Of a DNA stretch of 64,000 nucleotides, positions 1 through 64,000 are shown one piece after another. Numbering within the stretch: the first letter of the stretch is position 1; each line of letters opens with the position of its first letter. The notes under the pieces were generated by a model. That model was not told the DNA's origin. It did no database searches and saw only the letters and a program-made list of their open reading frames with translations. The position numbers and the translations under genes are program-made. Source of the stretch: Vibrio coralliilyticus ATCC BAA-450 (GTDB taxonomy: Bacteria; Pseudomonadota; Gammaproteobacteria; Enterobacterales; Vibrionaceae); NCBI RefSeq assembly GCF_000176135.1, contig NZ_ACZN01000016.1, positions 186,001 to 250,000 of the forward strand. The letters are read 5' to 3'.

Positions 1-81
1 TACACATCGAATTCTGATGAAAAGAAAGTTGCACGTTATTCATCGAATCTAACAGCTAATAGTATGACAGTTTTTTATTGA
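1..81 (+). CDS. C-terminal end of an unidentified protein (cut by window edge)
   Basis: Frame 1 is open from the first base to a TGA at 79-81 and gives a 26-residue tail ending in MTVFY. The stop sits 9 bases before the GTG start of the next gene, so the two genes are probably co-transcribed. The fragment is too short to assign to a family. The reading frame is seen; that it is a real gene end is inferred from the tight spacing. Confidence 0.45.
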   Translation, partial: YTSNSDEKKVARYSSNLTANSMTVFY

Positions 82-90
82 GGTGCGCTG

Positions 91-984
91 GTGGCATATT
101 TACCTTTTTATATCACTCCAGAAGAATTTACAGAGTTAGAAGATAAAAAAGAAAGAGAGTTTAGAGAAGCGAAAGACTCTCTTTCTTGGACCAGCTATAA
201 CCTCGATGAAAAAGATAGATGGATTCGAAAGAAGCTGTGGTTCTTTATCACGGCTTCCGTTTCTGTGTTGCTAATTGGGGTCGGGATGCTAGCAGACTTT
301 GAAATGTGGATGCGTATGGAAGGGCTCGCTCTTGCTACAATGCTTGCATTGATTGTGGTGTGGTTTTCTACATACGTTAGCTATGCCTGCGATGATCGGT
401 TTGACTATGTTTTCTCTAAAAGAGGAACCGCCGTCTTTCAACGCTTTGGAGAGCCTGATTGGGTACCTGCTGCCGTGAAAGGTATGGGAATTATTGGTAG
501 TGTCGGGTGTATTATTTTAGTGGCTGTTGTTGGGCCTGTTGCTTTAGTGGGGCTTGGAGGTTTTATGCTAGTGTCGTTTGCTCTAGTGTCTAGAAAGCCT
601 CATGAGCCGACTAGAATGGTTGTACCTACAGAGCAATACCTGATGGTTAAATATAACCGGAAGCGTAATGTGGTATGTATTTATTCTAAGATAGACGTAT
701 GTATGCCTTCTCCACATGAAGAAGACTCTGTGTTTCGTGCTCAGTCAAAGGGAGAATTATACCTTTTCCCTGAAAATTCAGCTCAATTCGACAAAATATT
801 GAAAACGTTGAATGATAGTTCATCTATTAGTGTGGAAGAGGAGGACGATTATGAGGCGCTTTTTGACACGAAGAAACGGCCTCAGATAGTCAAAGCTGTT
901 CGTCGAGCTAAAGCTACTTACTCGATGGAAGATGCGGTTAACAAACGTCACCTACCGACGCCACCCCCAAAAAAGCCTAGATAA
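91..984 (+). CDS. Uncharacterised membrane protein, first of a tandem paralogous pair
   Basis: 297 residues from a GTG start, with a GAGGTG ribosome-binding site at 80-85. The protein has a soluble N-terminus (about 1-48), two hydrophobic segments near residues 50-68 and 77-97, and two more near 130-168. A cytosolic-looking C-terminal region of about 130 residues ends in a proline/lysine tail (PPPKKPR). The next gene encodes a clear paralogue: both share LPFYIT at the N-terminus, the central LDEKDRW motif and a YSMEDAV element near the end. I do not recognise the family with confidence. Tandem copies of a membrane protein after a truncated gene could be immunity-type genes, but nothing here proves it. 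Confidence 0.75.
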   Translation: MAYLPFYITPEEFTELEDKKEREFREAKDSLSWTSYNLDEKDRWIRKKLWFFITASVSVLLIGVGMLADFEMWMRMEGLALATMLALIVVWFSTYVSYACDDRFDYVFSKRGTAVFQRFGEPDWVPAAVKGMGIIGSVGCIILVAVVGPVALVGLGGFMLVSFALVSRKPHEPTRMVVPTEQYLMVKYNRKRNVVCIYSKIDVCMPSPHEEDSVFRAQSKGELYLFPENSAQFDKILKTLNDSSSISVEEEDDYEALFDTKKRPQIVKAVRRAKATYSMEDAVNKRHLPTPPPKKPR

Positions 985-1013
985 ATGCTTTAGCAAGATT
1001 TGAGTATTGGTTA

Positions 1014-1907
1014 ATGTCGCATTTACCTTTTTATATAACGTTAGAAGAATTCTCAGAGTTACAAAAAAAACAGATAGAAGATATAGAGAATAGTACTCAG
1101 GTTTTTTCTTGGACCAGTTTTAACTTAGATGAAAAAGATAGATGGCTTAGAAAAAAGTGGTGGTTTTTTCCTATTCTATTAATTTCTGCACTTCTGATCG
1201 GTATTGGTTTAGTTGCAGATATAGAAATGTGGAAGAACATGGAAGGGCTTGCTATTTCTACTTTAGTCGGACTCTCTATAGGCTGGTTTGCAACATATAT
1301 AAGCTTTGCATCGGATGATCGGTTTGATTACATTTTATCCAAAAAAGGTATTGTTGTGCACCAGAGCTTAGGTGAGCCACTTTGGGTTCCTAACGTAGTT
1401 AAAATTATTGGGACTTTGGGAAGCGCAGTTTGTTTAATCCTTGTTGCTTTTGTTGGCCTTGCAGTGTTAGTGGGTGCCGGAAGCTTTATGCTGGTATCGT
1501 TTTTTTTGATAAATAGAAAGCAAGATGAAGCTTATCGTCGAGTAGTTCCATATGACCAATTCATGGCTATAAGAGCTAATAGAGAAAGAAATATTATATG
1601 TATATTTACAAGTATTGATTCATGCATTCCATCAATGAAGAATGAAGGGTATATATATCGAGCCTTAGCGAAAGCATGTATACCTATTTTCCCTGAAAAC
1701 GAAGCGCAATATTCAAACATTGTTTCACTGTTAGAAAATGATATTGGGCTAGTTGTTGAAAATGTTGAAGATCTCGACTTGATTTATGACTGTGAACAAG
1801 GTCCAGAATCATTCAAAACCTTCCATCAAAAAGGCGAGCATTATTCTATGGAAGATGCTGTGACAAAAAGAGATCATCCAGCTCCACCACCCAAAAAAGC
1901 AAGATAA
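1014..1907 (+). CDS. Uncharacterised membrane protein, second of the tandem paralogous pair
   Basis: 297 residues, the same length as the preceding paralogue and starting 29 bases after its stop. Identity is highest in the first 130 residues (LPFYIT, SWTSFNLDEKDRW, the DDRFDY element) and in the tail (MEDAVTKR, PPPKKAR). The region around residues 180-270 diverges. Conserved scaffold with a divergent C-terminal middle fits duplication followed by specialisation. Base composition is more A+T-rich than the first copy. The ribosome-binding site is weak, so translation may be coupled to the upstream gene. Function unknown. Confidence 0.75.
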   Translation: MSHLPFYITLEEFSELQKKQIEDIENSTQVFSWTSFNLDEKDRWLRKKWWFFPILLISALLIGIGLVADIEMWKNMEGLAISTLVGLSIGWFATYISFASDDRFDYILSKKGIVVHQSLGEPLWVPNVVKIIGTLGSAVCLILVAFVGLAVLVGAGSFMLVSFFLINRKQDEAYRRVVPYDQFMAIRANRERNIICIFTSIDSCIPSMKNEGYIYRALAKACIPIFPENEAQYSNIVSLLENDIGLVVENVEDLDLIYDCEQGPESFKTFHQKGEHYSMEDAVTKRDHPAPPPKKAR

Positions 1908-2011
1908 AGCATGACTTAATGCCTAAGCCAACAAGATGCCTCGGTTAAACTGAGAATGACTTGTGAATACCTTGTAGAGTTTGGATTGAAACTCGAAAGG
2001 TAGGAAAGTGA

Positions 2012-2110
2012 ATGCGGATTTTAGACTTAGTTTTCATTGTTTGGTTGAGCTTTTTAACGCTTTATCAGTTCAATACATTATTCCAGCTGCTTGTTGATGG
2101 TTGGTTATAG
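2012..2110 (+). CDS. Possible small membrane protein, 32 residues
   Basis: An ATG at 2012 with an AGGA ribosome-binding site six bases upstream opens a 32-codon frame ending TAG at 2108-2110. The product is almost entirely hydrophobic (start MRILDLVFIVWLSF) and could form one transmembrane helix. A strong terminator hairpin begins three bases after the stop, so start signal, frame and terminator are neatly packaged. Small hydrophobic proteins of this kind include type I toxins and membrane regulators. No homologue is recognised and coding is not proven. Confidence 0.4.
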   Translation: MRILDLVFIVWLSFLTLYQFNTLFQLLVDGWL

Positions 2111-2112
2111 AG

Positions 2113-2147
2113 AAAGCCCATAGAGATCAGTCCCTATGGGCTTTTAC
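2113..2147 (+). terminator. Rho-independent terminator
   Basis: An 11-base stem (AAAGCCCATAG with CTATGGGCTTT) around a 10-base loop is followed by a short T-rich tail. It closes the plus-strand unit ending with the small ORF at 2012-2110 and may also serve the convergent gene. Confidence 0.75.
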
Positions 2148-2171
2148 TTTATAAGTGGCTTATCAAGTCTT

Positions 2172-2726
2172 CTACAACACTCTCAAACATTGCTCTGGCG
2201 GAAGACTGAGCAGCGTATTCGCAAAGTGAATCTTTTCATTGCGCCACTGCAGCCCAGCTTCTGGGCTTTCCTTAGACCTTCTGTCTGCCTCAAAATAGCT
2301 GTGCCTCGGTAAGCCGTCTGCAGGCGTCATGACCATGGACTGCTCATTGACTCGCATTGTAAACAAGAATTGGCCTCGTTGACCCGATTGAGCGCCTGGA
2401 TGATGCAAGGTGGTGTCGCAGCAATAGCGTTTATCGCGCAGTGCTCGGCAAGTGTATTCAAAAGCATCCTGTGTGCCGCGACCGGGGAAGGCAGTGTAGA
2501 TACTGATACCATCTCGCTGTAATACTTCACTCCCTGCGCCGAGCTTAACCGCGTATTGAACCAGCCTGAAACCTAATACCAATCCACCGATACTGTTGAT
2601 ACCGCTGTATTGAATGGCCCCCGCTAAATCTAGGCATAGACGGTCATCGTTTTCATAAAGGTAAAGTTCCGGTGAAGCCCACTCGCTTTGAGGAATTAGC
2701 AGTTCAGTGATGTCTGGTTGATTCAT
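2172..2726 (-). CDS. Uncharacterised protein under a probable Fur box
   Basis: 184 residues when started at the ATG at 2726, which has a strong GGAGG ribosome-binding site; an in-frame start at 2792 would add 22 residues but lies across the Fur-box-like sequence and has no ribosome-binding site. No signal peptide. A glycine-rich moderately hydrophobic stretch (IGGLVLGFRLVQYAVKLG) lies near residues 45-65, and there is a Cys-Cys pair (YCCD) followed by paired histidines (LHH). I do not recognise the family. The Fur-like operator about 50 bases upstream suggests induction when iron is scarce. Confidence 0.7.
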   Translation of the reverse strand: MNQPDITELLIPQSEWASPELYLYENDDRLCLDLAGAIQYSGINSIGGLVLGFRLVQYAVKLGAGSEVLQRDGISIYTAFPGRGTQDAFEYTCRALRDKRYCCDTTLHHPGAQSGQRGQFLFTMRVNEQSMVMTPADGLPRHSYFEADRRSKESPEAGLQWRNEKIHFANTLLSLPPEQCLRVL

Positions 2727-2771
2727 GTTGGCCTCCGCCGTTAGCTTGATATCATCAGGGTGATAATTTAT

Positions 2772-2790
2772 ACGAATGAAAATCATTATC
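2772..2790 (-). promoter_or_regulatory. Probable Fur box
   Basis: On the minus strand the sequence GATAATGATTTTCATTCGT matches 14 of 19 positions of the classical Fur consensus (GATAATGATAATCATTATC), including the first nine in a row. It lies 46-64 bases upstream of the gene at 2172-2726, a normal operator position. The match is seen; iron regulation is inferred. Confidence 0.6.
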
Positions 2791-2875
2791 AATAAATGAT
2801 GACAAAAAGTTTGGCTTTGATTGAATGTAAATTCAACTCGGAAAGGTAAGAGAAGTCGTCTTGTAGGAAGAAGGA

Positions 2876-2899
2876 AAGCCCATAATGGTTTATGGGCTT
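2876..2899 (-). terminator. Probable terminator hairpin after the 511-residue gene
   Basis: AAGCCCATAA pairs with TTATGGGCTT across a short loop, just past the stop of the minus-strand gene at 2922. The T tract on that strand is interrupted, so efficiency is uncertain. Confidence 0.5.
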
Positions 2900-2921
2900 G
2901 GAGCGAACCATAAAGAAAGAA

Positions 2922-4454
2922 CTAAACTCTCAGTTTACCTGCGAGAGTACTGATAGCAGCGTCTTTTCTACACGTCATGATTTCGACAAACTTGTGCGGT
3001 TTTTGCTCCACCAAGTGGAAGATGGTAATCAGTGCTAGGCGCACTTGAGCATCATTGTGGTGATCTTTATTGTGAATCAAATCGGCTACTTCTAATAGTT
3101 TCTGTGCCTGAGATTTGTCACCATCGCTCACACCTGTTTTTCTCGCTACCCATTTAAATCCACTGTAAGCAGAAATAAGCAGACCGAATGGCGTGACTTT
3201 GAATGAGTAGCGCACGGCCGCCCAATCAATATTGTCGATTGCCAAGATGATGGATGCCATAACAGGATCGTCGTCTTTGAGCTTGAGCGTCTCTTTGCCA
3301 TGTTGCTTGAGATCGTATAGAAGCAGCTGTTTGGCCATGTACACATTGAAATCGACCGTTGCGGTTAACGGAGTCAGCAAGTTTCCGCCGAAATGGAGGC
3401 CCAACGCCGTTCCGCCTTTACTGGCAATCTGGCCCAGTGCAAACCACAAAATACTGCGGGCATTATCTTTTAGTGTTGATGGAATGCTGGTGATTTTATT
3501 AGTGAACCATTCCAGCCAGGTTTCTTCGCTGGTTTGACGTTGAGTTGCCTTAATTAAATCAAGCATTGGGTTTACTTGAGTAATGAGTGTATCTATCGAA
3601 TGGAAGCCTGCGAGTGGCATTTTCTCAAATGGAATTGAGACGAAATGGATTGATTCAGGTGCCTTGATTTCAGGTGTCGGAAAATCAAGCTTTTTCGTGA
3701 TGATTTCCAGTTGTTTCTCAAAGAATTTGACGAAATCATCCTTGCTCGCGGGGGTGTCGCTACCAAATAATCCGCTACATACAACATAAGGTGCTTCCGC
3801 AGTGCTGGTGACATCATGTGTGTCATATTTGATTTTCTGCCACAAAAAGTTCATCGCTGTGATGGTTTGCGGAGAGTATTCGTTGCAGAACAGGTTAAAG
3901 GAATCTGAGCTGATTAGCTGCATTAACCAATCGGCATAGTTTGTGGAAGCAGGGTTAGTATCAAGGATATCTTTCGGGAGCTTTTTAGGATATTCCGATA
4001 TCTCGGTTTTAATGCCATTGAAGCTGGTCTTGAGATCGGCATACAAAGCTTGAGCCATCGCGGTAGCATTGGATTTCTCTAAAACAAGAGGGGAAACAAG
4101 GCTGGGGCATAGTTTACTTGCTTTGGCTAGGTGGACTTGAGCGCCACTCAAGCTCTTAACGGATTCTTTCGAGCTTGAGTTGATAAGCGAATCCAAGAAG
4201 GAGGAGTGTGTACTCACATTTTTGTCGGCGAGTAAATCTGACAGCACAGTCTGCATATGAGCTAAAACAGTCGGAAAATCCTGATATAGGAAGTACACGA
4301 AGTCGCCGCTATTGAGCAGTGAATGTGTCCAATCTCGGTACTGAACTTTCTCAGGTATCGTGTCTACGTCCATTTTTCTCATTCCATTCTCCCAATCCCC
4401 TCGGCTTTTGAGGATTGAAGCCAAATGCTTACATGCTCTATTTCTAATGGTCAT
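2922..4454 (-). CDS. Uncharacterised 510-residue protein
   Basis: The ATG at 4454 has AAGGAG six bases upstream; a GTG one codon earlier is too close to that site. The protein has no signal peptide and is mainly helical and polar for the first 330 residues. A more hydrophobic patch with a glycine-rich stretch (around residues 335-365) and a second one (around 400-430) could insert in or bind to membrane. The C-terminus is charged and includes ALITIFHLVEQ. The upstream 51-codon gene ends 10 bases before this start, so the two form an operon. No family is recognised; a pore-forming or effector-like role is only a guess. Confidence 0.65.
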   Translation of the reverse strand: MTIRNRACKHLASILKSRGDWENGMRKMDVDTIPEKVQYRDWTHSLLNSGDFVYFLYQDFPTVLAHMQTVLSDLLADKNVSTHSSFLDSLINSSSKESVKSLSGAQVHLAKASKLCPSLVSPLVLEKSNATAMAQALYADLKTSFNGIKTEISEYPKKLPKDILDTNPASTNYADWLMQLISSDSFNLFCNEYSPQTITAMNFLWQKIKYDTHDVTSTAEAPYVVCSGLFGSDTPASKDDFVKFFEKQLEIITKKLDFPTPEIKAPESIHFVSIPFEKMPLAGFHSIDTLITQVNPMLDLIKATQRQTSEETWLEWFTNKITSIPSTLKDNARSILWFALGQIASKGGTALGLHFGGNLLTPLTATVDFNVYMAKQLLLYDLKQHGKETLKLKDDDPVMASIILAIDNIDWAAVRYSFKVTPFGLLISAYSGFKWVARKTGVSDGDKSQAQKLLEVADLIHNKDHHNDAQVRLALITIFHLVEQKPHKFVEIMTCRKDAAISTLAGKLRV

Positions 4455-4464
4455 CACGGGCTCC

Positions 4465-4620
4465 TTACTGTTCTTCAGAGTTAATGTTTTCTAACTCTGT
4501 GAGTTGCTGCCACAGATACTCATCCATAGCTTGTTGTTGGCTGGTTGTGAGAGGGGCACTCTCGTTTTCAGTTGAGCTGCCTGAAGCCCCCTGTCTTAAC
4601 GGGTTAGTGTTGGTTGGCAT
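4465..4620 (-). CDS. Small uncharacterised acidic protein, 51 residues
   Basis: The start ATG at 4620 follows a GGAG site with eight bases of spacing; a longer in-frame form reaching 4725 has no such signal. The product is rich in Ser, Thr, Gln and Glu, starts MPTNTNPLRQ and ends in an acidic helix (LTELENINSEEQ). It has no signal peptide or membrane segment. It sits 10 bases upstream of the 510-residue gene and probably shares its mRNA, so it may be a partner or chaperone of that protein. This is inferred only from position. Confidence 0.5.
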   Translation of the reverse strand: MPTNTNPLRQGASGSSTENESAPLTTSQQQAMDEYLWQQLTELENINSEEQ

Positions 4621-4852
4621 TGTTGTCACTCCAATTAGGTTGAATGGCTGGACGAAGCGTCCAAGGCGTGGAATTTCAAAAAACGTCAGACGTTGTGCCG
4701 ACGAATCACACATGAAGTGGTTCAACTATATGAATCTACCGGTGGATTCACTCAGGCTTAGCTGTGATCTTCTCGGGGGATGGAAGGAATCTTGTTTTTT
4801 ACTGGTGCCCTAGCACAGAGGATTTAGCACGAAAGTTGGATAAATTAGAGGA

Positions 4853-4889
4853 AGCTAGCCCATCAAGATCTAGTCTTAGTGGGCTAGAG
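4853..4889 (-). terminator. Possible terminator after the nitrilase-like gene
   Basis: CTAGCCCA at 4855-4862 pairs with TGGGCTAG at 4880-4887 and further bases inside can pair imperfectly. It lies 20 bases beyond the stop of the minus-strand gene at 4907. There is no good T run, so this is a weak call. Confidence 0.35.
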
Positions 4890-4906
4890 ATAGAAATAGA
4901 TTGTTA

Positions 4907-6769
4907 TCAGCTAATCTCTACAGAGCTGTATATATGTACTGAGCCACCTATAGGCCCATCAAAACTTACAGAAGTTGCGACGCCAGGCCTTACTGCCGGC
5001 ATTTTAAAAGCATTATATAAAGTATTACTACCTGAGGTATATAATGCGTTGACCTTTATCCGAGAGTTCATTGGGTTTCCATTGGCGACTTCAGACACAC
5101 CCAAGTTGATATTTTTTACGGTAACTCCTTTGGTATTGTATGCCGTGAGTGTGCTACTTTCTGTTGGATCTAGCTTGGCAGTGTCGACATACATTAAGCC
5201 TGTGTGAGAGTTTCCTACGGATTTATCCGTGTTTTTAGCTGACGTTTGATAGCCTAATAGCTCCTTCAACGCTCCAGAGGGTTCATAGTCTACAAACACA
5301 GCACTGTTGGCTTCACCAACAAAGGGCTGATATAAATATCTTTTGGACTGAAGCCCGTCGCAGTTGAAAACCCAGCCTCCCGTTTTTGCAACTATGGAGT
5401 TTGACTTAATATCCATTCCACATGATGGGACAATTTGAATGTCTACCCCTTTGCCTTTAATTTCTTTTAATAAACTTTCACTATTACTAGGCACTATTTT
5501 TGATAGTACTGGCTGAACATTATTATCGGTGAGTGCGTGAAGCGTTTTTTTGCTTATCTTCGATAAATGATCTAAGCATACATCTACAGCTATATTTAAG
5601 TTGTTAACTTTGATAAAGCCTAGTGGGTCATCATTTTCTGGCTTCGCAGTAAACCAATAAAAGTCCTTGTCAGAGACAGGTACCGCGTAGTCCTTTTCTT
5701 TCTTCAACTTTTCAATGGTTGTTGAGTCTATTTTTCCATTCGCCTCTATTAGTTTCCATGTTTTGGCATGTATAACTCTCGGGTCGTTGTCCCCGCCTTG
5801 CACATCTACTAGCAAATCATCATTCAGATCTACAAGGAGGGAGCCTCTGCCGTATAAGTTGTACTCATCGCTATCGACCTTGTTTAGCTTTACAAAGTCG
5901 ATTGATGATTTTTGTCTTTTCATCGTCATATAAGTGTTATCTGCAGCTTTTGCAGTACCGAAACCACCAACGATTATTGGACAAAGGTTATATGCTTCTT
6001 TCACTTTTGACTGGTCTGTTGCGGCAGACCAAGAAAAGTTAACCAGCTCTTTTAGCTCTATGCATTTGGCATCATTAGTGACACTAGCGAAGCGGTCGTT
6101 TTTCAGTTTGTTTCCAGAGGCGTTAATGATTGAATTAACGGCGACATCTGAAATCGGTGTTTTATCAACGATGTCTTTTGCGTATTTTAGAGCAAGGTTA
6201 TCTCTATCTGGATTAGTATTGAATCGATTATCGCTATTAAAAGCCTGCTTAAATTCATATTCAAATACAGATATGCGAAGTGCTTCTTCCACCGTGTACC
6301 CGCTTTTGTCTACGGGTTTATTTACAGTGTCGTTTCCATTTTTACCTTTGGGCTTAAACGTTGGAATTACAATATCTGAAACTAAAACGGACTTTTCTTT
6401 CGCAGTTGCAGACCAGCCAATTATTGATCCAATTACAAACAACCAGTTACGCCATTTCTTATCTTTTACAAGGTTTTGTAACGCGGATATCAAGCCCGTA
6501 TCGCCACCTGGTACTCCCATAATCGTAGCCAGGTCATAGGCTCCTAGGTGCCCGCGAAAATAAAACTCTGGGACTGTAAAAATTTTGACTGCTTGTTTAT
6601 CAATACTGTTATCAGATGCTGCTTTTTCAATTGCTTGCTTAAGTAACTCAACGCGAGCTTTATAGTCTGCTATCGGATCATCTAAGCCAAGGTAAATGGC
6701 TTTGTTGTTCTGAAGAGTGTGTGGTCCTGTATTGATTGAATAGCCTATAAATTGAACCTTTTTTGTCAT
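4907..6769 (-). CDS. Nitrilase-superfamily-like protein, 620 residues
   Basis: Several elements fit the carbon-nitrogen hydrolase fold in the right order: TVPEFYFRG with a candidate catalytic Glu near residue 68, the strand LFVIGSIIG near 110, and NIAVDVCLDHL with a candidate nucleophilic Cys near 398, followed by a strand IQIVPSCGM. The catalytic Lys is not clear; several lysines lie between residues 284 and 338. The protein is about twice the usual nitrilase length, with large insertions between Glu and Cys and an extra C-terminal region of about 130 residues. No signal peptide. The ribosome-binding site is weak (AAGG, 11 bases away). Substrate unknown; the motifs are seen, while amidase/nitrilase activity is inferred. 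Confidence 0.6.
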   Translation of the reverse strand: MTKKVQFIGYSINTGPHTLQNNKAIYLGLDDPIADYKARVELLKQAIEKAASDNSIDKQAVKIFTVPEFYFRGHLGAYDLATIMGVPGGDTGLISALQNLVKDKKWRNWLFVIGSIIGWSATAKEKSVLVSDIVIPTFKPKGKNGNDTVNKPVDKSGYTVEEALRISVFEYEFKQAFNSDNRFNTNPDRDNLALKYAKDIVDKTPISDVAVNSIINASGNKLKNDRFASVTNDAKCIELKELVNFSWSAATDQSKVKEAYNLCPIIVGGFGTAKAADNTYMTMKRQKSSIDFVKLNKVDSDEYNLYGRGSLLVDLNDDLLVDVQGGDNDPRVIHAKTWKLIEANGKIDSTTIEKLKKEKDYAVPVSDKDFYWFTAKPENDDPLGFIKVNNLNIAVDVCLDHLSKISKKTLHALTDNNVQPVLSKIVPSNSESLLKEIKGKGVDIQIVPSCGMDIKSNSIVAKTGGWVFNCDGLQSKRYLYQPFVGEANSAVFVDYEPSGALKELLGYQTSAKNTDKSVGNSHTGLMYVDTAKLDPTESSTLTAYNTKGVTVKNINLGVSEVANGNPMNSRIKVNALYTSGSNTLYNAFKMPAVRPGVATSVSFDGPIGGSVHIYSSVEIS

Positions 6770-6976
6770 AGTAATAGCGCCTTAAGTGATAAGTGTGCTT
6801 AAAACTTTATAAGAACAAACCACAGCTTACTCGGCAGGATTGACAGTGTTTGCGGGGCAAATAACCGCACTGCGATTGAGCAAGAAATATCAAAAATGAC
6901 TTAATCTGAGTTGATAAAGTTTCACCATCAAGACGGCGCAATAGCCGCAACAATAGTCGAAATTTAGAGGTGAAAC

Positions 6977-7891
6977 ATGGTGAAGAGTGTATTGATTACT
7001 GGTGCGAATGCTGGCTTAGGTAAGGAAACAGCGAGACAGCTAGCGGCCAATCAAAACATCGAGAAGATCTATCTAGGATGCCGCAATTACACTAAAGCTC
7101 TGGTTGCCAAGCGAGAGCTGGAGGAACAAACCGGAAGAGCGATATTTGATATTTTGGATATCGACGTTTCTGACCTTGCATCGGTTAATGCCGCGGTTGA
7201 AGCCCTACCTGAAGCGGTAGATGCACTGGTGATGAATGCAGGTGGCACAGGTGGCGCACGTTTCTATGAGCGAAACAGCGCTGGCGTAACCCAAATCGTT
7301 GCGGTGAATTTACTTGGGCATGTGGCGCTGACGAACGGTCTGCTAAAAGCCAATAAACTCAACAAGGTCGCATTGTATGCCGGTTCTGAAGCGGCGCGTG
7401 GTGTGAAGTCGATGGGAATGAAGCGCCCTGAGCTGAAAAACTCATCAGTTCAGGAATTCGCGGACATTTGTGAAGGGCGATTATACAACCATCAAAAAGA
7501 CGCGACGGTCCCTTACGGGCCTGTGAAGTACATGGCAGCGCTTTGGATGTCGTCCATCGCTCGTGAGTATCCTCAAGTCCGCTTTGTGACCATGAGCCCC
7601 GGTGCGACAACAGGTACGGAAGGCTTTGATACCCTTAGCCCAATGCGTCAGTACATGATGAAGGGAATGATGCAGGTTATGTTGATGCTAGGTAAAGTGC
7701 ATAAACTGGAAGTGGGTGCACAGCGCTTTGTGGATGGGCTGCTGGATGACAAATTCAAGAGTGGCGCTTTCTATGCCAGTGAGTCTGGGTTAACGGGTCC
7801 ACTGGGCGAGCAGAGTAAGTTGTTCAAGGATCTTGCAAACGTTCATATTCAAAATAATGCGCGTGCCGCGATTGAAAGCTACATAGCGTGA
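6977..7891 (+). CDS. Short-chain dehydrogenase/reductase (SDR)
   Basis: 304 residues. The N-terminus carries the nucleotide-binding glycine motif (TGANAGLGKE, about residues 7-16). LVMNAGG near residue 87 is the SDR NAG motif, and YGPVK near residue 180 is the catalytic Tyr-x-x-x-Lys. The length and start fit the retinol-dehydrogenase/protochlorophyllide-reductase-like branch of SDRs, which reduce or oxidise carbonyl/alcohol groups with NAD(P)H. A GAGGTG ribosome-binding site precedes the ATG. It is transcribed alone, toward the minus-strand cluster that follows. Substrate not predictable. Confidence 0.85.
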   Translation: MVKSVLITGANAGLGKETARQLAANQNIEKIYLGCRNYTKALVAKRELEEQTGRAIFDILDIDVSDLASVNAAVEALPEAVDALVMNAGGTGGARFYERNSAGVTQIVAVNLLGHVALTNGLLKANKLNKVALYAGSEAARGVKSMGMKRPELKNSSVQEFADICEGRLYNHQKDATVPYGPVKYMAALWMSSIAREYPQVRFVTMSPGATTGTEGFDTLSPMRQYMMKGMMQVMLMLGKVHKLEVGAQRFVDGLLDDKFKSGAFYASESGLTGPLGEQSKLFKDLANVHIQNNARAAIESYIA

Positions 7892-7908
7892 TAACCATGA
7901 TGTTGGGA

Positions 7909-7926
7909 GCGGGACTAATGTCCCGC
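7909..7926. terminator. Bidirectional hairpin between convergent genes
   Basis: A seven-base perfect stem (GCGGGAC/GTCCCGC) with a TAAT loop sits between the stop of the SDR gene and the stop of the last gene of the minus-strand cluster. T tracts are poor on both sides. Confidence 0.45.
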
Positions 7927-7927
7927 C

Positions 7928-8521
7928 TCAAAATGCAGCCAGCAGAAAACGTGGCTCCCCTTCTTTTTTCATATGACTGAGCCGCGCAATCTGAGTGCTG
8001 CCCGTTAAGCTGGTATCAAGCACATACGCACATTGAGTGTTGTTGTCTAGTGGCTCGAAATGCTTGATGTCTTCGCCACTGAAGCTTCCCCATAATCCGA
8101 CCAGCAGCATCACTTCATCTTCAGGTAGTGACTTACGCAAGGTAGCCACTCGTTTGGTGTCATCATAGAGTTTGTTGCGATCTTTCTTTGACGCTAGTTC
8201 GTCCTGGTGAAGAACGTGAAATTCAAACCAAAGGTTTTTCCCCGGCGTTGAAATACGCAGATCCGCTTTTGATGCGTAGCGTTTGTCGCAAGGTTCGACG
8301 GAAGCCGATTTGCTAACAAATTTGAGGTACTCGTCATTATGTCTGTAGGGAGAGGCGAAATGGATATCCTCGATATCTGAAGATTGAGCCAGTGACAGGC
8401 TGAGATCGAGCGTGAGCCAGGAATGTACAAAGGGCTTTGCCTGAGGCATGGCGATGACCTGATTCGCTTTGCTGAAATCGTGCTGACCGGCGAGATGGCT
8501 GAGTAGTGATTGCTGAATCAT
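7928..8521 (-). CDS. Uncharacterised protein, possible PD-(D/E)XK-like fold
   Basis: 197 residues from the ATG at 8521, which has GGAG seven bases upstream; a longer form starting at 8593 lacks a ribosome-binding site. Near residue 85 there is KADLRI, then about ten residues later LWFEFHV, which resembles the D ... E-x-(K/H) arrangement of PD-(D/E)XK nucleases, though the last residue is His rather than Lys. A Lys/Arg/Asp-rich helix follows. This is the last gene of the minus-strand cluster. The resemblance is by eye and could be coincidental; the protein may instead bind nucleic acid without cutting it. Confidence 0.55.
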   Translation of the reverse strand: MIQQSLLSHLAGQHDFSKANQVIAMPQAKPFVHSWLTLDLSLSLAQSSDIEDIHFASPYRHNDEYLKFVSKSASVEPCDKRYASKADLRISTPGKNLWFEFHVLHQDELASKKDRNKLYDDTKRVATLRKSLPEDEVMLLVGLWGSFSGEDIKHFEPLDNNTQCAYVLDTSLTGSTQIARLSHMKKEGEPRFLLAAF

Positions 8522-8623
8522 AAGGTTTCTCCGAAAGAGCGATGCGTTCAGAGTATCAATCGAAGTGGGCAGAAACTCGGGATAAGCCAGCATAGAATAG
8601 GGGATGCTGGCGTTAGGTTAGGG

Positions 8624-9475
8624 TTATGCGTTCTCTAGCCATAGCTGTGCATCATCCAGTTCATGTAGATACACTCTGCTCTGGCTGGCATGGTTAGCAA
8701 GGTTGTAATCGTTCAATAGCTCTGGACGAAAGGCTATGCCCAAAGATAGGCATTGAACTTGCTGAGTGGGAGAAAAATAACTGAGCTGCTCAGACAAAAT
8801 ATCGGAAAGCTCAGGCTCTTCAATTCCCCCTTCAAAGCATGACCACAATGCTTTGATCACCGGATACATAGGTTTGCTTTGTTGCCTTGAATCAGTACTT
8901 TTGGCATAACCCGATTGCCATTGAAAAGTCGTACCAAACAAAAAGCAGCGGATGGTGTGCATGAGCAGCCAGTAATCGTGCTGAACATCCGATCCATCCG
9001 GTTTGGTGGCTCTCATGTACTGGTACAGTGCAGCAACAAACTTGCTGGTGGCGAGGCTATCTGCATTGGTCATTGCCAATAAGATGGCACGATTGATCTT
9101 GCCAGCGTATTTCTCCTCAGGTGTGGGCTGCTTGGGTGGTCGATTGACCTCTCTTGGTTCATGAGAGTAATGGAAGTGACCGGAAATACCGTGTTGTCCG
9201 AGCCTAGAACCTCGTTCATTCAGTGCACCACCATTGAGCCAGTCTACATGACTGAGAGGGTTAATCGGGCGTATCGACATAGGTTTACCAGCTTGTGAGT
9301 GTTGTGACCATTCAGGTAAATCTGATGAGCTTTCACAAGCGGGCGGTTCCTCTTGCACTGGGGAGGAAAGAGCCAGATAAGCCAGTTGGTACGCCAGCCG
9401 TTGGGCGAGGCCGGGTTCTGCTCCGGCCATTAATGCGGCGCTGAAGGCCGCATAATACATTTGGTCTGATCGCAT
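8624..9475 (-). CDS. Uncharacterised cluster protein, 283 residues
   Basis: The start has a very strong GGGAGG site. The N-terminal 35 residues form an alanine-rich amphipathic helix (FSAALMAGAEPGLAQRLAYQ). A long Ser/Pro/Gly-rich low-complexity linker runs to about residue 120, then a helical C-terminal domain contains YWLLMHTIRCFLFG and an acidic segment. There is no signal peptide or clear membrane helix. It lies 21 bases after the receiver-like gene and is surely part of the same operon. No family recognised. Confidence 0.6.
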   Translation of the reverse strand: MRSDQMYYAAFSAALMAGAEPGLAQRLAYQLAYLALSSPVQEEPPACESSSDLPEWSQHSQAGKPMSIRPINPLSHVDWLNGGALNERGSRLGQHGISGHFHYSHEPREVNRPPKQPTPEEKYAGKINRAILLAMTNADSLATSKFVAALYQYMRATKPDGSDVQHDYWLLMHTIRCFLFGTTFQWQSGYAKSTDSRQQSKPMYPVIKALWSCFEGGIEEPELSDILSEQLSYFSPTQQVQCLSLGIAFRPELLNDYNLANHASQSRVYLHELDDAQLWLENA

Positions 9476-9496
9476 TAAGAGTCCTCCCGGTCGGGA

Positions 9497-10204
9497 TTAT
9501 TCAGTGGGCGCGCTAAGGGCTTTCACGTTGCTGTTAAACTGCGGCAGCGTTTCGACAAAGCGGTTGATGACCTGTTCTGCGACGGACTCTTTGACGGAAG
9601 GTTCACTGATGTAGGTATCCACTTCTGAGCGAATATGCCCACCGTTTAACGCATCACGATCTCTTTGGTTGACGATGGCATTCACGGCCTGAGCAAAAGC
9701 GAACCCATCCGTTTTACTATAAATACGATGCTGGCTGCCTGTGTTGCCCGACTCTGGGTAGCGAGGGGCTGCATAAGACACCATGTAAGGCTGGGTGTTC
9801 GGATCGTTACCGATCAGCTCTTCACACGAGAAGAGGACGAAGTCTGTAGAGCGGTAATTATCCATGACCTGATTGCAAATAGGCAGGTCAGCTTCGATGG
9901 CTAAGTTGTAGTCGCAGAAGAAGACATCGACACCTGGGATCAGGCTGGAGATCATAGTATCAAACGCGTTTTGGACGCCTTCAGGCAGTTCATCTTGCTC
10001 TGGAACCTGACTGTAGTTCTGTGATTTCACCGAATAGGAGCTTCGCCAGCGGGCTAGGAGTTGTTTCCCTTTGTGCCCGTCTCGATACTTGTAAGCGACC
10101 TTGTAGCCGCTATCAAAATAATCTTCAACATCAGGCTGGTCAGTCAGGAATGCGAAGGTACGTCCGTCAGAAGCTTCGCAAAGGCGAAATAGTAGTTGTC
10201 TCAT
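9497..10204 (-). CDS. Uncharacterised protein with a receiver-like segment
   Basis: 235 residues; AGGAG six bases before the ATG. The segment GVDVFFCDYNLAIEADLP around residue 95-112 looks like beta-3 of a response-regulator receiver domain, with the Asp of FFCDYNL in the phospho-acceptor position, and DFVLFSCEE follows like beta-4. The N-terminal strand FRLCEASDGRTFAFL and a long helical C-terminus are less typical, so it may be a degenerate receiver (REC-like) domain rather than a working one. No histidine kinase is in the cluster. Overall family unknown. Confidence 0.55.
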   Translation of the reverse strand: MRQLLFRLCEASDGRTFAFLTDQPDVEDYFDSGYKVAYKYRDGHKGKQLLARWRSSYSVKSQNYSQVPEQDELPEGVQNAFDTMISSLIPGVDVFFCDYNLAIEADLPICNQVMDNYRSTDFVLFSCEELIGNDPNTQPYMVSYAAPRYPESGNTGSQHRIYSKTDGFAFAQAVNAIVNQRDRDALNGGHIRSEVDTYISEPSVKESVAEQVINRFVETLPQFNSNVKALSAPTE

Positions 10205-10288
10205 TGGTTTCTCCTGTTGAGTAGTTACCTCCGCAGAATAGGTTTTTCAGGCTATGTATACTTGGTGCAATAGTTCACTCTTTTGGGG

Positions 10289-11074
10289 TTATTGACGATC
10301 CGTTGCACGCATGCAAGAACGCACGCCTGTGAGCCAGCGAAGATTCGGTTGTCGAGATGCACTTTGAGGCTTTGAGTGAACGGAATTCTTCACTGTTTGT
10401 CTTTTATTTTCAGCGTGTTGAAAGTCTGGTTTAGCTTCTGCTGATATTGCAGATTCCTGCTTATGTTCCGATGCGCCATTAGCCACAAACTTAAATTGAT
10501 ACGGGTAACTTGAATGGCCCTGATAGCTTGAAGGCTGAGACCAGTTGATTTTGGTTGTTTGAGTCTTGGCTTTTGGTTTGGAATCGTCTTGTGGTAAAGC
10601 GTTTGGCTCGAGCCTGCGGCGTTCACTACCAGATTTTGGGCGCACGGGCTCGGATGGCTTTTTTAGATGGTCGACAGGTTCTTCTGTATGGTTGGCATCG
10701 TTAGAAACCTCAGCTCCCTCTTCCGAGCTGGCCGTAAACACACTTTTAGGCATGCTGGTTAGGCAGCGCGCCAGATCCTGCACATAGCTTTGATAAGGGT
10801 TAAAGCTAGCGTCAAATTCCGCCAGTTTGCTTTCGGTGTTGGTCGTGCTTGTTACTTCTGCCGTCTCTTGCATGAGTGGTTCTTTTGGTGAAGGTGAATC
10901 TTGGTTAGCCTGGGAAACGGGTGGTGTATTTTCCGATGCTTCTGGCGATGAAATAACGGACTCTTCCTGCACAGTCGCTTCTACCGGTTGAGTTTTGTTA
11001 GCTTTGCGATAGCGGGATTTGAGTCGGTAGCCACGAGGAACCCATACGACTCTGCGGCGTCGATATTTGCCCAT
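10289..11074 (-). CDS. Basic, disordered Ser/Pro/Gln-rich protein
   Basis: 261 residues beginning MGKYRRRRVVWVPRGYR, a strongly basic patch, followed by more than 200 residues rich in Ser, Pro, Glu, Lys and Gln and predicted by eye to be disordered. AGGGGG precedes the ATG. No hydrophobic segment is present, so it is probably cytoplasmic. The basic start could bind nucleic acid, ribosome or acidic lipid head groups. A scaffold or linker role within the cluster is a guess. The 3' end is followed by a gap of 84 bases before the next gene. Confidence 0.55.
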   Translation of the reverse strand: MGKYRRRRVVWVPRGYRLKSRYRKANKTQPVEATVQEESVISSPEASENTPPVSQANQDSPSPKEPLMQETAEVTSTTNTESKLAEFDASFNPYQSYVQDLARCLTSMPKSVFTASSEEGAEVSNDANHTEEPVDHLKKPSEPVRPKSGSERRRLEPNALPQDDSKPKAKTQTTKINWSQPSSYQGHSSYPYQFKFVANGASEHKQESAISAEAKPDFQHAENKRQTVKNSVHSKPQSASRQPNLRWLTGVRSCMRATDRQ

Positions 11075-11122
11075 GCTTCCCCCTTATGAGCAAGATTGGC
11101 GGGAAGCTCCCGCCAGAAACAG

Positions 11123-11422
11123 TTACACCAGCGTATCGACTAGTGTGCTAAAGGTTTTATTGACGATTTTCTGCACTTCGGATTTTGCGCTGATTTGCCA
11201 CGTCAGCATTTCGGCCTCAGCGATTTGCTTTTCACGTAATATCTCTAGCTCAAAATCTTCATTGGTTAAGTCGCCGTTGTTTCTAGCCTCTATCAGCTCT
11301 TGCAAGGTGGCCTTTTGCTTATCCAGTGTGACTGTCAGCGCACTGGTCAGCAGGTTCTTAATTGGTGAGTCTTCAATTTGGCTAGTAATTTGTTCAATGA
11401 TGTTATCTATGCTTTCCGTCAT
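11123..11422 (-). CDS. Small helical uncharacterised protein, 99 residues
   Basis: AAGGAG lies seven bases before the ATG. The sequence is acidic and almost certainly all-helical, with heptad-like spacing of Ile/Leu (NIIEQITSQIEDSPIKNLL). It has no signal peptide. It sits between the lipoprotein gene (20 bases upstream) and the basic disordered protein (48 bases downstream). No family is recognised; a small oligomerising partner is plausible. Confidence 0.55.
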   Translation of the reverse strand: MTESIDNIIEQITSQIEDSPIKNLLTSALTVTLDKQKATLQELIEARNNGDLTNEDFELEILREKQIAEAEMLTWQISAKSEVQKIVNKTFSTLVDTLV

Positions 11423-11442
11423 CTTTCTGCTCCTTGAATGAT

Positions 11443-11865
11443 TTATTGTTTGGCGAGTTCACCACGAATTAACGTATCAATAAGCCGTTTGTACTGATCT
11501 AAGCGACGCTTGATGAGAAAGTCTGACAAGGTTTGCTTTTGCTGGTGGGTTTTCATGTCCTGCTGCCAGAATTGCACCAGTGTTTGAGCCTGCTTTAAGG
11601 TCTCTTGGTTTTGCTCTCGCCTTGCCTGCCTGCGCTCTAATCCACGCACGCTCACATCGATTTTGAGGTACTGTTCAGTGAATCTCGCGTAGAGGCGTTC
11701 GCTTTCCGGCAGCGCTTGCATGCTCAGGTAGAGGTATTCGATATCACGTTCGATACTTTGTGCCTGCTGAACGGTTTGAGGATCGTAGGGAGCCACCAAG
11801 CGCAACGTACAGCCACTCAGTAATATCAAACAGGCGGCGATCCAGCCGAGGTAACGAGTTTTCAT
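11443..11865 (-). CDS. Small lipoprotein with coiled coil
   Basis: 140 residues. The N-terminus is a lipoprotein signal peptide with lipobox LSGC, so the mature protein starts at Cys19 and is attached to a membrane lipid. The rest is Gln/Arg-rich and helical, with long predicted coiled-coil stretches (ERRQARREQNQETLKQ). AAGGA precedes the ATG by six bases. It is the only evident lipoprotein of the cluster and could anchor the envelope components. Family not recognised. Confidence 0.65.
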   Translation of the reverse strand: MKTRYLGWIAACLILLSGCTLRLVAPYDPQTVQQAQSIERDIEYLYLSMQALPESERLYARFTEQYLKIDVSVRGLERRQARREQNQETLKQAQTLVQFWQQDMKTHQQKQTLSDFLIKRRLDQYKRLIDTLIRGELAKQ

Positions 11866-12017
11866 TGTGTGTCCTTATTTTTCGGGTTTCACTCCATGAT
11901 GACTTGGAAAGAGGGTGAGTAGCTCAGGCTAATTGGCTGAATAATTGGGTTATTTGGCCGTGATTATTCCTTGTTGAGTGATAAGTTAAAAGCAGGAGGA
12001 GTCAGCAAGGAAATGCT

Positions 12018-12329
12018 ATGTCGGATTTAATCGATGCGCTTAAACTGGTCAAAAAAGCCTATAAGCCGAAATTGCAAAAACTGAAGATGACGCCAGAGCA
12101 AGTGAAGCAGAAGGTCAAAGTACACCAGAAAGTCACCGGTGTACTTCAAGGAATGGATAAGCTGGAATCACTCCAGAAAGAGTCTCTCGAACTGGTCGCT
12201 AAGTTGGTCAAAACGTTTGTTGAGCAAGCTCCGACGATGGCTAATCAGGCGCTCGCCCCGTTGAAGAAGCCTCAGGAGAAGAGTCAGGCTGACGACGAAT
12301 CCCATCAATCAGACGATCAAGCAAAGTAA
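12018..12329 (+). CDS. Small Lys/Gln-rich protein, convergent with the cluster
   Basis: 103 residues, the only plus-strand gene inside the 7.9-20.1 kb block. A purine-rich AGGAGG-containing tract and AAGGAA precede the ATG. The protein is helical and lysine-rich (ALKLVKKAYKPKLQKLK), with an acidic, disordered C-terminus. Its last 89 bases overlap, in antisense, the 3' end of the membrane-protein gene at 12241-13203. Overlap of two coding 3' ends could couple their expression. A role as an antitoxin-like or regulatory partner is speculative; a spurious frame is possible but the start signals argue against it. Confidence 0.5.
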   Translation: MSDLIDALKLVKKAYKPKLQKLKMTPEQVKQKVKVHQKVTGVLQGMDKLESLQKESLELVAKLVKTFVEQAPTMANQALAPLKKPQEKSQADDESHQSDDQAK

Positions 12330-13203
12330 ATAACACCTCAATGCTATAGCCTGCGATAAAAGCCAGCGCCATCGGAGACAGTGCCATGTCGCCCATTTCC
12401 GGCTTGAGTAACCAGCCGGTTATCATTCCCGCTAAACAGCCTAGTGTGAGGCGCAGTCGATAGCCGACTTCTCTGCTGGCGGTATACGTAAGAGTACGCA
12501 CCTGTTGCAGCAGGCTTCGCAGGACAAAGATAAACGCACCAAGCAGGCCATACATCAGCGGAAGAATGTAGTTTTGTAGCATTTGCAATACCGACTGAGC
12601 GGCGATCAGGTTAGCGGCATATTCAACGGGTGAGTCTTCATTGGCAGTCCTTTCGGCATCCAATGGTATGTTACGTCCACCTAGCCAGATGTGATTCCAG
12701 TTTCGCAGCAACTGGTAATTGGCCTCCATATCTGGGGGCATAGGAGAATTGAGGGCGTCCGTTGACCCCACAGAGGTGAGAAGGTTTTGCGTCAGTGCGT
12801 AGCCAAACAAGTAGTACATCTGCACAATGAGCAGGAAAATCAGGGTTAAAACGGTGTAGCGCCGATACCAGGTGATCACCCTTGAAGCGCCCGGTAATTC
12901 AAGCTTGCCATCTTTAGTGTCGGGCACAACGGCTTTGATGCTCTCGACTGTCACTGGGTACACCTGTTTGGCTAAACGGTCGTAACATTGCAGCAGCAAA
13001 GTTTCATCTTCTACGCTCCAGTGCCGAGTATCAATGCGATATTTGGCGCGATATATTCCCTGGGCAATCTCTGGGTCAATAGTGAGATCACCGTGGCGAG
13101 CAACGTATTGCAGCAACTGAATACCTTCACGGATCAGTTGTTGTAAATCAGACTCAGGGATCGATTCGTGAGTCCGCGATTTTACTAATGAGTCACTCGC
13201 CAA
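12241..13203 (-). CDS. Multi-pass membrane protein of unknown function
   Basis: 320 residues. A cytoplasmic N-terminal region of about 105 residues is followed by a transmembrane helix (VLTLIFLLIVQMYYLFGYAL), a loop of about 90 residues, then three more helices: LPLMYGLLGAFIFVLRSLL, the LTLGCLAGMITGWLL segment and a final one with SPMALAFIAGYSIEVLF. The last block is well conserved in appearance, as seen in a widespread but unnamed proteobacterial membrane family. The short C-terminal tail is disordered and is the part overlapped by the opposite-strand gene. It follows the lamin-tail gene by 16 bases. Possibly a channel or scaffold; no direct evidence. Confidence 0.65.
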   Translation of the reverse strand: MASDSLVKSRTHESIPESDLQQLIREGIQLLQYVARHGDLTIDPEIAQGIYRAKYRIDTRHWSVEDETLLLQCYDRLAKQVYPVTVESIKAVVPDTKDGKLELPGASRVITWYRRYTVLTLIFLLIVQMYYLFGYALTQNLLTSVGSTDALNSPMPPDMEANYQLLRNWNHIWLGGRNIPLDAERTANEDSPVEYAANLIAAQSVLQMLQNYILPLMYGLLGAFIFVLRSLLQQVRTLTYTASREVGYRLRLTLGCLAGMITGWLLKPEMGDMALSPMALAFIAGYSIEVLFTLLDRLIDGIRRQPDSSPEASSTGRAPD

Positions 13204-13219
13204 CGGCTATCTCCTTTGA

Positions 13220-13996
13220 TTAATAGTTGTAACTGGAGACTTCTCTGTCCTGATAATCAATCAGCTTACAGCCTCCACCGTCGTTGTTCCAAAGCGCTGT
13301 GGGGCTGTTAAAGCTGTATTCGTTATCTTCAAGCGACGCTTTGTTGGTAAAAACGCGTAAGGAAGTGAGCGGCGCTAACTGAGTGTCTTCAGGAAACACA
13401 AAGCAATTGTCATTGAGCAGAGCTTCTAAACGCCACTGGCTAAGGTCGACTGTATACTCTGATGTGTTGTGAATCTCGACGTACTCATCGCCTTCGCTGC
13501 GAAACTCTTTACCGTCATAATTGACGTGGCTGATGATGGCATGAGGGTGAGCTTTATCGCCATAAATGAAGCTTGAAACCGTCTGGCCGTGGTGGTTGAC
13601 CAAAGTGCCAAGGTCGCCTCGGTTATTCCACACTGGCTGATTGGAACCAAAACTGTGCTCCGACTTACCTGATGTATCAATTTTGATGTACTCAAACGGC
13701 GACAGGAAGGTATGTTCTGGGAAGATATATTGCTGATCTGGCGAACCTGCCTGTATATGCCAACCACTAATGTCTGCAGTCATATCGCCGCGATTTCGAA
13801 TCGTGATCGACTCATCCAGAGGTGAGGTGGTCCCTTTAAAGTCTAGAGATGAAATCTCTACCTGACTCAGCACTTGAAGCTGGTTAAGTTGTTGCCAACA
13901 CTCGTCCATCTCCTCTTTAGATAGCTTTTCTGGTAACGCTATTTGGTTGAGGATCTTAAGCACTTCCTGCTGAATGTATTGGGTATTCACTGACAC
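13220..13996 (-). CDS. Leaderless protein with two lamin-tail domains (LTD)
   Basis: 258 residues from a GTG start with AAGGAG six bases upstream. After a helical N-terminus (about 1-40) there are two lamin-tail-like immunoglobulin folds, roughly 45-140 and 150-258. Diagnostic LTD features are DEYVEIHNTSEYTVDLSQW in the second copy, the FP-turn strands (YIFPEHTFLSP, CFVFPEDTQLAP), the N-N-x-G-D/G motif (VWNNRGDLG, LWNNDGGG) and the closing V-S-S-Y strand. Bacterial LTD proteins are usually exported; this one has no signal peptide, so it probably works inside the cell or is carried out by another route. LTDs bind protein or DNA. Confidence 0.8.
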   Translation of the reverse strand: MSVNTQYIQQEVLKILNQIALPEKLSKEEMDECWQQLNQLQVLSQVEISSLDFKGTTSPLDESITIRNRGDMTADISGWHIQAGSPDQQYIFPEHTFLSPFEYIKIDTSGKSEHSFGSNQPVWNNRGDLGTLVNHHGQTVSSFIYGDKAHPHAIISHVNYDGKEFRSEGDEYVEIHNTSEYTVDLSQWRLEALLNDNCFVFPEDTQLAPLTSLRVFTNKASLEDNEYSFNSPTALWNNDGGGCKLIDYQDREVSSYNY

Positions 13997-14042
13997 GTGT
14001 CACTCCTTGTTGATTGAGGCATTTAACGTGTCCAATGTAGCG

Positions 14043-14069
14043 AAATCCCCGAAAGATACTCGGGGATTT
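14043..14069 (-). terminator. Hairpin between the channel-like gene and the LTD gene
   Basis: AAATCCCCGA pairs with TCGGGGATTT over a seven-base loop. It lies between the stop at 14101 and the LTD start at 13996, and may end the upstream operon or lower readthrough into the downstream genes. No T run follows, so attenuation or mRNA stabilisation is as likely as termination. Confidence 0.45.
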
Positions 14070-14100
14070 CTGACCAGAATTGCCGCTAATCGACGCTCGG

Positions 14101-16179
14101 TTATTTTTCGATAAACAGCAGGGTAATAATCAGCGAAAGCATGAGGAGTAGTGGCCAGTACCACTGTTTAACCCTCAGCCCTTGCTGATATTCCAACGCG
14201 TGAATTTTCATCTCCGTGGTGTACGCCAGAGCGCCAATGGAGGTGAAAATAATCTGCAGGTAAGCGAGGAAATAGAAGTACTCGATAAAGATAACACCCT
14301 GAGCATTCAGCTCCTCACGAAGTGCGACATGCGCAATGACCAAGATGAAAAATAACGAGGCACAATATTGGAGAACGGTGGCAGTATTAAAGCCCCACAG
14401 CGCTTGCTGCTTTTCGTCTTTGGTCCAAAGAAGCAACATACAATAAGTAAGAAAGCTCACGACCAGCAGCGGCATGATATGGCTTATTAAAGGTCCTGTA
14501 ATACTCCTTTGTATGACCATGTTGTACTTCAAATTGACGGTTTGATGGCCATTGTAGAGCTTGTCAGTTTGATAACTAAAGTAACTTTGTAATAGTTTCC
14601 AACTGCCAAAATCATGTTCAGCCATTCTGATACCGGGTAAGTCCTCGGGCCGCATGGAAGGGTAGCTGTCAAACTCGGGTACCAGCATTAGGTAGCCTGA
14701 GTCTGGCCTAGGAATCATTGTCAGCTCAATGACTTCACGATCGAACGGAAAAGACTCGTAATCAAAAGGCTGTTTGATGAGAGCGACAAACTGCCACAGC
14801 TGGAATCCTTCGCTCTCCCGAATCAGAGACCAAGAGGTATTCAGGGAATTATTTATGTGCAGTGGTGGCTCATCGGTTGCCTGATCTGAGGTGATGATTT
14901 TACCGACAATACTGACCTGATCCGCCTCGACCAAATCAAGTGACTCAACGGTTAAGTTTATTTGATGAATGTGCTCCGAAGAGGCTTTTTTACCCGGTGG
15001 ATATTGGGCTTGCCAAGCGAGGTACGCGCTTTCTTCATTGACCAGCAGAGCTTCGCCTTTGCTCAGAGGCTTGGGTGCTAAAGCCTGATACCAAAGCAGG
15101 AGCAGGTATGACAATAGGCACAGTGATAATACAGTAAACAGGCGTCTTAATTTGGCGCGCGACGCATCGGGAAAACGCAGCGAAGCGACAAAAATGATTA
15201 AACCAGCAATACTGAGAAACCAAATCAGGTCGTGATACCCAGCATGAGACGTGGTTGATGTCCTGAGCTCATCTGCATCAATAATGAGTCCAAGCTGAGC
15301 GTCGAGTCCTTCGATATTACTCAGTACCATCCACTCCTCACGACCAGTGACCGGATGAGAAAAAGTGGATAGATCCCCCTTAGTCAGCTGCTCCGAGATA
15401 GAAGCAAGCAGCGGGTACTCGGCAGGGTCTAAGCTGTATATGTCTTTGCCAAGAACCGACTTGTTCGGGTAGGCCAATATCTGACCTGTGCGTGAAATCA
15501 GCATGCCAAAGCCTTGGCTACCAAGATCTAGATTCAAGACTTGCTTGGTCAGGCTATTGAGCGAGAAGTTGAGGAAGACGATACCGTCAAAGCCATTGTT
15601 CATTTGCCCGTCATAATTGGACTCAAAGGGTACGATGAATTCAGCCAGCCAGGTATTGGCCGTGGTGCCGAAATACGGTTCCATCCACATACTGCCTTTT
15701 GACATTGGCTGATGAAACCAAAAAGTCCGTGGACCGTTGTTCATCCTGTCTGGCAAGGTGTAGTCGTAACGTTCCGAAATCTGCTGGCTTTGGCGATTGT
15801 CTCCGTTCTTCTGAAAGTAGGGTGAGTACAAAGGATTAGCAGGATCCGAATAACGATTTTTACGAAAGGCCACACCGCCTCGGTGCGCCCCTTGGGTTGT
15901 CATCACTGACTGAGTGATCAAGTGGCGCAATTCTTTATCATCACGTTGCTTTTGGTTGATTGCGGCCGCTAACAGTTCCGTTTTCTGCGATAACTCCGCC
16001 AAGCGCTTGTTGATGGCCCGAGTAGCCGCTTGGCTTTGTTCGACCAAGTGATGGCGGATATCAGTATCAATATCTGCGTGTAACTGGTAAAGCGTAATGG
16101 TGATAAAGGCCGCAACAGACCAGATAAGCGCTGCAATCCAGCGCAAATGGTAATACTGAAGTTCGGAAGGTTTGATCAT
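14101..16179 (-). CDS. Cache-domain protein fused to a pentameric ligand-gated ion channel-like module
   Basis: 692 residues. An N-terminal membrane helix (about 13-32) is followed by an extracytoplasmic Cache-type sensor (35-305; e.g. GFGMLISRTGQILAYP) and two membrane helices (317-336, 346-364). Residues 385-558 look like the ligand-binding beta-sandwich of Cys-loop receptors: FPFDREVIELTM at 477-488 matches the family FPFD signature, and Trp450 and Trp462 flank it. Then come exactly four helices (560-584, 598-620, 630-655, 673-690), the first entered through RSITGPLISHIMP as in channel M1 segments. The cysteine pair of eukaryotic receptors is absent, as in bacterial homologues. Its start overlaps the upstream permease by four bases. 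Likely an inner-membrane ion channel gated by a small molecule; the channel identity is inferred from motifs. Confidence 0.75.
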   Translation of the reverse strand: MIKPSELQYYHLRWIAALIWSVAAFITITLYQLHADIDTDIRHHLVEQSQAATRAINKRLAELSQKTELLAAAINQKQRDDKELRHLITQSVMTTQGAHRGGVAFRKNRYSDPANPLYSPYFQKNGDNRQSQQISERYDYTLPDRMNNGPRTFWFHQPMSKGSMWMEPYFGTTANTWLAEFIVPFESNYDGQMNNGFDGIVFLNFSLNSLTKQVLNLDLGSQGFGMLISRTGQILAYPNKSVLGKDIYSLDPAEYPLLASISEQLTKGDLSTFSHPVTGREEWMVLSNIEGLDAQLGLIIDADELRTSTTSHAGYHDLIWFLSIAGLIIFVASLRFPDASRAKLRRLFTVLSLCLLSYLLLLWYQALAPKPLSKGEALLVNEESAYLAWQAQYPPGKKASSEHIHQINLTVESLDLVEADQVSIVGKIITSDQATDEPPLHINNSLNTSWSLIRESEGFQLWQFVALIKQPFDYESFPFDREVIELTMIPRPDSGYLMLVPEFDSYPSMRPEDLPGIRMAEHDFGSWKLLQSYFSYQTDKLYNGHQTVNLKYNMVIQRSITGPLISHIMPLLVVSFLTYCMLLLWTKDEKQQALWGFNTATVLQYCASLFFILVIAHVALREELNAQGVIFIEYFYFLAYLQIIFTSIGALAYTTEMKIHALEYQQGLRVKQWYWPLLLMLSLIITLLFIEK

Positions 16180-16799
16180 GATTCGTCCCTCGCTTCAATA
16201 TGCCGATTTTGGCGCTTTTCGGTGAGCGTGATAAAGGTCTTCAAAAAGCTCTGACACAAAGCGCCGCTGACGATGAAAAAGCAAGCCACCATGGTGTAAA
16301 TCGGCAATATCGCATCGGCTTGGCCAGAAGACGCAATGTATGAGTTTGCCGTTGCCAGTATTTCATCCACACCGATGGCTGATGCTGTGGTGGAGGCCAT
16401 TAAGATAACTAGAAAGAACTGATTCACTGCTGATAGCGAGAAGGACTTACCGCTGGTACGTTTTTGTGTGGCCAAATCACAGCTGTAACCCATGACAGGG
16501 ATCGCCAGAGCGATAATGGCTTTACCTAGTGCGGGTACGTACATTTCAAAGCCCATCATTTCCCAGCGTGAGGGGACGATCAGCGCAAGATAAAACAGCA
16601 TCACGAAACTGGGGACATTACAAAGTAAAGACTGAGCCCCTTTCGCCAGCCACTTGATTGGTGTTTGAGTGTGATTGGTTCCGCGACTCAGCAGAGCTCC
16701 GACAGGAAAACCTATCGTCATCGCTGATATAGCAATAAGAATATTGAGGCTGAAGGAGTAGGTAAGCGACAGCCATAAAGTCATGTCCGATAAAATCAT
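16176..16799 (-). CDS. ABC-type permease-like membrane protein
   Basis: 207 residues with about five transmembrane helices, beginning LSLTYSFSLNILIAISAMTIG and resembling the polar amino-acid permease family (HisM/GlnP type). The EAA loop is not canonical. It overlaps the binding-protein/permease fusion upstream and the channel-like gene downstream by four bases each (ATGA), which means translational coupling. A second permease is encoded in the fused upstream gene, so the two could form a heterodimer. No ATPase gene is anywhere in the cluster, so ATP-driven transport would need a partner from elsewhere, or the pair no longer transports. Confidence 0.7.
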   Translation of the reverse strand: MILSDMTLWLSLTYSFSLNILIAISAMTIGFPVGALLSRGTNHTQTPIKWLAKGAQSLLCNVPSFVMLFYLALIVPSRWEMMGFEMYVPALGKAIIALAIPVMGYSCDLATQKRTSGKSFSLSAVNQFFLVILMASTTASAIGVDEILATANSYIASSGQADAILPIYTMVACFFIVSGALCQSFLKTFITLTEKRQNRHIEARDES

Positions 16800-18352
16800 T
16801 GCAACGCTCCTTTGTTGTTGATGTCGGGCGATGTTTGTCTTTTCAGATAATCGGAATAGCGGGTGAACAGCTTGCCGACGAGATAGGCAAACAGCAGTAC
16901 TTCAAGGTAGTAAAACAGAGCCAGAAGTGTCATGAGCAGAACGGGGTAGCCTGAACTGGAGACTAAGGTGTTGACCACCAGAACCGCATTGGGCGAAGCA
17001 ATAACACTCGCCATACCGGCAGCTTTAGCGAGATTGACCAAGTTAGCTTTGACCCCAGCACTGTGATGAAGATAGCGCTGAGTTAAGGAAAGCGGTGACG
17101 TAACATCTGCGGTGACTAGGTTGTTGATACCAGAGGCGGTGTACAGCGCCAGTACCAGCCAGGCAACACTGGCTCCGCTTAATAGCCAGTGCTGACCGTG
17201 CTCGTTCCAGAAAGACAGCGCACCGAAGTAAATCAGGTAGAGCATCAAAATGGGAGGAATCGAACTTTGTAGATGAGTGAGAAACGCGATGGGTTTTGCG
17301 ACCCAGTGTTTGGAACTCGTCGTCATGTGAGTAAAGCCTAACGCCAGCGCGATGGCGGTTAGGATTGAAATCACAGTAAACAGAGCAGTGTGAAGCATCG
17401 ATTGAATAAGTCGCTCTGTATCGAACTGGTCAAAAGGCCAAAACTGTTGGTCCCCTTGTTGCCCTAGTGATATGACGGTATCAAAGCAGAGCTTTTTCTT
17501 GCTGACCTTGTCGCTATCTGCCTGACACACGGCATCGCCATTCTCATCCATTGAGTTCCAGTTTTTGTGCTGCTGAGCAAGGTAATCCTGTTCTGGCAGC
17601 TGCCATTGTTGGGCGAGACTCTTCAGACGACCATCTCTGATGCGGCTCGCGATAAAACGAGATAACCAGTTTGCTAAAGACTGCGATGCCGTATCTTTGC
17701 GAGTCACCATCGACCAGTGGATTGGCATAATGGTCTCTACATCAACGCTGTAATCACTCCACTCTTTCTGATTCGACAAGTGGAACAGAATGCCGCTGTC
17801 GTAGGCCCATGCCTGACATTTGTTGGTCAATAGCGCCAGTTTTGAATCTCTATTACTCATCAGAATGATTGGTTTGATGCGATAGTTCTGTACCAGCGAT
17901 TTATTGAAATATGCCCCAGCGGTCAGGCAGACCGGCTTGCCGATTAAGTCAGTCCATTTTTCGACGCTGTTCGATTTGTGAGTCAGGGCGGTGACACCAC
18001 TGCGAAAATAGTGAGGCGTGATCATACGGACACGCTGTCGACGTTGCATGGAGTCACCGACCGTTGCAATCAACATGTCTACTTGCCCTTCGTTAAGCTT
18101 TTGAAAACGGTTGGCACTGGTGACGGTTTTGAATTCCACTTCTGCATTGAGCGCATGGCCGATCATTTGCGCCAAATCGGGTTCAAAACCAGCAGGTTGA
18201 TTGTTGCTGTCCAGCATTCCCCAAGGTGGGTAATCGGCTTTAACGCCGATAACAATCCGTCCAGATTGTTTAATTTTGCTCAGCAGATCTTGCGCTTGAA
18301 CGCTGGGTAACAATAGGCAACAACTTATAAGGAGGGTAAAGAAACGAATCAT
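16796..18352 (-). CDS. Periplasmic solute-binding protein fused to a permease domain
   Basis: 518 residues. A signal peptide (1-20, ending SVQA) leads into a family-3 solute-binding domain (about 22-255), with the typical start GRIVIGVKADYPPWGMLD and GFEPDLAQMIG. After a linker with paired cysteines (VCQADSDKVSKKKLC) comes a permease region of about five helices (317-500). Family-3 binding proteins take up amino acids and related compounds or serve as sensors. Fusion to the permease is known from glutamine-type systems. Four-base overlaps tie it to the methyltransferase and the second permease. The missing ATPase suggests sensing rather than uptake, an inference. Confidence 0.8.
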   Translation of the reverse strand: MIRFFTLLISCCLLLPSVQAQDLLSKIKQSGRIVIGVKADYPPWGMLDSNNQPAGFEPDLAQMIGHALNAEVEFKTVTSANRFQKLNEGQVDMLIATVGDSMQRRQRVRMITPHYFRSGVTALTHKSNSVEKWTDLIGKPVCLTAGAYFNKSLVQNYRIKPIILMSNRDSKLALLTNKCQAWAYDSGILFHLSNQKEWSDYSVDVETIMPIHWSMVTRKDTASQSLANWLSRFIASRIRDGRLKSLAQQWQLPEQDYLAQQHKNWNSMDENGDAVCQADSDKVSKKKLCFDTVISLGQQGDQQFWPFDQFDTERLIQSMLHTALFTVISILTAIALALGFTHMTTSSKHWVAKPIAFLTHLQSSIPPILMLYLIYFGALSFWNEHGQHWLLSGASVAWLVLALYTASGINNLVTADVTSPLSLTQRYLHHSAGVKANLVNLAKAAGMASVIASPNAVLVVNTLVSSSGYPVLLMTLLALFYYLEVLLFAYLVGKLFTRYSDYLKRQTSPDINNKGALQ

Positions 18353-19134
18353 GCACGCCTCCTTGCGACCACCAGTAGGCCGTAACCCAGCGAAGCGGGT
18401 AAAAGATTACACAGTAGGTTATCTAAAAAGGCCATGGCGGAGTTCTGAATGACAAAACGCTCTGGAAAAATGCTTTCTGCAGTGACTTTTTCGATGTCAA
18501 ACCCCGCTTCAATCAGCTCTGCTCTGATCTCGTTTACAGTGTAAAGATGATAAAAAAGAGGGATTTTTCGGCCTGATTGAAAGCGTTGGTACTGAATATC
18601 TCCGGGCAAGTTCTGTTGATTTCTTTGTCGCCATTGCAGTGTGAGAAAACGCCGTCGTCGATTGGGCACGGATAAGATCAGCGACCCATCGGGTTTCATG
18701 TGTTTGTGAAACCATTTCAGTAGCTTAGCGCGTTCTTTCTGTTCTCGGATATGGCTCATGACACCGAAAAGAAGCATGCCTAGCTGGAACTTCTCATCTC
18801 GGTCTTCAACGTGTTGATGAAGCTGATTTTGGTCACTGAACCAGTCGACGCGCTCAGAGAATTGTTGTGTTGTTTGCTTCGCTTGTTGGACGGCGATTTC
18901 ACTGATATCGAAGCCATAGAGGTGCAAGTTAGTCTGTTTGAGTATCGGATAGCTATAGCGGCCGTTTCCGCACCCATAGTCCAGTGCTAATGAGTCCTGA
19001 GCGAGAAATTGCGCGTGCTGAAAGAGCGTGTTGAGAACTCGGATATTGGCTTTTGGATAGCGAGAGGTATACAGGCCGATGCGATAATAATCGTCGTAGG
19101 ATTGGGCGATAGTTGTAGATTGGACGTTGTTCAT
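18349..19134 (-). CDS. Class I SAM-dependent methyltransferase
   Basis: 261 residues from the ATG at 19134, which has a near-perfect AAAGGAG seven bases upstream; a longer form to 19236 would overlap the muramidase gene and has no site. Motif I is ALDYGCGNGRYSYPIL (about residues 35-50), followed by the LYGFDISEIAVQ acidic strand 2 and a motif IV-like strand. This is a Rossmann-fold methyltransferase of the UbiE/Methyltransf type. The acceptor is unknown. The presence of bases overlapping the next start suggests it is made with the binding protein; it might modify a peptidoglycan or small-molecule ligand of this system, which is speculative. Confidence 0.8.
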   Translation of the reverse strand: MNNVQSTTIAQSYDDYYRIGLYTSRYPKANIRVLNTLFQHAQFLAQDSLALDYGCGNGRYSYPILKQTNLHLYGFDISEIAVQQAKQTTQQFSERVDWFSDQNQLHQHVEDRDEKFQLGMLLFGVMSHIREQKERAKLLKWFHKHMKPDGSLILSVPNRRRRFLTLQWRQRNQQNLPGDIQYQRFQSGRKIPLFYHLYTVNEIRAELIEAGFDIEKVTAESIFPERFVIQNSAMAFLDNLLCNLLPASLGYGLLVVARRRA

Positions 19135-19192
19135 GAATAGACTCCTTTCTTCGCCTGAATGAATGCTGCGCAGGTCGCCCTGCGCAAGCCGT

Positions 19193-20083
19193 TTAAGCTG
19201 AGTGAGTCTGGTAGGCGGACTCCAGTCTTTCGTCATAGCGGTTTTCAGCGTAGCCAGGGCCGTTGTAGTAACGGGCGAAGGTCGGCCAGTCGAGTGCTTG
19301 AATTGCCTCGTGCAGTTTTGAGTTTGATTTGATGAAATTCACAAAAGCCATCAGGTGGTGACGCTCAGCAAAGAACATGTCGCGAACGAAGGTTTCGACA
19401 TCGTCATAACCCGCAGCCTGATGGTTAAAGCCCATGATTTGGTAACGGCCGAAGGAAGCAGATTTCAGAGCGGCGGTTCTATCCAAGTCGATAGCTTGTT
19501 TCAGGCGGTCATACTCTTTTTCACCACCTACATAGAGTGAGCGATCCCATTTTGGGGAAGAAATATTAGGGTGTGAGTCATCAAATTGATGGCCACTGTA
19601 TTTGGAGAACTGGTGCGCTTCGAACAAGATGCAAGGCGCGCCAGACTCAAAGAAACCACTGCCTGATGATTCAACATCTGAGACGGCTTTAATCGCGGCA
19701 ACTTCACAGCCAAGGGAGTCAGCTGCATCATTGTAGTCATCGTCAGTCAGTCCTTTGATAGGTTCAATCGCTGGCAAGAATAACGAGCTCAGCGCACTTT
19801 GACCTGCGCTCAGTTCTTTGTTGAGTGTGCGGTGGCTTTTACCATTAGCATCGATTCGGCTATCAGGATTATGAAAACCCAGAATAGTTTTCTGCATAGT
19901 GGCGATTGCCTGACATGTTGGCGATTGGCCAAGCTCTGAGCTGATGATGCCATCTTCTTTCAGTGGTGTGCTCAAGCCAATTTTGTCGCTCAATTGATTA
20001 AGGGCTTTTTGCACGTTGAGCACATCATCAGGTGTGTTGTCCGCGCCAATTCCAACCGACGAGGATAGGGTGAGTTCTTTCAT
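19193..20083 (-). CDS. N-acetylmuramidase family lysozyme (formerly DUF3380)
   Basis: 296 residues from the ATG at 20083 (GGAG site); an ATG four codons earlier lacks one. Residues 1-95 resemble a peptidoglycan-binding helical domain (DDVLNVQKALNQL). Residues 105-296 carry the N-acetylmuramidase signature: LGCEVAAIKAVSDVESSGSG with candidate catalytic Glu138, then CILFEAHQFSK and FGRYQIMGFNHQAAG. The enzyme cleaves MurNAc-GlcNAc bonds in peptidoglycan. There is no signal peptide, as in phage endolysins and type VI effectors, so it needs a release route. It is the first gene of the coupled cluster, with no phage structural genes nearby. Confidence 0.85.
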   Translation of the reverse strand: MKELTLSSSVGIGADNTPDDVLNVQKALNQLSDKIGLSTPLKEDGIISSELGQSPTCQAIATMQKTILGFHNPDSRIDANGKSHRTLNKELSAGQSALSSLFLPAIEPIKGLTDDDYNDAADSLGCEVAAIKAVSDVESSGSGFFESGAPCILFEAHQFSKYSGHQFDDSHPNISSPKWDRSLYVGGEKEYDRLKQAIDLDRTAALKSASFGRYQIMGFNHQAAGYDDVETFVRDMFFAERHHLMAFVNFIKSNSKLHEAIQALDWPTFARYYNGPGYAENRYDERLESAYQTHSA

Positions 20084-20339
20084 GTTTGACTCCATGTATT
20101 CTGGTTTGATTGATCCCTACAAACGCTACTGGAATCGAGGTGTGACTAATTGGGCAGAGTCAGGGAATTTTCGGCGCGACCGATGAACAAAGGGTTTAAG
20201 AAGGAAAAGTTAAGAATTCGTCAGAATTAGATCTCAGAGTGAAGTTGTCGATTTGGATCTCAAATATGGACACATAATGGTGCTATGTTTGTATGAAATT
20301 TAACCAGTAAAATCCACCAAGATGAACAAAGGGGTTGTT

Positions 20340-20585
20340 ATGCTAGGTGAAGATCACTCTCTATTAAGCGAATTCCCGCAATACAAAGATACCATTCGTG
20401 CATTGGCCAAAATGGATGACAGTTTTCTGTCTGAGATGAAGTCCTATGACTCGTTGGATAAAGAAATCCGCAAGCTTGAACTGATGGATTCTCCACTCAG
20501 CGATGAAGAAATGCATAAGATGAAACATGATCGCGCAGTGATGAAGGATGTCCTTCATAAACGTTTGGTAAGCGCGCATCAATAA
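20340..20585 (+). CDS. YdcH/DUF465 family small protein
   Basis: 81 residues from the ATG at 20340, preceded by AAAGGGG; an ATG at 20322 is possible but weaker. It has the family layout: EFPQYKDTIRALAKMDDSFLSEM, then a charged DKEIRKLE helix. Members are small helical proteins of unknown function, common in gammaproteobacteria. A terminator follows, so it is a single-gene unit. Confidence 0.8.
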   Translation: MLGEDHSLLSEFPQYKDTIRALAKMDDSFLSEMKSYDSLDKEIRKLELMDSPLSDEEMHKMKHDRAVMKDVLHKRLVSAHQ

Positions 20586-20596
20586 GTACGATTGTT

Positions 20597-20622
20597 AGAG
20601 AGGGAGAAGTCTCTCTCTTTTT
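20597..20622 (+). terminator. Rho-independent terminator
   Basis: GAGAGGGA pairs with TCTCTCTC (one G-U) over a GAAG loop and runs into five T residues. It closes the small gene at 20340-20585. Confidence 0.75.
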
Positions 20623-20773
20623 GTATCAACGACTGAAAGACCCGTATTCAGTTCTTGTTGAACCGCTCAGACACAACAAGCGTTTCTCTCCATCGATGTG
20701 AGTATTGGCTACCTGGCCGCTGAACTTAGCGTGTTAAAATCAACGTATGTTTCTCTTCTGATGCGCAGGAATT

Positions 20774-21169
20774 ATGCCGAAGACATTCTATGAACAAGAG
20801 CTTGAGCGCCTGTATAGCGAGTTACCGCTGAGACCCAAACAGTACGCGTTGGTTAGGCAGTCCAAAGTGTTCATGGAGCAACACTATTTCGAAAAAATAG
20901 ACTTAAATGATTTGGCTAAAGCGGCGCTTATGTCGCGCTTTCACTACGTGCGGATCTTCAAGCAAATCTATGGTGTTACCCCTCGAAGCTATCTAAGAGA
21001 TATGCGGATTTCGAGAGCTAAAACTTTGCTTAGAGAAGGCCACTCAATGACGGATACGTGTTTTTCGGTTGGCTATGAAAGCTTAACGACTTTCTCTAGC
21101 GTGTTTAAAAAATGCACGGGCTATTCCCCTAGAGATTTTCAAAAACGTCATAAAAGCAATCTGGAATAA
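20774..21169 (+). CDS. AraC-family regulator made of the DNA-binding domain only
   Basis: 131 residues, about half the usual AraC length. Two helix-turn-helix motifs are present: IDLNDLAKAALMSRFHYVRIF and the second with DTCFSVGYESLTTFSSVFKK, followed by the family signature TGYSPRDFQK. There is no ligand domain, so activity is set by amount or by a partner. The VOC-family enzyme 60 bases downstream on the same strand is the most likely target; this is inferred from position. Confidence 0.8.
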   Translation: MPKTFYEQELERLYSELPLRPKQYALVRQSKVFMEQHYFEKIDLNDLAKAALMSRFHYVRIFKQIYGVTPRSYLRDMRISRAKTLLREGHSMTDTCFSVGYESLTTFSSVFKKCTGYSPRDFQKRHKSNLE

Positions 21170-21229
21170 GTTTTTGTTCGGTGTTTTGGCTATCTTGTAC
21201 TTATCCCATCACTGAAAAGGACTATATAA

Positions 21230-21619
21230 GTGATCAAAATTTGTCTAACGAGTGTTCCTGTTGATGATCAGGAAAAAGCATTGGATTTCTATACCAATAT
21301 CTTAGGGTTTATCAAAAAAACAGAAGTACCTTTAGGTGAGCATAAATGGTTGACTGTTGTGTCTCCACATGAGCAGTCAGGTGTTGAGCTGTTGTTAGAG
21401 CCTATGGCTTTTGCGCCCGCGAAGCAGTATCAAAACGCATTAAAGGAAGCGGGAATACCTTGGACTTCATTTGCTGTGGAAGACATTAATAAAGAACACC
21501 AAAGGCTAGTGGATTTAGGTGTCCAGTTTTCAATAGCCCCCCGAGAGGCAGGGCCCGTTATGATTGCGGTGCTGGACGATACTTGTGGTAACTACATCCA
21601 ACTGATGCAGGAGCTGTAA
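21230..21619 (+). CDS. VOC/glyoxalase-like dioxygenase-fold protein
   Basis: 129 residues from a GTG start with AAAGGA upstream. It has the vicinal-oxygen-chelate layout: an N-terminal beta-alpha-beta (CLTSVPVDDQEKALDFYTNI), the GVELLLEP strand, a second half with VEDINKEHQRLVDLGV, and a C-terminal DDTCGNYIQLMQ. The Glu of VELLLEP and the Asn/Gln near the end occupy metal-ligand positions. Such proteins include glyoxalases, antibiotic-binding proteins and dioxygenases; the substrate is unknown. Confidence 0.8.
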   Translation: MIKICLTSVPVDDQEKALDFYTNILGFIKKTEVPLGEHKWLTVVSPHEQSGVELLLEPMAFAPAKQYQNALKEAGIPWTSFAVEDINKEHQRLVDLGVQFSIAPREAGPVMIAVLDDTCGNYIQLMQEL

Positions 21620-21667
21620 AGAGCACCTGAGAACCGCGCGGATTTAACTGGTCTGGATAGAATTAAA

Positions 21668-21697
21668 AAAGCGCTGACACAAGGTCAGCGCTTTTTG
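21668..21697. terminator. Bidirectional terminator
   Basis: AAAGCGCTGAC pairs with GTCAGCGCTTT over a four-base loop, with A residues before and T residues after. It serves the VOC gene on the plus strand and the HAD gene on the minus strand. Confidence 0.85.
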
Positions 21698-21720
21698 TTC
21701 ATTTAGCTGCCTATGTTTGA

Positions 21721-22506
21721 CTATTTTATGGCGAGCAGCTTTTGTGTGAATTCGGCAAAACCGTAGCCACCTGGCTCCGTCATTAGGACCGAAGGATGAA
21801 ACGCCAATCGATCCCAATAGTGTTTAATATTCGCGACCCCAACACTGTTTGGCATAATTTCAAACATGTGCTGGTCGTTCATTGAGTCACCGACATAACA
21901 GGCGCGCGTTGTGATCTCTTGGCTAGACAGGCCTTTCTCGGTAAGGAATGCTGTGGCTGTCGCTTTTTTCGAGTGCTCGCCATACCATGCATTAATGTGA
22001 ATCGAGCTGGCGGTGGCGTGGGCACCTAAAGCATGAATTTTAGCGACAATTTCTTCGATCATGGCTTCGTCTACACGGGGGCGGTTCTGGCCGATATCAA
22101 TCGCCACTTCACACAAGCGATAGGACTGATCCAGTGTCAGTGACAAATCTGGGTAGTCACGTAGGATGTCTTCAACCTGCGCTTTTAGCTTTGTCTGGTC
22201 GTCGCGGATAGCTTCCAACGGAACACCAGAGCGTAGGGTAAGATAGCCATCCTTCTTTTCCATAATAAACGCACCGTTTTCACCTAATACGGCATCCACA
22301 GGCCAAAGCTGGGCAATATGGTCACACCAACCCGCACAAGCGCCAGTTACAGCGACTACCTTCTTACCTGAGTCTCTTAATTTTTGTAGCGCGATTAAGG
22401 TCTCTGGTGGCAAACGGCCTTCCCAAGTCAGGGTGTCATCGACATCAGTCAGTACCCAGTCGACCTGTTTCCAGTTTTGGTTTAAATCATTCGTTACCGA
22501 ATTCAT
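21721..22506 (-). CDS. HAD-superfamily phosphatase (Cof/MPGP-like)
   Basis: 261 residues. Motif I is LTDVDDTLT (near residue 19-27) with the nucleophile and acid/base Asp residues. The VAVTGACAG segment is motif II, Lys195-196 region gives motif III, and CYVGDSMND gives motif IV. The cap insert (about 90-190) places it in the HAD-IIB group with Cof and mannosyl-3-phosphoglycerate phosphatases. It lies 33 bases downstream of the TRAP large permease and is probably the last gene of that operon, so its substrate is likely made from the imported compound. Confidence 0.8.
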   Translation of the reverse strand: MNSVTNDLNQNWKQVDWVLTDVDDTLTWEGRLPPETLIALQKLRDSGKKVVAVTGACAGWCDHIAQLWPVDAVLGENGAFIMEKKDGYLTLRSGVPLEAIRDDQTKLKAQVEDILRDYPDLSLTLDQSYRLCEVAIDIGQNRPRVDEAMIEEIVAKIHALGAHATASSIHINAWYGEHSKKATATAFLTEKGLSSQEITTRACYVGDSMNDQHMFEIMPNSVGVANIKHYWDRLAFHPSVLMTEPGGYGFAEFTQKLLAIK

Positions 22507-22539
22507 TTCTACACCTCAAAATTCTTTCAATACATCGTG

Positions 22540-23823
22540 TTAAAGTAAATTCGGCAAAAACATCACTAAGCTTTCTGAGAAAGTCAGCAGCATCAACACC
22601 GTCAGTAGCGCCAACAGTAGTGGCGCCACTTCTCGTACAAAATCAACCATACGTACCTTTAGAATGGAACATACGGTGAACATCATTGAACCAAATGGCG
22701 GTGTCACACCCCCAATCATGATATTTACAATGACAATGATGCCGAAGTGAACTGGGTTGACGCCCAAGTTCAGTACGGCTGGCAGTAGCAATGGCGTGAG
22801 GATGATCATCGCCGCGCCACCTTCAATAAACATCCCAACAACTAACAACAGAGCGTTAATGAGTAGCAGCAATACCAGTTTGTTGTCTGTCAGTTCAATC
22901 AGCGCTGAGGCCACATTGTGTGGGATTTGTTCCAGCGTCATGTAGTAGCCAAACACCATGGCACCAATAATGATGAACATGACGCTACTGGTACCTTGAA
23001 CCGTTTCACGCATGATCATTGGAATATGCTTAAAGCCAAGCTCGCGATACACAAATGCACCAATGATGATGCAGAGTAGAACCGCAATCGCACCTGCCTC
23101 TGTCGGTGTAAACAAACCAAAGCGCATCCCCAAAATGATGCCGAAAGGAATCAATAATGCAGGCACAGCTTTCAGGAAGTAATGGAAACGCTCTTTCGCT
23201 GTTGCAGGCTCCGAACGAGACGGCTTGTACTTACGCTTGCGGGCGATAAATGCGATGGTCAGCATCAGGGAAGCCGCCATCAGAAGCGCTGGCACATAGC
23301 CCGCAATAAACATCTGGTGAACAGAAACATTGGCGAGCAACGCAAAAATGATCAGGTTGATACCCGGCGGAATCACTGGGCTGATGCTTGAAGAAGCTGC
23401 GGTTACCGCTGCGGTAAAGGGTAGGTCATAACCGCGTTTGGTCATTTCTGGCGCCAGTATTTTCGACTGCATCGCAGCATCAGCGTTGGCAGAACCTGAG
23501 ATGCCGCCCATTAGAGTGCTTAATGCCACGTTAACCTGTGCCAGACCACCTGTTTTGTGGCCAATCATAGAATCGGCAAAGGCCAGTAGGCTTCGGCTGA
23601 TCCCAGCGTAGTTCATGACCGAGCCAACCATAATGAAAAACGGTATCGCTAGCAGCGGGAAAGATTCAGCAGAGCTGATGAAACGCTGCATAACTAAGCT
23701 CACGGGAATCGAATCATTGATGAATAAGAAGTAGACCATCGATGAGGCGATCAGTGAAAAAGCAATGGGAATATTGAGCAGAAAAAGGACAAATAGAATG
23801 ATGATTGGCAGATAGCTTTCCAT
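22540..23823 (-). CDS. TRAP transporter large permease (DctM type)
   Basis: 427 residues, about twelve hydrophobic segments. The N-terminus LFVLFLLNIPIAFSLIASS and the motif SGSANADAAMQ are typical of DctM proteins, which use the sodium gradient to move a solute handed over by a periplasmic binding protein. It follows the small permease by nine bases. Confidence 0.9.
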   Translation of the reverse strand: MESYLPIIILFVLFLLNIPIAFSLIASSMVYFLFINDSIPVSLVMQRFISSAESFPLLAIPFFIMVGSVMNYAGISRSLLAFADSMIGHKTGGLAQVNVALSTLMGGISGSANADAAMQSKILAPEMTKRGYDLPFTAAVTAASSSISPVIPPGINLIIFALLANVSVHQMFIAGYVPALLMAASLMLTIAFIARKRKYKPSRSEPATAKERFHYFLKAVPALLIPFGIILGMRFGLFTPTEAGAIAVLLCIIIGAFVYRELGFKHIPMIMRETVQGTSSVMFIIIGAMVFGYYMTLEQIPHNVASALIELTDNKLVLLLLINALLLVVGMFIEGGAAMIILTPLLLPAVLNLGVNPVHFGIIVIVNIMIGGVTPPFGSMMFTVCSILKVRMVDFVREVAPLLLALLTVLMLLTFSESLVMFLPNLL

Positions 23824-23832
23824 CGACAGAAC

Positions 23833-24297
23833 CTATTTATGTGAACGCTTAAGTAACGCGACGTCATCCACAATGAACTTCACTGTGTGAATAGCCATAA
23901 GAACAAAACAAAGTAACAGTACGCCATTAATGGCGAAGTACGACAGGCCCATTACAGGCGTGACTTTGTTAGAAAGCATCAGGTATTGATAGCTCAGAAT
24001 CGCCATCAAGATATTGAGGGCCAGTAAGAACACGGACACACCGAGCTTAAATGCAGGTTTCGCTTTGCTTGGTAGCATAGCGACCATGACGTCGACGCCC
24101 ATATGCAGCTTGTGCTTGTAACAAGAGCTGATACCTAAGTACACCGCCCAGATAAAGCAGATCACAGACAGCTCTTCGCTCCAAGGGACGACAAAGCCAA
24201 ACCCGTAACGTAAAACCACGTTCACAATCACAACCAGTACTGTGATTGAAATAGCAATCGAAGCGAGGATCTCTTCAATATTTCTTAGTAAAAACAA
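23833..24297 (-). CDS. TRAP transporter small permease (DctQ type)
   Basis: 154 residues with four transmembrane helices and the family motif FVVPWSEELSVICFIW. The start is a TTG at 24297 with GGAG eight bases upstream; no ATG is available. It forms a complex with the large permease encoded next. Confidence 0.85.
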   Translation of the reverse strand: MFLLRNIEEILASIAISITVLVVIVNVVLRYGFGFVVPWSEELSVICFIWAVYLGISSCYKHKLHMGVDVMVAMLPSKAKPAFKLGVSVFLLALNILMAILSYQYLMLSNKVTPVMGLSYFAINGVLLLCFVLMAIHTVKFIVDDVALLKRSHK

Positions 24298-24398
24298 AAA
24301 ATCTTCTCCGGCAAATTACCTACTAACCATAGATAATTTACGAACAATGCGGCTTGAAAAACGTCAAGCCGCATCTAGGTTAGTTAGTGTTTTGTGAG

Positions 24399-25415
24399 TT
24401 ATTGAGCCGCACGAATCGTTTCTAGCTCTTGCATGATCTTAGCGTGGATGCCTTCGCTCCATTCAGGGAACTGGTTGTAGACATCAGCCGTTAACTGGTT
24501 GAACTCTTCAGAGTTGACTTCGTTAAACGTTACGCCAAGTTCTTCCAGTTTCTGGGTGTATTCCGTATCTAGCTTGACCAGCTCAGAGGTGTTTGAAATC
24601 GCGCCCGCTTCCAGCTCTTCGTTAATGATTTGCTGCTGCTCTGGAGTGAACTTGTCCCATAACTTGGGAGAAATATAGATGCCGACTGTGCCAAGGAAGT
24701 GCTTGGTGAGTGACATGTTCTTCGCGACTTCATAGATCTTAGTCGAGTACATCGTCAGAATAGAACCTTCCAGACCGTCAACCACACCTTGCTGAACACC
24801 CGCGTAAGTTTCTGGGAATGGCAGAGAAGCTGGTGCTGCGCCCATCGCAGATAGCGTGCTAATGAACAGTTGGCTCTGTGGTACGCGAATACGCATGCCT
24901 TTCATATCTGCAGAGTTCACGATCTCTTTGTTGGTGATCATGTGGCGGAAGCCGAACATGTAATCTGCATTCAGTACTTTAATGCCTTTTTCTTCTGCTT
25001 TCGCTTTTAGCCCGGCGACAAACTCTGTGTCCATCATTGCTAGGTATTCATCGTACGTGTTGTAAAGCATTGGTCCGGCAAGCGCCGCGAAGTCTGGCAC
25101 GTAGTCACCTAGGTAGGTTAAATCTTCGACCGCGATCCAGTTTGCACCGTTCACAACCTGCTCTAGGTTATCTTTGTATACAGGTAACTGCCCGCCCGGG
25201 AATACTTTGATGTTCACTGAACCGTCAGTACGTTCACGGATTTTGTCTGTCGCCTTGATGAGCTCCTTAGTCAGCAACTCATTTTGCGTAAATACCAGGC
25301 TCATGTTGATGTTGATTGGATCAGCAGTCGCCTCAGCTTCAGGCTTTTTCGATTCACCACAACCTACTAAAAGTAGCGCTGCCGCTGTAATTACCGCACC
25401 TAATAGCTTTTTCAT
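24399..25415 (-). CDS. TRAP transporter solute-binding protein (DctP type), lipoprotein
   Basis: 338 residues. The N-terminus has a lipobox (LLLVGC), so the mature protein is tethered to a membrane rather than free in the periplasm. The family core is present: IRVPQSQLFISTLSAMGA and PFPETYAGVQQGVVDGLEG, with the Arg of MRIRVPQ expected to bind a carboxylate. The ligand therefore probably has an acid group. It is the first gene of the operon and would be the most strongly expressed. The operator repeats upstream suggest control by the divergent DeoR-type regulator. Confidence 0.85.
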   Translation of the reverse strand: MKKLLGAVITAAALLLVGCGESKKPEAEATADPININMSLVFTQNELLTKELIKATDKIRERTDGSVNIKVFPGGQLPVYKDNLEQVVNGANWIAVEDLTYLGDYVPDFAALAGPMLYNTYDEYLAMMDTEFVAGLKAKAEEKGIKVLNADYMFGFRHMITNKEIVNSADMKGMRIRVPQSQLFISTLSAMGAAPASLPFPETYAGVQQGVVDGLEGSILTMYSTKIYEVAKNMSLTKHFLGTVGIYISPKLWDKFTPEQQQIINEELEAGAISNTSELVKLDTEYTQKLEELGVTFNEVNSEEFNQLTADVYNQFPEWSEGIHAKIMQELETIRAAQ

Positions 25416-25502
25416 TTGTCAGTACCTTATTGATGGCTGTTTTATAAAAATTAGAGAGTGATATGTAATATTTGTAGAGTATGCGAGTGAATTGTTACAC
25501 TC

Positions 25503-25533
25503 ATATGAACATTTTCATTATTAATATGAACAT
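25503..25533. promoter_or_regulatory. Probable DeoR-family operator: ATATGAACAT direct repeats
   Basis: ATATGAACAT occurs at 25503-25512 and at 25524-25533, start to start 21 bases, two turns of the helix. A third copy (AATGAACAT) lies at 25670-25678, just before the phosphodiesterase start. The core TGAACAT resembles the half site bound by GlpR-type DeoR regulators. The repeats lie in the region between the divergent TRAP operon and the gdp/DeoR genes, so one regulator could control both. Repeats are seen; the binding protein is inferred. Confidence 0.55.
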
Positions 25534-25690
25534 ATTTTTGAATGAGATCTCACAATTGTTTAGCAACATCAGCCATTGCCTTCAATGTCGATTTTCAGCT
25601 AAATTACAGTATAGGACGTTATGAATAATAAAACTGTAATAAAACCAATCTATTGTCGCTTGGTTTTCAAATGAACATTGAGAGTACACT

Positions 25691-26395
25691 ATGATTACAG
25701 GCCATCGCGGTGCGGCATCGTTAGCACCAGAGAATACTTTGGTGAGTATTGAACACGCTGCTACGTCAGGTGCCCTATGGGTAGAAATCGATACCCAACT
25801 CAGCGCAGACAACGTTCCAGTTATCATTCACGATAAGACGGTTGATCGTTGTACCAACGGCAAAGGTAAAGTATCAGACCTTGATACTAAGGCGCTTAAA
25901 GCACTCGATGCAGGGAGTTGGTTCGGGGCATCGTTCGAAGGAATATCCATTCCCACTCTCGAAGAGGCCTTGGATAAATGTGTCGAACTCGGGCTCACGC
26001 TTAATCTTGAGTTGAAAACCTACGATGACAAAACTATCGACACTCTGGTTGAGCAAGTGGTTAAGGTAGTGAAGCAGAAAAACTACCCGTTGGATAAGTT
26101 GCTTTTATCGAGTTTTAGCAAAGAGGCACTGGTCATTTGCCAAGCGCAGATACCAGAAGTAAGACGTGGGTTCATCTGTGAAGTGTGGAATGATTTTAGC
26201 CTAGAGTCTCTGCAAGACTTAGACTTGTTCAGCATCCACATTGATCACAAAGTTCTTGATGCTAAGATTGCGGACTCGATTAAAAACGCGGGTTTGGTGT
26301 TAAAGATCTGGACGTTGAATTCGCCAGACAAAGCACAAGCGTTTTACGATTTGGGTGTGGATTACATCATCACGGATAAGCCAAACGAATTTTAG
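25691..26395 (+). CDS. Glycerophosphodiester phosphodiesterase (UgpQ-like)
   Basis: 234 residues, the size of cytosolic UgpQ-type enzymes. It has GHRGAASLAPENT with the catalytic His, EIDTQLSADNVPVIIHD with metal-binding Glu/Asp and the second His, and the DYIITDKP end. These enzymes hydrolyse glycerophosphodiesters to glycerol 3-phosphate and an alcohol. There is no signal peptide, so the substrate must be imported; the divergent TRAP transporter is the obvious candidate. The DeoR gene follows eight bases after the stop. Confidence 0.9.
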   Translation: MITGHRGAASLAPENTLVSIEHAATSGALWVEIDTQLSADNVPVIIHDKTVDRCTNGKGKVSDLDTKALKALDAGSWFGASFEGISIPTLEEALDKCVELGLTLNLELKTYDDKTIDTLVEQVVKVVKQKNYPLDKLLLSSFSKEALVICQAQIPEVRRGFICEVWNDFSLESLQDLDLFSIHIDHKVLDAKIADSIKNAGLVLKIWTLNSPDKAQAFYDLGVDYIITDKPNEF

Positions 26396-26403
26396 TAGGA
26401 ACT

Positions 26404-27165
26404 ATGGAACTGAACCAACGCCAAAAGCAGATTCTCGCGACCCTTAAAGTGGATCAGGATGTTCAGATCGACCAGTTGGCCGAGTTGTTTTCGGTGACCA
26501 CTCAGACCATTCGTCGCGATGTAAACAACTTGTGCGAACAAGGGCTGGCGCGTCGAGTTCATGGTGGGGTCAGTTTGCCTGCTACCTTAACAAACACCAG
26601 TTATCGCTTTCGCTCAGAGGTGGAATCGACCACCAAAGATGACATCGCAATGGCGGTCGCGGAAGCGATTCCTGATGGCGCGACAGTGATGATTGGTATT
26701 GGTACTACGGTTACACGCATTGCTCAGTTTCTATTGGGGAAAACTACTTTGCGCGTGGTCACCAATAACCTGCAAGTCGCGAAAATCTTAGAAGCCAATC
26801 AGAACATCGAAGTCTACCTTGCAGGCGGCCTGTTTCGCCGTGAGCATCAAGATCTGGTGGGGAGCAGTGTAGTTCACTTCTTCGAGGGCTTTGAAGCCGA
26901 TATCGGCCTATGCGGTTGTGCATCGGTGACAAGCAGCCACTTCGCAATGGAGCACGAGCAGTTAGAATCGGACTTGTCTCAATCCATCATACGTAACAGT
27001 CGCCAAACTTGGCTAGTAGCTGATGCCACTAAATGGGACCGCACTACTGCGATCAAGGTTGCGCCTCTTGCTCACTTTGAGCGTATTTACACCAATAAAG
27101 ATCACCTACCCAATGAGTTGAATGTTAAAGTCATTCCAAGTGCTCTATCGCCAAGCAAAGAATAA
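26404..27165 (+). CDS. DeoR/GlpR-family transcriptional regulator
   Basis: 253 residues. The N-terminal helix-turn-helix (LAELFSVTTQTIRRDVNNL, residues 23-41) and the following RRVHGGVS are typical of the family. The C-terminal sensor resembles the ribose/glycerol-3-phosphate-binding fold, with VMIGIGTTVTRIAQFL. DeoR members usually repress and bind phosphorylated sugars or polyols. Co-transcribed with the phosphodiesterase, it probably senses glycerol 3-phosphate or a related product and acts at the ATGAACAT repeats. Confidence 0.85.
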   Translation: MELNQRQKQILATLKVDQDVQIDQLAELFSVTTQTIRRDVNNLCEQGLARRVHGGVSLPATLTNTSYRFRSEVESTTKDDIAMAVAEAIPDGATVMIGIGTTVTRIAQFLLGKTTLRVVTNNLQVAKILEANQNIEVYLAGGLFRREHQDLVGSSVVHFFEGFEADIGLCGCASVTSSHFAMEHEQLESDLSQSIIRNSRQTWLVADATKWDRTTAIKVAPLAHFERIYTNKDHLPNELNVKVIPSALSPSKE

Positions 27166-27321
27166 GAACTCTTCCGGTATTTCAAGAACGTACGCCTAAA
27201 TGCTAGCCCTGTTTATCGATTATTATTAATAGATATATCCATACATGGAAGGGAAGCGACTTAGCTAATAGTCAGATATTAGCTATGTATTCCGTATCCA
27301 GATAATACAGGGATTTAGTGA

Positions 27322-29655
27322 ATGACGGGCAGGTGCAGAAAAAGGCGATACTTTGGCTTTAGCCTTTATTTCTTACCACTATTTGCTATGGCAGGGCTCA
27401 GTCAAACAATAGATTTTACGCTGACGGGTAGCTATGACACGGGGGATACGCGTTTTGCGATCAGCGCAACGGCAACCTCTGGTTTGACGGTCAGCTTTGC
27501 CTCTTCCACTCCTTCCGTCTGTACCATTTCAGGCCCTTATGTTGCGATTGGCGCGACCGGAACTTGTACCATTGTTGCTTCACAGGCAGGTGATGGCACT
27601 TACGATCCCGCGCCAGACGTCTCGCAGTCCACCACGATAGCTAAAGATACGCAAAGTATTCTCTTTCCTAACCCTGGTCCGCAAAATTTAGCTGATAGTT
27701 CATTAACATTATCGGCGGTGACTACTGCAAATTTAAGCGTGACATTTGGCTCCAATACGACCAGTGTCTGTGCGGTTTCTGGCACGACATTGAGCTTTGT
27801 GACCAGCGGCCTGTGTACGGTCTATGCTGACCAAGCTGGTGATAGTAACAATAATCCTGCCAATCGAGTCGCACTGTCATTTTACATCGATAATGATACC
27901 GATGGGGATGGTGTGATCGACCAGTTGGATGCTTTCGCCAATGACGCCAGTGAATCTTTTGACGTCGATGGTGATGGGACAGGGAACAATGCGGATACTA
28001 ATGATGCGGGGGACTGGGATCTTAGCTTTAACAGTCAGGGGTGGTTGGTCACTACTACAGAAGCTAATGAAGATTATACCTACCAACATGCTGTGGATGT
28101 CACGTCGACGGATGGCATTATTGCGGCGGGTCAAAACGAGAATAATGCAGGGGGATTCAGCGGCCAATTTGGCACGGTTATCTCGGTCAACTCAGATGGA
28201 ACGCTCAACACAGCCTTTGATGGTGACGGCAAGCTTCAATTCAGTTCCACTTCCTGTACAACTGGCTGTAATGAAATTCTCGGCGATGTGTTCGTTGCCA
28301 ATGATGGTAGCTATGTGGCGATAGGCCGAGAGGGGAACTCTTCCGAGGCTAAGTTGGTGAATCTCGACTCAACTGGCAGCCTGACCAGTGTCTTTTCTTC
28401 TGGTATCTATACTCTACCTGCTCAGTTTCCAATCGGGATAATACCGCTTAGTGATGGTGGTTTTGTGGTTGGCAGCACTAATGGCAGCGTGCCCATCTCA
28501 ACAATCTATTTCACTCGCTTTAAAAGTGATCTGACGGTGAATACCAGCTTTGGTACTGCTGGATCTGCGGATGTTAGACCAACGGGCTTTTTCGCCGTAA
28601 CATCAGTGGCGGTTGCCGAAAAGGCTAACTACCTGTTCACCATTCTTCAGCAAAACAATGGTTCTCGCTATCTGGTTCGAATAAACAAAACGGACGGTAG
28701 CGTCGATACCAGCTTTGTTCATTTAGGAGCAACAGGCCTTAACCCCAACGTGTTTGGTACCATTTACGCCATGTTAGGCACTGCAGACAACAAAATCCTT
28801 TTTGCCAACTCTGCGTCGCAAGTCATCGCCATGGATGAGGATGGCGATATTGCTGAAAGCTTTGGTGATGGGGGAATACAGACACTCAATCAGACGCTGC
28901 AGACCGCTGATCTTGTGAAAAGCAGCGATGGGCGCGTTGTTGTTTCTGGCTATGATTCAAATGGCGATCTTCATGTTGCTCGTTTGAAGAGTGACGGGAG
29001 CTTAGATACATACTTTGGTGACAATGGTCAGATCAAACTCGACCCGGGTAACGATAGGTTCATTACCAGAGATATGGTGTTGGACAGTGACAATGATATC
29101 GTGATTGCGGGCTATGCAGAGATGACAGATACCACTGAGCAGGCGCTGTTCGTAAAGTTGATTAATGACCTTGATACCGATGGTGATGGTATTAGTGATC
29201 TTGTTGATACAGATGACGATGGTGACGGCGTCAATGATAGCAGTGATGCTTTCCCACTGGATGCCTCCGAAACTCTTGATACCGATGGGGATGGCACTGG
29301 TAATAACGCTGACACAGACGATGATGGCGATGGTGTGAATGACAGCAGTGATGCATTCCCACTTGACGCATCAGAAACGCTCGATACTGACGGGGATGGT
29401 ATCGGGAATAACACTGACACGGATGATGATGGTGACGGTGTTGATGACGTTAATGATGCCTTTCCATTGGATGCTTCAGAGACCAAAGATACTGATGGAG
29501 ATGGCATCGGAGACAATGCCGATAAGACCAACCAGACTATCAACTTTGCTGCAATCAGCCCTCAAGCTTTATCGGCCAGCACTCTGGCTATCAGCGCGAC
29601 AGCAACCTCTGGGCTATCCGTCATTCCTCCTCAACATCAGCCATATGTACTGTGA
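27322..29655 (+). CDS. Secreted repeat protein, N-terminal part of a frameshifted gene
   Basis: 777 residues before a premature stop. A signal-like hydrophobic N-terminus (about 8-26) is followed by two Ig-like repeats of the MBG type (SGLTVSFASSTPSVCTIS and a second copy), a calcium-binding D-x-D-G-D-G stretch, then a region of delta-60-type repeats (residues 230-610; motifs such as SDGTLNTAFDGDGKL and SDGSLDTYFGDNGQI), and finally an array of thrombospondin type 3-like repeats. Near 29620-29627 the frame slips: the following MBG-like repeat continues in another frame. A large secreted or surface, calcium-stabilised protein is inferred. Either a real mutation or a sequence error. Confidence 0.7.
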   Translation: MTGRCRKRRYFGFSLYFLPLFAMAGLSQTIDFTLTGSYDTGDTRFAISATATSGLTVSFASSTPSVCTISGPYVAIGATGTCTIVASQAGDGTYDPAPDVSQSTTIAKDTQSILFPNPGPQNLADSSLTLSAVTTANLSVTFGSNTTSVCAVSGTTLSFVTSGLCTVYADQAGDSNNNPANRVALSFYIDNDTDGDGVIDQLDAFANDASESFDVDGDGTGNNADTNDAGDWDLSFNSQGWLVTTTEANEDYTYQHAVDVTSTDGIIAAGQNENNAGGFSGQFGTVISVNSDGTLNTAFDGDGKLQFSSTSCTTGCNEILGDVFVANDGSYVAIGREGNSSEAKLVNLDSTGSLTSVFSSGIYTLPAQFPIGIIPLSDGGFVVGSTNGSVPISTIYFTRFKSDLTVNTSFGTAGSADVRPTGFFAVTSVAVAEKANYLFTILQQNNGSRYLVRINKTDGSVDTSFVHLGATGLNPNVFGTIYAMLGTADNKILFANSASQVIAMDEDGDIAESFGDGGIQTLNQTLQTADLVKSSDGRVVVSGYDSNGDLHVARLKSDGSLDTYFGDNGQIKLDPGNDRFITRDMVLDSDNDIVIAGYAEMTDTTEQALFVKLINDLDTDGDGISDLVDTDDDGDGVNDSSDAFPLDASETLDTDGDGTGNNADTDDDGDGVNDSSDAFPLDASETLDTDGDGIGNNTDTDDDGDGVDDVNDAFPLDASETKDTDGDGIGDNADKTNQTINFAAISPQALSASTLAISATATSGLSVIPPQHQPYVL
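29173..29526 (+). repeat. Tandem thrombospondin type 3-like Ca-binding repeats
   Basis: The coding DNA repeats a unit of roughly 108 bases three times plus partial copies. Each encodes DTDGDGxxNNADTDDDGDG followed by VNDSSDAFPLDASET. Aspartates at alternate positions form calcium-binding loops. Near-identity between the copies means recent amplification, and the array may be prone to length change. Confidence 0.75.
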
Positions 29656-30203
29656 CAAACGCTGTGGTGACGCTAGTCGCATCAGGCACATGTACTATAG
29701 TCGCGAGCCAGTCAGGAGATACCAACTATGAAGCAGCGAATGATGTGAACGTCAGTTTTGATATCTTGGATGATGCGGCTTTGAGTTCTCGTATTGTCTT
29801 GAGCCAGGGAAGTGGTTCAGTTTCCATATTTTTTGCAGATCAAGGAACAGCGGTGCTGAGGGCCCAAGTGGACAGCGCTAGCAGTACAGCGGGTTACAGT
29901 TTTGTCTGGAGCCAAACAGACGTTGACCTTGAGCCCAGTGAAGGTCTCAATAGCGAAACCTTCAGCTTTGATCCTCAAGGACATGTCGGTAGCCATGAGT
30001 TGAGTGTTGTGGTGACCGATCCTGTCGGGACAACGGTCACTATTAGCAGGGAAATTAGTATTCGCTCGACACTACCGGAAATGGTATTCCCGATTACCTT
30101 GACTCTATCTCAAGCTCATCACAAATTTATTCAGATTCTGTCCACCATTTGGCTTACACCGAGACTGGCTTGTTGTTTGTTCTGGGCGATGTTCCTTACG
30201 TGA
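29628..30203 (+). pseudogene. Middle part of the frameshifted secreted repeat protein
   Basis: This frame continues the interrupted MBG-like repeat (TLVASGTCTIVASQSGDTNYEAAN matches the first copy in segment 1 closely), then passes into a PKD/cadherin-like Ig domain (about SFVWSQTDVD, ELSVVVTDPVGTTVTIS). Coding then slips again near 30068-30075, after which the frame gives unrelated residues to the stop at 30201-30203. The segment has no start of its own with a good ribosome-binding site, so it is not an independent gene. Confidence 0.6.
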
Positions 30204-31018
30204 ATGGTCAAGATTTTATAGGTGTTTCCATGGATAACATTGTTGATCATTACAATCTCAGTGAGCAGCAGCAGGATGGGGATTATCAGTATCCAAGCGG
30301 CTTGTTTGACTTTGAAGTGCAACAACTTCGACTGGCCGCTTCCGCGCAGATTGTACTGCGACTGAGTTCTGCTATTCCCGCCAACGCGATTTATCGTAAG
30401 TACATTGAGTCAAAAGGGTGGTTTACGTTTGTTGAGGATGCAAACAATGCGCTTGCCAGTACGGCGAGCGTGAGTGACGATTGCCCCGCGCCGGGCAATG
30501 TCAGCTTTAAAAGCGTTTTGAATCAAGGGGATGACTGTATTCAGCTCACGATTGAAGATGGTGGCCCTAATGATGCCGATGGTAAGGTCAATGGTATTGT
30601 CAGTGACCCTGGTGGTATCGCTGTTGCTTCGACGACGCCAGAAGTCAGCATTGCGGTGGTTAGTAATAACGCCAATACCTTCAGTCGTAACGACCAAGAA
30701 CAAGTGGTATTACGCTTGAAAGTGACTGCCAGTTTGGCAGGAGCCCAATTGGATAGCTTACAAATATCTTCATCGGGTGATCTGAATGAGCAAACTGATT
30801 TAAGTCTAGTTGCGCTTTATCAAGATACCGATGCCAATGGCGAGGGTGATACCCTGCTTGCCAGTGGTATCTACCTTCAAGATGACGGTCAGCTTGAATT
30901 CACTCTATCCACTCCTTTGCAATTGAGCTCGGGTGATACACATCTGGTCATCACCTATCAATTCAAACAGTGTCCTACGGGGCTGGCGAGTTGCGATACC
31001 ACAACGGAACGGAGGTAA
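30074..31018 (+). pseudogene. C-terminal part of the frameshifted secreted repeat protein
   Basis: In this frame the sequence resumes as TGNGIPDYLDSISSSS, a typical calcium-binding linker, and continues through AYTETGLLFVLGDVPYVNG to the stop at 31016-31018. The rest looks like a soluble beta-rich domain; the C-terminus has a short Cys-containing tail (CPTGLASCDTT). A start near 30149 (TTG) has no ribosome-binding site. Joining the three segments gives about 1,230 residues. Confidence 0.6.
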
Positions 31019-31021
31019 CTC

Positions 31022-31213
31022 ATGATAAGGAAAGTCGTACACGGTGTTGTCGTAGCGCTTGCCGTTTTTGCATTGTCTGGCTGTAGTGATGCTCCAGAGT
31101 CGAATGAGTTTGAGCTATCTGTCTCGGATATCAAGATCAGCGAAACCAGCAGCAGCGCACAGCTAGACGTCGATGTGAGTGCTGCCAAGAGCAGCACTCT
31201 AAAATTGAAGTAA
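31022..31213 (+). CDS. Small lipoprotein following the repeat protein
   Basis: 63 residues with a signal peptide and lipobox LSGC, and a short acidic/serine-rich mature part ending in KLK. GGAGG lies six bases before the ATG, three bases after the preceding stop, so translation is coupled. It may be a membrane partner of the repeat protein. Family not recognised. Confidence 0.6.
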   Translation: MIRKVVHGVVVALAVFALSGCSDAPESNEFELSVSDIKISETSSSAQLDVDVSAAKSSTLKLK

Positions 31214-31226
31214 TTGATCAGCGACT

Positions 31227-32414
31227 TTAGTTTACTTCTGCGCCCTGACATGTTGCTTCACGCTTATCGAGCAAACCGCTGAATTGGGTGAGAAGTAGGG
31301 CAATGATGACAATCAAAGCGCCGACCCAAGGTGTATTCATTAGGCCATGCTTTGCAACGATTAATCCTCCTCCCCATGAGCCTAAAGCGATGCCGACGTT
31401 AAACGCCGCTATGTTAAGTCCAGAGGCGACATCAACCGCATCAGGCGTATGCTTTTCTGCCAGATTCACCACGTAAACTTGCAACCCAGGGACGTTACCA
31501 AAGGCGAATGCCCCCCAGATTAGAATCGTAATAACAGCACTAACAGGATGATAAGCCGCAAGGTTGAAGACAAACAGTATAATCGTAAGACCAATAAAAA
31601 TGGCGGTAAGTGCTTTAATAGGGCCAAGTTTATCGGCCATTTTGCCTCCCCAGATATTGCCAATGGCAACGGAAACACCATACACCAACATGATTAACCC
31701 TATGGTCCCAGAGCTAAATCCAGAAACGTTTTCCAGTATAGGGGCGAGATAAGTGAAAGCAGTAAAAGTTCCTCCATATCCAAGTGCCGTAATCGCATAA
31801 ACCAGTAGCAACCTAGGTTCGGTAAGAACCTTTAGCTGGGCTGAAATTTTGGTTGCTGGTGGCTGTTTGAGGTTGGCAGGGATTAACAGGGCACTGCCAA
31901 GCAAGGCAATGACGCCAAGAATAGCCACGGTGAGAAATGTCGCCTGCCATCCAAATGCTTGCCCGATATAGGTGCCAAGAGGAACACCGGTGACCAAAGC
32001 AACGGTAAGGCCTGTAAACATGATCGCGATAGCGCTGGCGGCTTTTTCTTTGCTGACCAGTCCTGTAGCAACAGTAGAACCGATGGAAAAGAAAACACCA
32101 TGAGCCAGTCCGGTCAGGATGCGAGCGATGATCAGAGTTTCATAACTCGGAGCTTGCCACGCGAGTACATTCCCTAAAACAAACAAGCTCATGACGGACA
32201 ATAGGACCTTTTTTCTTGGCCAGTTGCCAGTAAGCGCAGTTATGACGGGAGCTCCAATTGCCACGCCAAGCGCATATAGGCTAACCAATAAGCCAGCGGA
32301 AGGTAGGGATACTGCAAGGTCGCTTGCCATAGTCGGAATCAATCCGACGATAACAAACTCAGTAGTGCCGATAGCAAAGGCACTAAGGGTTAAAGCAAAA
32401 AGTGCAATTGGCAT
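31227..32414 (-). CDS. MFS transporter, AraJ/YdhP-like drug or sugar exporter
   Basis: 395 residues with about twelve transmembrane helices. The start at 32414 gives the typical beginning MPIALFALTLSAFAIGTTEF; longer in-frame starts add non-homologous residues. Early motif FVIVGLIPTMASDL and the G-x-L-A-D-K loop (GGKMADKLGP) fit the MFS exporter group. The LysR gene is divergent, 110 bases away. Substrate unknown. Confidence 0.85.
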   Translation of the reverse strand: MPIALFALTLSAFAIGTTEFVIVGLIPTMASDLAVSLPSAGLLVSLYALGVAIGAPVITALTGNWPRKKVLLSVMSLFVLGNVLAWQAPSYETLIIARILTGLAHGVFFSIGSTVATGLVSKEKAASAIAIMFTGLTVALVTGVPLGTYIGQAFGWQATFLTVAILGVIALLGSALLIPANLKQPPATKISAQLKVLTEPRLLLVYAITALGYGGTFTAFTYLAPILENVSGFSSGTIGLIMLVYGVSVAIGNIWGGKMADKLGPIKALTAIFIGLTIILFVFNLAAYHPVSAVITILIWGAFAFGNVPGLQVYVVNLAEKHTPDAVDVASGLNIAAFNVGIALGSWGGGLIVAKHGLMNTPWVGALIVIIALLLTQFSGLLDKREATCQGAEVN

Positions 32415-32524
32415 AATAAATTCCAATAATGATGTCGTGGCCGCCATTATTGAAAATCTTTTATTTGTTAAAAATGGTGATTTTATCAAATTACTTTTGC
32501 TATAAATAAAGGTAATTGAATTTA

Positions 32525-33418
32525 ATGGACGAAGACATGCGCACACGTTCAGATGAGTTAGAAATGCTACTCGCGGTTGTCGATAGCGGCGGGTTTTCAG
32601 CGGCAGCTGAAATGTTAAACATACAAGTTGCCAGAATTTCACGTGCGGTAAGCAAGGTGGAGAAACAGCTGGGTGTTTCAATATTGAACCGAACAACAAG
32701 GCGGGTAGAGTTAACCCAAGAAGGTCGGACTTTTGTTGACTCTGTGCGTAAGGGCCTTCACATTATTCATCAGGCTGAAGAAGATCTGATTTCTGGAAGC
32801 GAACGTCCAAGAGGCAAGTTACGAGTGGATGCCGCCAGTCCATTTGTTTTCCATCAGCTTGTACCGCTGATACAGTCATTCAAAGATACTTATCCAGAGA
32901 TTGAGTTGGAAATAACCTCTAACGAAGGTTTTGTTGATTTGCTCGAGCAGCGCACCGATGTCGCTATCCGTATCGGACAACTAAAAGATTCAACATTGCA
33001 TGCACGTCCACTAGGTAAAAGTGAGCTCTTCATCGTAGCTTCTCCCCAGTATCTGGAATCTTCTGGTGCGCCCCGCACAACGTCAGAATTACAGTCGCAT
33101 CAATTGATAGGTTTTACATCACCTAAAGTGCTTAACCAATGGCCGCTAAAAGGAGTTGATGCCATAGAGCCAGATATCACGTCGAGTAATGGTGAAACGG
33201 TTCGGCAGTTGGCATTGGCATCTAATGGTATTGCCTGTTTGTCTGGCTTTATGGTTCGCGAAGATATTAAACAAGGTAGGCTGGTATCTTTGCTTGATGA
33301 TGCCAAGCGTCTTGATACCGGTCGAGAGCAGGTGAGTGCTGTGTACTACAAATCTTCAGCAGTGGCACGGCGAATCTCCGCGTTTATCGACTTTATTCAG
33401 CCGAAGTTAACCTTGTAG
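32525..33418 (+). CDS. LysR-family transcriptional regulator
   Basis: Start at 32525 (ATG) or 12 bases later; an upstream TTG at 32516 is unlikely. The N-terminal winged helix includes GGFSAAAEMLNIQVARISRAVSKVEKQLG. The C-terminal domain is an effector-binding fold. LysR genes divergent from a transporter usually control it, so the MFS gene is its likely target. Ligand unknown. Confidence 0.85.
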   Translation: MDEDMRTRSDELEMLLAVVDSGGFSAAAEMLNIQVARISRAVSKVEKQLGVSILNRTTRRVELTQEGRTFVDSVRKGLHIIHQAEEDLISGSERPRGKLRVDAASPFVFHQLVPLIQSFKDTYPEIELEITSNEGFVDLLEQRTDVAIRIGQLKDSTLHARPLGKSELFIVASPQYLESSGAPRTTSELQSHQLIGFTSPKVLNQWPLKGVDAIEPDITSSNGETVRQLALASNGIACLSGFMVREDIKQGRLVSLLDDAKRLDTGREQVSAVYYKSSAVARRISAFIDFIQPKLTL

Positions 33419-33496
33419 CAAGATTAGTTTGTGAGCGCAGTGTTTGACTAAACCCACTGCTAATATGGATAACAGTGATTCAAAAGGAGAAAGATT

Positions 33497-33817
33497 ATGA
33501 TTAAAACAACGACTTCAGTAGTTGAAGGCCGACCTGTACAAGATTATTTGGGCGTTGTGGTCGGTGAAGCTATCTTAGGGGCAAACATTTTTAAAGATAT
33601 GTTCGGCGCAATTCGAGATGTCGTCGGTGGCCGATCTGGTGCTTATGAAAGAGAGATGGGCCGAGCTCGTGAGATAGCCTATGCTGAAATGGAAGAGCGG
33701 GCACGTGAGCTGGGTGCCGATGGCATCGTCGGCATCGACATTGATTACGAAGTGATTGGCAGTGGCGGCAGCATGATGATGGTGAGCGTCAGTGGTACCG
33801 CGGTGAAGTTCAAATAA
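33497..33817 (+). CDS. YbjQ family protein (UPF0145)
   Basis: 106 residues, with the characteristic [19 protein letters not shown] and the [24 protein letters not shown] block. YbjQ proteins form pentamers and are of uncertain function, sometimes described as heavy-metal-binding. AAAAGGAG precedes the start. Confidence 0.9.
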
Positions 33818-33880
33818 GGCTATTCAGCAAGGCGCTTTTGCGGTGTAATGGCGCCAATTGCAGATATAGGAAAGTAACAG

Positions 33881-34339
33881 ATGAAAATTTGGGTTGATGC
33901 AGACGCGTGTCCGGTCGTTATCAGAGATATTCTCTTTCGAGCTTCTGAGCGCACTGGCGTGGAAGTCACTTTGGTGGCTAACCAGTTTATTCGTACTCCT
34001 GCTTCTCCAAAAGTCACCATGCTACAAGTTCAGGCTGGCTTTGACGTCGCAGATAATGAGATTGTTCAGCGCTGTGAAGCTGGCGATCTGGTGATCACCA
34101 GCGATATCCCATTGGCCGATGAGATCATCACCAAAGGCGGCCACGTGTTGAGTTCTCGTGGGGAGCAGTTCACCAAAGAGAATATAAAATCACGCCTTAA
34201 TATTCGTGATTTTATGGAAACCATGCGCAGTAGTGGTGTCCAAACAGGCGGCCCAGCACCGCTAAACCAAGCGGATCGACAGCAATTTGCTAACCATTTA
34301 GACAAATGGTTAGTGCAGTGGCAAAGGGCGCAAAAATAG
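33881..34339 (+). CDS. YaiI/YqxD family protein (UPF0178, DUF188)
   Basis: 152 residues beginning [18 protein letters not shown], a PIN-like fold with conserved Asp residues ([17 protein letters not shown]). Possibly a nuclease; function is not established. It runs almost into the LysR gene, with nine bases between. Confidence 0.9.
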
Positions 34340-34348
34340 GAGGAGTGG

Positions 34349-35302
34349 ATGTCCTTGGTTAACCAGTTAGCGCTGTTTATTGATGTGGTGCAGCAAGGCT
34401 CTTTTACTAAAGCTGCGACCTTGCACAATATGGACAACTCATCGTTGTCAAAACAGATCAAAAAACTGGAAGTAGAACTAGGCGTGCAGCTTCTTAATCG
34501 CTCAACGCGCTCCTTTTCCCTAACGCCAGCGGGTGAAGAAATTCTCGAGCAGGCACATAATCTGGTTGGGACTTTAGGGCATGTTCACTCCATCGCAGAC
34601 TCTTATCAGGCAAGGCCGAAAGGACGCATACGCATTACCGCACCTTTGCATATTGGCCAGCACTACCTTCAGCCCGTGATTACGCAATTTATGCGCAGTT
34701 ATCCTGAGGTGGAAATTAACCTGCAAATGGATGATAAGCGTTCAGATATTATTTCTGATCACTTTGATGTCGCATTTCGCCTTGGTCGGCTAGAAGATTC
34801 GAGTTTGATTGCAAAGAAAATCGCTGACATCAGGCCGGTGATTTTGGCGTCTGAAAGCTTTATCGATCAGCACGGAGAACCTCAGACTCCTGAGGAGCTA
34901 ATGAGCTTGCCTTCTGTCGTCTATAGTAATGGGCCATTAACCGTAGATACGGCACGTATTAGTGAAGCACCGGGTGGCAGTACGTTCATAAATCACAAAA
35001 TGACGGGTAAATACAAGGTCAATGATGTGCTGACTTTGTTAGCGGCCGTCCAAGATGGGCTTGGCTATGCCATGATTTCCTCTTCCAACCTATACCGCCC
35101 AGTTGCCGAGATGAATCTAAAGCCGATCCTGACGCATTACACTCTATGTAATCGCGGCCTCGCCCTATATGCTCTGTACCCACATCGTAAGCAAACGGCG
35201 CTGGTTAGAGAGTTTATTTCTGCGGTGCAGGCACATATTGGTACACCACCAATCTGGGAAAAGCAGGTGGACAACTTTGCTCACCTCTACCCAACTCGCT
35301 AA
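34349..35302 (+). CDS. LysR-family transcriptional regulator
   Basis: 317 residues with a strong AGGAGG site in the end of the previous gene. The helix-turn-helix segment GSFTKAATLHNMDNSSLSK is followed by the Arg-rich wing (LNRSTRSFSLT). The rest is the periplasmic-binding-type sensor. Co-transcription with yaiI is suggested by the nine-base spacing. Target unknown. Confidence 0.85.
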   Translation: MSLVNQLALFIDVVQQGSFTKAATLHNMDNSSLSKQIKKLEVELGVQLLNRSTRSFSLTPAGEEILEQAHNLVGTLGHVHSIADSYQARPKGRIRITAPLHIGQHYLQPVITQFMRSYPEVEINLQMDDKRSDIISDHFDVAFRLGRLEDSSLIAKKIADIRPVILASESFIDQHGEPQTPEELMSLPSVVYSNGPLTVDTARISEAPGGSTFINHKMTGKYKVNDVLTLLAAVQDGLGYAMISSSNLYRPVAEMNLKPILTHYTLCNRGLALYALYPHRKQTALVREFISAVQAHIGTPPIWEKQVDNFAHLYPTR

Positions 35303-35318
35303 AGAGTGAACAATAAAA

Positions 35319-35338
35319 AGCCCGGCGAAGGCCGGGCT
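35319..35338. terminator. Bidirectional terminator
   Basis: AGCCCGGC pairs with GCCGGGCT over a GAAG loop with A/T-rich flanks. It separates the convergent LysR and copper-chaperone genes. Confidence 0.8.
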
Positions 35339-35350
35339 AATCAACAAAAC

Positions 35351-35803
35351 TTAATGATGATGTTTGTGGCTCATCCCACTCATGACTTTCTTGATAGGTG
35401 CTGAGACAGTCTGCTCCTGACCGTTTGCGAAGGTCAGTTTCACATCAATGCTCTCACCTTCGACCAGCGGCTTTTTCAGGTCAAATAACATAATGTGTAG
35501 GCTACCGGGTTTTAGCTCGACCATACCATTGGCTGGCACAGTAATTTGCTCTACCTGACGCATTTTCATTACATCGCCATCTTTAATCACATCATGCAGC
35601 TCAACTTTGCCTGCAGCGTCTGTACTGGCTGATACGATAACGCGGTCTTTTGCGCTGTGGTTCATGATTTCAGTGAACACAGCACTAGTGGCGGCACTCG
35701 GTGGTGTCGCACGTGCATAGGTATGGGATAGCATGATGTCTGAAGCAGCGTGAGCAAGTGGGCTAAGTGCGATAGACGCTAAAATGAGGGCTTTTAACTT
35801 CAT
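35351..35803 (-). CDS. Copper chaperone PCuAC (DUF461)
   Basis: 150 residues with a signal peptide (1-19). The copper-binding motif is visible: HDVIKDGDVMKM gives His and Met, and LHIMLFDL completes the set. The His-rich C-terminus (HKHHH) may add a binding site. It delivers Cu(I) to the cytochrome oxidase CuA site with SCO. Its start overlaps the sco stop (TAATG). Confidence 0.9.
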   Translation of the reverse strand: MKLKALILASIALSPLAHAASDIMLSHTYARATPPSAATSAVFTEIMNHSAKDRVIVSASTDAAGKVELHDVIKDGDVMKMRQVEQITVPANGMVELKPGSLHIMLFDLKKPLVEGESIDVKLTFANGQEQTVSAPIKKVMSGMSHKHHH

Positions 35804-36402
35804 TAGGATTTTCCTTGTGACGTAAGTGTTTTCATCGCTTCAACCAAAGGAGCCGGTGTCAGCGTGTGTGGCACTTTAGTAATTAATGTGCCATCTGGTT
35901 TTAGGAAATAAAAATAGGAGCTGTGGTCAAGGGTGTACTTCAGCTCCGAGTTTTCTAATTTGGTCTTACGGAAAATAACGCCGTATTTATGTGCCAAAGG
36001 TGTGGTGACATCGAGTGGCGCGGACAAGCCTTCAATCATTGGATGGAAGTACTGGGCGTATTTGTATGAGTCTGCCGCGGCATCACGTTCAGGATCGAGC
36101 GAAACAAACATAGGCCTGAAGTGAGATTTTACTTCATCATCCACCTGATTCAGCGCGCCTGCTAACATGGCTAGCGAGGTTGGGCAGACATCTGGACAAC
36201 GTGTGAATCCAAAGTAAACGATGCGTACGCGAGAGTCTTGTTGATCGAAGATTTTGACCGGTTTGTCATTTTCACCGAACAGGACGACTTCTTTACTGGT
36301 TGCAGCAGGAGCCTCGGTCGTTGGCTGTGAATCCAGATACGCTTTCACGCCAAAGCCTAGTGCAAACGCGGCAACTAAAATTAAAGACCAGTTCTTACTC
36401 AT
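35803..36402 (-). CDS. SCO1/SenC family cytochrome oxidase assembly protein
   Basis: 199 residues with an N-terminal membrane anchor. FTRCPDVCP is the CxxxC copper motif and DHSSYFYFL carries the partner His. It assembles the CuA centre of cytochrome c oxidase. The upstream gene overlaps by four bases. Confidence 0.9.
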   Translation of the reverse strand: MSKNWSLILVAAFALGFGVKAYLDSQPTTEAPAATSKEVVLFGENDKPVKIFDQQDSRVRIVYFGFTRCPDVCPTSLAMLAGALNQVDDEVKSHFRPMFVSLDPERDAAADSYKYAQYFHPMIEGLSAPLDVTTPLAHKYGVIFRKTKLENSELKYTLDHSSYFYFLKPDGTLITKVPHTLTPAPLVEAMKTLTSQGKS

Positions 36403-36827
36403 TGTTCCATCCTAATCGAGGTGCTCACACTGTGTTGGCCATCAGTGAGTTCGCCAACCCAAGTCATGGCATCAGTCGTACATACCGGCAGAATAACCTG
36501 GCCTGTAAACTGACCTGTTGAGCTTTTATTGAGTTTAAATACGGCGGTACCCATTTCCATCTCGTGGCCTTCCAAAGTCAGCAACAGACTTTCCTGTTGA
36601 GCTTCGGGCCAGTCGACGACGATTTCAGTGGGTACCAATGGCTGACTGATGTCGCGATCAACTTTTATACGAACATCGTTGCTTTCACAAGCTTCAGTAG
36701 TGAGTAAGCAATATTCTGACAAAGGTTTGACTTGGGAACGGGTTTTAAACCACTGGTAAATGTCACCGGCGAAGAAGCCTGCACCAAGCGTTACGACGAC
36801 CAAGAGCAGCTTTAACATTGAAGACAC
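36399..36827 (-). CDS. Membrane-anchored protein of the copper operon
   Basis: 142 residues from a GTG start at 36827; an ATG at 36818 is also possible. An N-terminal membrane helix (LKLLLVVVTLGAGFFAG) anchors a small extracytoplasmic domain with Cys residues (YCLLTTEACES, LPVCTTDAM). The four-base overlap with sco and this cysteine pattern suggest an accessory role in copper handling. No established name. Confidence 0.65.
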   Translation of the reverse strand: MSSMLKLLLVVVTLGAGFFAGDIYQWFKTRSQVKPLSEYCLLTTEACESNDVRIKVDRDISQPLVPTEIVVDWPEAQQESLLLTLEGHEMEMGTAVFKLNKSSTGQFTGQVILPVCTTDAMTWVGELTDGQHSVSTSIRMEQ

Positions 36828-36922
36828 GGTGTTCTCTCTTTGATTCTAAAGCCGCAATCCTAGCACCAAGTGAGTCTAAATACCTCAGCCAACAAATAAA
36901 TCTGTGCTTGGAATCAATCTAC

Positions 36923-37465
36923 TCAATGATGGGTGTTCTGGCGATGAATTCCATAGACAGCATGATCCAGAATTCGATCTCCAACTTTCTCCTTATTGGT
37001 AATGATACCCTCTAGGGTCATACCTACGCGCTCGGCGACTCGTCGGCTCGGTAGGTTATCTTTGGCGGCAGATAGCTGGACCTTCTCCATCTGGTATTCA
37101 TTAAACGCAATATCAATCAATTTGTTCACCACGCGCGTAATGATGCCTTTGCCTTGCTGGTGTTGCGATAGCCAGTAACCAATCTCGACAGTTTTTGTGT
37201 CGTAACTAATTGTGTTGAAGCTGCAGTTTCCTACGATGTTGCTGTTATAGATGATCGCACAGGTCATTGATTTCCCGTCTGCATATTCATGTAAAACACG
37301 CTGAACGAACATACGGAAATCTTGCTCGGACTGGCAGTAGGGAGGCCAAGTCAACCATTGTGATAAATATTCTGTTTGAGTGGATACTAATTCACTGTAT
37401 TGAGTGGCAAATGATTCCTGAACAAGAGCGAGTTCGAGTTCAGAGTCGATAGAGATTGTGAACAT
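36923..37465 (-). CDS. GNAT N-acetyltransferase, RimJ/RimL type
   Basis: 180 residues from the ATG at 37465. The core has the Rim signature EIGYWLSQHQQGKGIITRVV (acetyl-CoA loop) and LSAAKDNLPSRRVAERVGM. RimJ/RimL enzymes acetylate protein N-termini or small molecules. Transcribed alone. Confidence 0.85.
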   Translation of the reverse strand: MFTISIDSELELALVQESFATQYSELVSTQTEYLSQWLTWPPYCQSEQDFRMFVQRVLHEYADGKSMTCAIIYNSNIVGNCSFNTISYDTKTVEIGYWLSQHQQGKGIITRVVNKLIDIAFNEYQMEKVQLSAAKDNLPSRRVAERVGMTLEGIITNKEKVGDRILDHAVYGIHRQNTHH

Positions 37466-37695
37466 AAGGAACCTAAACAAGTTGAATATGAAGAGCTAAC
37501 TTAACAGAGTAAGACTGGTATGACCATAAACACTTGTTGCAAAAAACATTTTCCATGTAGCACGGAATTCACCCAAGACGTTATGCAAATCACAATTATA
37601 TAAATAGTCTTAAATAATTTGTGGTTTTTATGAAAGGAAATCGTTTAGCCTTGCAGCCCTAAAATAAGAAAAATTAGTCAGTTAGGTTATTACTA

Positions 37696-38973
37696 ATGGA
37701 TGAGCCGCTTGATAACGTAAGCGTAGATTTACGTCAGGTGCTATTTGAAATCGCTTCAGCCCTCGATGCAGTCGGGATCGATGATATAAATCACGGTCAC
37801 CGGGTTGCATACATTGCTTATCAATGTGCTAAACGAATGGGGTGGGAGGAAGAGCAGGCTCAAATCGCTTTTTCCCTGGGATTGATCCATGATTGCGGTG
37901 TTTCGCAGTCTAATGAGCGTTCCTATCTATTCAAGTCGATGGCTCCGGAGAACACCAAAAAGCATTGTATTAAAGGTTATGGGCTGTTGAGCGCTTGCCC
38001 GCCTCTGGCTGGATTAGCATTGCCAGTTCTGTATCATCATACCTGGTGGGAGCAGCTGAGCGGCGAAACCAGAGCTTCAGAAAACGATAAACTACTCGCC
38101 GGATTGCTATTCATCTCTGACCGGGTTGATTATCTCTACTCACGTTTTTACCCAGACCAATACGGCAATATCACCGAGAACAACAAAAAATCGATCATCG
38201 GGGAATTGACCGCCAATGCTGGGATCTTGTTTGAGCCTAATATGGTTCAGCACATGTGTGAGTTGATAGACAACGATGACTTCTGGTTTTCAATGGAATC
38301 TCGCTATATCGAGACAATGGCAAGTCGCTTTCCATCGGTGCCTTTCTTTTCATCTCGATTGGGATTGGAAGACACGATTGCTGTAGCGGAATTCTTTGCC
38401 CAGATTGTCGATGCAAAAAGCACTTTCACGTTTCAGCACTCTCGTCATGTTGCGGAGTTAACGTCATTTCTGGGTAAACAACTGGGGTACTCGACCAAAG
38501 CACAACGAATGTTGTATCTGGCAGGGTTAGTGCACGATATTGGAAAACTGAAAACTCCGGTCGCGGTTTTGCATAAACCTGCAGAGCTGACGGATGAAGA
38601 GTATGCGTGCATAAAGCGCCATGCGACCGATACCCGTCACGCATTGACCAATATGTTTCGCTCTAGCCAAGTTATTGATTGGGCTTCGAATCACCATGAA
38701 AGGCTGGATGGGTCTGGTTACCCGTTAGGGAAAACAGCCAAAGATCTCGATCAACCAAGCCGAATTGTGGCCATTGCCGATGTGTTTCAGGCTCTGACTC
38801 AATCACGCCCTTATCGACAAGGCGTGTCACTTGAGGAAACAATGCAAATACTGCAGGAATTGGTAGATGAATCGAAACTGGATTCTGTCGTGTTTGAGTG
38901 TCTGATGGAGAACGATCTTGAGTGCTATCAGATTTCAACAGGTCACCCTGCCATAGAAAAAGCCAGCGCTTAA
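37696..38973 (+). CDS. HD-GYP c-di-GMP phosphodiesterase with two HD domains
   Basis: 425 residues. The N-terminal HD-type domain has GLIHDCGVS near residue 70. The C-terminal HD-GYP domain has GLVHDIGKLKTP and NHHERLDGSGYP, the residues expected for metal binding and c-di-GMP hydrolysis. Two HD domains with no sensor or receiver are less common; the first could be regulatory. Soluble, no signal peptide. Confidence 0.9.
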   Translation: MDEPLDNVSVDLRQVLFEIASALDAVGIDDINHGHRVAYIAYQCAKRMGWEEEQAQIAFSLGLIHDCGVSQSNERSYLFKSMAPENTKKHCIKGYGLLSACPPLAGLALPVLYHHTWWEQLSGETRASENDKLLAGLLFISDRVDYLYSRFYPDQYGNITENNKKSIIGELTANAGILFEPNMVQHMCELIDNDDFWFSMESRYIETMASRFPSVPFFSSRLGLEDTIAVAEFFAQIVDAKSTFTFQHSRHVAELTSFLGKQLGYSTKAQRMLYLAGLVHDIGKLKTPVAVLHKPAELTDEEYACIKRHATDTRHALTNMFRSSQVIDWASNHHERLDGSGYPLGKTAKDLDQPSRIVAIADVFQALTQSRPYRQGVSLEETMQILQELVDESKLDSVVFECLMENDLECYQISTGHPAIEKASA

Positions 38974-38986
38974 TGCGCTGGCTTTT
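38961..38986 (+). terminator. Rho-independent terminator overlapping the stop codon
   Basis: AGCCAGCGC pairs with GCGCTGGCT over a TTAAT loop containing the stop codon; TTTT follows. It ends the HD-GYP gene. Confidence 0.8.
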
Positions 38987-39002
38987 GGCTTATTGAGCTT
39001 GA

Positions 39003-39656
39003 TTACTTTTCCAGTAAGAACTGTTTGAAGCGCGCCTGTGTTTCCGCGTCGGCTTTGTTATACCAGAAATGCAGCATTTCCTCGGCAGTCGAGTCGCCTT
39101 TGACGCCTTCTTTGGTGACTTTAGCAGGTAGCGTTACTGGCTGTACCGTGGCGCCAATAGCGGCGGCAGAGACAGCTGCAACACCACCTCGGCGGTTGTA
39201 ATCTGCCAGTTCAATCTGGAAGTTTCGGCCAATCTGCATACCGTCTTTTACGAGCTTATCCTGCGTAACTGCTAGAGCGCTACCACTTGCAGTTGTGAGC
39301 TGCCAGTCGACATTTTTAATCTTCTTCTCCGCTTCGTGTTGATCGCGGTATTTAGGCATATCGAATGTCAGTTCAGTATCGTTGGTATCAAACGTGGCAA
39401 TAATGGGATCGCTTTCAAGAATAATACGGTCATTACCTTGCGTGAAGTATGGCTGGTAGCGGAACAAAACTTGGTTTTCGCCGTCAGGTAAAGTCAGCGT
39501 TTTGTTTGCTGAAAAGAAGCCACCAGAGAGCTCTGGTTTTGCGTCGTTCGCAACCAATACATCCACAGTGTCTGGGACGGTAATGGTTACTTCAGCCGCC
39601 GCCATACCGCTGATGCTTAATGCAACGGCGGCCAATAATGTTGTTTTGATTTTCAT
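39003..39656 (-). CDS. DUF2057 (YccT-like) periplasmic protein
   Basis: 217 residues from the ATG at 39656 with a signal peptide ending AAA-E. Contains the family stretch LPDGENQVLFRYQPYFTQG and a C-terminal LHFWYNKADAETQARF. Role unknown, envelope-located. Confidence 0.85.
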   Translation of the reverse strand: MKIKTTLLAAVALSISGMAAAEVTITVPDTVDVLVANDAKPELSGGFFSANKTLTLPDGENQVLFRYQPYFTQGNDRIILESDPIIATFDTNDTELTFDMPKYRDQHEAEKKIKNVDWQLTTASGSALAVTQDKLVKDGMQIGRNFQIELADYNRRGGVAAVSAAAIGATVQPVTLPAKVTKEGVKGDSTAEEMLHFWYNKADAETQARFKQFLLEK

Positions 39657-39960
39657 GACTTGATCCATTTGATTTGGTTAGCCAACACTTTGCCTAGCAA
39701 GTCCAGATATTTCAATTAGATGAATGTCAAAGTGATAAGATTTCACGGAAACTTAACTTTCAGTGATGATAAACCACTAACTAAGCGCAAGCTAAGTGTG
39801 ACAGGTGTTTAGGGGTACGGATGACTTATTTTGCTAAGGTTTATTAAATAATGATTTTGGGGTGTGTGATTTATAAATTTTGAGTGACATTTCACGGTAA
39901 ATAGGTGAGATCACGACTATATTGATGGTTATGTCTATAACCTACGAGAAGGATAACGCT

Positions 39961-40062
39961 ATGAACTGCATTTGGATGCAAGACAGCCGTTTTGTGTTGT
40001 CGTCATGGTACAACTTAGACTTTTGCCTATCGCTTTTGAGCAAAGAATCCCCTTCGCTTTGA
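39961..40062 (+). CDS. tnaC: TnaC leader peptide
   Basis: A 33-codon frame with AAGGA seven bases before its ATG lies 96 bases ahead of tnaA. The nascent peptide holds W16-Y-N-L-D20, the W-x-N-x-D spacing of Escherichia coli TnaC (W12/D16). In E. coli, tryptophan in the ribosome stalls TnaC, blocks Rho and lets tnaA be transcribed. Here the nearest Pro is at residue 31 with two residues after it, not directly before the stop as in E. coli, so details may differ. Confidence 0.8.
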   Translation: MNCIWMQDSRFVLSSWYNLDFCLSLLSKESPSL

Positions 40063-40158
40063 TTTCCTGGGTGCACTCGCACCATCTATTCGCAATTTAA
40101 CGCTTTAAATCCGATGCAGATTGTCTGCAGGGATCGATCTATCTATAGGAAATTAAAT

Positions 40159-41556
40159 ATGAAACGCATTCCAGAACCCTTTCGCATTAAAATGGTTGAA
40201 CCGATCAAAATGACCACTTATCAAGACCGAGTTGCTGCGCTTGACGAAGCCGGTCTGAACCCTTTCTTATTAAAAAGTGATGATGTCTATATTGACCTTC
40301 TGACTGACTCGGGCACAGGTGCGATGAGTGACAACCAGTGGGCTGGTTTGATGATGGGGGACGAGTCTTACGCAGGGAGTCGCAACTATTACAATCTTTG
40401 TCAGGCGGTCGAGCACTTTTTTGGTTATAAACTAACGGTGCCCGCTCACCAAGGTCGCGGGGCGGAGCAAATTCTATTCCCGGCATTGATTGAGCGTATG
40501 CGCAGTGTTCGCGGCGGGACGGAGCCAGTTTTCATCTCCAACTATCACTTTGATACCACGGCGGGGCATATTGAGTTAAATGGAGGCAAGGCCATTAATG
40601 TCGTCGACAGACATGCTTTTGATACGACGACCCCGTATGACTGGAAAGGTGATTTCGACCTCGACAAACTTGAAGCGACTATTGAGCAGTATGGTGCACA
40701 TAACATTTGCGCCATCATCACCACGGTGACTTGTAACAGCTCTGGTGGTCAGCCGGTGTCTATGGCCAACATGCGCGCGGTTTATGAGTTGGCAAGCAAG
40801 AATGACATCCCTGTTGTGATCGATTCTGCACGCTATTGTGAAAACGCCTATTTCATTAAACAGCGTGAGGAGGGATATCAGGATAAGTCGATCCTCGAAA
40901 TCATCCGAGAGATGTATCAATACGGTGATATGCTGACTATGTCCGCTAAGAAGGACCCTATGGTCAATATTGGTGGCCTGTGCTGTATTCGTGATCACCA
41001 AGAGCTGTTCCAAGCCGTACAAACGCGTTGTGTGCCAATGGAAGGGTTTGTCACTTATGGCGGTATGGCAGGGCGAGACATGGAAGCGTTGGCTCGCGGC
41101 CTTTATGAAGGTGCAGACGAAGATTACCTCCACTATAGGATCAGTCAGGTGCAATATCTTGGTGAGCGTCTGCGTGAAGGGGGGATTCCCATTCAGTATC
41201 CAACAGGTGGGCATGCAGTGTTTGTCGATGCAGCGAAGATACTCCCTCACATTCCAGCAGAAGAGTTTCCAGCTCACGTCTTGTGTAATGCCCTATACCT
41301 TGAAGCTGGAGTTCGAGCGGTAGAAATTGGTTCGTTGCTCCTGGGGCGTGATCCGGAAACAGGCAAACAAAAATCGTCGGAATTGGAACTGATGCGTCTT
41401 ACCATTCCTCGTCGTGTATATACCAACGATCACATGGATTATATTGCCGATGCGATCATTGCGCTCAAAGAGCGTGCTCATGAACTTAAAGGCTTAATGT
41501 TTGAGTATGAACCTCCCGTGCTGCGTCATTTCACGGCGCGATTTAAGTCCAAATAA
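40159..41556 (+). CDS. tnaA: Tryptophanase
   Basis: 465 residues from the ATG at 40159 (AGGA upstream); an upstream in-frame ATG at 40114 is within the leader. The PLP lysine lies in SAKKDPM, and the family start [15 protein letters not shown] is intact. It splits tryptophan into indole, pyruvate and ammonia. No tnaB permease follows; the next gene is the chitinase. Confidence 0.95.
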
Positions 41557-41570
41557 TCCTTAATTAAAAC

Positions 41571-41603
41571 CTGCCTCCTAAAATTTTTAGGGGGCAGTAT
41601 TTT
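41571..41603 (+). terminator. Rho-independent terminator after tnaA
   Basis: CTGCCTCCTA pairs with TAGGGGGCAG (one G-T) over AAATTTT, followed by TATTTTG. Confidence 0.75.
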
Positions 41604-41804
41604 GTAATGGCGATCCTCCAATATTTGGTATCTCATTCTTTAAATTATTGACAAATAAGTATGTTTCTCGGCTTGCTAGGATTTTATAAATTATGGGTCG
41701 AAATCCAATTTGTAATGTAACAGACCTCGTATATACAACTATTTTCTGATCTTGCCTCGAAAACAACCTTTATTTTTTTTATCAAAAAAAAAGTCTCTCA
41801 AATA

Positions 41805-41930
41805 CTGAAAGTGATGTTCTTCGCGATGTATCCGTAGAACAGCGAATACCGATCCTCGATAAGTCTTTCGGCTCAATACTTGGCCAGCAGGCAGTTAAAC
41901 GCGGCTTACGATGATAGGTATCACTTCCCA
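41805..41930 (+). other. Possible structured leader RNA upstream of the chitinase
   Basis: The 370 bases between tnaA and chiA hold no gene. AAGTGAT at about 41809 can pair with ATCACTT at about 41923, closing a 110-base region with shorter inner pairings (e.g. GTTCT/AGAAC). It ends about 40 bases before the chitinase start. It is not an obvious c-di-GMP GEMM riboswitch: the expected sequence blocks are missing. Confidence 0.3.
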
Positions 41931-41968
41931 ACTTTCGGGTAAATGTACAAGGAATGAGAGAAATAGGT

Positions 41969-44497
41969 ATGAATCGTATAACTTTGTGCGCCGCTAGTAT
42001 CGCTTTGGCGCTATCCGGCACCGCGATGGCTGCACCAACAGCCCCTAGTATTGATGTTTACGGCTCAAACAATCTTCAGTTCTCGAAGATTGAGTTAGCA
42101 ATGGAAACCACTTCTGGCTACAACGACATGGTGAAATATTTCGATGAAGCGGATATTACCATTAAATTTAATCAGTGGAGTGGCACAACGGGGGACACCT
42201 ACAAGGTTTACTTTGACGGTGCTCAGGTAGCAACCGGAGACATTACCGGTAGCCAGACCACAGCAAGCTTCAAATATGCAAATGGCGGTCGTTATCAAAT
42301 GACGATTGAAGCGTGTGACGCAAGCGGTTGTAGCACGAGTGCGCCTGCTGAAATTGTGGTTGCTGACACCGATGGTGCTCACCTTGCACCGCTGGCGATG
42401 AATGTTGATCCAAACAACAAGAGTTACAACACGGACCCTAACACGGTCGTTGGTACTTACTTTGTTGAGTGGGGTATCTATGGCCGTGACTTTACGGTAG
42501 ACAATATTCCTGCCGATAACCTGACCCATATTCTATACGGCTTTATTCCAATTTGTGGCCCGAATGAATCAGTGAAATCAGTCGGTGGCAACAGTTACAA
42601 CGCACTGATGACCGCATGTAAAGGAGTGCCAGACTATGAAGTCGTGATTCATGACCCATGGGCAGCTTACCAAAAGAGCTTCCCTCAAGCAGGCCATGAG
42701 TACAGTTCTCCTATCAAAGGCAACTACGCGATGCTAATGGCGCTTAAGCAGCGCAATCCAGATCTGAAAATTATCCCTTCCATTGGTGGCTGGACGTTAT
42801 CAGACCCATTCTTTGACTTTACTACCAAAGCGAACCGAGACACCTTTGTCGCTTCTGTTAAGCGCTTCCTGACGACGTGGAAGTTTTATGATGGTGTGGA
42901 TATTGACTGGGAATTCCCAGGCGGCGGCGGTGCTGCTCCTGATTTAGGTGATCCTGTAAATGATGGCCCAGCGTACATTGCGTTGATGCAAGAGCTTCGT
43001 GCGATGCTTGACCAATTGGAAGCAGACACCGGCAGAACGTATGAGCTTACGTCAGCAATCGGTGTGGGTTACGACAAAATTGAAGATGTGAACTACGGGG
43101 ATGCAGTTCAGTACATGGATTACATCTTTGCCATGACGTATGACTTCTACGGCGGTTGGAACAATGTTCCTGGTCATCAGACGGCACTGTACTGTGGTAC
43201 ATTCATGCGCCCAGGTCAGTGTGATGGCTCTGGTGTAGATGAAAATGGCGAACCGTACAAAGGCCCTGCTTACACCACGGACAACGGTATTCAGCTTCTG
43301 CTAGCGCAAGGTGTTCCTGCGAATAAACTCGTTGTGGGTACCGCCATGTATGGTCGTGGTTGGGAAGGCGTGACACCTGATACGCTCACCGATCCTAATG
43401 ACCCAATGACTGGAACAGGTACTGGTAAGCTGAAAGGCAGCACAGCACAAGGTGTCTGGGAAGATGGTGTGATTGATTATAAAGGCGTGAAATCCTTTAT
43501 GCTTGGCGCGGACAATACTGGCATCAACGGTTTTGAATATGGCTACGACGCGCAAGCTGAAGCACCTTGGGTTTGGAATCGCTCTACAGGTCAGCTGATT
43601 ACGTTTGATGATGACCGCTCTGTGAAAGCGAAAGGCGCATATGTACGTGATTTAGGCCTTGCCGGTCTATTCTCCTGGGAGATTGACGCTGATAACGGTG
43701 ACATTCTCAATGCTATGCATGAAGGGCTAGCTGGTGGAACACCAGCGAATCGAGCTCCAGTTGCTGCAGCGGGCGCGGATGTTTCAGTAACCGGTCCTGC
43801 ATCGGTTGTACTGGATGGCAGCAGCTCAAGTGACTCGGATGGCAGTGTTGCAAGCTATGTGTGGGAACAGCTCTCAGGTACTAGCGTTTCACTAACGGGT
43901 GCAAACACTGCACAGGCGAGTTTCGATGTAGCTGAAGTTGCGCAAACTGAAACGCTTACTTTCAAATTGACGGTGACGGATAATGAAGGTGCGACGGGCA
44001 CCGACACAGTTGTTGTGACAGTAAAGGCGAAAGACACTGGCCCTGTAAACACTGCGCCAGTTGCGGCAGTATCAGCACCTGCTACAGCGAATGCTGGAGA
44101 TGTGGTAGTGGTTGACGCTTCTGGTTCTAGTGATGCAGATAATGACATACTAACGTACAGTTGGGATGTGCCTGCTGGACTCAATGCCACCATTAGTGGT
44201 GCAACGGTGACATTCACTGCTGCTGAGTACACGCAAGATACTTCATTGCTATTTACTGTAACAGTCAGTGACTCTCAAGCGACGTCTTCTGCTTCGGCTA
44301 CTGTTGTTGTCGCGAAGAAGGATACTGGTGGCGGTACTTGTACCAACGCTTGGGATTCTGGCGCAATCTACAATGGCGGTGACCAAGTGACTTGGGATGG
44401 TAAAGTCTGGGAAGCGAAGTGGTGGACACAAGGTGATGATCCTACTCAATCTGGTCAGTGGGGTGTTTGGAAAGAAGTAGGCCCTGCAAACTGCTAA
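41969..44497 (+). CDS. chiA: Secreted GH18 chitinase A
   Basis: 842 residues from the ATG at 41969, which gives a signal peptide ending AMA. Domains in order: ChitinaseA N-terminal fold (22-135), GH18 barrel (150-580) with DGVDIDWE (catalytic Glu), two PKD-like Ig domains (about 590-680 and 690-775) and a C-terminal CBM5/12 with AWDSGAIYNGGDQV and WW. Very like V. harveyi ChiA in the first three quarters. It degrades chitin outside the cell. Confidence 0.95.
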   Translation: MNRITLCAASIALALSGTAMAAPTAPSIDVYGSNNLQFSKIELAMETTSGYNDMVKYFDEADITIKFNQWSGTTGDTYKVYFDGAQVATGDITGSQTTASFKYANGGRYQMTIEACDASGCSTSAPAEIVVADTDGAHLAPLAMNVDPNNKSYNTDPNTVVGTYFVEWGIYGRDFTVDNIPADNLTHILYGFIPICGPNESVKSVGGNSYNALMTACKGVPDYEVVIHDPWAAYQKSFPQAGHEYSSPIKGNYAMLMALKQRNPDLKIIPSIGGWTLSDPFFDFTTKANRDTFVASVKRFLTTWKFYDGVDIDWEFPGGGGAAPDLGDPVNDGPAYIALMQELRAMLDQLEADTGRTYELTSAIGVGYDKIEDVNYGDAVQYMDYIFAMTYDFYGGWNNVPGHQTALYCGTFMRPGQCDGSGVDENGEPYKGPAYTTDNGIQLLLAQGVPANKLVVGTAMYGRGWEGVTPDTLTDPNDPMTGTGTGKLKGSTAQGVWEDGVIDYKGVKSFMLGADNTGINGFEYGYDAQAEAPWVWNRSTGQLITFDDDRSVKAKGAYVRDLGLAGLFSWEIDADNGDILNAMHEGLAGGTPANRAPVAAAGADVSVTGPASVVLDGSSSSDSDGSVASYVWEQLSGTSVSLTGANTAQASFDVAEVAQTETLTFKLTVTDNEGATGTDTVVVTVKAKDTGPVNTAPVAAVSAPATANAGDVVVVDASGSSDADNDILTYSWDVPAGLNATISGATVTFTAAEYTQDTSLLFTVTVSDSQATSSASATVVVAKKDTGGGTCTNAWDSGAIYNGGDQVTWDGKVWEAKWWTQGDDPTQSGQWGVWKEVGPANC

Positions 44498-44530
44498 TCT
44501 AAACAACTCTTCTTATCGTAGATAAAGAAA

Positions 44531-44556
44531 AGCCGCTCAATACTGAGCGGCTTTGT
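44531..44556. terminator. Bidirectional terminator
   Basis: AGCCGCTCA pairs with TGAGCGGCT over an ATAC loop; A-rich before, T-rich after. It separates chiA from the convergent lapB. Confidence 0.8.
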
Positions 44557-44569
44557 TGTTCTTGTCAGC

Positions 44570-46684
44570 TTAGTTAACGGCTCTGACTTTACCTTGCTTA
44601 AGACTGTTGAGTACTTCAGCTTTAGGCCCATCAGCGATGACGCAGCCTTTCTCCATAACGATGACTCGATCAACCACATCTAGCATGGATGTTTTATGCG
44701 TAATCAAGATCAGCGTTTCCGATGGCTTTAGTTGCGCTAACTGTTGCTTGATGTGCATTTCAGAGCGGTTATCCATAGCACTGGTTGGCTCATCCATTAA
44801 CAGCACTGGTGGGCGACCAAGGAAGGCGCGTGCAATGGTAACGGCTTGACGTTGACCACCGGAGAGCAATAAGCCTCCTTCACCGACCTGACGTTCTAGA
44901 CCTGCTGGGTCTTGCTGAGTAAATACGGTCACACCAGCGCGGTTAGCCGCATCCATCACATCACGATCGTCGGCCAATGGGCGACCCAAAGTAATGTTAT
45001 CGCGAATGGAGCCATAGAAGAGCTGGCTGTCTTGTGGCACGCAGCCAATGTTGCGTCGGATGTCGATGTGATGCAGCTGCTCGATATCTGTATCATCGAT
45101 ACGAACATGGCCTTCCGTCGGTTTAAACAATCCAAGGATCAAACGCTCAAGCGTAGTTTTACCTGAGCCAATTCGACCAATAATAGCGACTTTTTCACCA
45201 GGATTGATGGTAATGCTCAGGTCTCGAATAGAAGCTATCGGCGAGTCCGGATAGTGGAAGGTGACCTTATCCAATTCAATCTTACCGTGAACAATTGGAC
45301 GGTGAATATAGCGCTTCCCTTCCTCCTGCTCATCTGGCATTTCCATCACTTGTTCAATAATGGTCATTGAAGACTTGGCTTGGTTGTATCGTGTGGATAG
45401 CAAAGAAAGCTGAACCATAGGACCAATGGCTCGACCACTCAACATGGTTGCTGCAATCAGGCCACCCATGGTGAGGTCACCTTCTGCAATCAAGTACACG
45501 CCAAGAATGATCATCCCAACATTGGATGCTTGCTGAACGAAGCCTGCGGTGTTCTGGATGCCATCTGTGATGCGACGACTCTTGATGTTCCAGTTTGCCA
45601 TATGAGCGACCGCTTCTTCCCAGCGGAACTGGAATTGGCTTTGCGCACCAAACAGCTTGACGGTTTCTAGCCCTGACAGACTCTCAATAAGGTTAGCGTA
45701 CTTTTGTGAGGCTAGGCGTGAACCCTCTTCAATTGTGCGTCGCAAAGGTCCCTGAATCAGCGCCGAGTAGATAATTAGGATCAGCACGCCTGCAATTGGA
45801 ACCAAAACAAGATTACCCGCCATCAGCCAGATTAGAACAAGGAATAGCAGCGCAAAAGGCAAGTCAATTAAAGAACCAATGGTGGCTGAAGTGAAAAATT
45901 CCCGAATGGACTCAAATTCTTGCAAATGACGAGCAAACGCGCCGACCGACGGTGGTCTCGCTTCCATTCGAATGCCAAGTACTTTACTGAACAGCTTGGA
46001 AGAGATCAGAATATCGGATTTTTTGCCTGCCACGTCGATAAAGTAGCTGCGCATTATCTTGAGTGTCAGATCAAACAGGAAGATGACAAAGATACCGCTT
46101 GCCAGCACCCACAAGGTTTCGAAGGCGAGGTTGGGCACCACCTTGTCATACACCAAACGGGTAAACATTGGCGCTGCAACGGCAAACAAGTTAATCAGAA
46201 TAGAAGCGATCAACACGTCACGATAGATGTTCTTCGACTGCCAAATCGTGCTCCAGAACCAGTGCCCTTCGCGCGTTTTGAGGACTTCTGGAGAACGTTC
46301 GTCATAACGGAACTGTTTCTTAACCAGAAAGTAGCGACCAATGTAGAGTTCTTCCAGTTCATCAAGCGGAATAGCGATTGGTACTAAGCCAGATTCGCCA
46401 GTGACGATTTCTGCTTCCTGTTTATCACTGTTGATAGTGTTAAGCACGCACGCATCACCACTTTTTAGCAGTAAGACCACAGGCAAAACTAAATCCGAAA
46501 TATCTTCGAGTTTGGAACGGTTCTCTTTCGCGACCAGACCGGCACGCTCAGCCGAGCGAGGGAATAAAAATGGTGTCAGCTTGCCTTCGGTTAAAGGCAA
46601 GCCATTTATCAAGGCTTCCGGCGAGTTAGCCAGACCGTAATAGCGGCTGACGTAAATCAGCGAATTTAATAAAGGATCCTGCAT
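44570..46684 (-). CDS. lapB: Type I secretion ABC transporter LapB
   Basis: 704 residues. The N-terminal C39-like domain (1-140) has no catalytic Cys, as in RTX exporters. A six-helix region is followed by an ATPase with GRIGSGKTT (Walker A), LLSGGQRQ (signature) and LLMDEPTSAMD (Walker B). With LapC and an outer-membrane LapE it exports large adhesins. Last gene of the lap operon. Confidence 0.9.
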   Translation of the reverse strand: MQDPLLNSLIYVSRYYGLANSPEALINGLPLTEGKLTPFLFPRSAERAGLVAKENRSKLEDISDLVLPVVLLLKSGDACVLNTINSDKQEAEIVTGESGLVPIAIPLDELEELYIGRYFLVKKQFRYDERSPEVLKTREGHWFWSTIWQSKNIYRDVLIASILINLFAVAAPMFTRLVYDKVVPNLAFETLWVLASGIFVIFLFDLTLKIMRSYFIDVAGKKSDILISSKLFSKVLGIRMEARPPSVGAFARHLQEFESIREFFTSATIGSLIDLPFALLFLVLIWLMAGNLVLVPIAGVLILIIYSALIQGPLRRTIEEGSRLASQKYANLIESLSGLETVKLFGAQSQFQFRWEEAVAHMANWNIKSRRITDGIQNTAGFVQQASNVGMIILGVYLIAEGDLTMGGLIAATMLSGRAIGPMVQLSLLSTRYNQAKSSMTIIEQVMEMPDEQEEGKRYIHRPIVHGKIELDKVTFHYPDSPIASIRDLSITINPGEKVAIIGRIGSGKTTLERLILGLFKPTEGHVRIDDTDIEQLHHIDIRRNIGCVPQDSQLFYGSIRDNITLGRPLADDRDVMDAANRAGVTVFTQQDPAGLERQVGEGGLLLSGGQRQAVTIARAFLGRPPVLLMDEPTSAMDNRSEMHIKQQLAQLKPSETLILITHKTSMLDVVDRVIVMEKGCVIADGPKAEVLNSLKQGKVRAVN

Positions 46685-46695
46685 CTATAACCTTT

Positions 46696-48606
46696 TTACT
46701 TATCGACAATGAAGCCTTGGAAGACATCAATAAAGTGTTCAGACAAGAAATCCAACTGGATTTGTGTCTCAACTCGGGACGCAATGGTTTTAATACCAAG
46801 GTTATGTGCGGTACGTGAGATAGAAGTCAGGGTAAATTTCTGCTTCTCATCATCCAGATGGTGCGTGTATAGGTAATCCAGTTTGACGTAAGCCGGGCGG
46901 AATTCGTTAATGTAATCCAGCGATTGGAAGTTACGTCCGTAGTTATCGACACCAAAATCCGCACCTGCACCACGAACCGCATTACAGAATAAAGCTGTAT
47001 GGTGCGGTGTATTGACAAAGCAGCTTTCGGGAACTTCGAAATGTAGCTTATCGGCAACGGACTTATGGCGATTCAACATCTGAGTGATCCAGCGGATAAA
47101 GCTTGGCTGGGCAATACTGCTTTGCGAAATGTTGATGGCAATTGGTTCAGAAAATTCCCCTTTCTCAAGGCGTTCGACAATGGACTTGATAACGTATTCA
47201 TCAAACAGGTGGCTGGCATTGAGCTGTTCTAAGGCAAACAGGTATTGGTTAGCACTGAAGCGTTCGCCATTTTTCTCAATCGCAGAAAAGACTTCTCGGT
47301 GATAAGTTCTTCCACCTTCGTCATTGGCAGCTTGGAATCGGAACTGGAACCAATCGTTACTGATGGCTTCCTCAACCAACGTTTTCCATTGCTGTTTACC
47401 CATCAGATTTTCAGAGTTATCACCCGTGACGTAGCCATAGGTAATTTCCGGATCAGACTTAGCCGTTGCCAGTGCGTTATCTAGCATGGTCAAAATTTCA
47501 GATGGGTTCTTAGTTGTTTCACTGTATACAACACCCAGTGATAGGTTGGAGGTAGCCATGCCTGTCGGATCGGCGTTGATGTCCTGAACATAAGTTACGA
47601 TGCTATCGGAAACCAGTTTAAGGTCCACTTCATCCATATTTGGCAGGATGAAACCGAATTCTGCGGAGGAGATTCGAGCCAGCGTCACATCTGGAGACGT
47701 GAGAGAGATTTTAAGATGGTCAGCCAACTCACGTACCATTCCATCACCAGCTTCGTAACCTTTCTCTTCATAAAGCTCGTTGATGAAGCTTGCTTCGAGG
47801 ATTGCAACACCGCCGATACCGCCTTCACCAAGCCACGAGTTAAGCTGACTCATATAGTAAGCGCGGTTTCCAAGCCCTGATACTGGATCAATGTAGGCAC
47901 GCTCACGTAGTTGCTGTGCTTCTTTTGCTTGCGCCTTAAAGGATTGTTCTACTTGAGCAGACATGCTGTTAATGCCGTCAACGACATAAATAAGATCTTT
48001 CGTGCTCGGTCTTGGGAGTGGTTCACCAAAGTGATTACGTGCCACTTGCTCCATTTTTTCAACGATGAGCTGAAGAGGACGAAGGGCGCGCTTAAGAATG
48101 AAGGCAATTGATAAGAGTCCGATAGTGAAAATCAGACTGAACGCGATAACTAGGCGCTCAAATGCGTTCCACAGCTGGGTGTAGGCATCCCCAGTGTGGC
48201 TGACAATCTCAACTTCTGCCAGTTGCATCCATCCGCTAGTAACGACTCGGCGCTCGTGAATTTTCTCAAACAGGTGCAGTTTGGTAAACCAATCTGGCAC
48301 ATCCAGTGGCTTGACGGGGTACGAACGAAGAATTTCCTCACCATTATCGAGGAAAATCAGTCGAACGACTGAATAACTGCTGCCATCAAACAGGGCATTA
48401 ATGACGGATTCAACGGCGACCTGATCCTTGTTCTCCAGATATGGAGCCAAAGCAAGACCGACTGTGTTGATGGTGTTATTCACTTCAGAGCGCTGCTGCT
48501 GCACTAAGTTATTGCGCGTGGTGTTAAATTCGATGATGAAGACCGAAGCCATCAGCATCAAAAATACAGCAATCATTCCCGCGACAAGCTGTTTATATAA
48601 AGTCAT
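46696..48606 (-). CDS. lapD: LapD-like c-di-GMP receptor
   Basis: 636 residues. Membrane helix (9-28), periplasmic LapD/MoxY-type domain (30-155), second helix (158-175), HAMP, then GGDEF and EAL domains. Both are degenerate: SSAEF in place of GGDEF and REVFSAI in place of the E-A/V-L motif, so it binds rather than makes or breaks c-di-GMP. LapD holds the protease LapG when c-di-GMP is high. It follows lapG by five bases. Confidence 0.9.
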   Translation of the reverse strand: MTLYKQLVAGMIAVFLMLMASVFIIEFNTTRNNLVQQQRSEVNNTINTVGLALAPYLENKDQVAVESVINALFDGSSYSVVRLIFLDNGEEILRSYPVKPLDVPDWFTKLHLFEKIHERRVVTSGWMQLAEVEIVSHTGDAYTQLWNAFERLVIAFSLIFTIGLLSIAFILKRALRPLQLIVEKMEQVARNHFGEPLPRPSTKDLIYVVDGINSMSAQVEQSFKAQAKEAQQLRERAYIDPVSGLGNRAYYMSQLNSWLGEGGIGGVAILEASFINELYEEKGYEAGDGMVRELADHLKISLTSPDVTLARISSAEFGFILPNMDEVDLKLVSDSIVTYVQDINADPTGMATSNLSLGVVYSETTKNPSEILTMLDNALATAKSDPEITYGYVTGDNSENLMGKQQWKTLVEEAISNDWFQFRFQAANDEGGRTYHREVFSAIEKNGERFSANQYLFALEQLNASHLFDEYVIKSIVERLEKGEFSEPIAINISQSSIAQPSFIRWITQMLNRHKSVADKLHFEVPESCFVNTPHHTALFCNAVRGAGADFGVDNYGRNFQSLDYINEFRPAYVKLDYLYTHHLDDEKQKFTLTSISRTAHNLGIKTIASRVETQIQLDFLSEHFIDVFQGFIVDK

Positions 48607-48611
48607 ATTGC

Positions 48612-49274
48612 CTACTCATCGTAATTCACTATTGGTTTGTTGAGTTTGAGTGATTTTTCTCGTGCACGAAGATCATTCCATAGACTAAGTCTGGATGATT
48701 TTCCTGCCAGTTGTCCTTGTTTTGATTTCATCAGCCATAGGTTTTTACCGTTGAAGCTGTAAATCGGTAGTAAGTCCCTGCGTTTGGAGGCTTTTTTTAT
48801 CTCTGGGTCGATATTATCGAGCAGAATCGGTTCCGCACTGGGCTTAGAGTAATATGCGAGCACCATGTGAAACTGGTTAAGCGTGATAGCTTTAACGTAT
48901 ACCAAACGCAGTTTTTTATCTGAGACGCCCAGCTCAAGGAGAGAGAAATACTTTGCGATGGTAAAATCTTCGCAATCGCCGGCATTACTGCCGAGAAATT
49001 CCAACGGAGTAGCCCAGTAGTCTTTCTTTCCCCATAAACGGTCATCGTTGACAAAGTTCAGCTGGTTAAAGAAGCTATTGACTTCAGTGAGCTTTTGTCT
49101 TTCCGAAAGCCCCTTAAACTGTTCCATTTCACGACGCCATGTTTCGACACGTTTGCCTGCTCGATCACCATAAGTATTACGCACAGCCTCGACCCAGCGC
49201 TGCTCTTGAGTATTGAGCGCCTGTGAAGCTGTGGAAGCTAAAATAATAAATAGAGCTGCGAGCCAGTATTTCAT
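48612..49274 (-). CDS. lapG: LapG-like transglutaminase-type cysteine protease
   Basis: 220 residues with a signal peptide (1-20). Catalytic triad residues visible: Cys in NAGDCEDFTIAKY, His in QFHMVLAYY, Asp in LLDNIDPEI. This periplasmic calcium-dependent protease cuts the large adhesin at a di-alanine site when freed from LapD. Confidence 0.9.
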   Translation of the reverse strand: MKYWLAALFIILASTASQALNTQEQRWVEAVRNTYGDRAGKRVETWRREMEQFKGLSERQKLTEVNSFFNQLNFVNDDRLWGKKDYWATPLEFLGSNAGDCEDFTIAKYFSLLELGVSDKKLRLVYVKAITLNQFHMVLAYYSKPSAEPILLDNIDPEIKKASKRRDLLPIYSFNGKNLWLMKSKQGQLAGKSSRLSLWNDLRAREKSLKLNKPIVNYDE

Positions 49275-49320
49275 GTTGGCTATACTCTGACCTTACTTGC
49301 AGTCTCAGTTGTTCGCATCT

Positions 49321-50712
49321 TTATTCCTTTAGTGCGTTGTTTTTGGCGCCCAAAATTGGTTTAAGTAAGTATTCCATTACCGTGCGTTTGCCTGTGATGA
49401 TATCGACAGAAGCGGTCATCCCAGGAATGATGGGTAAAGAGGTATCGTTGTTCAGGCTGGTTTCTTTAGTTCGCACTCTAACCAGATAAAAGCTATTGCC
49501 TTCTTCGTCTGTCGTGGTATCAGCACTGATGTGCTCTAACGTTCCTTCCAAACCCCCGTATTTGGTGAAATCATATGCACTGAACTTAACGATGGCATGC
49601 AATTCAGGGCGTAGGAAGGCAATATCCTGTGGGGCAATTTTTGCTTCGACCAACAGAGTATCTTCACTTGGGACAATCTCAACGATATCCATGCCCGGTT
49701 GGATAACACCACCGACGGTATTCACATTCAGTGTTTTTACTGTTCCGGTAACGGGGGATACGACCACAGTTCGATTTACTCTGTCTTCAAGCCCTACTGT
49801 TGATTCGGTTAGGGCTGATAGCTTGTCCTGTGCTTCGTTAAGCTTTTCTTGTTGCTCAGAGCGGAATTTTTGTGCGGCATCTATCCGGCTGAGCATGGAT
49901 TCTTTGATAGAGGATCTTAAGACGGGAACCTTCAGTTCACTCGAAGTCATCTCCCGGCGGGTATCATTAACTTGACGTTGTAATTTAAGCAACTCAATAC
50001 GTGGAACAACACCTTCATCAGCGAGTGGTTTGGTGATTTCCAGCTCTTTACGGGCAAAATTGTAGCTTTCACGTAAGTTGCTTACCCTAGCCTGAATTTC
50101 GACGAGGTCTTGCTGCTTCTGTTTAACTTGTTGATCGATCACTGAGATTTGGTTACGCAGGTTATTTAAGTCTTGACGATACTCAGCGCGCTGGCGAGCG
50201 ACGAGTTTTGGTTGACGTTCTTCAAGTTCAGGTGGAAATGCCAGTTTACTGAAGTCGAGTTGAACACTTTGCTGCCAAGATTTTTCACTGAAGTCTTCAT
50301 TCACACTCACGCTGGTGATAGACGCTGATAGCTGCAGAACACTGGCCGTCAGGTTTGCCACTTGCTGTTCGCGTTCACGAAAATCTGAGCGAAAGCGGGT
50401 ATCATCGATCAAAAGTAGTTGCTGACCTTTCTGAACGATTTGACCTTCACGAACGAGGATTTCTTTAACTAGGCCGCCTTCAAGGTTTTGTACTACTTGT
50501 ATTTGAGAAGAAGGCACAACCTTCCCTTGCCCAACGGTAACTTTATCGATCTGAGCCCAAGACGCCCATGCCCCAGCAAGGATAAAAAACAAAACCATCA
50601 CCCACAGCATAATTCTCGCGCTGCTTGGCGTATTGAGCAAGAGCGCTGCTGTTTTGTCATCTACATACTCAAGCTCATTGTTAGCGAGCTTGTTGTAATT
50701 GTCTTGACCCAT
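49321..50712 (-). CDS. lapC: HlyD-family membrane-fusion protein LapC
   Basis: 463 residues; one membrane helix (34-54), a biotinyl-lipoyl segment (QVVQNLEGGLVKEILVREG), long coiled coil (105-290) and the HlyD C-terminal IIPGMTASVDI. AAGGA before ATG. It joins LapB to the outer-membrane pore. First gene of the operon. Confidence 0.9.
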   Translation of the reverse strand: MGQDNYNKLANNELEYVDDKTAALLLNTPSSARIMLWVMVLFFILAGAWASWAQIDKVTVGQGKVVPSSQIQVVQNLEGGLVKEILVREGQIVQKGQQLLLIDDTRFRSDFREREQQVANLTASVLQLSASITSVSVNEDFSEKSWQQSVQLDFSKLAFPPELEERQPKLVARQRAEYRQDLNNLRNQISVIDQQVKQKQQDLVEIQARVSNLRESYNFARKELEITKPLADEGVVPRIELLKLQRQVNDTRREMTSSELKVPVLRSSIKESMLSRIDAAQKFRSEQQEKLNEAQDKLSALTESTVGLEDRVNRTVVVSPVTGTVKTLNVNTVGGVIQPGMDIVEIVPSEDTLLVEAKIAPQDIAFLRPELHAIVKFSAYDFTKYGGLEGTLEHISADTTTDEEGNSFYLVRVRTKETSLNNDTSLPIIPGMTASVDIITGKRTVMEYLLKPILGAKNNALKE

Positions 50713-50994
50713 TGATGATCCTTGTTACTTCTACGTATTTGATTGATTCTATTATCCAAAATGATAAATGTTAAGCTGTAGTCGTTAGAACGGTGTGCCA
50801 TATCAAACACTTAAATAATAGAAAACAATCAATCAGTTGTACTAAGTATATACGGCGATTTTTCTTGATAACTTGCTTTCTACCGATAGATAGCGCTTTA
50901 CGTGCATCAAATCTCCCGAGACAATCTGGTACATGAGCTTGTGTTCATGTATATATGAGCGCACAATCGGCAAAAAAATTTCGCAGGAGAGAAG

Positions 50995-51630
50995 ATGGAA
51001 CTCGAAGATATCCGCCGTGAATACAGTAAAGGTGGTTTGCGTAGGAAAGACCTAAAAACCAACCCAGTAGATCAATTCAATCTATGGTTGCAGCAAGCGA
51101 TTGACGCTAAACTTACTGACCCAACCGCAATGACAGTGGCGACGGTAGACGAAAACGGTCAGCCTTTCCAGCGAATCGTGTTGCTGAAGTATGTCGATAC
51201 ACAGGGGTTTGTCTTCTATACCAACTTAGGTAGCCGCAAAGCGCAGCAAATTGAAGTTAACTCACGAGTTAGCCTTCATTTCCCATGGCATCCATTGGAG
51301 CGTCAGGTGCATATTACGGGTGTGGCTGAAAAACTGAGTGTTGCAGAAAATATTAAGTACTTCTCCTCACGTCCAAAAGAAAGCCAACTGGCGGCGATTG
51401 CAAGTAGACAAAGTAGCCGTATTTCTACACGCGGCGTACTGGAAGGTAAGTTTCTCGAGCTAAAGCAAAAGTTTGCACAGGGCGAGATTCCTGTTCCTAG
51501 CTTCTGGGGAGGATTTCGTATTAAACCTGAAAGCATTGAGTTTTGGCAGGGTGGCGATCACCGCCTTCATGACCGCTTTTTATTCTCCAAGTCAGATAAC
51601 GAGTGGCAGATTGACCGTTTAGCACCATAG
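50995..51630 (+). CDS. pdxH: Pyridoxamine 5'-phosphate oxidase
   Basis: 211 residues with the FMN/PLP-site motifs ([35 protein letters not shown], and [12 protein letters not shown]). It oxidises pyridoxine or pyridoxamine phosphate to PLP, the cofactor of TnaA among others. Single gene, divergent from lapC across 282 bases in which I saw no other feature. Confidence 0.95.
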
Positions 51631-51655
51631 GTTAGCCGCTTACAAGACATACGTT

Positions 51656-51682
51656 GAATACGCCGTGCTATGCGGCGTATTC
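51656..51682. terminator. Hairpin between convergent genes
   Basis: GAATACGCCG pairs with CGGCGTATTC over a seven-base loop holding the stop codon of the LuxR gene. Weak T tail on either strand. Confidence 0.6.
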
Positions 51683-52381
51683 ATTACTCAATACCACTGA
51701 AAGCTGTGTTCTCAGCAGGGTTTGAGGGATGTGCGAGCCAAATCCTGCATCCAGAGCCATATCAATCAGTTGTGCTTTACTGTGGGCACCAAATTTCCCT
51801 CTTAGGTGCAACACGTAGTTTTCCAGCGTTTTAGTCGAGATGTTCATGACATCGGCTATGTATTTCGGCTTCTTACCGTACAGCAACAAAAATAATACTT
51901 CTGACTCTCTTGTTGTCAGCTTGATTTGATGGTTTTGCGGCGACAATTGATTCAACGAGATTCGCTCTTCACTGTGTAAACCCGTCGCCCGACAAATCCA
52001 ATGACCGACCTCCAACACTGCGGTATCAGTCAGCTCTTGACCATAGAAGATAGTGCCCTGAACGTTTCCTTGAGAGTCATACCAAGGGGACTTACTGAAA
52101 ATGTGTGTGCGCCAACTGCCGTCAGGGTAGGGGTGAACATCCAGTACCTTAATTGACTGTTTAGTCTCAATCACGAACCTATCTTGCTCCTGAAAGTCAC
52201 TGGCACACTTAGTGGTTGGGCTAGGCATCTGATGATCGGTGAGACCGATACAATCCTCTGGCAGTTCAAAGCCAATGAGCTTGGCATAAGAGTGGTTAGC
52301 GTAAGCGAAAACGGAATTGAGGTCTTTGCATCCCCAGTAGCCAGGGAGTTGGTTGAATAAAGAAATTAGGTGCGGTTCCAA
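51668..52381 (-). CDS. PAS-LuxR transcriptional regulator
   Basis: 237 residues. Residues 1-125 form a PAS domain (ANHSYAKLIGFELP, GTIFYGQELTD). The C-terminal LuxR helix-turn-helix is LTTRESEVLFLLLYG then IADVMNISTKTLENYVLHL. No receiver domain. Signal unknown; a terminator-free gap precedes it. Confidence 0.85.
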   Translation of the reverse strand: MEPHLISLFNQLPGYWGCKDLNSVFAYANHSYAKLIGFELPEDCIGLTDHQMPSPTTKCASDFQEQDRFVIETKQSIKVLDVHPYPDGSWRTHIFSKSPWYDSQGNVQGTIFYGQELTDTAVLEVGHWICRATGLHSEERISLNQLSPQNHQIKLTTRESEVLFLLLYGKKPKYIADVMNISTKTLENYVLHLRGKFGAHSKAQLIDMALDAGFGSHIPQTLLRTQLSVVLSNEYAA

Positions 52382-52513
52382 AGCGATGTCTACCTTTTAC
52401 AGTACTCCGGTTATGATATCAGATGAGTAATCTGTCAATCCATCCCAGATTTGCTGTAAGGGCTTTAAAAATAAGAATTTTTGCGGTAAATCGACAAGTA
52501 TCGAACGAAAAAA

Positions 52514-52650
52514 AGCCAGCTATCGACAGGATGGCTGGCAAACACAAGAATAATTCTTGTCGACGTGTAGAAGAGGTTCTATGCACTCAGTACGAGGAAC
52601 TGAGCATAGACGTATCAATCGATACTGAGCCCATTGTTGGGTGAGCTCAG
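52514..52650. ncRNA. Possible structured RNA, four successive hairpins
   Basis: The 342-base gap between the LuxR and FGE/PEGA genes contains hairpins at 52515-52539 (GCCAGC/GCTGGC), 52544-52560 (ACAAGAA/TTCTTGT), 52578-52610 (TCTATGC.CTCAGT/ACTGAGCATAGA) and 52625-52650 (CTGAGC/GCTCAG). Two loops carry AGGA on the plus strand, as in CsrA-binding RNAs. Strand and promoter unclear, and no T run follows on the plus strand. Confidence 0.35.
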
Positions 52651-52677
52651 GGGAAATTCTACGTGGAAATGACGTAC

Positions 52678-52701
52678 AAAAAAGGGGGGAAATCCCCCCT
52701 A
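52678..52701 (-). terminator. Rho-independent terminator
   Basis: On the minus strand AGGGGGG/CCCCCCT-type stem (loop ATTT) runs into TTTTTT. It ends the FGE/PEGA gene. Confidence 0.85.
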
Positions 52702-52723
52702 AACCATTATGTGTATTGTTTAT

Positions 52724-54553
52724 TTAATTGATGTCTCTTACGACACGGAATCCGACATAGTTTGCAGCAGACGAACTTGATAGCGAAAGCTGCTGATGAG
52801 CCGCTGCCATGTCTGGTGAAAAGTTCCATGCGCCACCTTTTAGCAGACCGCGAGAGTCACTGGTCCATTGCCAGATGTTACCCACAGTATCGTAAATACC
52901 TAAACGGTTTGGTTTGAACGCATTGACTGGAGAGGTACTCTTGTTTGACCAAGGCGTTCCTCCCCAACCCGTGTTGGCTTGATTGGGGATAAAACTGTCA
53001 CCCCACCAATAGTTGGTTTCCGCGCCTGCTCTTGCGGCGATCTCCCATTCATCCTCACTTGGTAGACGATAGGTATGTTTGGTTTTTGTGCTTAACCAGT
53101 TTACGTAGGCTTGAGCATCGTTTCTGCTAACACAAACCACAGGAGAGTTTGCTGCTTGTTTAAAGCCAGGGTTACGCCAGTAGCCTTTCGAGATAGGTGT
53201 TACTTCGCCTTTTACAATAGCGGTACAGGTGTTCTTAAGCTCCGCGTCAGTCTGGTAGTTAGTGGCGTCAACGAACGTTTTAAACTGACCAACGGTAATA
53301 GGAGTAGTACCAAAGCCGAATGGGTGTTTCAACTGAAGTTGCTTTGAGCCATGTTCACCAAGAATGTACTGGCCTGATAGAATAGTGGACAACTCAGGGC
53401 CTTGATAACCAGAGCCCAGTGAGTCTGCGAACTTGTCACCTTCACGCAATGGGTTCTCTTTTTCGACCAGAACAGCACGAAGATTTTGATCACGTCTGAC
53501 GGTCAGCTCACGATGGAAAGAGCGGTAGCCTTCTTTCTGGACGGTAATCATATGCGGCCCAACGGGTAACATGACTTCGACAGGAGTACTGCCATAGTTT
53601 ACGCCGTTGATCTCAACGTTATCATCGTAAAGGTTAGAACGGATATTCAAAGTGACCCAAGCCACTTCTTTATTGCTAACAAACTGATCTTTATCGCTCA
53701 GTGCTTCCGGTTCGAAGCAGTATTTCTTATCGATGCCCAATAGTGTACAAGCTGCGCTTTGGGTTGGTCTGGCTTGCATCTCAACGTCCATTAAGCTGCG
53801 GTAACGAACACCATCATAGAAGCCAGATTCTTTCGCTTTTGAGCGCAAAACGTGAATGTTGAAGGGAACCTTATTGGCATGCAGTTTCACCACTTGAGGC
53901 TCACTGGTACCTGCTACAAGTTCTGACTGGAATTGCTTAACCGCCTTCTGCAATGCAAGATCGCGAGTCTGGCGATCACACTGGGCAATAGTCATATCTG
54001 CCTGACAACGATTTGTGAAACTCACAGATAAGGAGTGAGCTTGCTGAAGTTCCTCTTGAAGGCGCTCGGCGCGTGCACGCAACTTATTCTGGTCGAGAGC
54101 ATCAATGCCTTGCTCAATCGATTCAACTTCATTGTTCGCGAGATCAAGCTGGTGTTTAAGCTCTTGCAGTTGCTGTTCTTCTGATAGGCGTTCTTTCTGG
54201 TTTTGTTTTACCTTTGACCAGGCATCTTGGTAGGCTTTCTGAGTAGCGGCGAGATCGATGTTCGGGTCTTCAATCATCCGTGAGTAATCACTTTCAAGGC
54301 GTGTTTTTGCCTCGGTCAGTGCCTCATCAAGCGATTTGGCCAGCTTGGTTAATTCAGAGACAGATTGTTGCTGTTGCTCATACGTCGCTTTTTGCTCATC
54401 CCGAGCTTGAGTTGCCGCTTTCAGCTCTCCATGCCTATCAAATAACTGCTGATCAATTTCGACAATAGGATCACGAGTATCCTGTGCCGCAACATTAGCT
54501 GTGATGAAGCATGGTGATAAAGCAAGAAGAAGCGTTGGTAAACCAGTTCGCAT
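52724..54553 (-). CDS. Periplasmic coiled-coil/PEGA/FGE-like protein
   Basis: 609 residues. A signal peptide (ending VAA), a long coiled coil (30-185), a PEGA domain (about 310-375; VEVMLPVGPHMITVQKEGY) and a C-terminal formylglycine-generating-enzyme-like domain (400-609; RLPSEDEWEIAARAG, GNIWQWTSDSRG, GLLKGGAWNFSP). The usual Cys residues near the FGE C-terminus are missing (NYVGFRVVRD), so it is likely non-catalytic and may bind protein or sugar. A shorter paralogue lies upstream. Confidence 0.85.
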   Translation of the reverse strand: MRTGLPTLLLALSPCFITANVAAQDTRDPIVEIDQQLFDRHGELKAATQARDEQKATYEQQQQSVSELTKLAKSLDEALTEAKTRLESDYSRMIEDPNIDLAATQKAYQDAWSKVKQNQKERLSEEQQLQELKHQLDLANNEVESIEQGIDALDQNKLRARAERLQEELQQAHSLSVSFTNRCQADMTIAQCDRQTRDLALQKAVKQFQSELVAGTSEPQVVKLHANKVPFNIHVLRSKAKESGFYDGVRYRSLMDVEMQARPTQSAACTLLGIDKKYCFEPEALSDKDQFVSNKEVAWVTLNIRSNLYDDNVEINGVNYGSTPVEVMLPVGPHMITVQKEGYRSFHRELTVRRDQNLRAVLVEKENPLREGDKFADSLGSGYQGPELSTILSGQYILGEHGSKQLQLKHPFGFGTTPITVGQFKTFVDATNYQTDAELKNTCTAIVKGEVTPISKGYWRNPGFKQAANSPVVCVSRNDAQAYVNWLSTKTKHTYRLPSEDEWEIAARAGAETNYWWGDSFIPNQANTGWGGTPWSNKSTSPVNAFKPNRLGIYDTVGNIWQWTSDSRGLLKGGAWNFSPDMAAAHQQLSLSSSSAANYVGFRVVRDIN

Positions 54554-54600
54554 TATCTATATCTACAATTCTTTTCTATCTAATGGGCTTATTCTAAACG

Positions 54601-54656
54601 AAAACGCCATTTTGTCTTAAGTTATAAAGCGATAACTTACGACAAAACGGCGTTTT
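54601..54656. terminator. Long inverted repeat between the PEGA paralogues
   Basis: AAAACGCC at 54601-54608 pairs with GGCGTTTT at 54649-54656, and TTTTGTC/GACAAAA and AAGTTAT/ATAACTT extend it inward to a roughly 25-pair imperfect stem. It follows the stop at 54702 on the minus strand and may end that gene. Confidence 0.65.
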
Positions 54657-54701
54657 AGGTCAATTTTGTGCAATTCCCCTCTTTCCAAAAAGAGAAGTGG
54701 G

Positions 54702-55811
54702 TTAAATATCTGAATCTGGGCGCAACTTCACCCATACTGTATCGTTGCCATTGACTGGAATTGTACGGTTATAGGTTTGGTAGCCATCTTTCGACACAGT
54801 AAACTGGTGTTTGCCTCTTGGTAACACAACTTCAACTGGTGTGCTGCCGTAGTTGACACCGTTAATGGTGACACGATCTTCGTACTGATCTGAACGAATG
54901 GTAATGTTTGCCCAACTCTTCTCTTTGTTGCCTTGTTCTTTCTTGACAACTTCGGTGCCGTTTAGGCAGTAACGAGATGACACGTTCAATAGCTTACAAG
55001 CTGCAGAGGCTTCTGGACGCGCCTGAAGTTGCGCCTGCATTTCAGTGTAGTAGCTGTTGTTACCTTCAAAACCAGAGCGGATGATTTGGCTTTCCTGAAC
55101 AAACACATTCAGCTGCACACCTTTAAGGTTCTGCTTAGCCAGATTGGCTTCAGTTAAACCATCAAGCAGTTTCGCTTTGAACGTGTTTACAGCGCGCTGC
55201 TTAGTTAGGTATTTACCTTGATTGGTACATTCACCAAGTGTCATGGTAGCAGAACAAGTGGTCTTAAATGCTGTGTTGAGCACATCGCTTTCGCGCAATT
55301 CAGCGTCAAGACGCTTCACTCGCGCTTCGACTTTCTGCTCTTTTAGGTAAGATAACTCTGAGTTAATGCGAGAGCGTTTCTGTTTGATTTGCGACAAACG
55401 CATTTCCTGTTCGGTAATGGTTTGTTCCTGTTCCAGAATCTGACTTTGGTTCTCTTTAACCGAAGCCCAAGCTTGTTGATACTCCTGCTGGAAAGAAAGC
55501 AGGTCAACATCTGGATCGTCTAGAAGGCGGTTATATTGCTTGTCCAGTGCAGACTTGGCACGGTTACGTTTGGCGTTTAGCTCTTGCTCTTCACGCTGGT
55601 ACTTGGTCAGCTCAGCCCTTAGCTGCTGTAAACGCTCAGATTCTTGTTCAAACTCAGCTCCAAGTGTCTGTAGTTCACTTTGTTTGTTCTCTAACTTTCC
55701 ATCGATAGTTGCGACAGGATCGGCAGAGGTTGCCGTTTCCGCAAAAACCGAAGTCGATACCCACATAGGGCTTAGCGCAAGTAAAAGCGCTGGGATGCGA
55801 CGTGTTATCAT
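54702..55811 (-). CDS. Periplasmic coiled-coil/PEGA protein, paralogue without the FGE domain
   Basis: 369 residues from the ATG at 55811; an upstream TTG at 55826 is less likely. Same plan as the neighbour: RRIPALLLALSP signal start, coiled coil (30-170), the SRYCLNGTE block and a C-terminal PEGA (VEVVLPRGKHQFTVSKDGY). It stops where the FGE-like domain would begin. Duplication is evident. Envelope role unknown. Confidence 0.85.
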   Translation of the reverse strand: MITRRIPALLLALSPMWVSTSVFAETATSADPVATIDGKLENKQSELQTLGAEFEQESERLQQLRAELTKYQREEQELNAKRNRAKSALDKQYNRLLDDPDVDLLSFQQEYQQAWASVKENQSQILEQEQTITEQEMRLSQIKQKRSRINSELSYLKEQKVEARVKRLDAELRESDVLNTAFKTTCSATMTLGECTNQGKYLTKQRAVNTFKAKLLDGLTEANLAKQNLKGVQLNVFVQESQIIRSGFEGNNSYYTEMQAQLQARPEASAACKLLNVSSRYCLNGTEVVKKEQGNKEKSWANITIRSDQYEDRVTINGVNYGSTPVEVVLPRGKHQFTVSKDGYQTYNRTIPVNGNDTVWVKLRPDSDI

Positions 55812-55829
55812 ATTTCCCTGCAACAATTA

Positions 55830-56231
55830 ACGTTTCATTTTACCAACGTAAAAACCAAAAAAAGACAAACTTTTGACAGTCCTTGTTTCCCTGCCTCTCC
55901 CAAGTTTTCTTTTAACCTAGCATCTTTCTTTTTAACAGATTAATCAGATTAATCTAACTTAAGTATATAAAACTTGGATGCTATCTATCATTTTGAGTTG
56001 ATTGGGGAAATATGCAAGTGAAGATTGGGCATCTTCAAAAAGAAAAGTTGCTAGAAGTGACATATACCGTAATTTATGTGCACTTGATCATTCTTCCGGA
56101 GCGGTTGAAAGTGTGCTTTTTAACCTATGTTCGGTACTTTTTTCACTCTTCAATAATGTGATACTGTACCCAATTGCATATTAATCGATAAATTTCGAAT
56201 TGAAGGGATTTTGGTATAACATGCGACTCTA
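55830..56231. other. Intergenic region, 400 bases
   Basis: A+T-rich. A 48-codon frame from an ATG at 56012 has GGGG four bases before it but no recognisable product. Repeated AGATTAATC stands out near 55940 (AGATTAATCAGATTAATC), a possible protein-binding site or promoter part. Otherwise nothing clear. Confidence 0.3.
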
Positions 56232-57074
56232 GTGCCATTCGAGATCACAAATTGTGCCATGACAGCATCTAAGTACACACAATTGATTGGTGAACATGCC
56301 AAACTTTTGTCACCCAAGCCCGCAGAGCTAGTGACACTGCCGTCTTATATGGACTGCCACGATCACAGCTATACCCAAATTGTGATTGGATTGAAAGGGC
56401 AGGCGGAATTTGAAGTAAGTGGGTTTGGTAATTTAGTTGGGCCTGGTCAAGGCTGTGTGGTTACGTCTGGCTCTGGTCATGCGTTTGGCGGTGTAGTCGG
56501 ACAATCCGATATTCTGGTGTTGAACATGCCCGCGCCATCAGGCGATGACCCGTTAATGCTGCAAAAACTCAACGAACTCAACCAGCGTGATACCTATTTC
56601 CAACTCGATGGACAAATTCAAAAGCTGATACAAATGCTCGTTGCAGAAATGCAGTCTAGCCCAGAGGACTTGCTTCTCAGCCGGGCTTGTAATGACACTG
56701 TGATTGCTTTGATGCAGCGTCATATGTCGAACTTTGCAACATCCCGTAAAGATTCACGCTTCGACCTTGAAGCCATCGACAGATACATTGAACAACATCT
56801 TAGTCAGAAGATATCCGTTGCTCAGTTAGCAGGTAGCGTGTTTCTTGGTGAGAGTCAGTTTCACAACTTGTTCAAAGAACAGATGGGCATTACACCTCAC
56901 CAATACGTGTTGGGTAAGCGGATAGATATGGCCAAGTCATTGATTGAAAAAGGCCACCTTTCATTAGGTCAAGTAGCAGAGCTGACGGGCTTCTCCGGCC
57001 AAAGTGCTTTTACTCATACCTTTTCTCGTCTTCAAGGCATGTCTCCATCTCAATACAAGAAACAATTTGGTTAA
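56232..57074 (+). CDS. AraC-family transcriptional regulator
   Basis: 280 residues from a GTG; an ATG at 56259 is also possible, and neither has a good ribosome-binding site. A cupin-like N-terminal domain (DCHDHSYTQIVIGLKG) binds a ligand, then two helix-turn-helix motifs (ISVAQLAGSVFLGESQFHNLFKE; TGFSGQSAFTHTFSR). It sits just before putA in the same direction, so it may control proline use; not proven. Confidence 0.85.
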   Translation: MPFEITNCAMTASKYTQLIGEHAKLLSPKPAELVTLPSYMDCHDHSYTQIVIGLKGQAEFEVSGFGNLVGPGQGCVVTSGSGHAFGGVVGQSDILVLNMPAPSGDDPLMLQKLNELNQRDTYFQLDGQIQKLIQMLVAEMQSSPEDLLLSRACNDTVIALMQRHMSNFATSRKDSRFDLEAIDRYIEQHLSQKISVAQLAGSVFLGESQFHNLFKEQMGITPHQYVLGKRIDMAKSLIEKGHLSLGQVAELTGFSGQSAFTHTFSRLQGMSPSQYKKQFG

Positions 57075-57261
57075 ATAAGAAAAGATTAACCATATATTAT
57101 TTTGCTTATATGCATGTGACTCTGTTTTTGTTTTGTTAATAATCAGAGTTTTTAGCAAAAAACTCGGAGTTTTTGACAAGTAATCCTCTCCCGCTCAAAA
57201 TACACTGCAAGCCATTGTAAGAATCCTGATGAAATTGTCAGGTTGAGATTGAGGAAAACGC

Positions 57262-60200
57262 ATGTTTACAGCAACTGATGTGTTGAATGCCGAGTTTGTC
57301 GAGCAGCCGCTTGATAAGTTATGGTCATTGATCTCGCCACTTTACATGGTGGACGAATCCCAATGGCTTGAACAACTGTTGCCTCTGGCAATCCCTACTG
57401 ATGCTGAAAAAGCACAAATTAGCGACAAGACCACCCAGCTAATCGAATCGATTCGTGCTGATAAGAAATCAATCCAGATGATTGACGCCTTGTTGCTTGA
57501 ATACAGTCTAGATACTCAAGAAGGTATCTTATTGATGTGTCTGGCAGAAGCTTTGATGCGTATTCCTGATTCAGCGACGGCCGATGCATTGATTCGAGAT
57601 AAGCTGAGTGTTGCCGATTGGAAATCTCACCTAAAGAACTCTGATTCTGTATTCGTGAATGCCTCGACTTGGGGCCTAATGCTGACCGGTAAAGTGGTTG
57701 GCTTGTCAGAAGCTGAGTCACAAAGCCCTGTTTCTGCGGTTAACCGCCTAGTTAACAAGATGTCAGAGCCTGTTATCCGCAAAGCGATGCACCAGGCGAT
57801 GAAAGTGATGGGCCACCAGTTTGTTCTTGGACGTAGTATCGCCGAAGCGCAGAAAAACGGTCGCACCATGCGTGATAAAGGCTTTACGTACTCCTACGAT
57901 ATGTTGGGTGAAGCCGCGCTGACGACAGCAGATGCGAATAAATATTTCAAAGATTACCTGATGGCGATTGAAGCGGTTGGTCGTGACAAATATGGCTTAG
58001 ACACTAGCCCTGCGCCTTCAGTGTCTATCAAGCTGTCAGCCTTGCACCCACGCTACGAAGTGGCGAACGAAGAGCGTGTTCTAACTGAATTGGCTGATAC
58101 TCTTATGCAGCTTCTTCGCCGAGCTGTTGAGTTGGATGTTGCTATCACAATCGATGCGGAAGAAGCCGATCGTCTTGAGCTTTCACTGAAATTGTTCGAG
58201 AAAGTGTATCGCAGCGACTTAGTGAAAGGCTGGGGTAAGTTTGGCCTGGTTATTCAGGCTTATTCAAAACGCGCACTGCCTGTGCTGGTTTGGATTAACG
58301 GTCTGGCAAAAGAGCAGGGCGATTTGATCCCACTGCGTCTGGTTAAAGGTGCATACTGGGATAGTGAAATCAAATGGTCTCAACAAGCTGGCTACGATAA
58401 CTATCCAGTTTACACGCGCAAAGAAGCGACGGATGTTGCTTATCTAGCGTGTGCGCGATTCCTACTTTCTGAGAATGTTCGTGGTAACATCTTCCCCCAA
58501 TTTGCGAGCCACAACGCTCAGACGGTGACGTCTATTGCAGTCATGGCTGAGCACAAAGATTACGAATTCCAGCGCTTGCACGGTATGGGTGATTCCCTGT
58601 ACAACCACGCGATGGAAGCTTATCAGCAATCTGTGCGTATCTACGCACCAGTCGGCAGCCACAAAGATCTATTGCCGTATTTGGTTCGTCGCCTTCTAGA
58701 AAACGGTGCAAACAGTTCATTTGTACACCGCTTAGTTGATGCTCGCTGCCCGGTAGAGACTTTGACTCAGCACCCAGTCGATATGCTAAAAGCGTTCGAT
58801 ACCTTGAACAACGCTAAGATACCACTGCCACCACAGGTCTTCCCTGAGCGTCAAAACTCATATGGTGTCAACGTTGATATTGAATCAGAAGCCAAACCAT
58901 TTGAGCACTCTGTCGAAAGCTTCCTGAAGAATCAGTGGCAGGCGGGTCCGATCATCAATGGTCAAGCTCATGCCGAAAGCATGATCAAGGAAAACATCAA
59001 TGTTGAAGCTGTAACAGCGCCTTACGACCGCCGCATTGAAGTGGGTCAGGTTGCCTTCGCGACTCTTGATCATGTTTCCGCTGCCATCGATGGTGCACAG
59101 CAAGCGTTTGCCAAATGGCAGACCAGCGATAAAGCTCAGAGAGCCGCTATGCTGGACAAATTGGCTGAGCTACTGGAAGCCAATCTTGCTGAACTTGTTG
59201 CTCTGTGTCATCAGGAAGCGGGTAAAACTATTCACGATAGCATTGATGAAGTTCGTGAAGCCGTGGACTTCTGTCGCTACTACGCTAAGCAGGTCGATGC
59301 TTTAGGCGAGATTCACTTAAACGGTTTTGATGGGCAGGCACGTACAGTGTCTCGTCAAGGTCGCGGTGTGTTTGTGTGTATCAGCCCTTGGAACTTCCCA
59401 CTGGCGATTTTCCTCGGTCAGATTACAGCCGCTTTAGTCGCAGGTAACACTGTGGTTGCGAAGCCGGCTGAGCAAACCAGTTTGATTGCTGCACGTGCCG
59501 TCGAGTTGATGAATGAAGCAGGCTTCCCAGCAGGTACGATTCAATTGCTGCCAGGTCGCGGTGCTGAAATTGGTTCTGCGTTAACTTCTCACTCTGCCAT
59601 TGCTGGTGTTGCCTTTACGGGTTCAACGGCAACAGCGCAACGAATCAATCAAACATTGGCGTCTCGTGATGCGGCACCTGTGCCTTTCATCGCAGAAACT
59701 GGCGGTCAAAACGCAATGATTGTGGACAGTACGGCACTACCTGAACAGGTTGTGCGCGATGTTATTCGTTCTGCGTTTGCATCAGCAGGCCAACGTTGTA
59801 GTGCTCTGCGCGTACTTTATGTTCAGGAAGACATTGCCGATCGCATCGTTGCACTGATTCAAGGTGCGATGCAGGAACTGAGTGTCGGTCTTCCTTATCT
59901 TCATTCCACTGATGTGGGGCCGGTTATCGATACGACAGCAAAAACCAAACTGGTTAAGCATATTGAGCGTATGACCGCGACGGAAAAGAAAGTGGCTGAG
60001 CTTACTTTGGGTGAAGAACATCAACACGGTGATTTCGTTGCACCAAGTGCCTTTGAAATTCGTGATATTTCTTGTCTTGAAGAAGAACAGTTTGGTCCGA
60101 TTCTGCACATTGTCCGCTTTAAAGCGAACGAACTTCACCAGATTGTTGATCGCATTAACAGCACAGGTTTTGGTTTGACTATGGGGATTCATAGCCGCAA

Positions 60201-60381
60201 CGAAACCACTTACCGCTGGATTGAAAAACACGCACGTGTGGGTAACTGCTACATCAACCGTGATCAGGTGGGTGCGGTTGTTGGCGTGCAACCGTTTGGT
60301 GGTCAGGGCCTTTCTGGTACTGGTCCAAAAGCTGGCGGTCCGCACTACCTATTCCGCTTTACACAAACTTCGTTTTCTTAA
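57262..60381 (+). CDS. putA: Bifunctional proline dehydrogenase / P5C dehydrogenase
   Basis: 1,039 residues with GAGG before ATG. Proline dehydrogenase part (about 150-530; SIKLSALHPRYE, the YSKRALPVL segment and a C-terminal RLVDARCPVE), then an ALDH part (from about 620) with FIAETGGQN (Glu), SAGQRCSALR (Cys) and QPFGGQGLSGTG. No ribbon-helix-helix DNA-binding domain, so unlike E. coli PutA it does not repress its own gene. It turns proline to glutamate at the inner membrane. Confidence 0.95.
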   Translation: MFTATDVLNAEFVEQPLDKLWSLISPLYMVDESQWLEQLLPLAIPTDAEKAQISDKTTQLIESIRADKKSIQMIDALLLEYSLDTQEGILLMCLAEALMRIPDSATADALIRDKLSVADWKSHLKNSDSVFVNASTWGLMLTGKVVGLSEAESQSPVSAVNRLVNKMSEPVIRKAMHQAMKVMGHQFVLGRSIAEAQKNGRTMRDKGFTYSYDMLGEAALTTADANKYFKDYLMAIEAVGRDKYGLDTSPAPSVSIKLSALHPRYEVANEERVLTELADTLMQLLRRAVELDVAITIDAEEADRLELSLKLFEKVYRSDLVKGWGKFGLVIQAYSKRALPVLVWINGLAKEQGDLIPLRLVKGAYWDSEIKWSQQAGYDNYPVYTRKEATDVAYLACARFLLSENVRGNIFPQFASHNAQTVTSIAVMAEHKDYEFQRLHGMGDSLYNHAMEAYQQSVRIYAPVGSHKDLLPYLVRRLLENGANSSFVHRLVDARCPVETLTQHPVDMLKAFDTLNNAKIPLPPQVFPERQNSYGVNVDIESEAKPFEHSVESFLKNQWQAGPIINGQAHAESMIKENINVEAVTAPYDRRIEVGQVAFATLDHVSAAIDGAQQAFAKWQTSDKAQRAAMLDKLAELLEANLAELVALCHQEAGKTIHDSIDEVREAVDFCRYYAKQVDALGEIHLNGFDGQARTVSRQGRGVFVCISPWNFPLAIFLGQITAALVAGNTVVAKPAEQTSLIAARAVELMNEAGFPAGTIQLLPGRGAEIGSALTSHSAIAGVAFTGSTATAQRINQTLASRDAAPVPFIAETGGQNAMIVDSTALPEQVVRDVIRSAFASAGQRCSALRVLYVQEDIADRIVALIQGAMQELSVGLPYLHSTDVGPVIDTTAKTKLVKHIERMTATEKKVAELTLGEEHQHGDFVAPSAFEIRDISCLEEEQFGPILHIVRFKANELHQIVDRINSTGFGLTMGIHSRNETTYRWIEKHARVGNCYINRDQVGAVVGVQPFGGQGLSGTGPKAGGPHYLFRFTQTSFS

Positions 60382-60403
60382 TCTGTAGGCAAGGAGAAAG
60401 ATT

Positions 60404-61102
60404 ATGGTTCATCAAGTAACTCGTTTTTCTGATGCTTTTTCAGCGTGGGAAAACTGGAATCTGACTAACTTTGACTCAAAAAGCGAGTGTTTACTGGCTT
60501 TTAAACAGGCTCTGCAATCAGTACAGCCGAATTTAGCTTCTGTTGTGGCATACCACATGGAACATGCGTCAGCGCTATTAGCTGAAACGCATCAACTGGT
60601 AGGCCCTACTGGAGAAACAAACGAACTGTATACCGCAGGTCGAGGTGTGGCACTGATTATTCAAGATGAATCTTCAGAGTCAGCACAACAAGCAACGATT
60701 GCACAGGTGACTGCTGCGTTAGTTGCGGGTAACAGTGTCATCTTGTGTAGTGATGACACACAACTTACTCAAAATCTGGAAGCTGCCTACACGCAGTCTT
60801 CCTTACCTATGAACCTATTACAATTTGCCTCTCTTGATGCTTATCATCAGCTGCTGGAGTCAGATGTACGTAGTGTCGGATACATAGGGAATCAAGAGGT
60901 TGAACAAACAATCAACCGCCAATTGTCGAAGCGTACAGGTGCTATTGTTGGCCTAGTTTCGGAGACGGATGTTGCGACTATTCCGGTAGCGCATGATCCA
61001 CATCTATCGCTTCGCTTTATCACAGAGCGAACGAGAACAATAAATATAACAGCAGTGGGCGGCAACGCGACCTTGTTAGAACTTGGGAGTGAGGCCCACT
61101 AA
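60404..61102 (+). CDS. Detached ALDH-like domain protein next to putA
   Basis: 232 residues with AAGGAG before ATG. The middle (AQVTAALVAGNSVILCSDD) matches the ALDH segment of PutA (GQITAALVAGNTVVAKPAE), yet the rest is short and has no catalytic Cys or Glu. It is like the C-terminal ALDH-superfamily domain of longer PutA proteins, here encoded separately. Possibly a non-catalytic subunit stabilising PutA. Confidence 0.7.
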   Translation: MVHQVTRFSDAFSAWENWNLTNFDSKSECLLAFKQALQSVQPNLASVVAYHMEHASALLAETHQLVGPTGETNELYTAGRGVALIIQDESSESAQQATIAQVTAALVAGNSVILCSDDTQLTQNLEAAYTQSSLPMNLLQFASLDAYHQLLESDVRSVGYIGNQEVEQTINRQLSKRTGAIVGLVSETDVATIPVAHDPHLSLRFITERTRTINITAVGGNATLLELGSEAH

Positions 61103-61116
61103 TCCTTTCTCAGAGA

Positions 61117-61141
61117 GCCCTCACTCAGTGTAAGTGAGGGC
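61117..61141 (+). terminator. Hairpin between the ALDH-like gene and putP
   Basis: GCCCTCACT pairs perfectly with AGTGAGGGC over seven bases. No T run follows, so it may only dampen readthrough or protect the mRNA. Confidence 0.5.
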
Positions 61142-61176
61142 GTTCATGGAAGGCGATCTTAATAGAGGACAAACAC

Positions 61177-62664
61177 ATGGAAAATAGCTTTGCTATTACG
61201 ACCACGTTTATTGCGTATCTTATTCTGATGTTGGCGATAGGCGTTATTGCTTATCAACGAACGAAAAACTCGACTGATTACTTCTTAGGTGGCCGTTCAT
61301 TGGGCCCTTGGCCTGCGGCGCTGTCAGCGGGTGCATCTGACATGAGTGGCTGGTTGCTACTTGGCTTGCCTGGCTATGCGTATGCAGCGGGTATTGAGGC
61401 TTTCTGGTTGGCTGGTGGTCTGCTAGTTGGTACTTGGCTGAACTGGCTAATCAGTGCAAAACGTCTACGTACATACAGTATTACGACAGATGCTCTGACT
61501 CTGCCTGAGTTCTTGTCACGTCGCTTTAACGACAATTCGAAACTGATTCAGGTTATCTCTGCTTTCTTTATCCTTTTATTCTTCCTTTTCTACACCAGCT
61601 CAGGTCTGGTAGCGGGCGGAAAACTGTTTGAAACGGTATTCGGATTGGATTACACCACAGCAGTTATTATTGGTACTGTTTGTGTGGTTTCTTACACATT
61701 GTTTGGTGGTTTCTTAGCGGTATCTTGGACTGACCTTGTACAAGGCCTTCTGATGGCAGCGGCACTAATGATTGTGCCTATTGCAGCGATGGAAGGTGGT
61801 TTTGGTCAACTAAGCACTGATCTAACTAACATCAACCCTCAGCTTTTGACATTGTGGAATGATACTAAAGGTGAGCCGCTGTCAGCGATTGCGATCATCT
61901 CTTTGGTTGCGTGGGGCCTAGGTTACTTTGGTCAGCCACACATTCTGGCTCGTTTCAAAGCAGCGCGTAGCAACAAAGATTTGACCACGGCTCGCCGTAT
62001 CGCTGTGATTTGGACCGCACTGTCTATGGTTGGCGCGATGCTGGTTGGTCTGGTTGGTCTGATTTACGTGACCAACTCTGGCGTATCCATTGATGACGGC
62101 GAGAAGATCTTCATGCTACTGGTGAACTCTATCTTCCACCCTGTGGTTGCTGGTGTTCTTCTTGCGGCGATCTTGGCGGCAATCATGAGTACTGCGGACT
62201 CACAGCTTTTGGTTTCTTCTTCAGCATTGGCAGAAGATTTCTACAAGCAGCTTGTGAAGAAAGACGCTACGTCTGAAGAGATTGTTATGGTTGGCCGTAT
62301 TGCGGTAGTGGCTATCTCTATCGTGGCGCTAATCCTAGCGATGACGCCAGACAGTTCAGTTCTTGGCCTAGTGTCTTACGCTTGGGCAGGCTTTGGTGCT
62401 GCATTTGGTCCAGCATTGGTGCTTAGCTTGTACTGGTCTCGTATGAACCGCAACGGTGCGCTTGCAGGTATCGTGATTGGTGGTGTGACTATCGTGGTAT
62501 GGAAGCAGCTAACGGGTGGTTGGTTCGATGTTTACGAAATCGTTCCGGGAATCATCTTCTCTACTATCGCAATTGTAGTTGTGAGCTTGATGACAGGTGA
62601 ACCAGAAGAATCCGTGAAAGCACAGCACGCTAAGTTTGAAAAACAGCTTACTGAGCTTGAATAA
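61177..62664 (+). CDS. putP: Sodium/proline symporter
   Basis: 495 residues, thirteen or so helices. FLGGRSLGPWPAALSAGASDMSGW is the family signature, with the sodium-site serines later in ADSQLLVSSS. Imports proline for putA upstream. Confidence 0.95.
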   Translation: MENSFAITTTFIAYLILMLAIGVIAYQRTKNSTDYFLGGRSLGPWPAALSAGASDMSGWLLLGLPGYAYAAGIEAFWLAGGLLVGTWLNWLISAKRLRTYSITTDALTLPEFLSRRFNDNSKLIQVISAFFILLFFLFYTSSGLVAGGKLFETVFGLDYTTAVIIGTVCVVSYTLFGGFLAVSWTDLVQGLLMAAALMIVPIAAMEGGFGQLSTDLTNINPQLLTLWNDTKGEPLSAIAIISLVAWGLGYFGQPHILARFKAARSNKDLTTARRIAVIWTALSMVGAMLVGLVGLIYVTNSGVSIDDGEKIFMLLVNSIFHPVVAGVLLAAILAAIMSTADSQLLVSSSALAEDFYKQLVKKDATSEEIVMVGRIAVVAISIVALILAMTPDSSVLGLVSYAWAGFGAAFGPALVLSLYWSRMNRNGALAGIVIGGVTIVVWKQLTGGWFDVYEIVPGIIFSTIAIVVVSLMTGEPEESVKAQHAKFEKQLTELE

Positions 62665-62684
62665 GCGGTAAGCTGACGAAACAT

Positions 62685-62710
62685 AAAGCCCCGATATTCG
62701 GGGCTTTTTT
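62685..62710 (+). terminator. Rho-independent terminator after putP
   Basis: AAAGCCCCG pairs with CGGGGCTTT over ATATT and continues into TTT. Ends the put operon. Confidence 0.9.
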
Positions 62711-62831
62711 AATAAAGTTGGTTAATAATTGAACTTGGTTCACAAATTGAAAATGAAAATTTGAGCAATTGGAACTAAGGCCTTACTAATATGTCCACTA
62801 TCAATAACGCCATCGCTCACGGAGAGAGAAA

Positions 62832-63062
62832 ATGCCTCAGGTATATTGCCATTGCTGCCAAAAAGTGACTGCCCACAAAGTTGTTATGAAGCGATGCCAA
62901 GAAGAGCATGACTCGGTGAAAAAGAGTTTGGCGTGTTTCTTTGCGACCCTCTTTCAGGGCGCACACTATGTAAAAATGGAAAAGCAGACGTTTTGTCGAG
63001 TGTGCAACACTCAGGCAGACTTAGTCGAAGAGCGTGAGCTCTCGAACGTTGAAGCCGCTTAA
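62832..63062 (+). CDS. Small Cys-rich zinc-ribbon-like protein
   Basis: 76 residues with GGAGAGAG before ATG. Two C-x2-C pairs (YCHCC, CRVCNTQ) could bind one zinc. A hydrophobic middle (ACFFATLFQGAHYV) is present. Not recognised by name. Confidence 0.65.
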   Translation: MPQVYCHCCQKVTAHKVVMKRCQEEHDSVKKSLACFFATLFQGAHYVKMEKQTFCRVCNTQADLVEERELSNVEAA

Positions 63063-63172
63063 GTTTCCATTCCTCTCAATAAAATTTCTTCTAAGTCGGT
63101 TCCTTTATTAGGTTTCGTTGACTCGTTTCGATTATGATAAGCATAAAGAAAGACATCTAATCAGAGCGTTAA

Positions 63173-63649
63173 ATGGACTTAGATAGAATTGACCGTGAAA
63201 TCCTTCGCACCCTAAACCTTAAAGGGCGTCTTCCTGTCGTCGAGCTTGCTAAGCGAGTGAACCTGACTACATCCCCGTGTTCTGATCGCGTCAAACGATT
63301 GGAAAAAGAGGGTTACATTAAGGGCTATCATGCAGAGCTGAATCCTGAAAAGCTAGGCTTAGACGTTCAGGTTTTCATCCATATTCGCCTTGATCAAACC
63401 AGTTTCTCTATCTTTGAAAAGTTCGCCAAAGCAGTGGAAGACATGCCAGAGATCGAAGAGTGCTATTCGTTATCCGGCGATTTCGATACCATGATCAAAG
63501 TACGAGTTAAAGATATGAAAGCTTATCAGAGCTTTATGTCGACTAAGCTCGGGACACTGCCAGGTGTGATCCAGACGCGAAGTGAAGTGGTGATTGAAGA
63601 GCATAAAACCAGCTTTGGTGTGAATGCGGATTTGATAGCAACACTGTAG
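63173..63649 (+). CDS. Lrp/AsnC-family transcriptional regulator
   Basis: 158 residues. Winged helix (LKGRLPVVELAKRVNLTTSP) and RAM ligand domain (ECYSLSGDFDTMIKVRV). Such regulators sense amino acids; close to the put operon it could be the proline regulator (PutR role in other bacteria), inferred only. Confidence 0.85.
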   Translation: MDLDRIDREILRTLNLKGRLPVVELAKRVNLTTSPCSDRVKRLEKEGYIKGYHAELNPEKLGLDVQVFIHIRLDQTSFSIFEKFAKAVEDMPEIEECYSLSGDFDTMIKVRVKDMKAYQSFMSTKLGTLPGVIQTRSEVVIEEHKTSFGVNADLIATL

Positions 63650-63655
63650 AACAAG

Positions 63656-63682
63656 AAAAGGGAAGCATTCGCTTCCCTTTTT
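63656..63682. terminator. Bidirectional terminator
   Basis: AAAAGGGAAGC pairs with GCTTCCCTTTT over ATTC, with a T run after. Separates the Lrp gene from the convergent DUF445 gene. Confidence 0.85.
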
Positions 63683-63703
63683 CGTCAATTGCTGAGTTCT
63701 ACG

Positions 63704-64000
63704 TTAGGCAATGAATGATGATGCGATACCAATTAGACCACCAAACACGCCGCCCCAGACTACCAACCAGCCTAAATGCTCTTTAATCATTTTCTGGACG
63801 ATTTCTTTGACCAATTTTGGCGTCAGTTCACTTAGGCGCTGGTCAATAATGTTTTCAATGTTGGCCTGAATCTCTTCCATCATGGCTGGTGATTCTAGTT
63901 GACCCTTAAGCGCTTCTTTAACCGCATCACTCTGGCTTATTTCTACCACCGCTTCCTGCATTTTTTCGACAAACGGTTCTTTAAGCGGTTGCAGGGCCTC
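63704..64000 (-). CDS. DUF445 family membrane protein, C-terminal part (cut by window edge)
   Basis: The frame is open to base 64000. A long helical part ends in a membrane helix (HLGWLVVWGGVFGGLIGIASS), typical of the DUF445 C-terminus. The 5' end is beyond the window. Confidence 0.8.
   Translation of the reverse strand, partial: EALQPLKEPFVEKMQEAVVEISQSDAVKEALKGQLESPAMMEEIQANIENIIDQRLSELTPKLVKEIVQKMIKEHLGWLVVWGGVFGGLIGIASSFIA

Follow-up and report, generated by a model that had tools for sequence, protein, structure and literature searches.

The locus described here raises the question of whether a single gene of Vibrio coralliilyticus ATCC BAA-450 encodes a membrane channel that carries a chemoreceptor-type sensor in the same chain, and with which partners such a protein would work. 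The gene lies in a stretch of 64,000 nucleotides (contig NZ_ACZN01000016.1, positions 186,001 to 250,000), referred to here as the window, whose numbering is used throughout. A preliminary description of positions 14101-16179, made from the letters of the DNA, had read the product as a Cache-like sensor followed by a module resembling pentameric ligand-gated channels (pLGICs). The gene and the parts of its product were delimited as follows.

14101..16179, minus strand: Cache-pLGIC fusion gene, 692 aa, ATG start (open reading frame list, Pfam, model, structure match)
16081..16146, minus strand: TM1, residues 12-33 (hydropathy; model helix 4-76)
15250..16083, minus strand: dCache sensor domain, residues 33-310 (Pfam; structural alignment with Mlp24, 6ios)
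15163..15243, minus strand: TM2, residues 313-339 (hydropathy; model helix 314-334)
15073..15150, minus strand: TM3, residues 344-369 (hydropathy; model helix 340-367)
14506..14994, minus strand: pLGIC-like beta-sandwich domain, residues 396-558 (profile, model, structure match, joint alignment)
14740..14751, minus strand: Pro-loop FPFD, residues 477-480 (joint alignment, motif count)
14431..14499, minus strand: M1, residues 561-583, with conserved P570 (model, joint alignment)
14308..14385, minus strand: M2, presumed pore helix, residues 599-624 (model; H617 in 21 of 22 rows, R621 in 22 of 22)
14215..14289, minus strand: M3, residues 631-655 (model; E633 and Y640 invariant in 22 family rows)
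14107..14178, minus strand: M4, residues 668-691, with conserved P676 (model, joint alignment)

The layout given in the preliminary description was borne out, and in detail it reads TM1, dCache, TM2, TM3, a beta-rich domain with FPFD at residues 477-480 and four helices. Hydropathy analysis of the 692-residue protein placed helices at 12-33, 313-339 and 344-369, with four more hydrophobic segments starting from residue 559. An AlphaFold2 model of the whole single chain, built on a 22-row alignment (mean pLDDT 78.3, pTM 0.69), placed the C-terminal helices at 561-583, 599-624, 631-655 and 668-691, with two short additional helices at 589-595 and 660-666. The number of helices in the hydropathy profile and the model suggests that the beta domain and the Cache domain lie on the same side of the membrane. 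The only cysteines of the chain are at positions 354, 580 and 606, and the beta domain contains none.

Our results establish that the C-terminal module has the fold of pLGICs and is homologous to them. Model residues 396-690 superimposed on GLIC (6zgd_A) with Z 17.8 and an rmsd of 3.0 over 270 aligned residues, and residues 402-691 matched ELIC5 with Z 17.1, so that the structural match to pentameric channels proposed as a test for residues 380-692 was found, with support from sequence as well. A Foldseek search with the whole model yielded 848 matches at E<=0.001 for both halves together, and GLIC, GlyR, GABA-A, ELIC and DeCLIC appeared alongside Cache domains among the best 50. When the channel half was searched against the PDB as a single sequence, GLIC was reached at E 0.51 with the whole chain and at 0.89 with the half alone; Pfam gave nothing convincing for residues 380-692 of the single sequence, and NCBIfam gave nothing useful for the gene, its best match being a chance hit to gspJ (0.017). 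Relatives were aligned as 22 full proteins and as 20 C-terminal modules (C-modules), the latter serving as a profile. This profile matched 75 distinct PDB sequences at E<=10, and the 60 of these 75 that were listed were all GLIC or GLIC chimeras. Among those 60, two matches fell at E<=0.001, both of them GLIC chimeras with animal channels, the best being a GLIC-glycine-receptor chimera (3.9e-5), and the others, plain GLIC chains included, lay between E 0.0064 and 0.062. Comparison of the family with an alignment of 6 canonical bacterial pLGICs by hhalign gave a probability of 96% (E 4.3e-9, 183 columns). When 14 family rows were aligned jointly with 5 rows of canonical bacterial pLGICs, P478, W527, R558, P570 and P676 were invariant; of these, P478 is the Pro-loop proline, R558 the pre-M1 arginine, P570 the M1 proline and P676 the M4 proline. 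The Pro-loop pattern [YF]Px[DE] was present in 34 of 35 family rows, with E at its last position in 10 of the 34. The pLGIC assignment of the preliminary description was thus confirmed for fold and homology by the GLIC match, the family profile, hhalign and the shared diagnostic residues.

The family departs from canonical channels in several respects. None of the 22 members was matched by a Pfam channel model at E<=0.1; the same library recognized two canonical bacterial members as Neur_chan_LBD at 5.3e-23 and 2.1e-17. Censuses of pLGICs built on those models have therefore likely missed the family. In the joint alignment, the W-x-P ligand-loop region of canonical members, which contributes to the orthosteric aromatic box, is gapped in the family, and the stretch between M1 and M2 is longer than the canonical one in most family rows. 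M2 is very hydrophobic, and near its end stand a near-invariant histidine (21/22) and an invariant arginine (22/22), a pair that sets the family apart from the canonical rows. An equation of H617 with the known pore histidine of GLIC was dropped, MAFFT and HMMER disagreeing on the register of M2. Two further Pfam hits were set aside: matches to DUF4131 (6/22 members, best 4.1e-4), which we attribute to chance hydrophobicity, and matches to GPR158_179_EC (5/22 members, best 3.3e-4), which presumably reflect a Cache-like ectodomain.

The N-terminal half has the features of a dCache sensor according to Pfam, hydropathy, the model and the structure match: a double PAS-like fold with a long N-terminal helix, set between two membrane helices. 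Pfam matched dCache_1 at residues 41-269 (E 6.8e-9; 36 bits, under the 45-bit cut-off) and MCP-like_PDC_1 at residues 86-188 (E 3e-6; 28 bits, cut-off 27). Model residues 33-310 aligned with the ligand-binding domain of Mlp24 (6ios), a chemoreceptor, with Z 16.9. The dCache_1AA amino-acid signature is incomplete: W154 and F155 are present, the aspartate is replaced by N204, and the arginine is out of register with that of PctA. We make no claim that the ligand is an amino acid. Exactly two hydrophobic helices separate Cache from the Pro-loop in 25 of 26 long, Cache-bearing rows; the remaining one (L065), whose 5' end is cut, has the same helix pair at residues 94 and 121.

The channel gene is the last of a series of minus-strand genes, in the order muramidase, methyltransferase, SBP_bac_3/permease-like protein, permease-like protein and Cache-channel. 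The genes preceding it are the following.

16176..16799, minus strand: permease-like membrane protein, 207 aa, overlapping the channel gene by 4 bases; no Pfam ABC-permease match
16796..18352, minus strand: SBP_bac_3 solute-binding protein fused to a permease-like membrane domain, 518 aa (Pfam)
18349..19236, minus strand: methyltransferase-domain protein (Pfam), kept in the cassette
19193..20095, minus strand: N-acetylmuramidase (Pfam), in 4 of 7 related loci and absent from three Enterovibrio loci

Each of the three junctions among the last four genes is a 4-base overlap. In the tree of C-modules the window gene falls within a clade of eight (support 100/100), and the order methyltransferase, SBP/permease, permease-like protein, channel is kept in all seven other loci of this clade that were examined, from the same genus and from Enterovibrio (L001, L003-L005, L059, L060 and L075; L002 was left out as near-identical). 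Highly similar copies of the channel occur in Vibrio sp. RE88 (99% identity) and in V. neptunius (94%). Compared with V. neptunius, a crude dN/dS of 0.033 for the whole gene and 0.02 for the channel module indicates purifying selection; in the comparison with L075, synonymous sites were saturated.

The partners resemble an ABC importer in part. The solute-binding part of the 518-aa protein is clear (Pfam, 5.2e-27), and the permease-like parts of both proteins, which are conserved among orthologues, match the first three helices of amino-acid permeases below the cut-off (1.7e-4 and 2e-6). BPD_transp_1 (PF00528) was matched by neither protein at E<=1. From the coordinates of the ArtQ and three-TM matches, about 50 residues appear to be missing from the 207-aa protein at the position where the EAA loop is expected. 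A Pfam scan of 20 window ORFs between 2922 and 27165, operon genes included and small ORFs outside its range, revealed no ABC ATPase. Neither BPD_transp_1 with its EAA loop nor an ATPase, by which an importer would be recognized, was found in the two proteins and the scanned ORFs, and the 207-aa and 518-aa proteins look like an importer scaffold retired from transport. A structure model of the SBP/permease partner had a mean pLDDT of 51.5, too low for use. In two distant members from the same genus (L061 and L062), the channel gene is directly followed by one for an SBP_bac_3 protein fused to Gly_transporter, a TRIC-type domain (L062:10456-12033 and L061:7968-9146, the latter apparently split). 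A membrane-tethered binding protein thus accompanies the channel on two unrelated scaffolds, and this gene neighbourhood suggests that the binding protein is the partner of the channel.

We propose, with a probability of roughly 0.7, that the product of the gene is a single subunit of a pentameric, ligand-opened inner-membrane pLGIC and that its chain also contains a full chemoreceptor-type sensor (TM1-dCache-TM2). The most likely form is a homopentameric, ligand-controlled channel with Cache input that works with the tethered binding protein. Five subunits would assemble as in GLIC. A small periplasmic ligand would bind to dCache, or would arrive through the binding protein of the operon docked on its permease-like partner, and would move TM2/TM3 and the beta-sandwich domain so that the M2-lined pore opens; the resulting ion flux would be the signal. 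The permease-like partners have probably lost the ability to pump, since the ATPase-coupling loop seems to be missing and no ABC ATPase was found among the scanned neighbours. The analysis demonstrates the order of the domains, the fold of both halves, the homology of the C-terminal module to pLGICs and the conservation of the gene together with its operon partners. The pentamer, conduction, the direction of the signal, the class of ligand and the loss of transport by the partners are what we infer beyond these, and the same applies to the words "channel" and "two ligand sensors" with which the preliminary description had characterized 14101-16179.

Other explanations have to be weighed against this. 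That the C-terminal half is an unrelated beta-rich domain with four helices, bearing FPFD by chance, would fit the failure of Pfam to recognize the region from a single sequence, but it is contradicted by the fold match, the profile match, hhalign and the five shared invariant residues, and we regard it as very improbable. A more substantial objection accepts the fold and denies the pore: the pentamer would be a non-conducting receptor that relays a ligand signal mechanically to partner membrane proteins, these being the permease-like pair or, in distant relatives, parts of an injection system. The very hydrophobic M2, the conserved histidine and arginine near its end, unlike the canonical rows, and the strict operon coupling with membrane partners that do not look like transporters speak for such a receptor. 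The Pro-loop, pre-M1 arginine and M1 proline are nevertheless conserved, and these are gating residues in pLGICs; moreover, hydrophobic gates are normal in closed pLGIC pores. We consider the non-conducting receptor unlikely.

The partners could also be read at face value, the Cache-channel being a regulatory subunit of a working amino-acid-type importer made up of the SBP/permease proteins and an ATPase encoded elsewhere. The clear SBP part and the sub-threshold match to a three-TM segment of amino-acid permeases favour this reading, but the missing BPD_transp_1 match in both proteins, the apparent gap at the EAA-loop position of the 207-aa protein and the lack of an ABC ATPase among the scanned ORFs make it improbable. 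A ligand-opened channel with a Cache sensor in each subunit therefore remains our preferred reading.

The preliminary description had called such a fusion inside a muramidase/permease operon unusual. The idea of the fusion is not new: the text of Tasneem et al. (2004; PMC549065) reports Cache/MCP-N domains fused to pLGICs of bacteria, notes pLGIC genes that stand next to PBP-II genes, and proposes chemotactic receptors. Among the papers listed in searches of the open-licence PMC literature, no other report of a Cache domain with a pentameric channel in bacteria was recognized. The 2004 fusions share with the window protein the position of Cache N-terminal to a ligand domain and four-TM core, and a PBP-II near a pLGIC is likewise common to that paper and this operon. 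According to the text of that paper, the extra domains lie between signal peptide and core, whereas here two TM helices part the sensor from the core, and PBP-II is encoded beside the pLGIC there but is fused to a membrane domain here. The Cache-pLGIC fusion itself having been known since 2004, three features are new here: the family is divergent, with no Pfam channel model matching any of 22 members; a transmembrane hairpin is placed between the sensor and the channel; and the operon is translationally coupled and includes an SBP whose attached permease-like domain apparently has no ATPase-coupling loop.

GLIC, the proton-gated channel of Gloeobacter, has the fold of residues 396-690, and the pattern of Pro-loop, pre-M1 arginine and M1 proline is common to canonical bacterial members and the window protein, but the PDB chains of GLIC that were matched, each of about 310-320 residues, lack a sensor domain and differ in the sequence of the pore helix and in the ligand-loop region. 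DeCLIC is likewise a bacterial pLGIC with an additional periplasmic N-terminal part, and is described as the only pLGIC with an extra N-terminal domain whose structure had been solved by 2022; that part consists of two jelly-roll lobes, in place of the Cache domain found here (PMC9897478). According to Jaiteh et al. (2016; PMC4795631), no pLGIC from a unicellular organism had a known biological role, and domain architectures were still to be studied. A channel translationally coupled to a binding protein in culturable vibrios, together with relatives in injection-system loci, offers concrete partners and phenotypes to test.

The family comes in two forms, a long one with Cache and a short one of about 390 aa without it. 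In a tree of 35 C-modules, whose root is not fixed and several of whose rows are long-branched, a single branch (support 98/97) parts long from short forms, so that one gain or loss of the sensor suffices. A search with the single module found the family in 12 of 296 genomes of the same taxonomic family and in 10 of 369 genomes of the class, the own genome being counted in both. A profile search of the phylum gave matches in 28 of 398 genomes, own genome again counted; 7 were strong matches over the full module, and the other 21 were weak (1.6e-13 to 2.4e-4) and, as far as examined, mostly long chains of PBP-I type. Canonical members with PF02931 occurred in 7 of 274 class genomes, and a search with this model found no canonical pLGIC in the genome of V. 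coralliilyticus ATCC BAA-450. As to a phage origin, a short member (L050) had no match in 50,697 phage records.

The PBP-I-fused pLGICs among the weak phylum matches (L083-L105) form a second group that is easily missed, their channel part being below the Pfam cut-off or without match in the 6 that were scanned. They share with the Cache-channels a chain of about 700 aa and a periplasmic sensor followed by a Pro-loop core. They differ in the fold of the sensor, which is Peripla_BP_6 in 6 of 6 scanned, and 18 of 20 long ORFs have no helix between sensor and Pro-loop, by a coarse hydropathy rule that misses one of the four C-terminal helices.

In other gammaproteobacteria, family genes sit in loci of extracellular contractile injection systems (eCIS). 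The recurring order, with variations and omissions, is the tape-measure gene (CIS_TMP), AAA ATPase, a 518-783 aa protein, TPR protein, Cache-channel, a 366-aa protein, methyltransferase, short channel and eCIS_core. Family genes and the tape-measure gene occur together in seven loci (L067, L069, L071, L072, L073, L159 and L161), and three contig fragments (L162-L164) hold other parts of the cassette with long and/or short channel genes. Among 27 family loci inspected, 12 lacked both the injection-system genes and the 366-aa neighbour; two (L160, L169) had the 366-aa neighbour alone, two (L066, L171) an eCIS_core protein without tape-measure or AAA gene, one (L170) repeats L067, and the other 10 held parts of the cassette.

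Counted from the other side, CIS_TMP was detected in 7 of 274 class genomes, and five of these seven carry a family gene at a distance of 5.1-9.4 kb from it, as against 10 of 369 class genomes with a family gene overall. These five cases are not independent because all come from three families (f97, f154 and f107). One of the other two (G414) has no family match and the other (G593) was not among the matches of the class search. Of 22 chosen genomes that carry the family, 9 have a CIS tape-measure gene, which in 4 of them is far off or on another contig (G258, G276, G666 at 184 kb, and G804). The genome of the window has no CIS_TMP, and the eCIS link therefore describes relatives and not the window gene. 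Gene neighbourhood suggests such a link for the distant members, and no literature joining eCIS with pLGICs was found in open-licence PMC.

A broader proposal, which we offer tentatively and with more doubt than confidence, is that this is a previously unrecognized pLGIC family acting as an exchangeable sensory channel. In vibrios it would be slaved to a membrane-tethered SBP on a retired ABC-permease or TRIC-type scaffold; in other gammaproteobacteria, long Cache-channels, at several loci with a short sensor-less paralogue, would be built into contractile-injection-system loci. If this were true, ion flux at eCIS loci could serve as the cue for making, arming or releasing the machine.

Two further observations concern the surroundings and the reach of the family. 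Beside the operon, window positions 7928-13996 encode a protein with a Lamin Tail Domain, matched in two stretches, and several conserved proteins that Pfam does not recognize; PHROGs gave nothing for the five neighbours of no assigned function between 7928 and 13203, and such a gene set also lies in a congener (L062:13789-19620), where the adjoining Cache-channel operon is very different. A relative of the channel module, annotated as hypothetical (27% identity over 66% of the query), is encoded on plasmid pREC1 of the cyanobacterium Acaryochloris marina (L106:11617-13077), a plasmid typed as conjugative.
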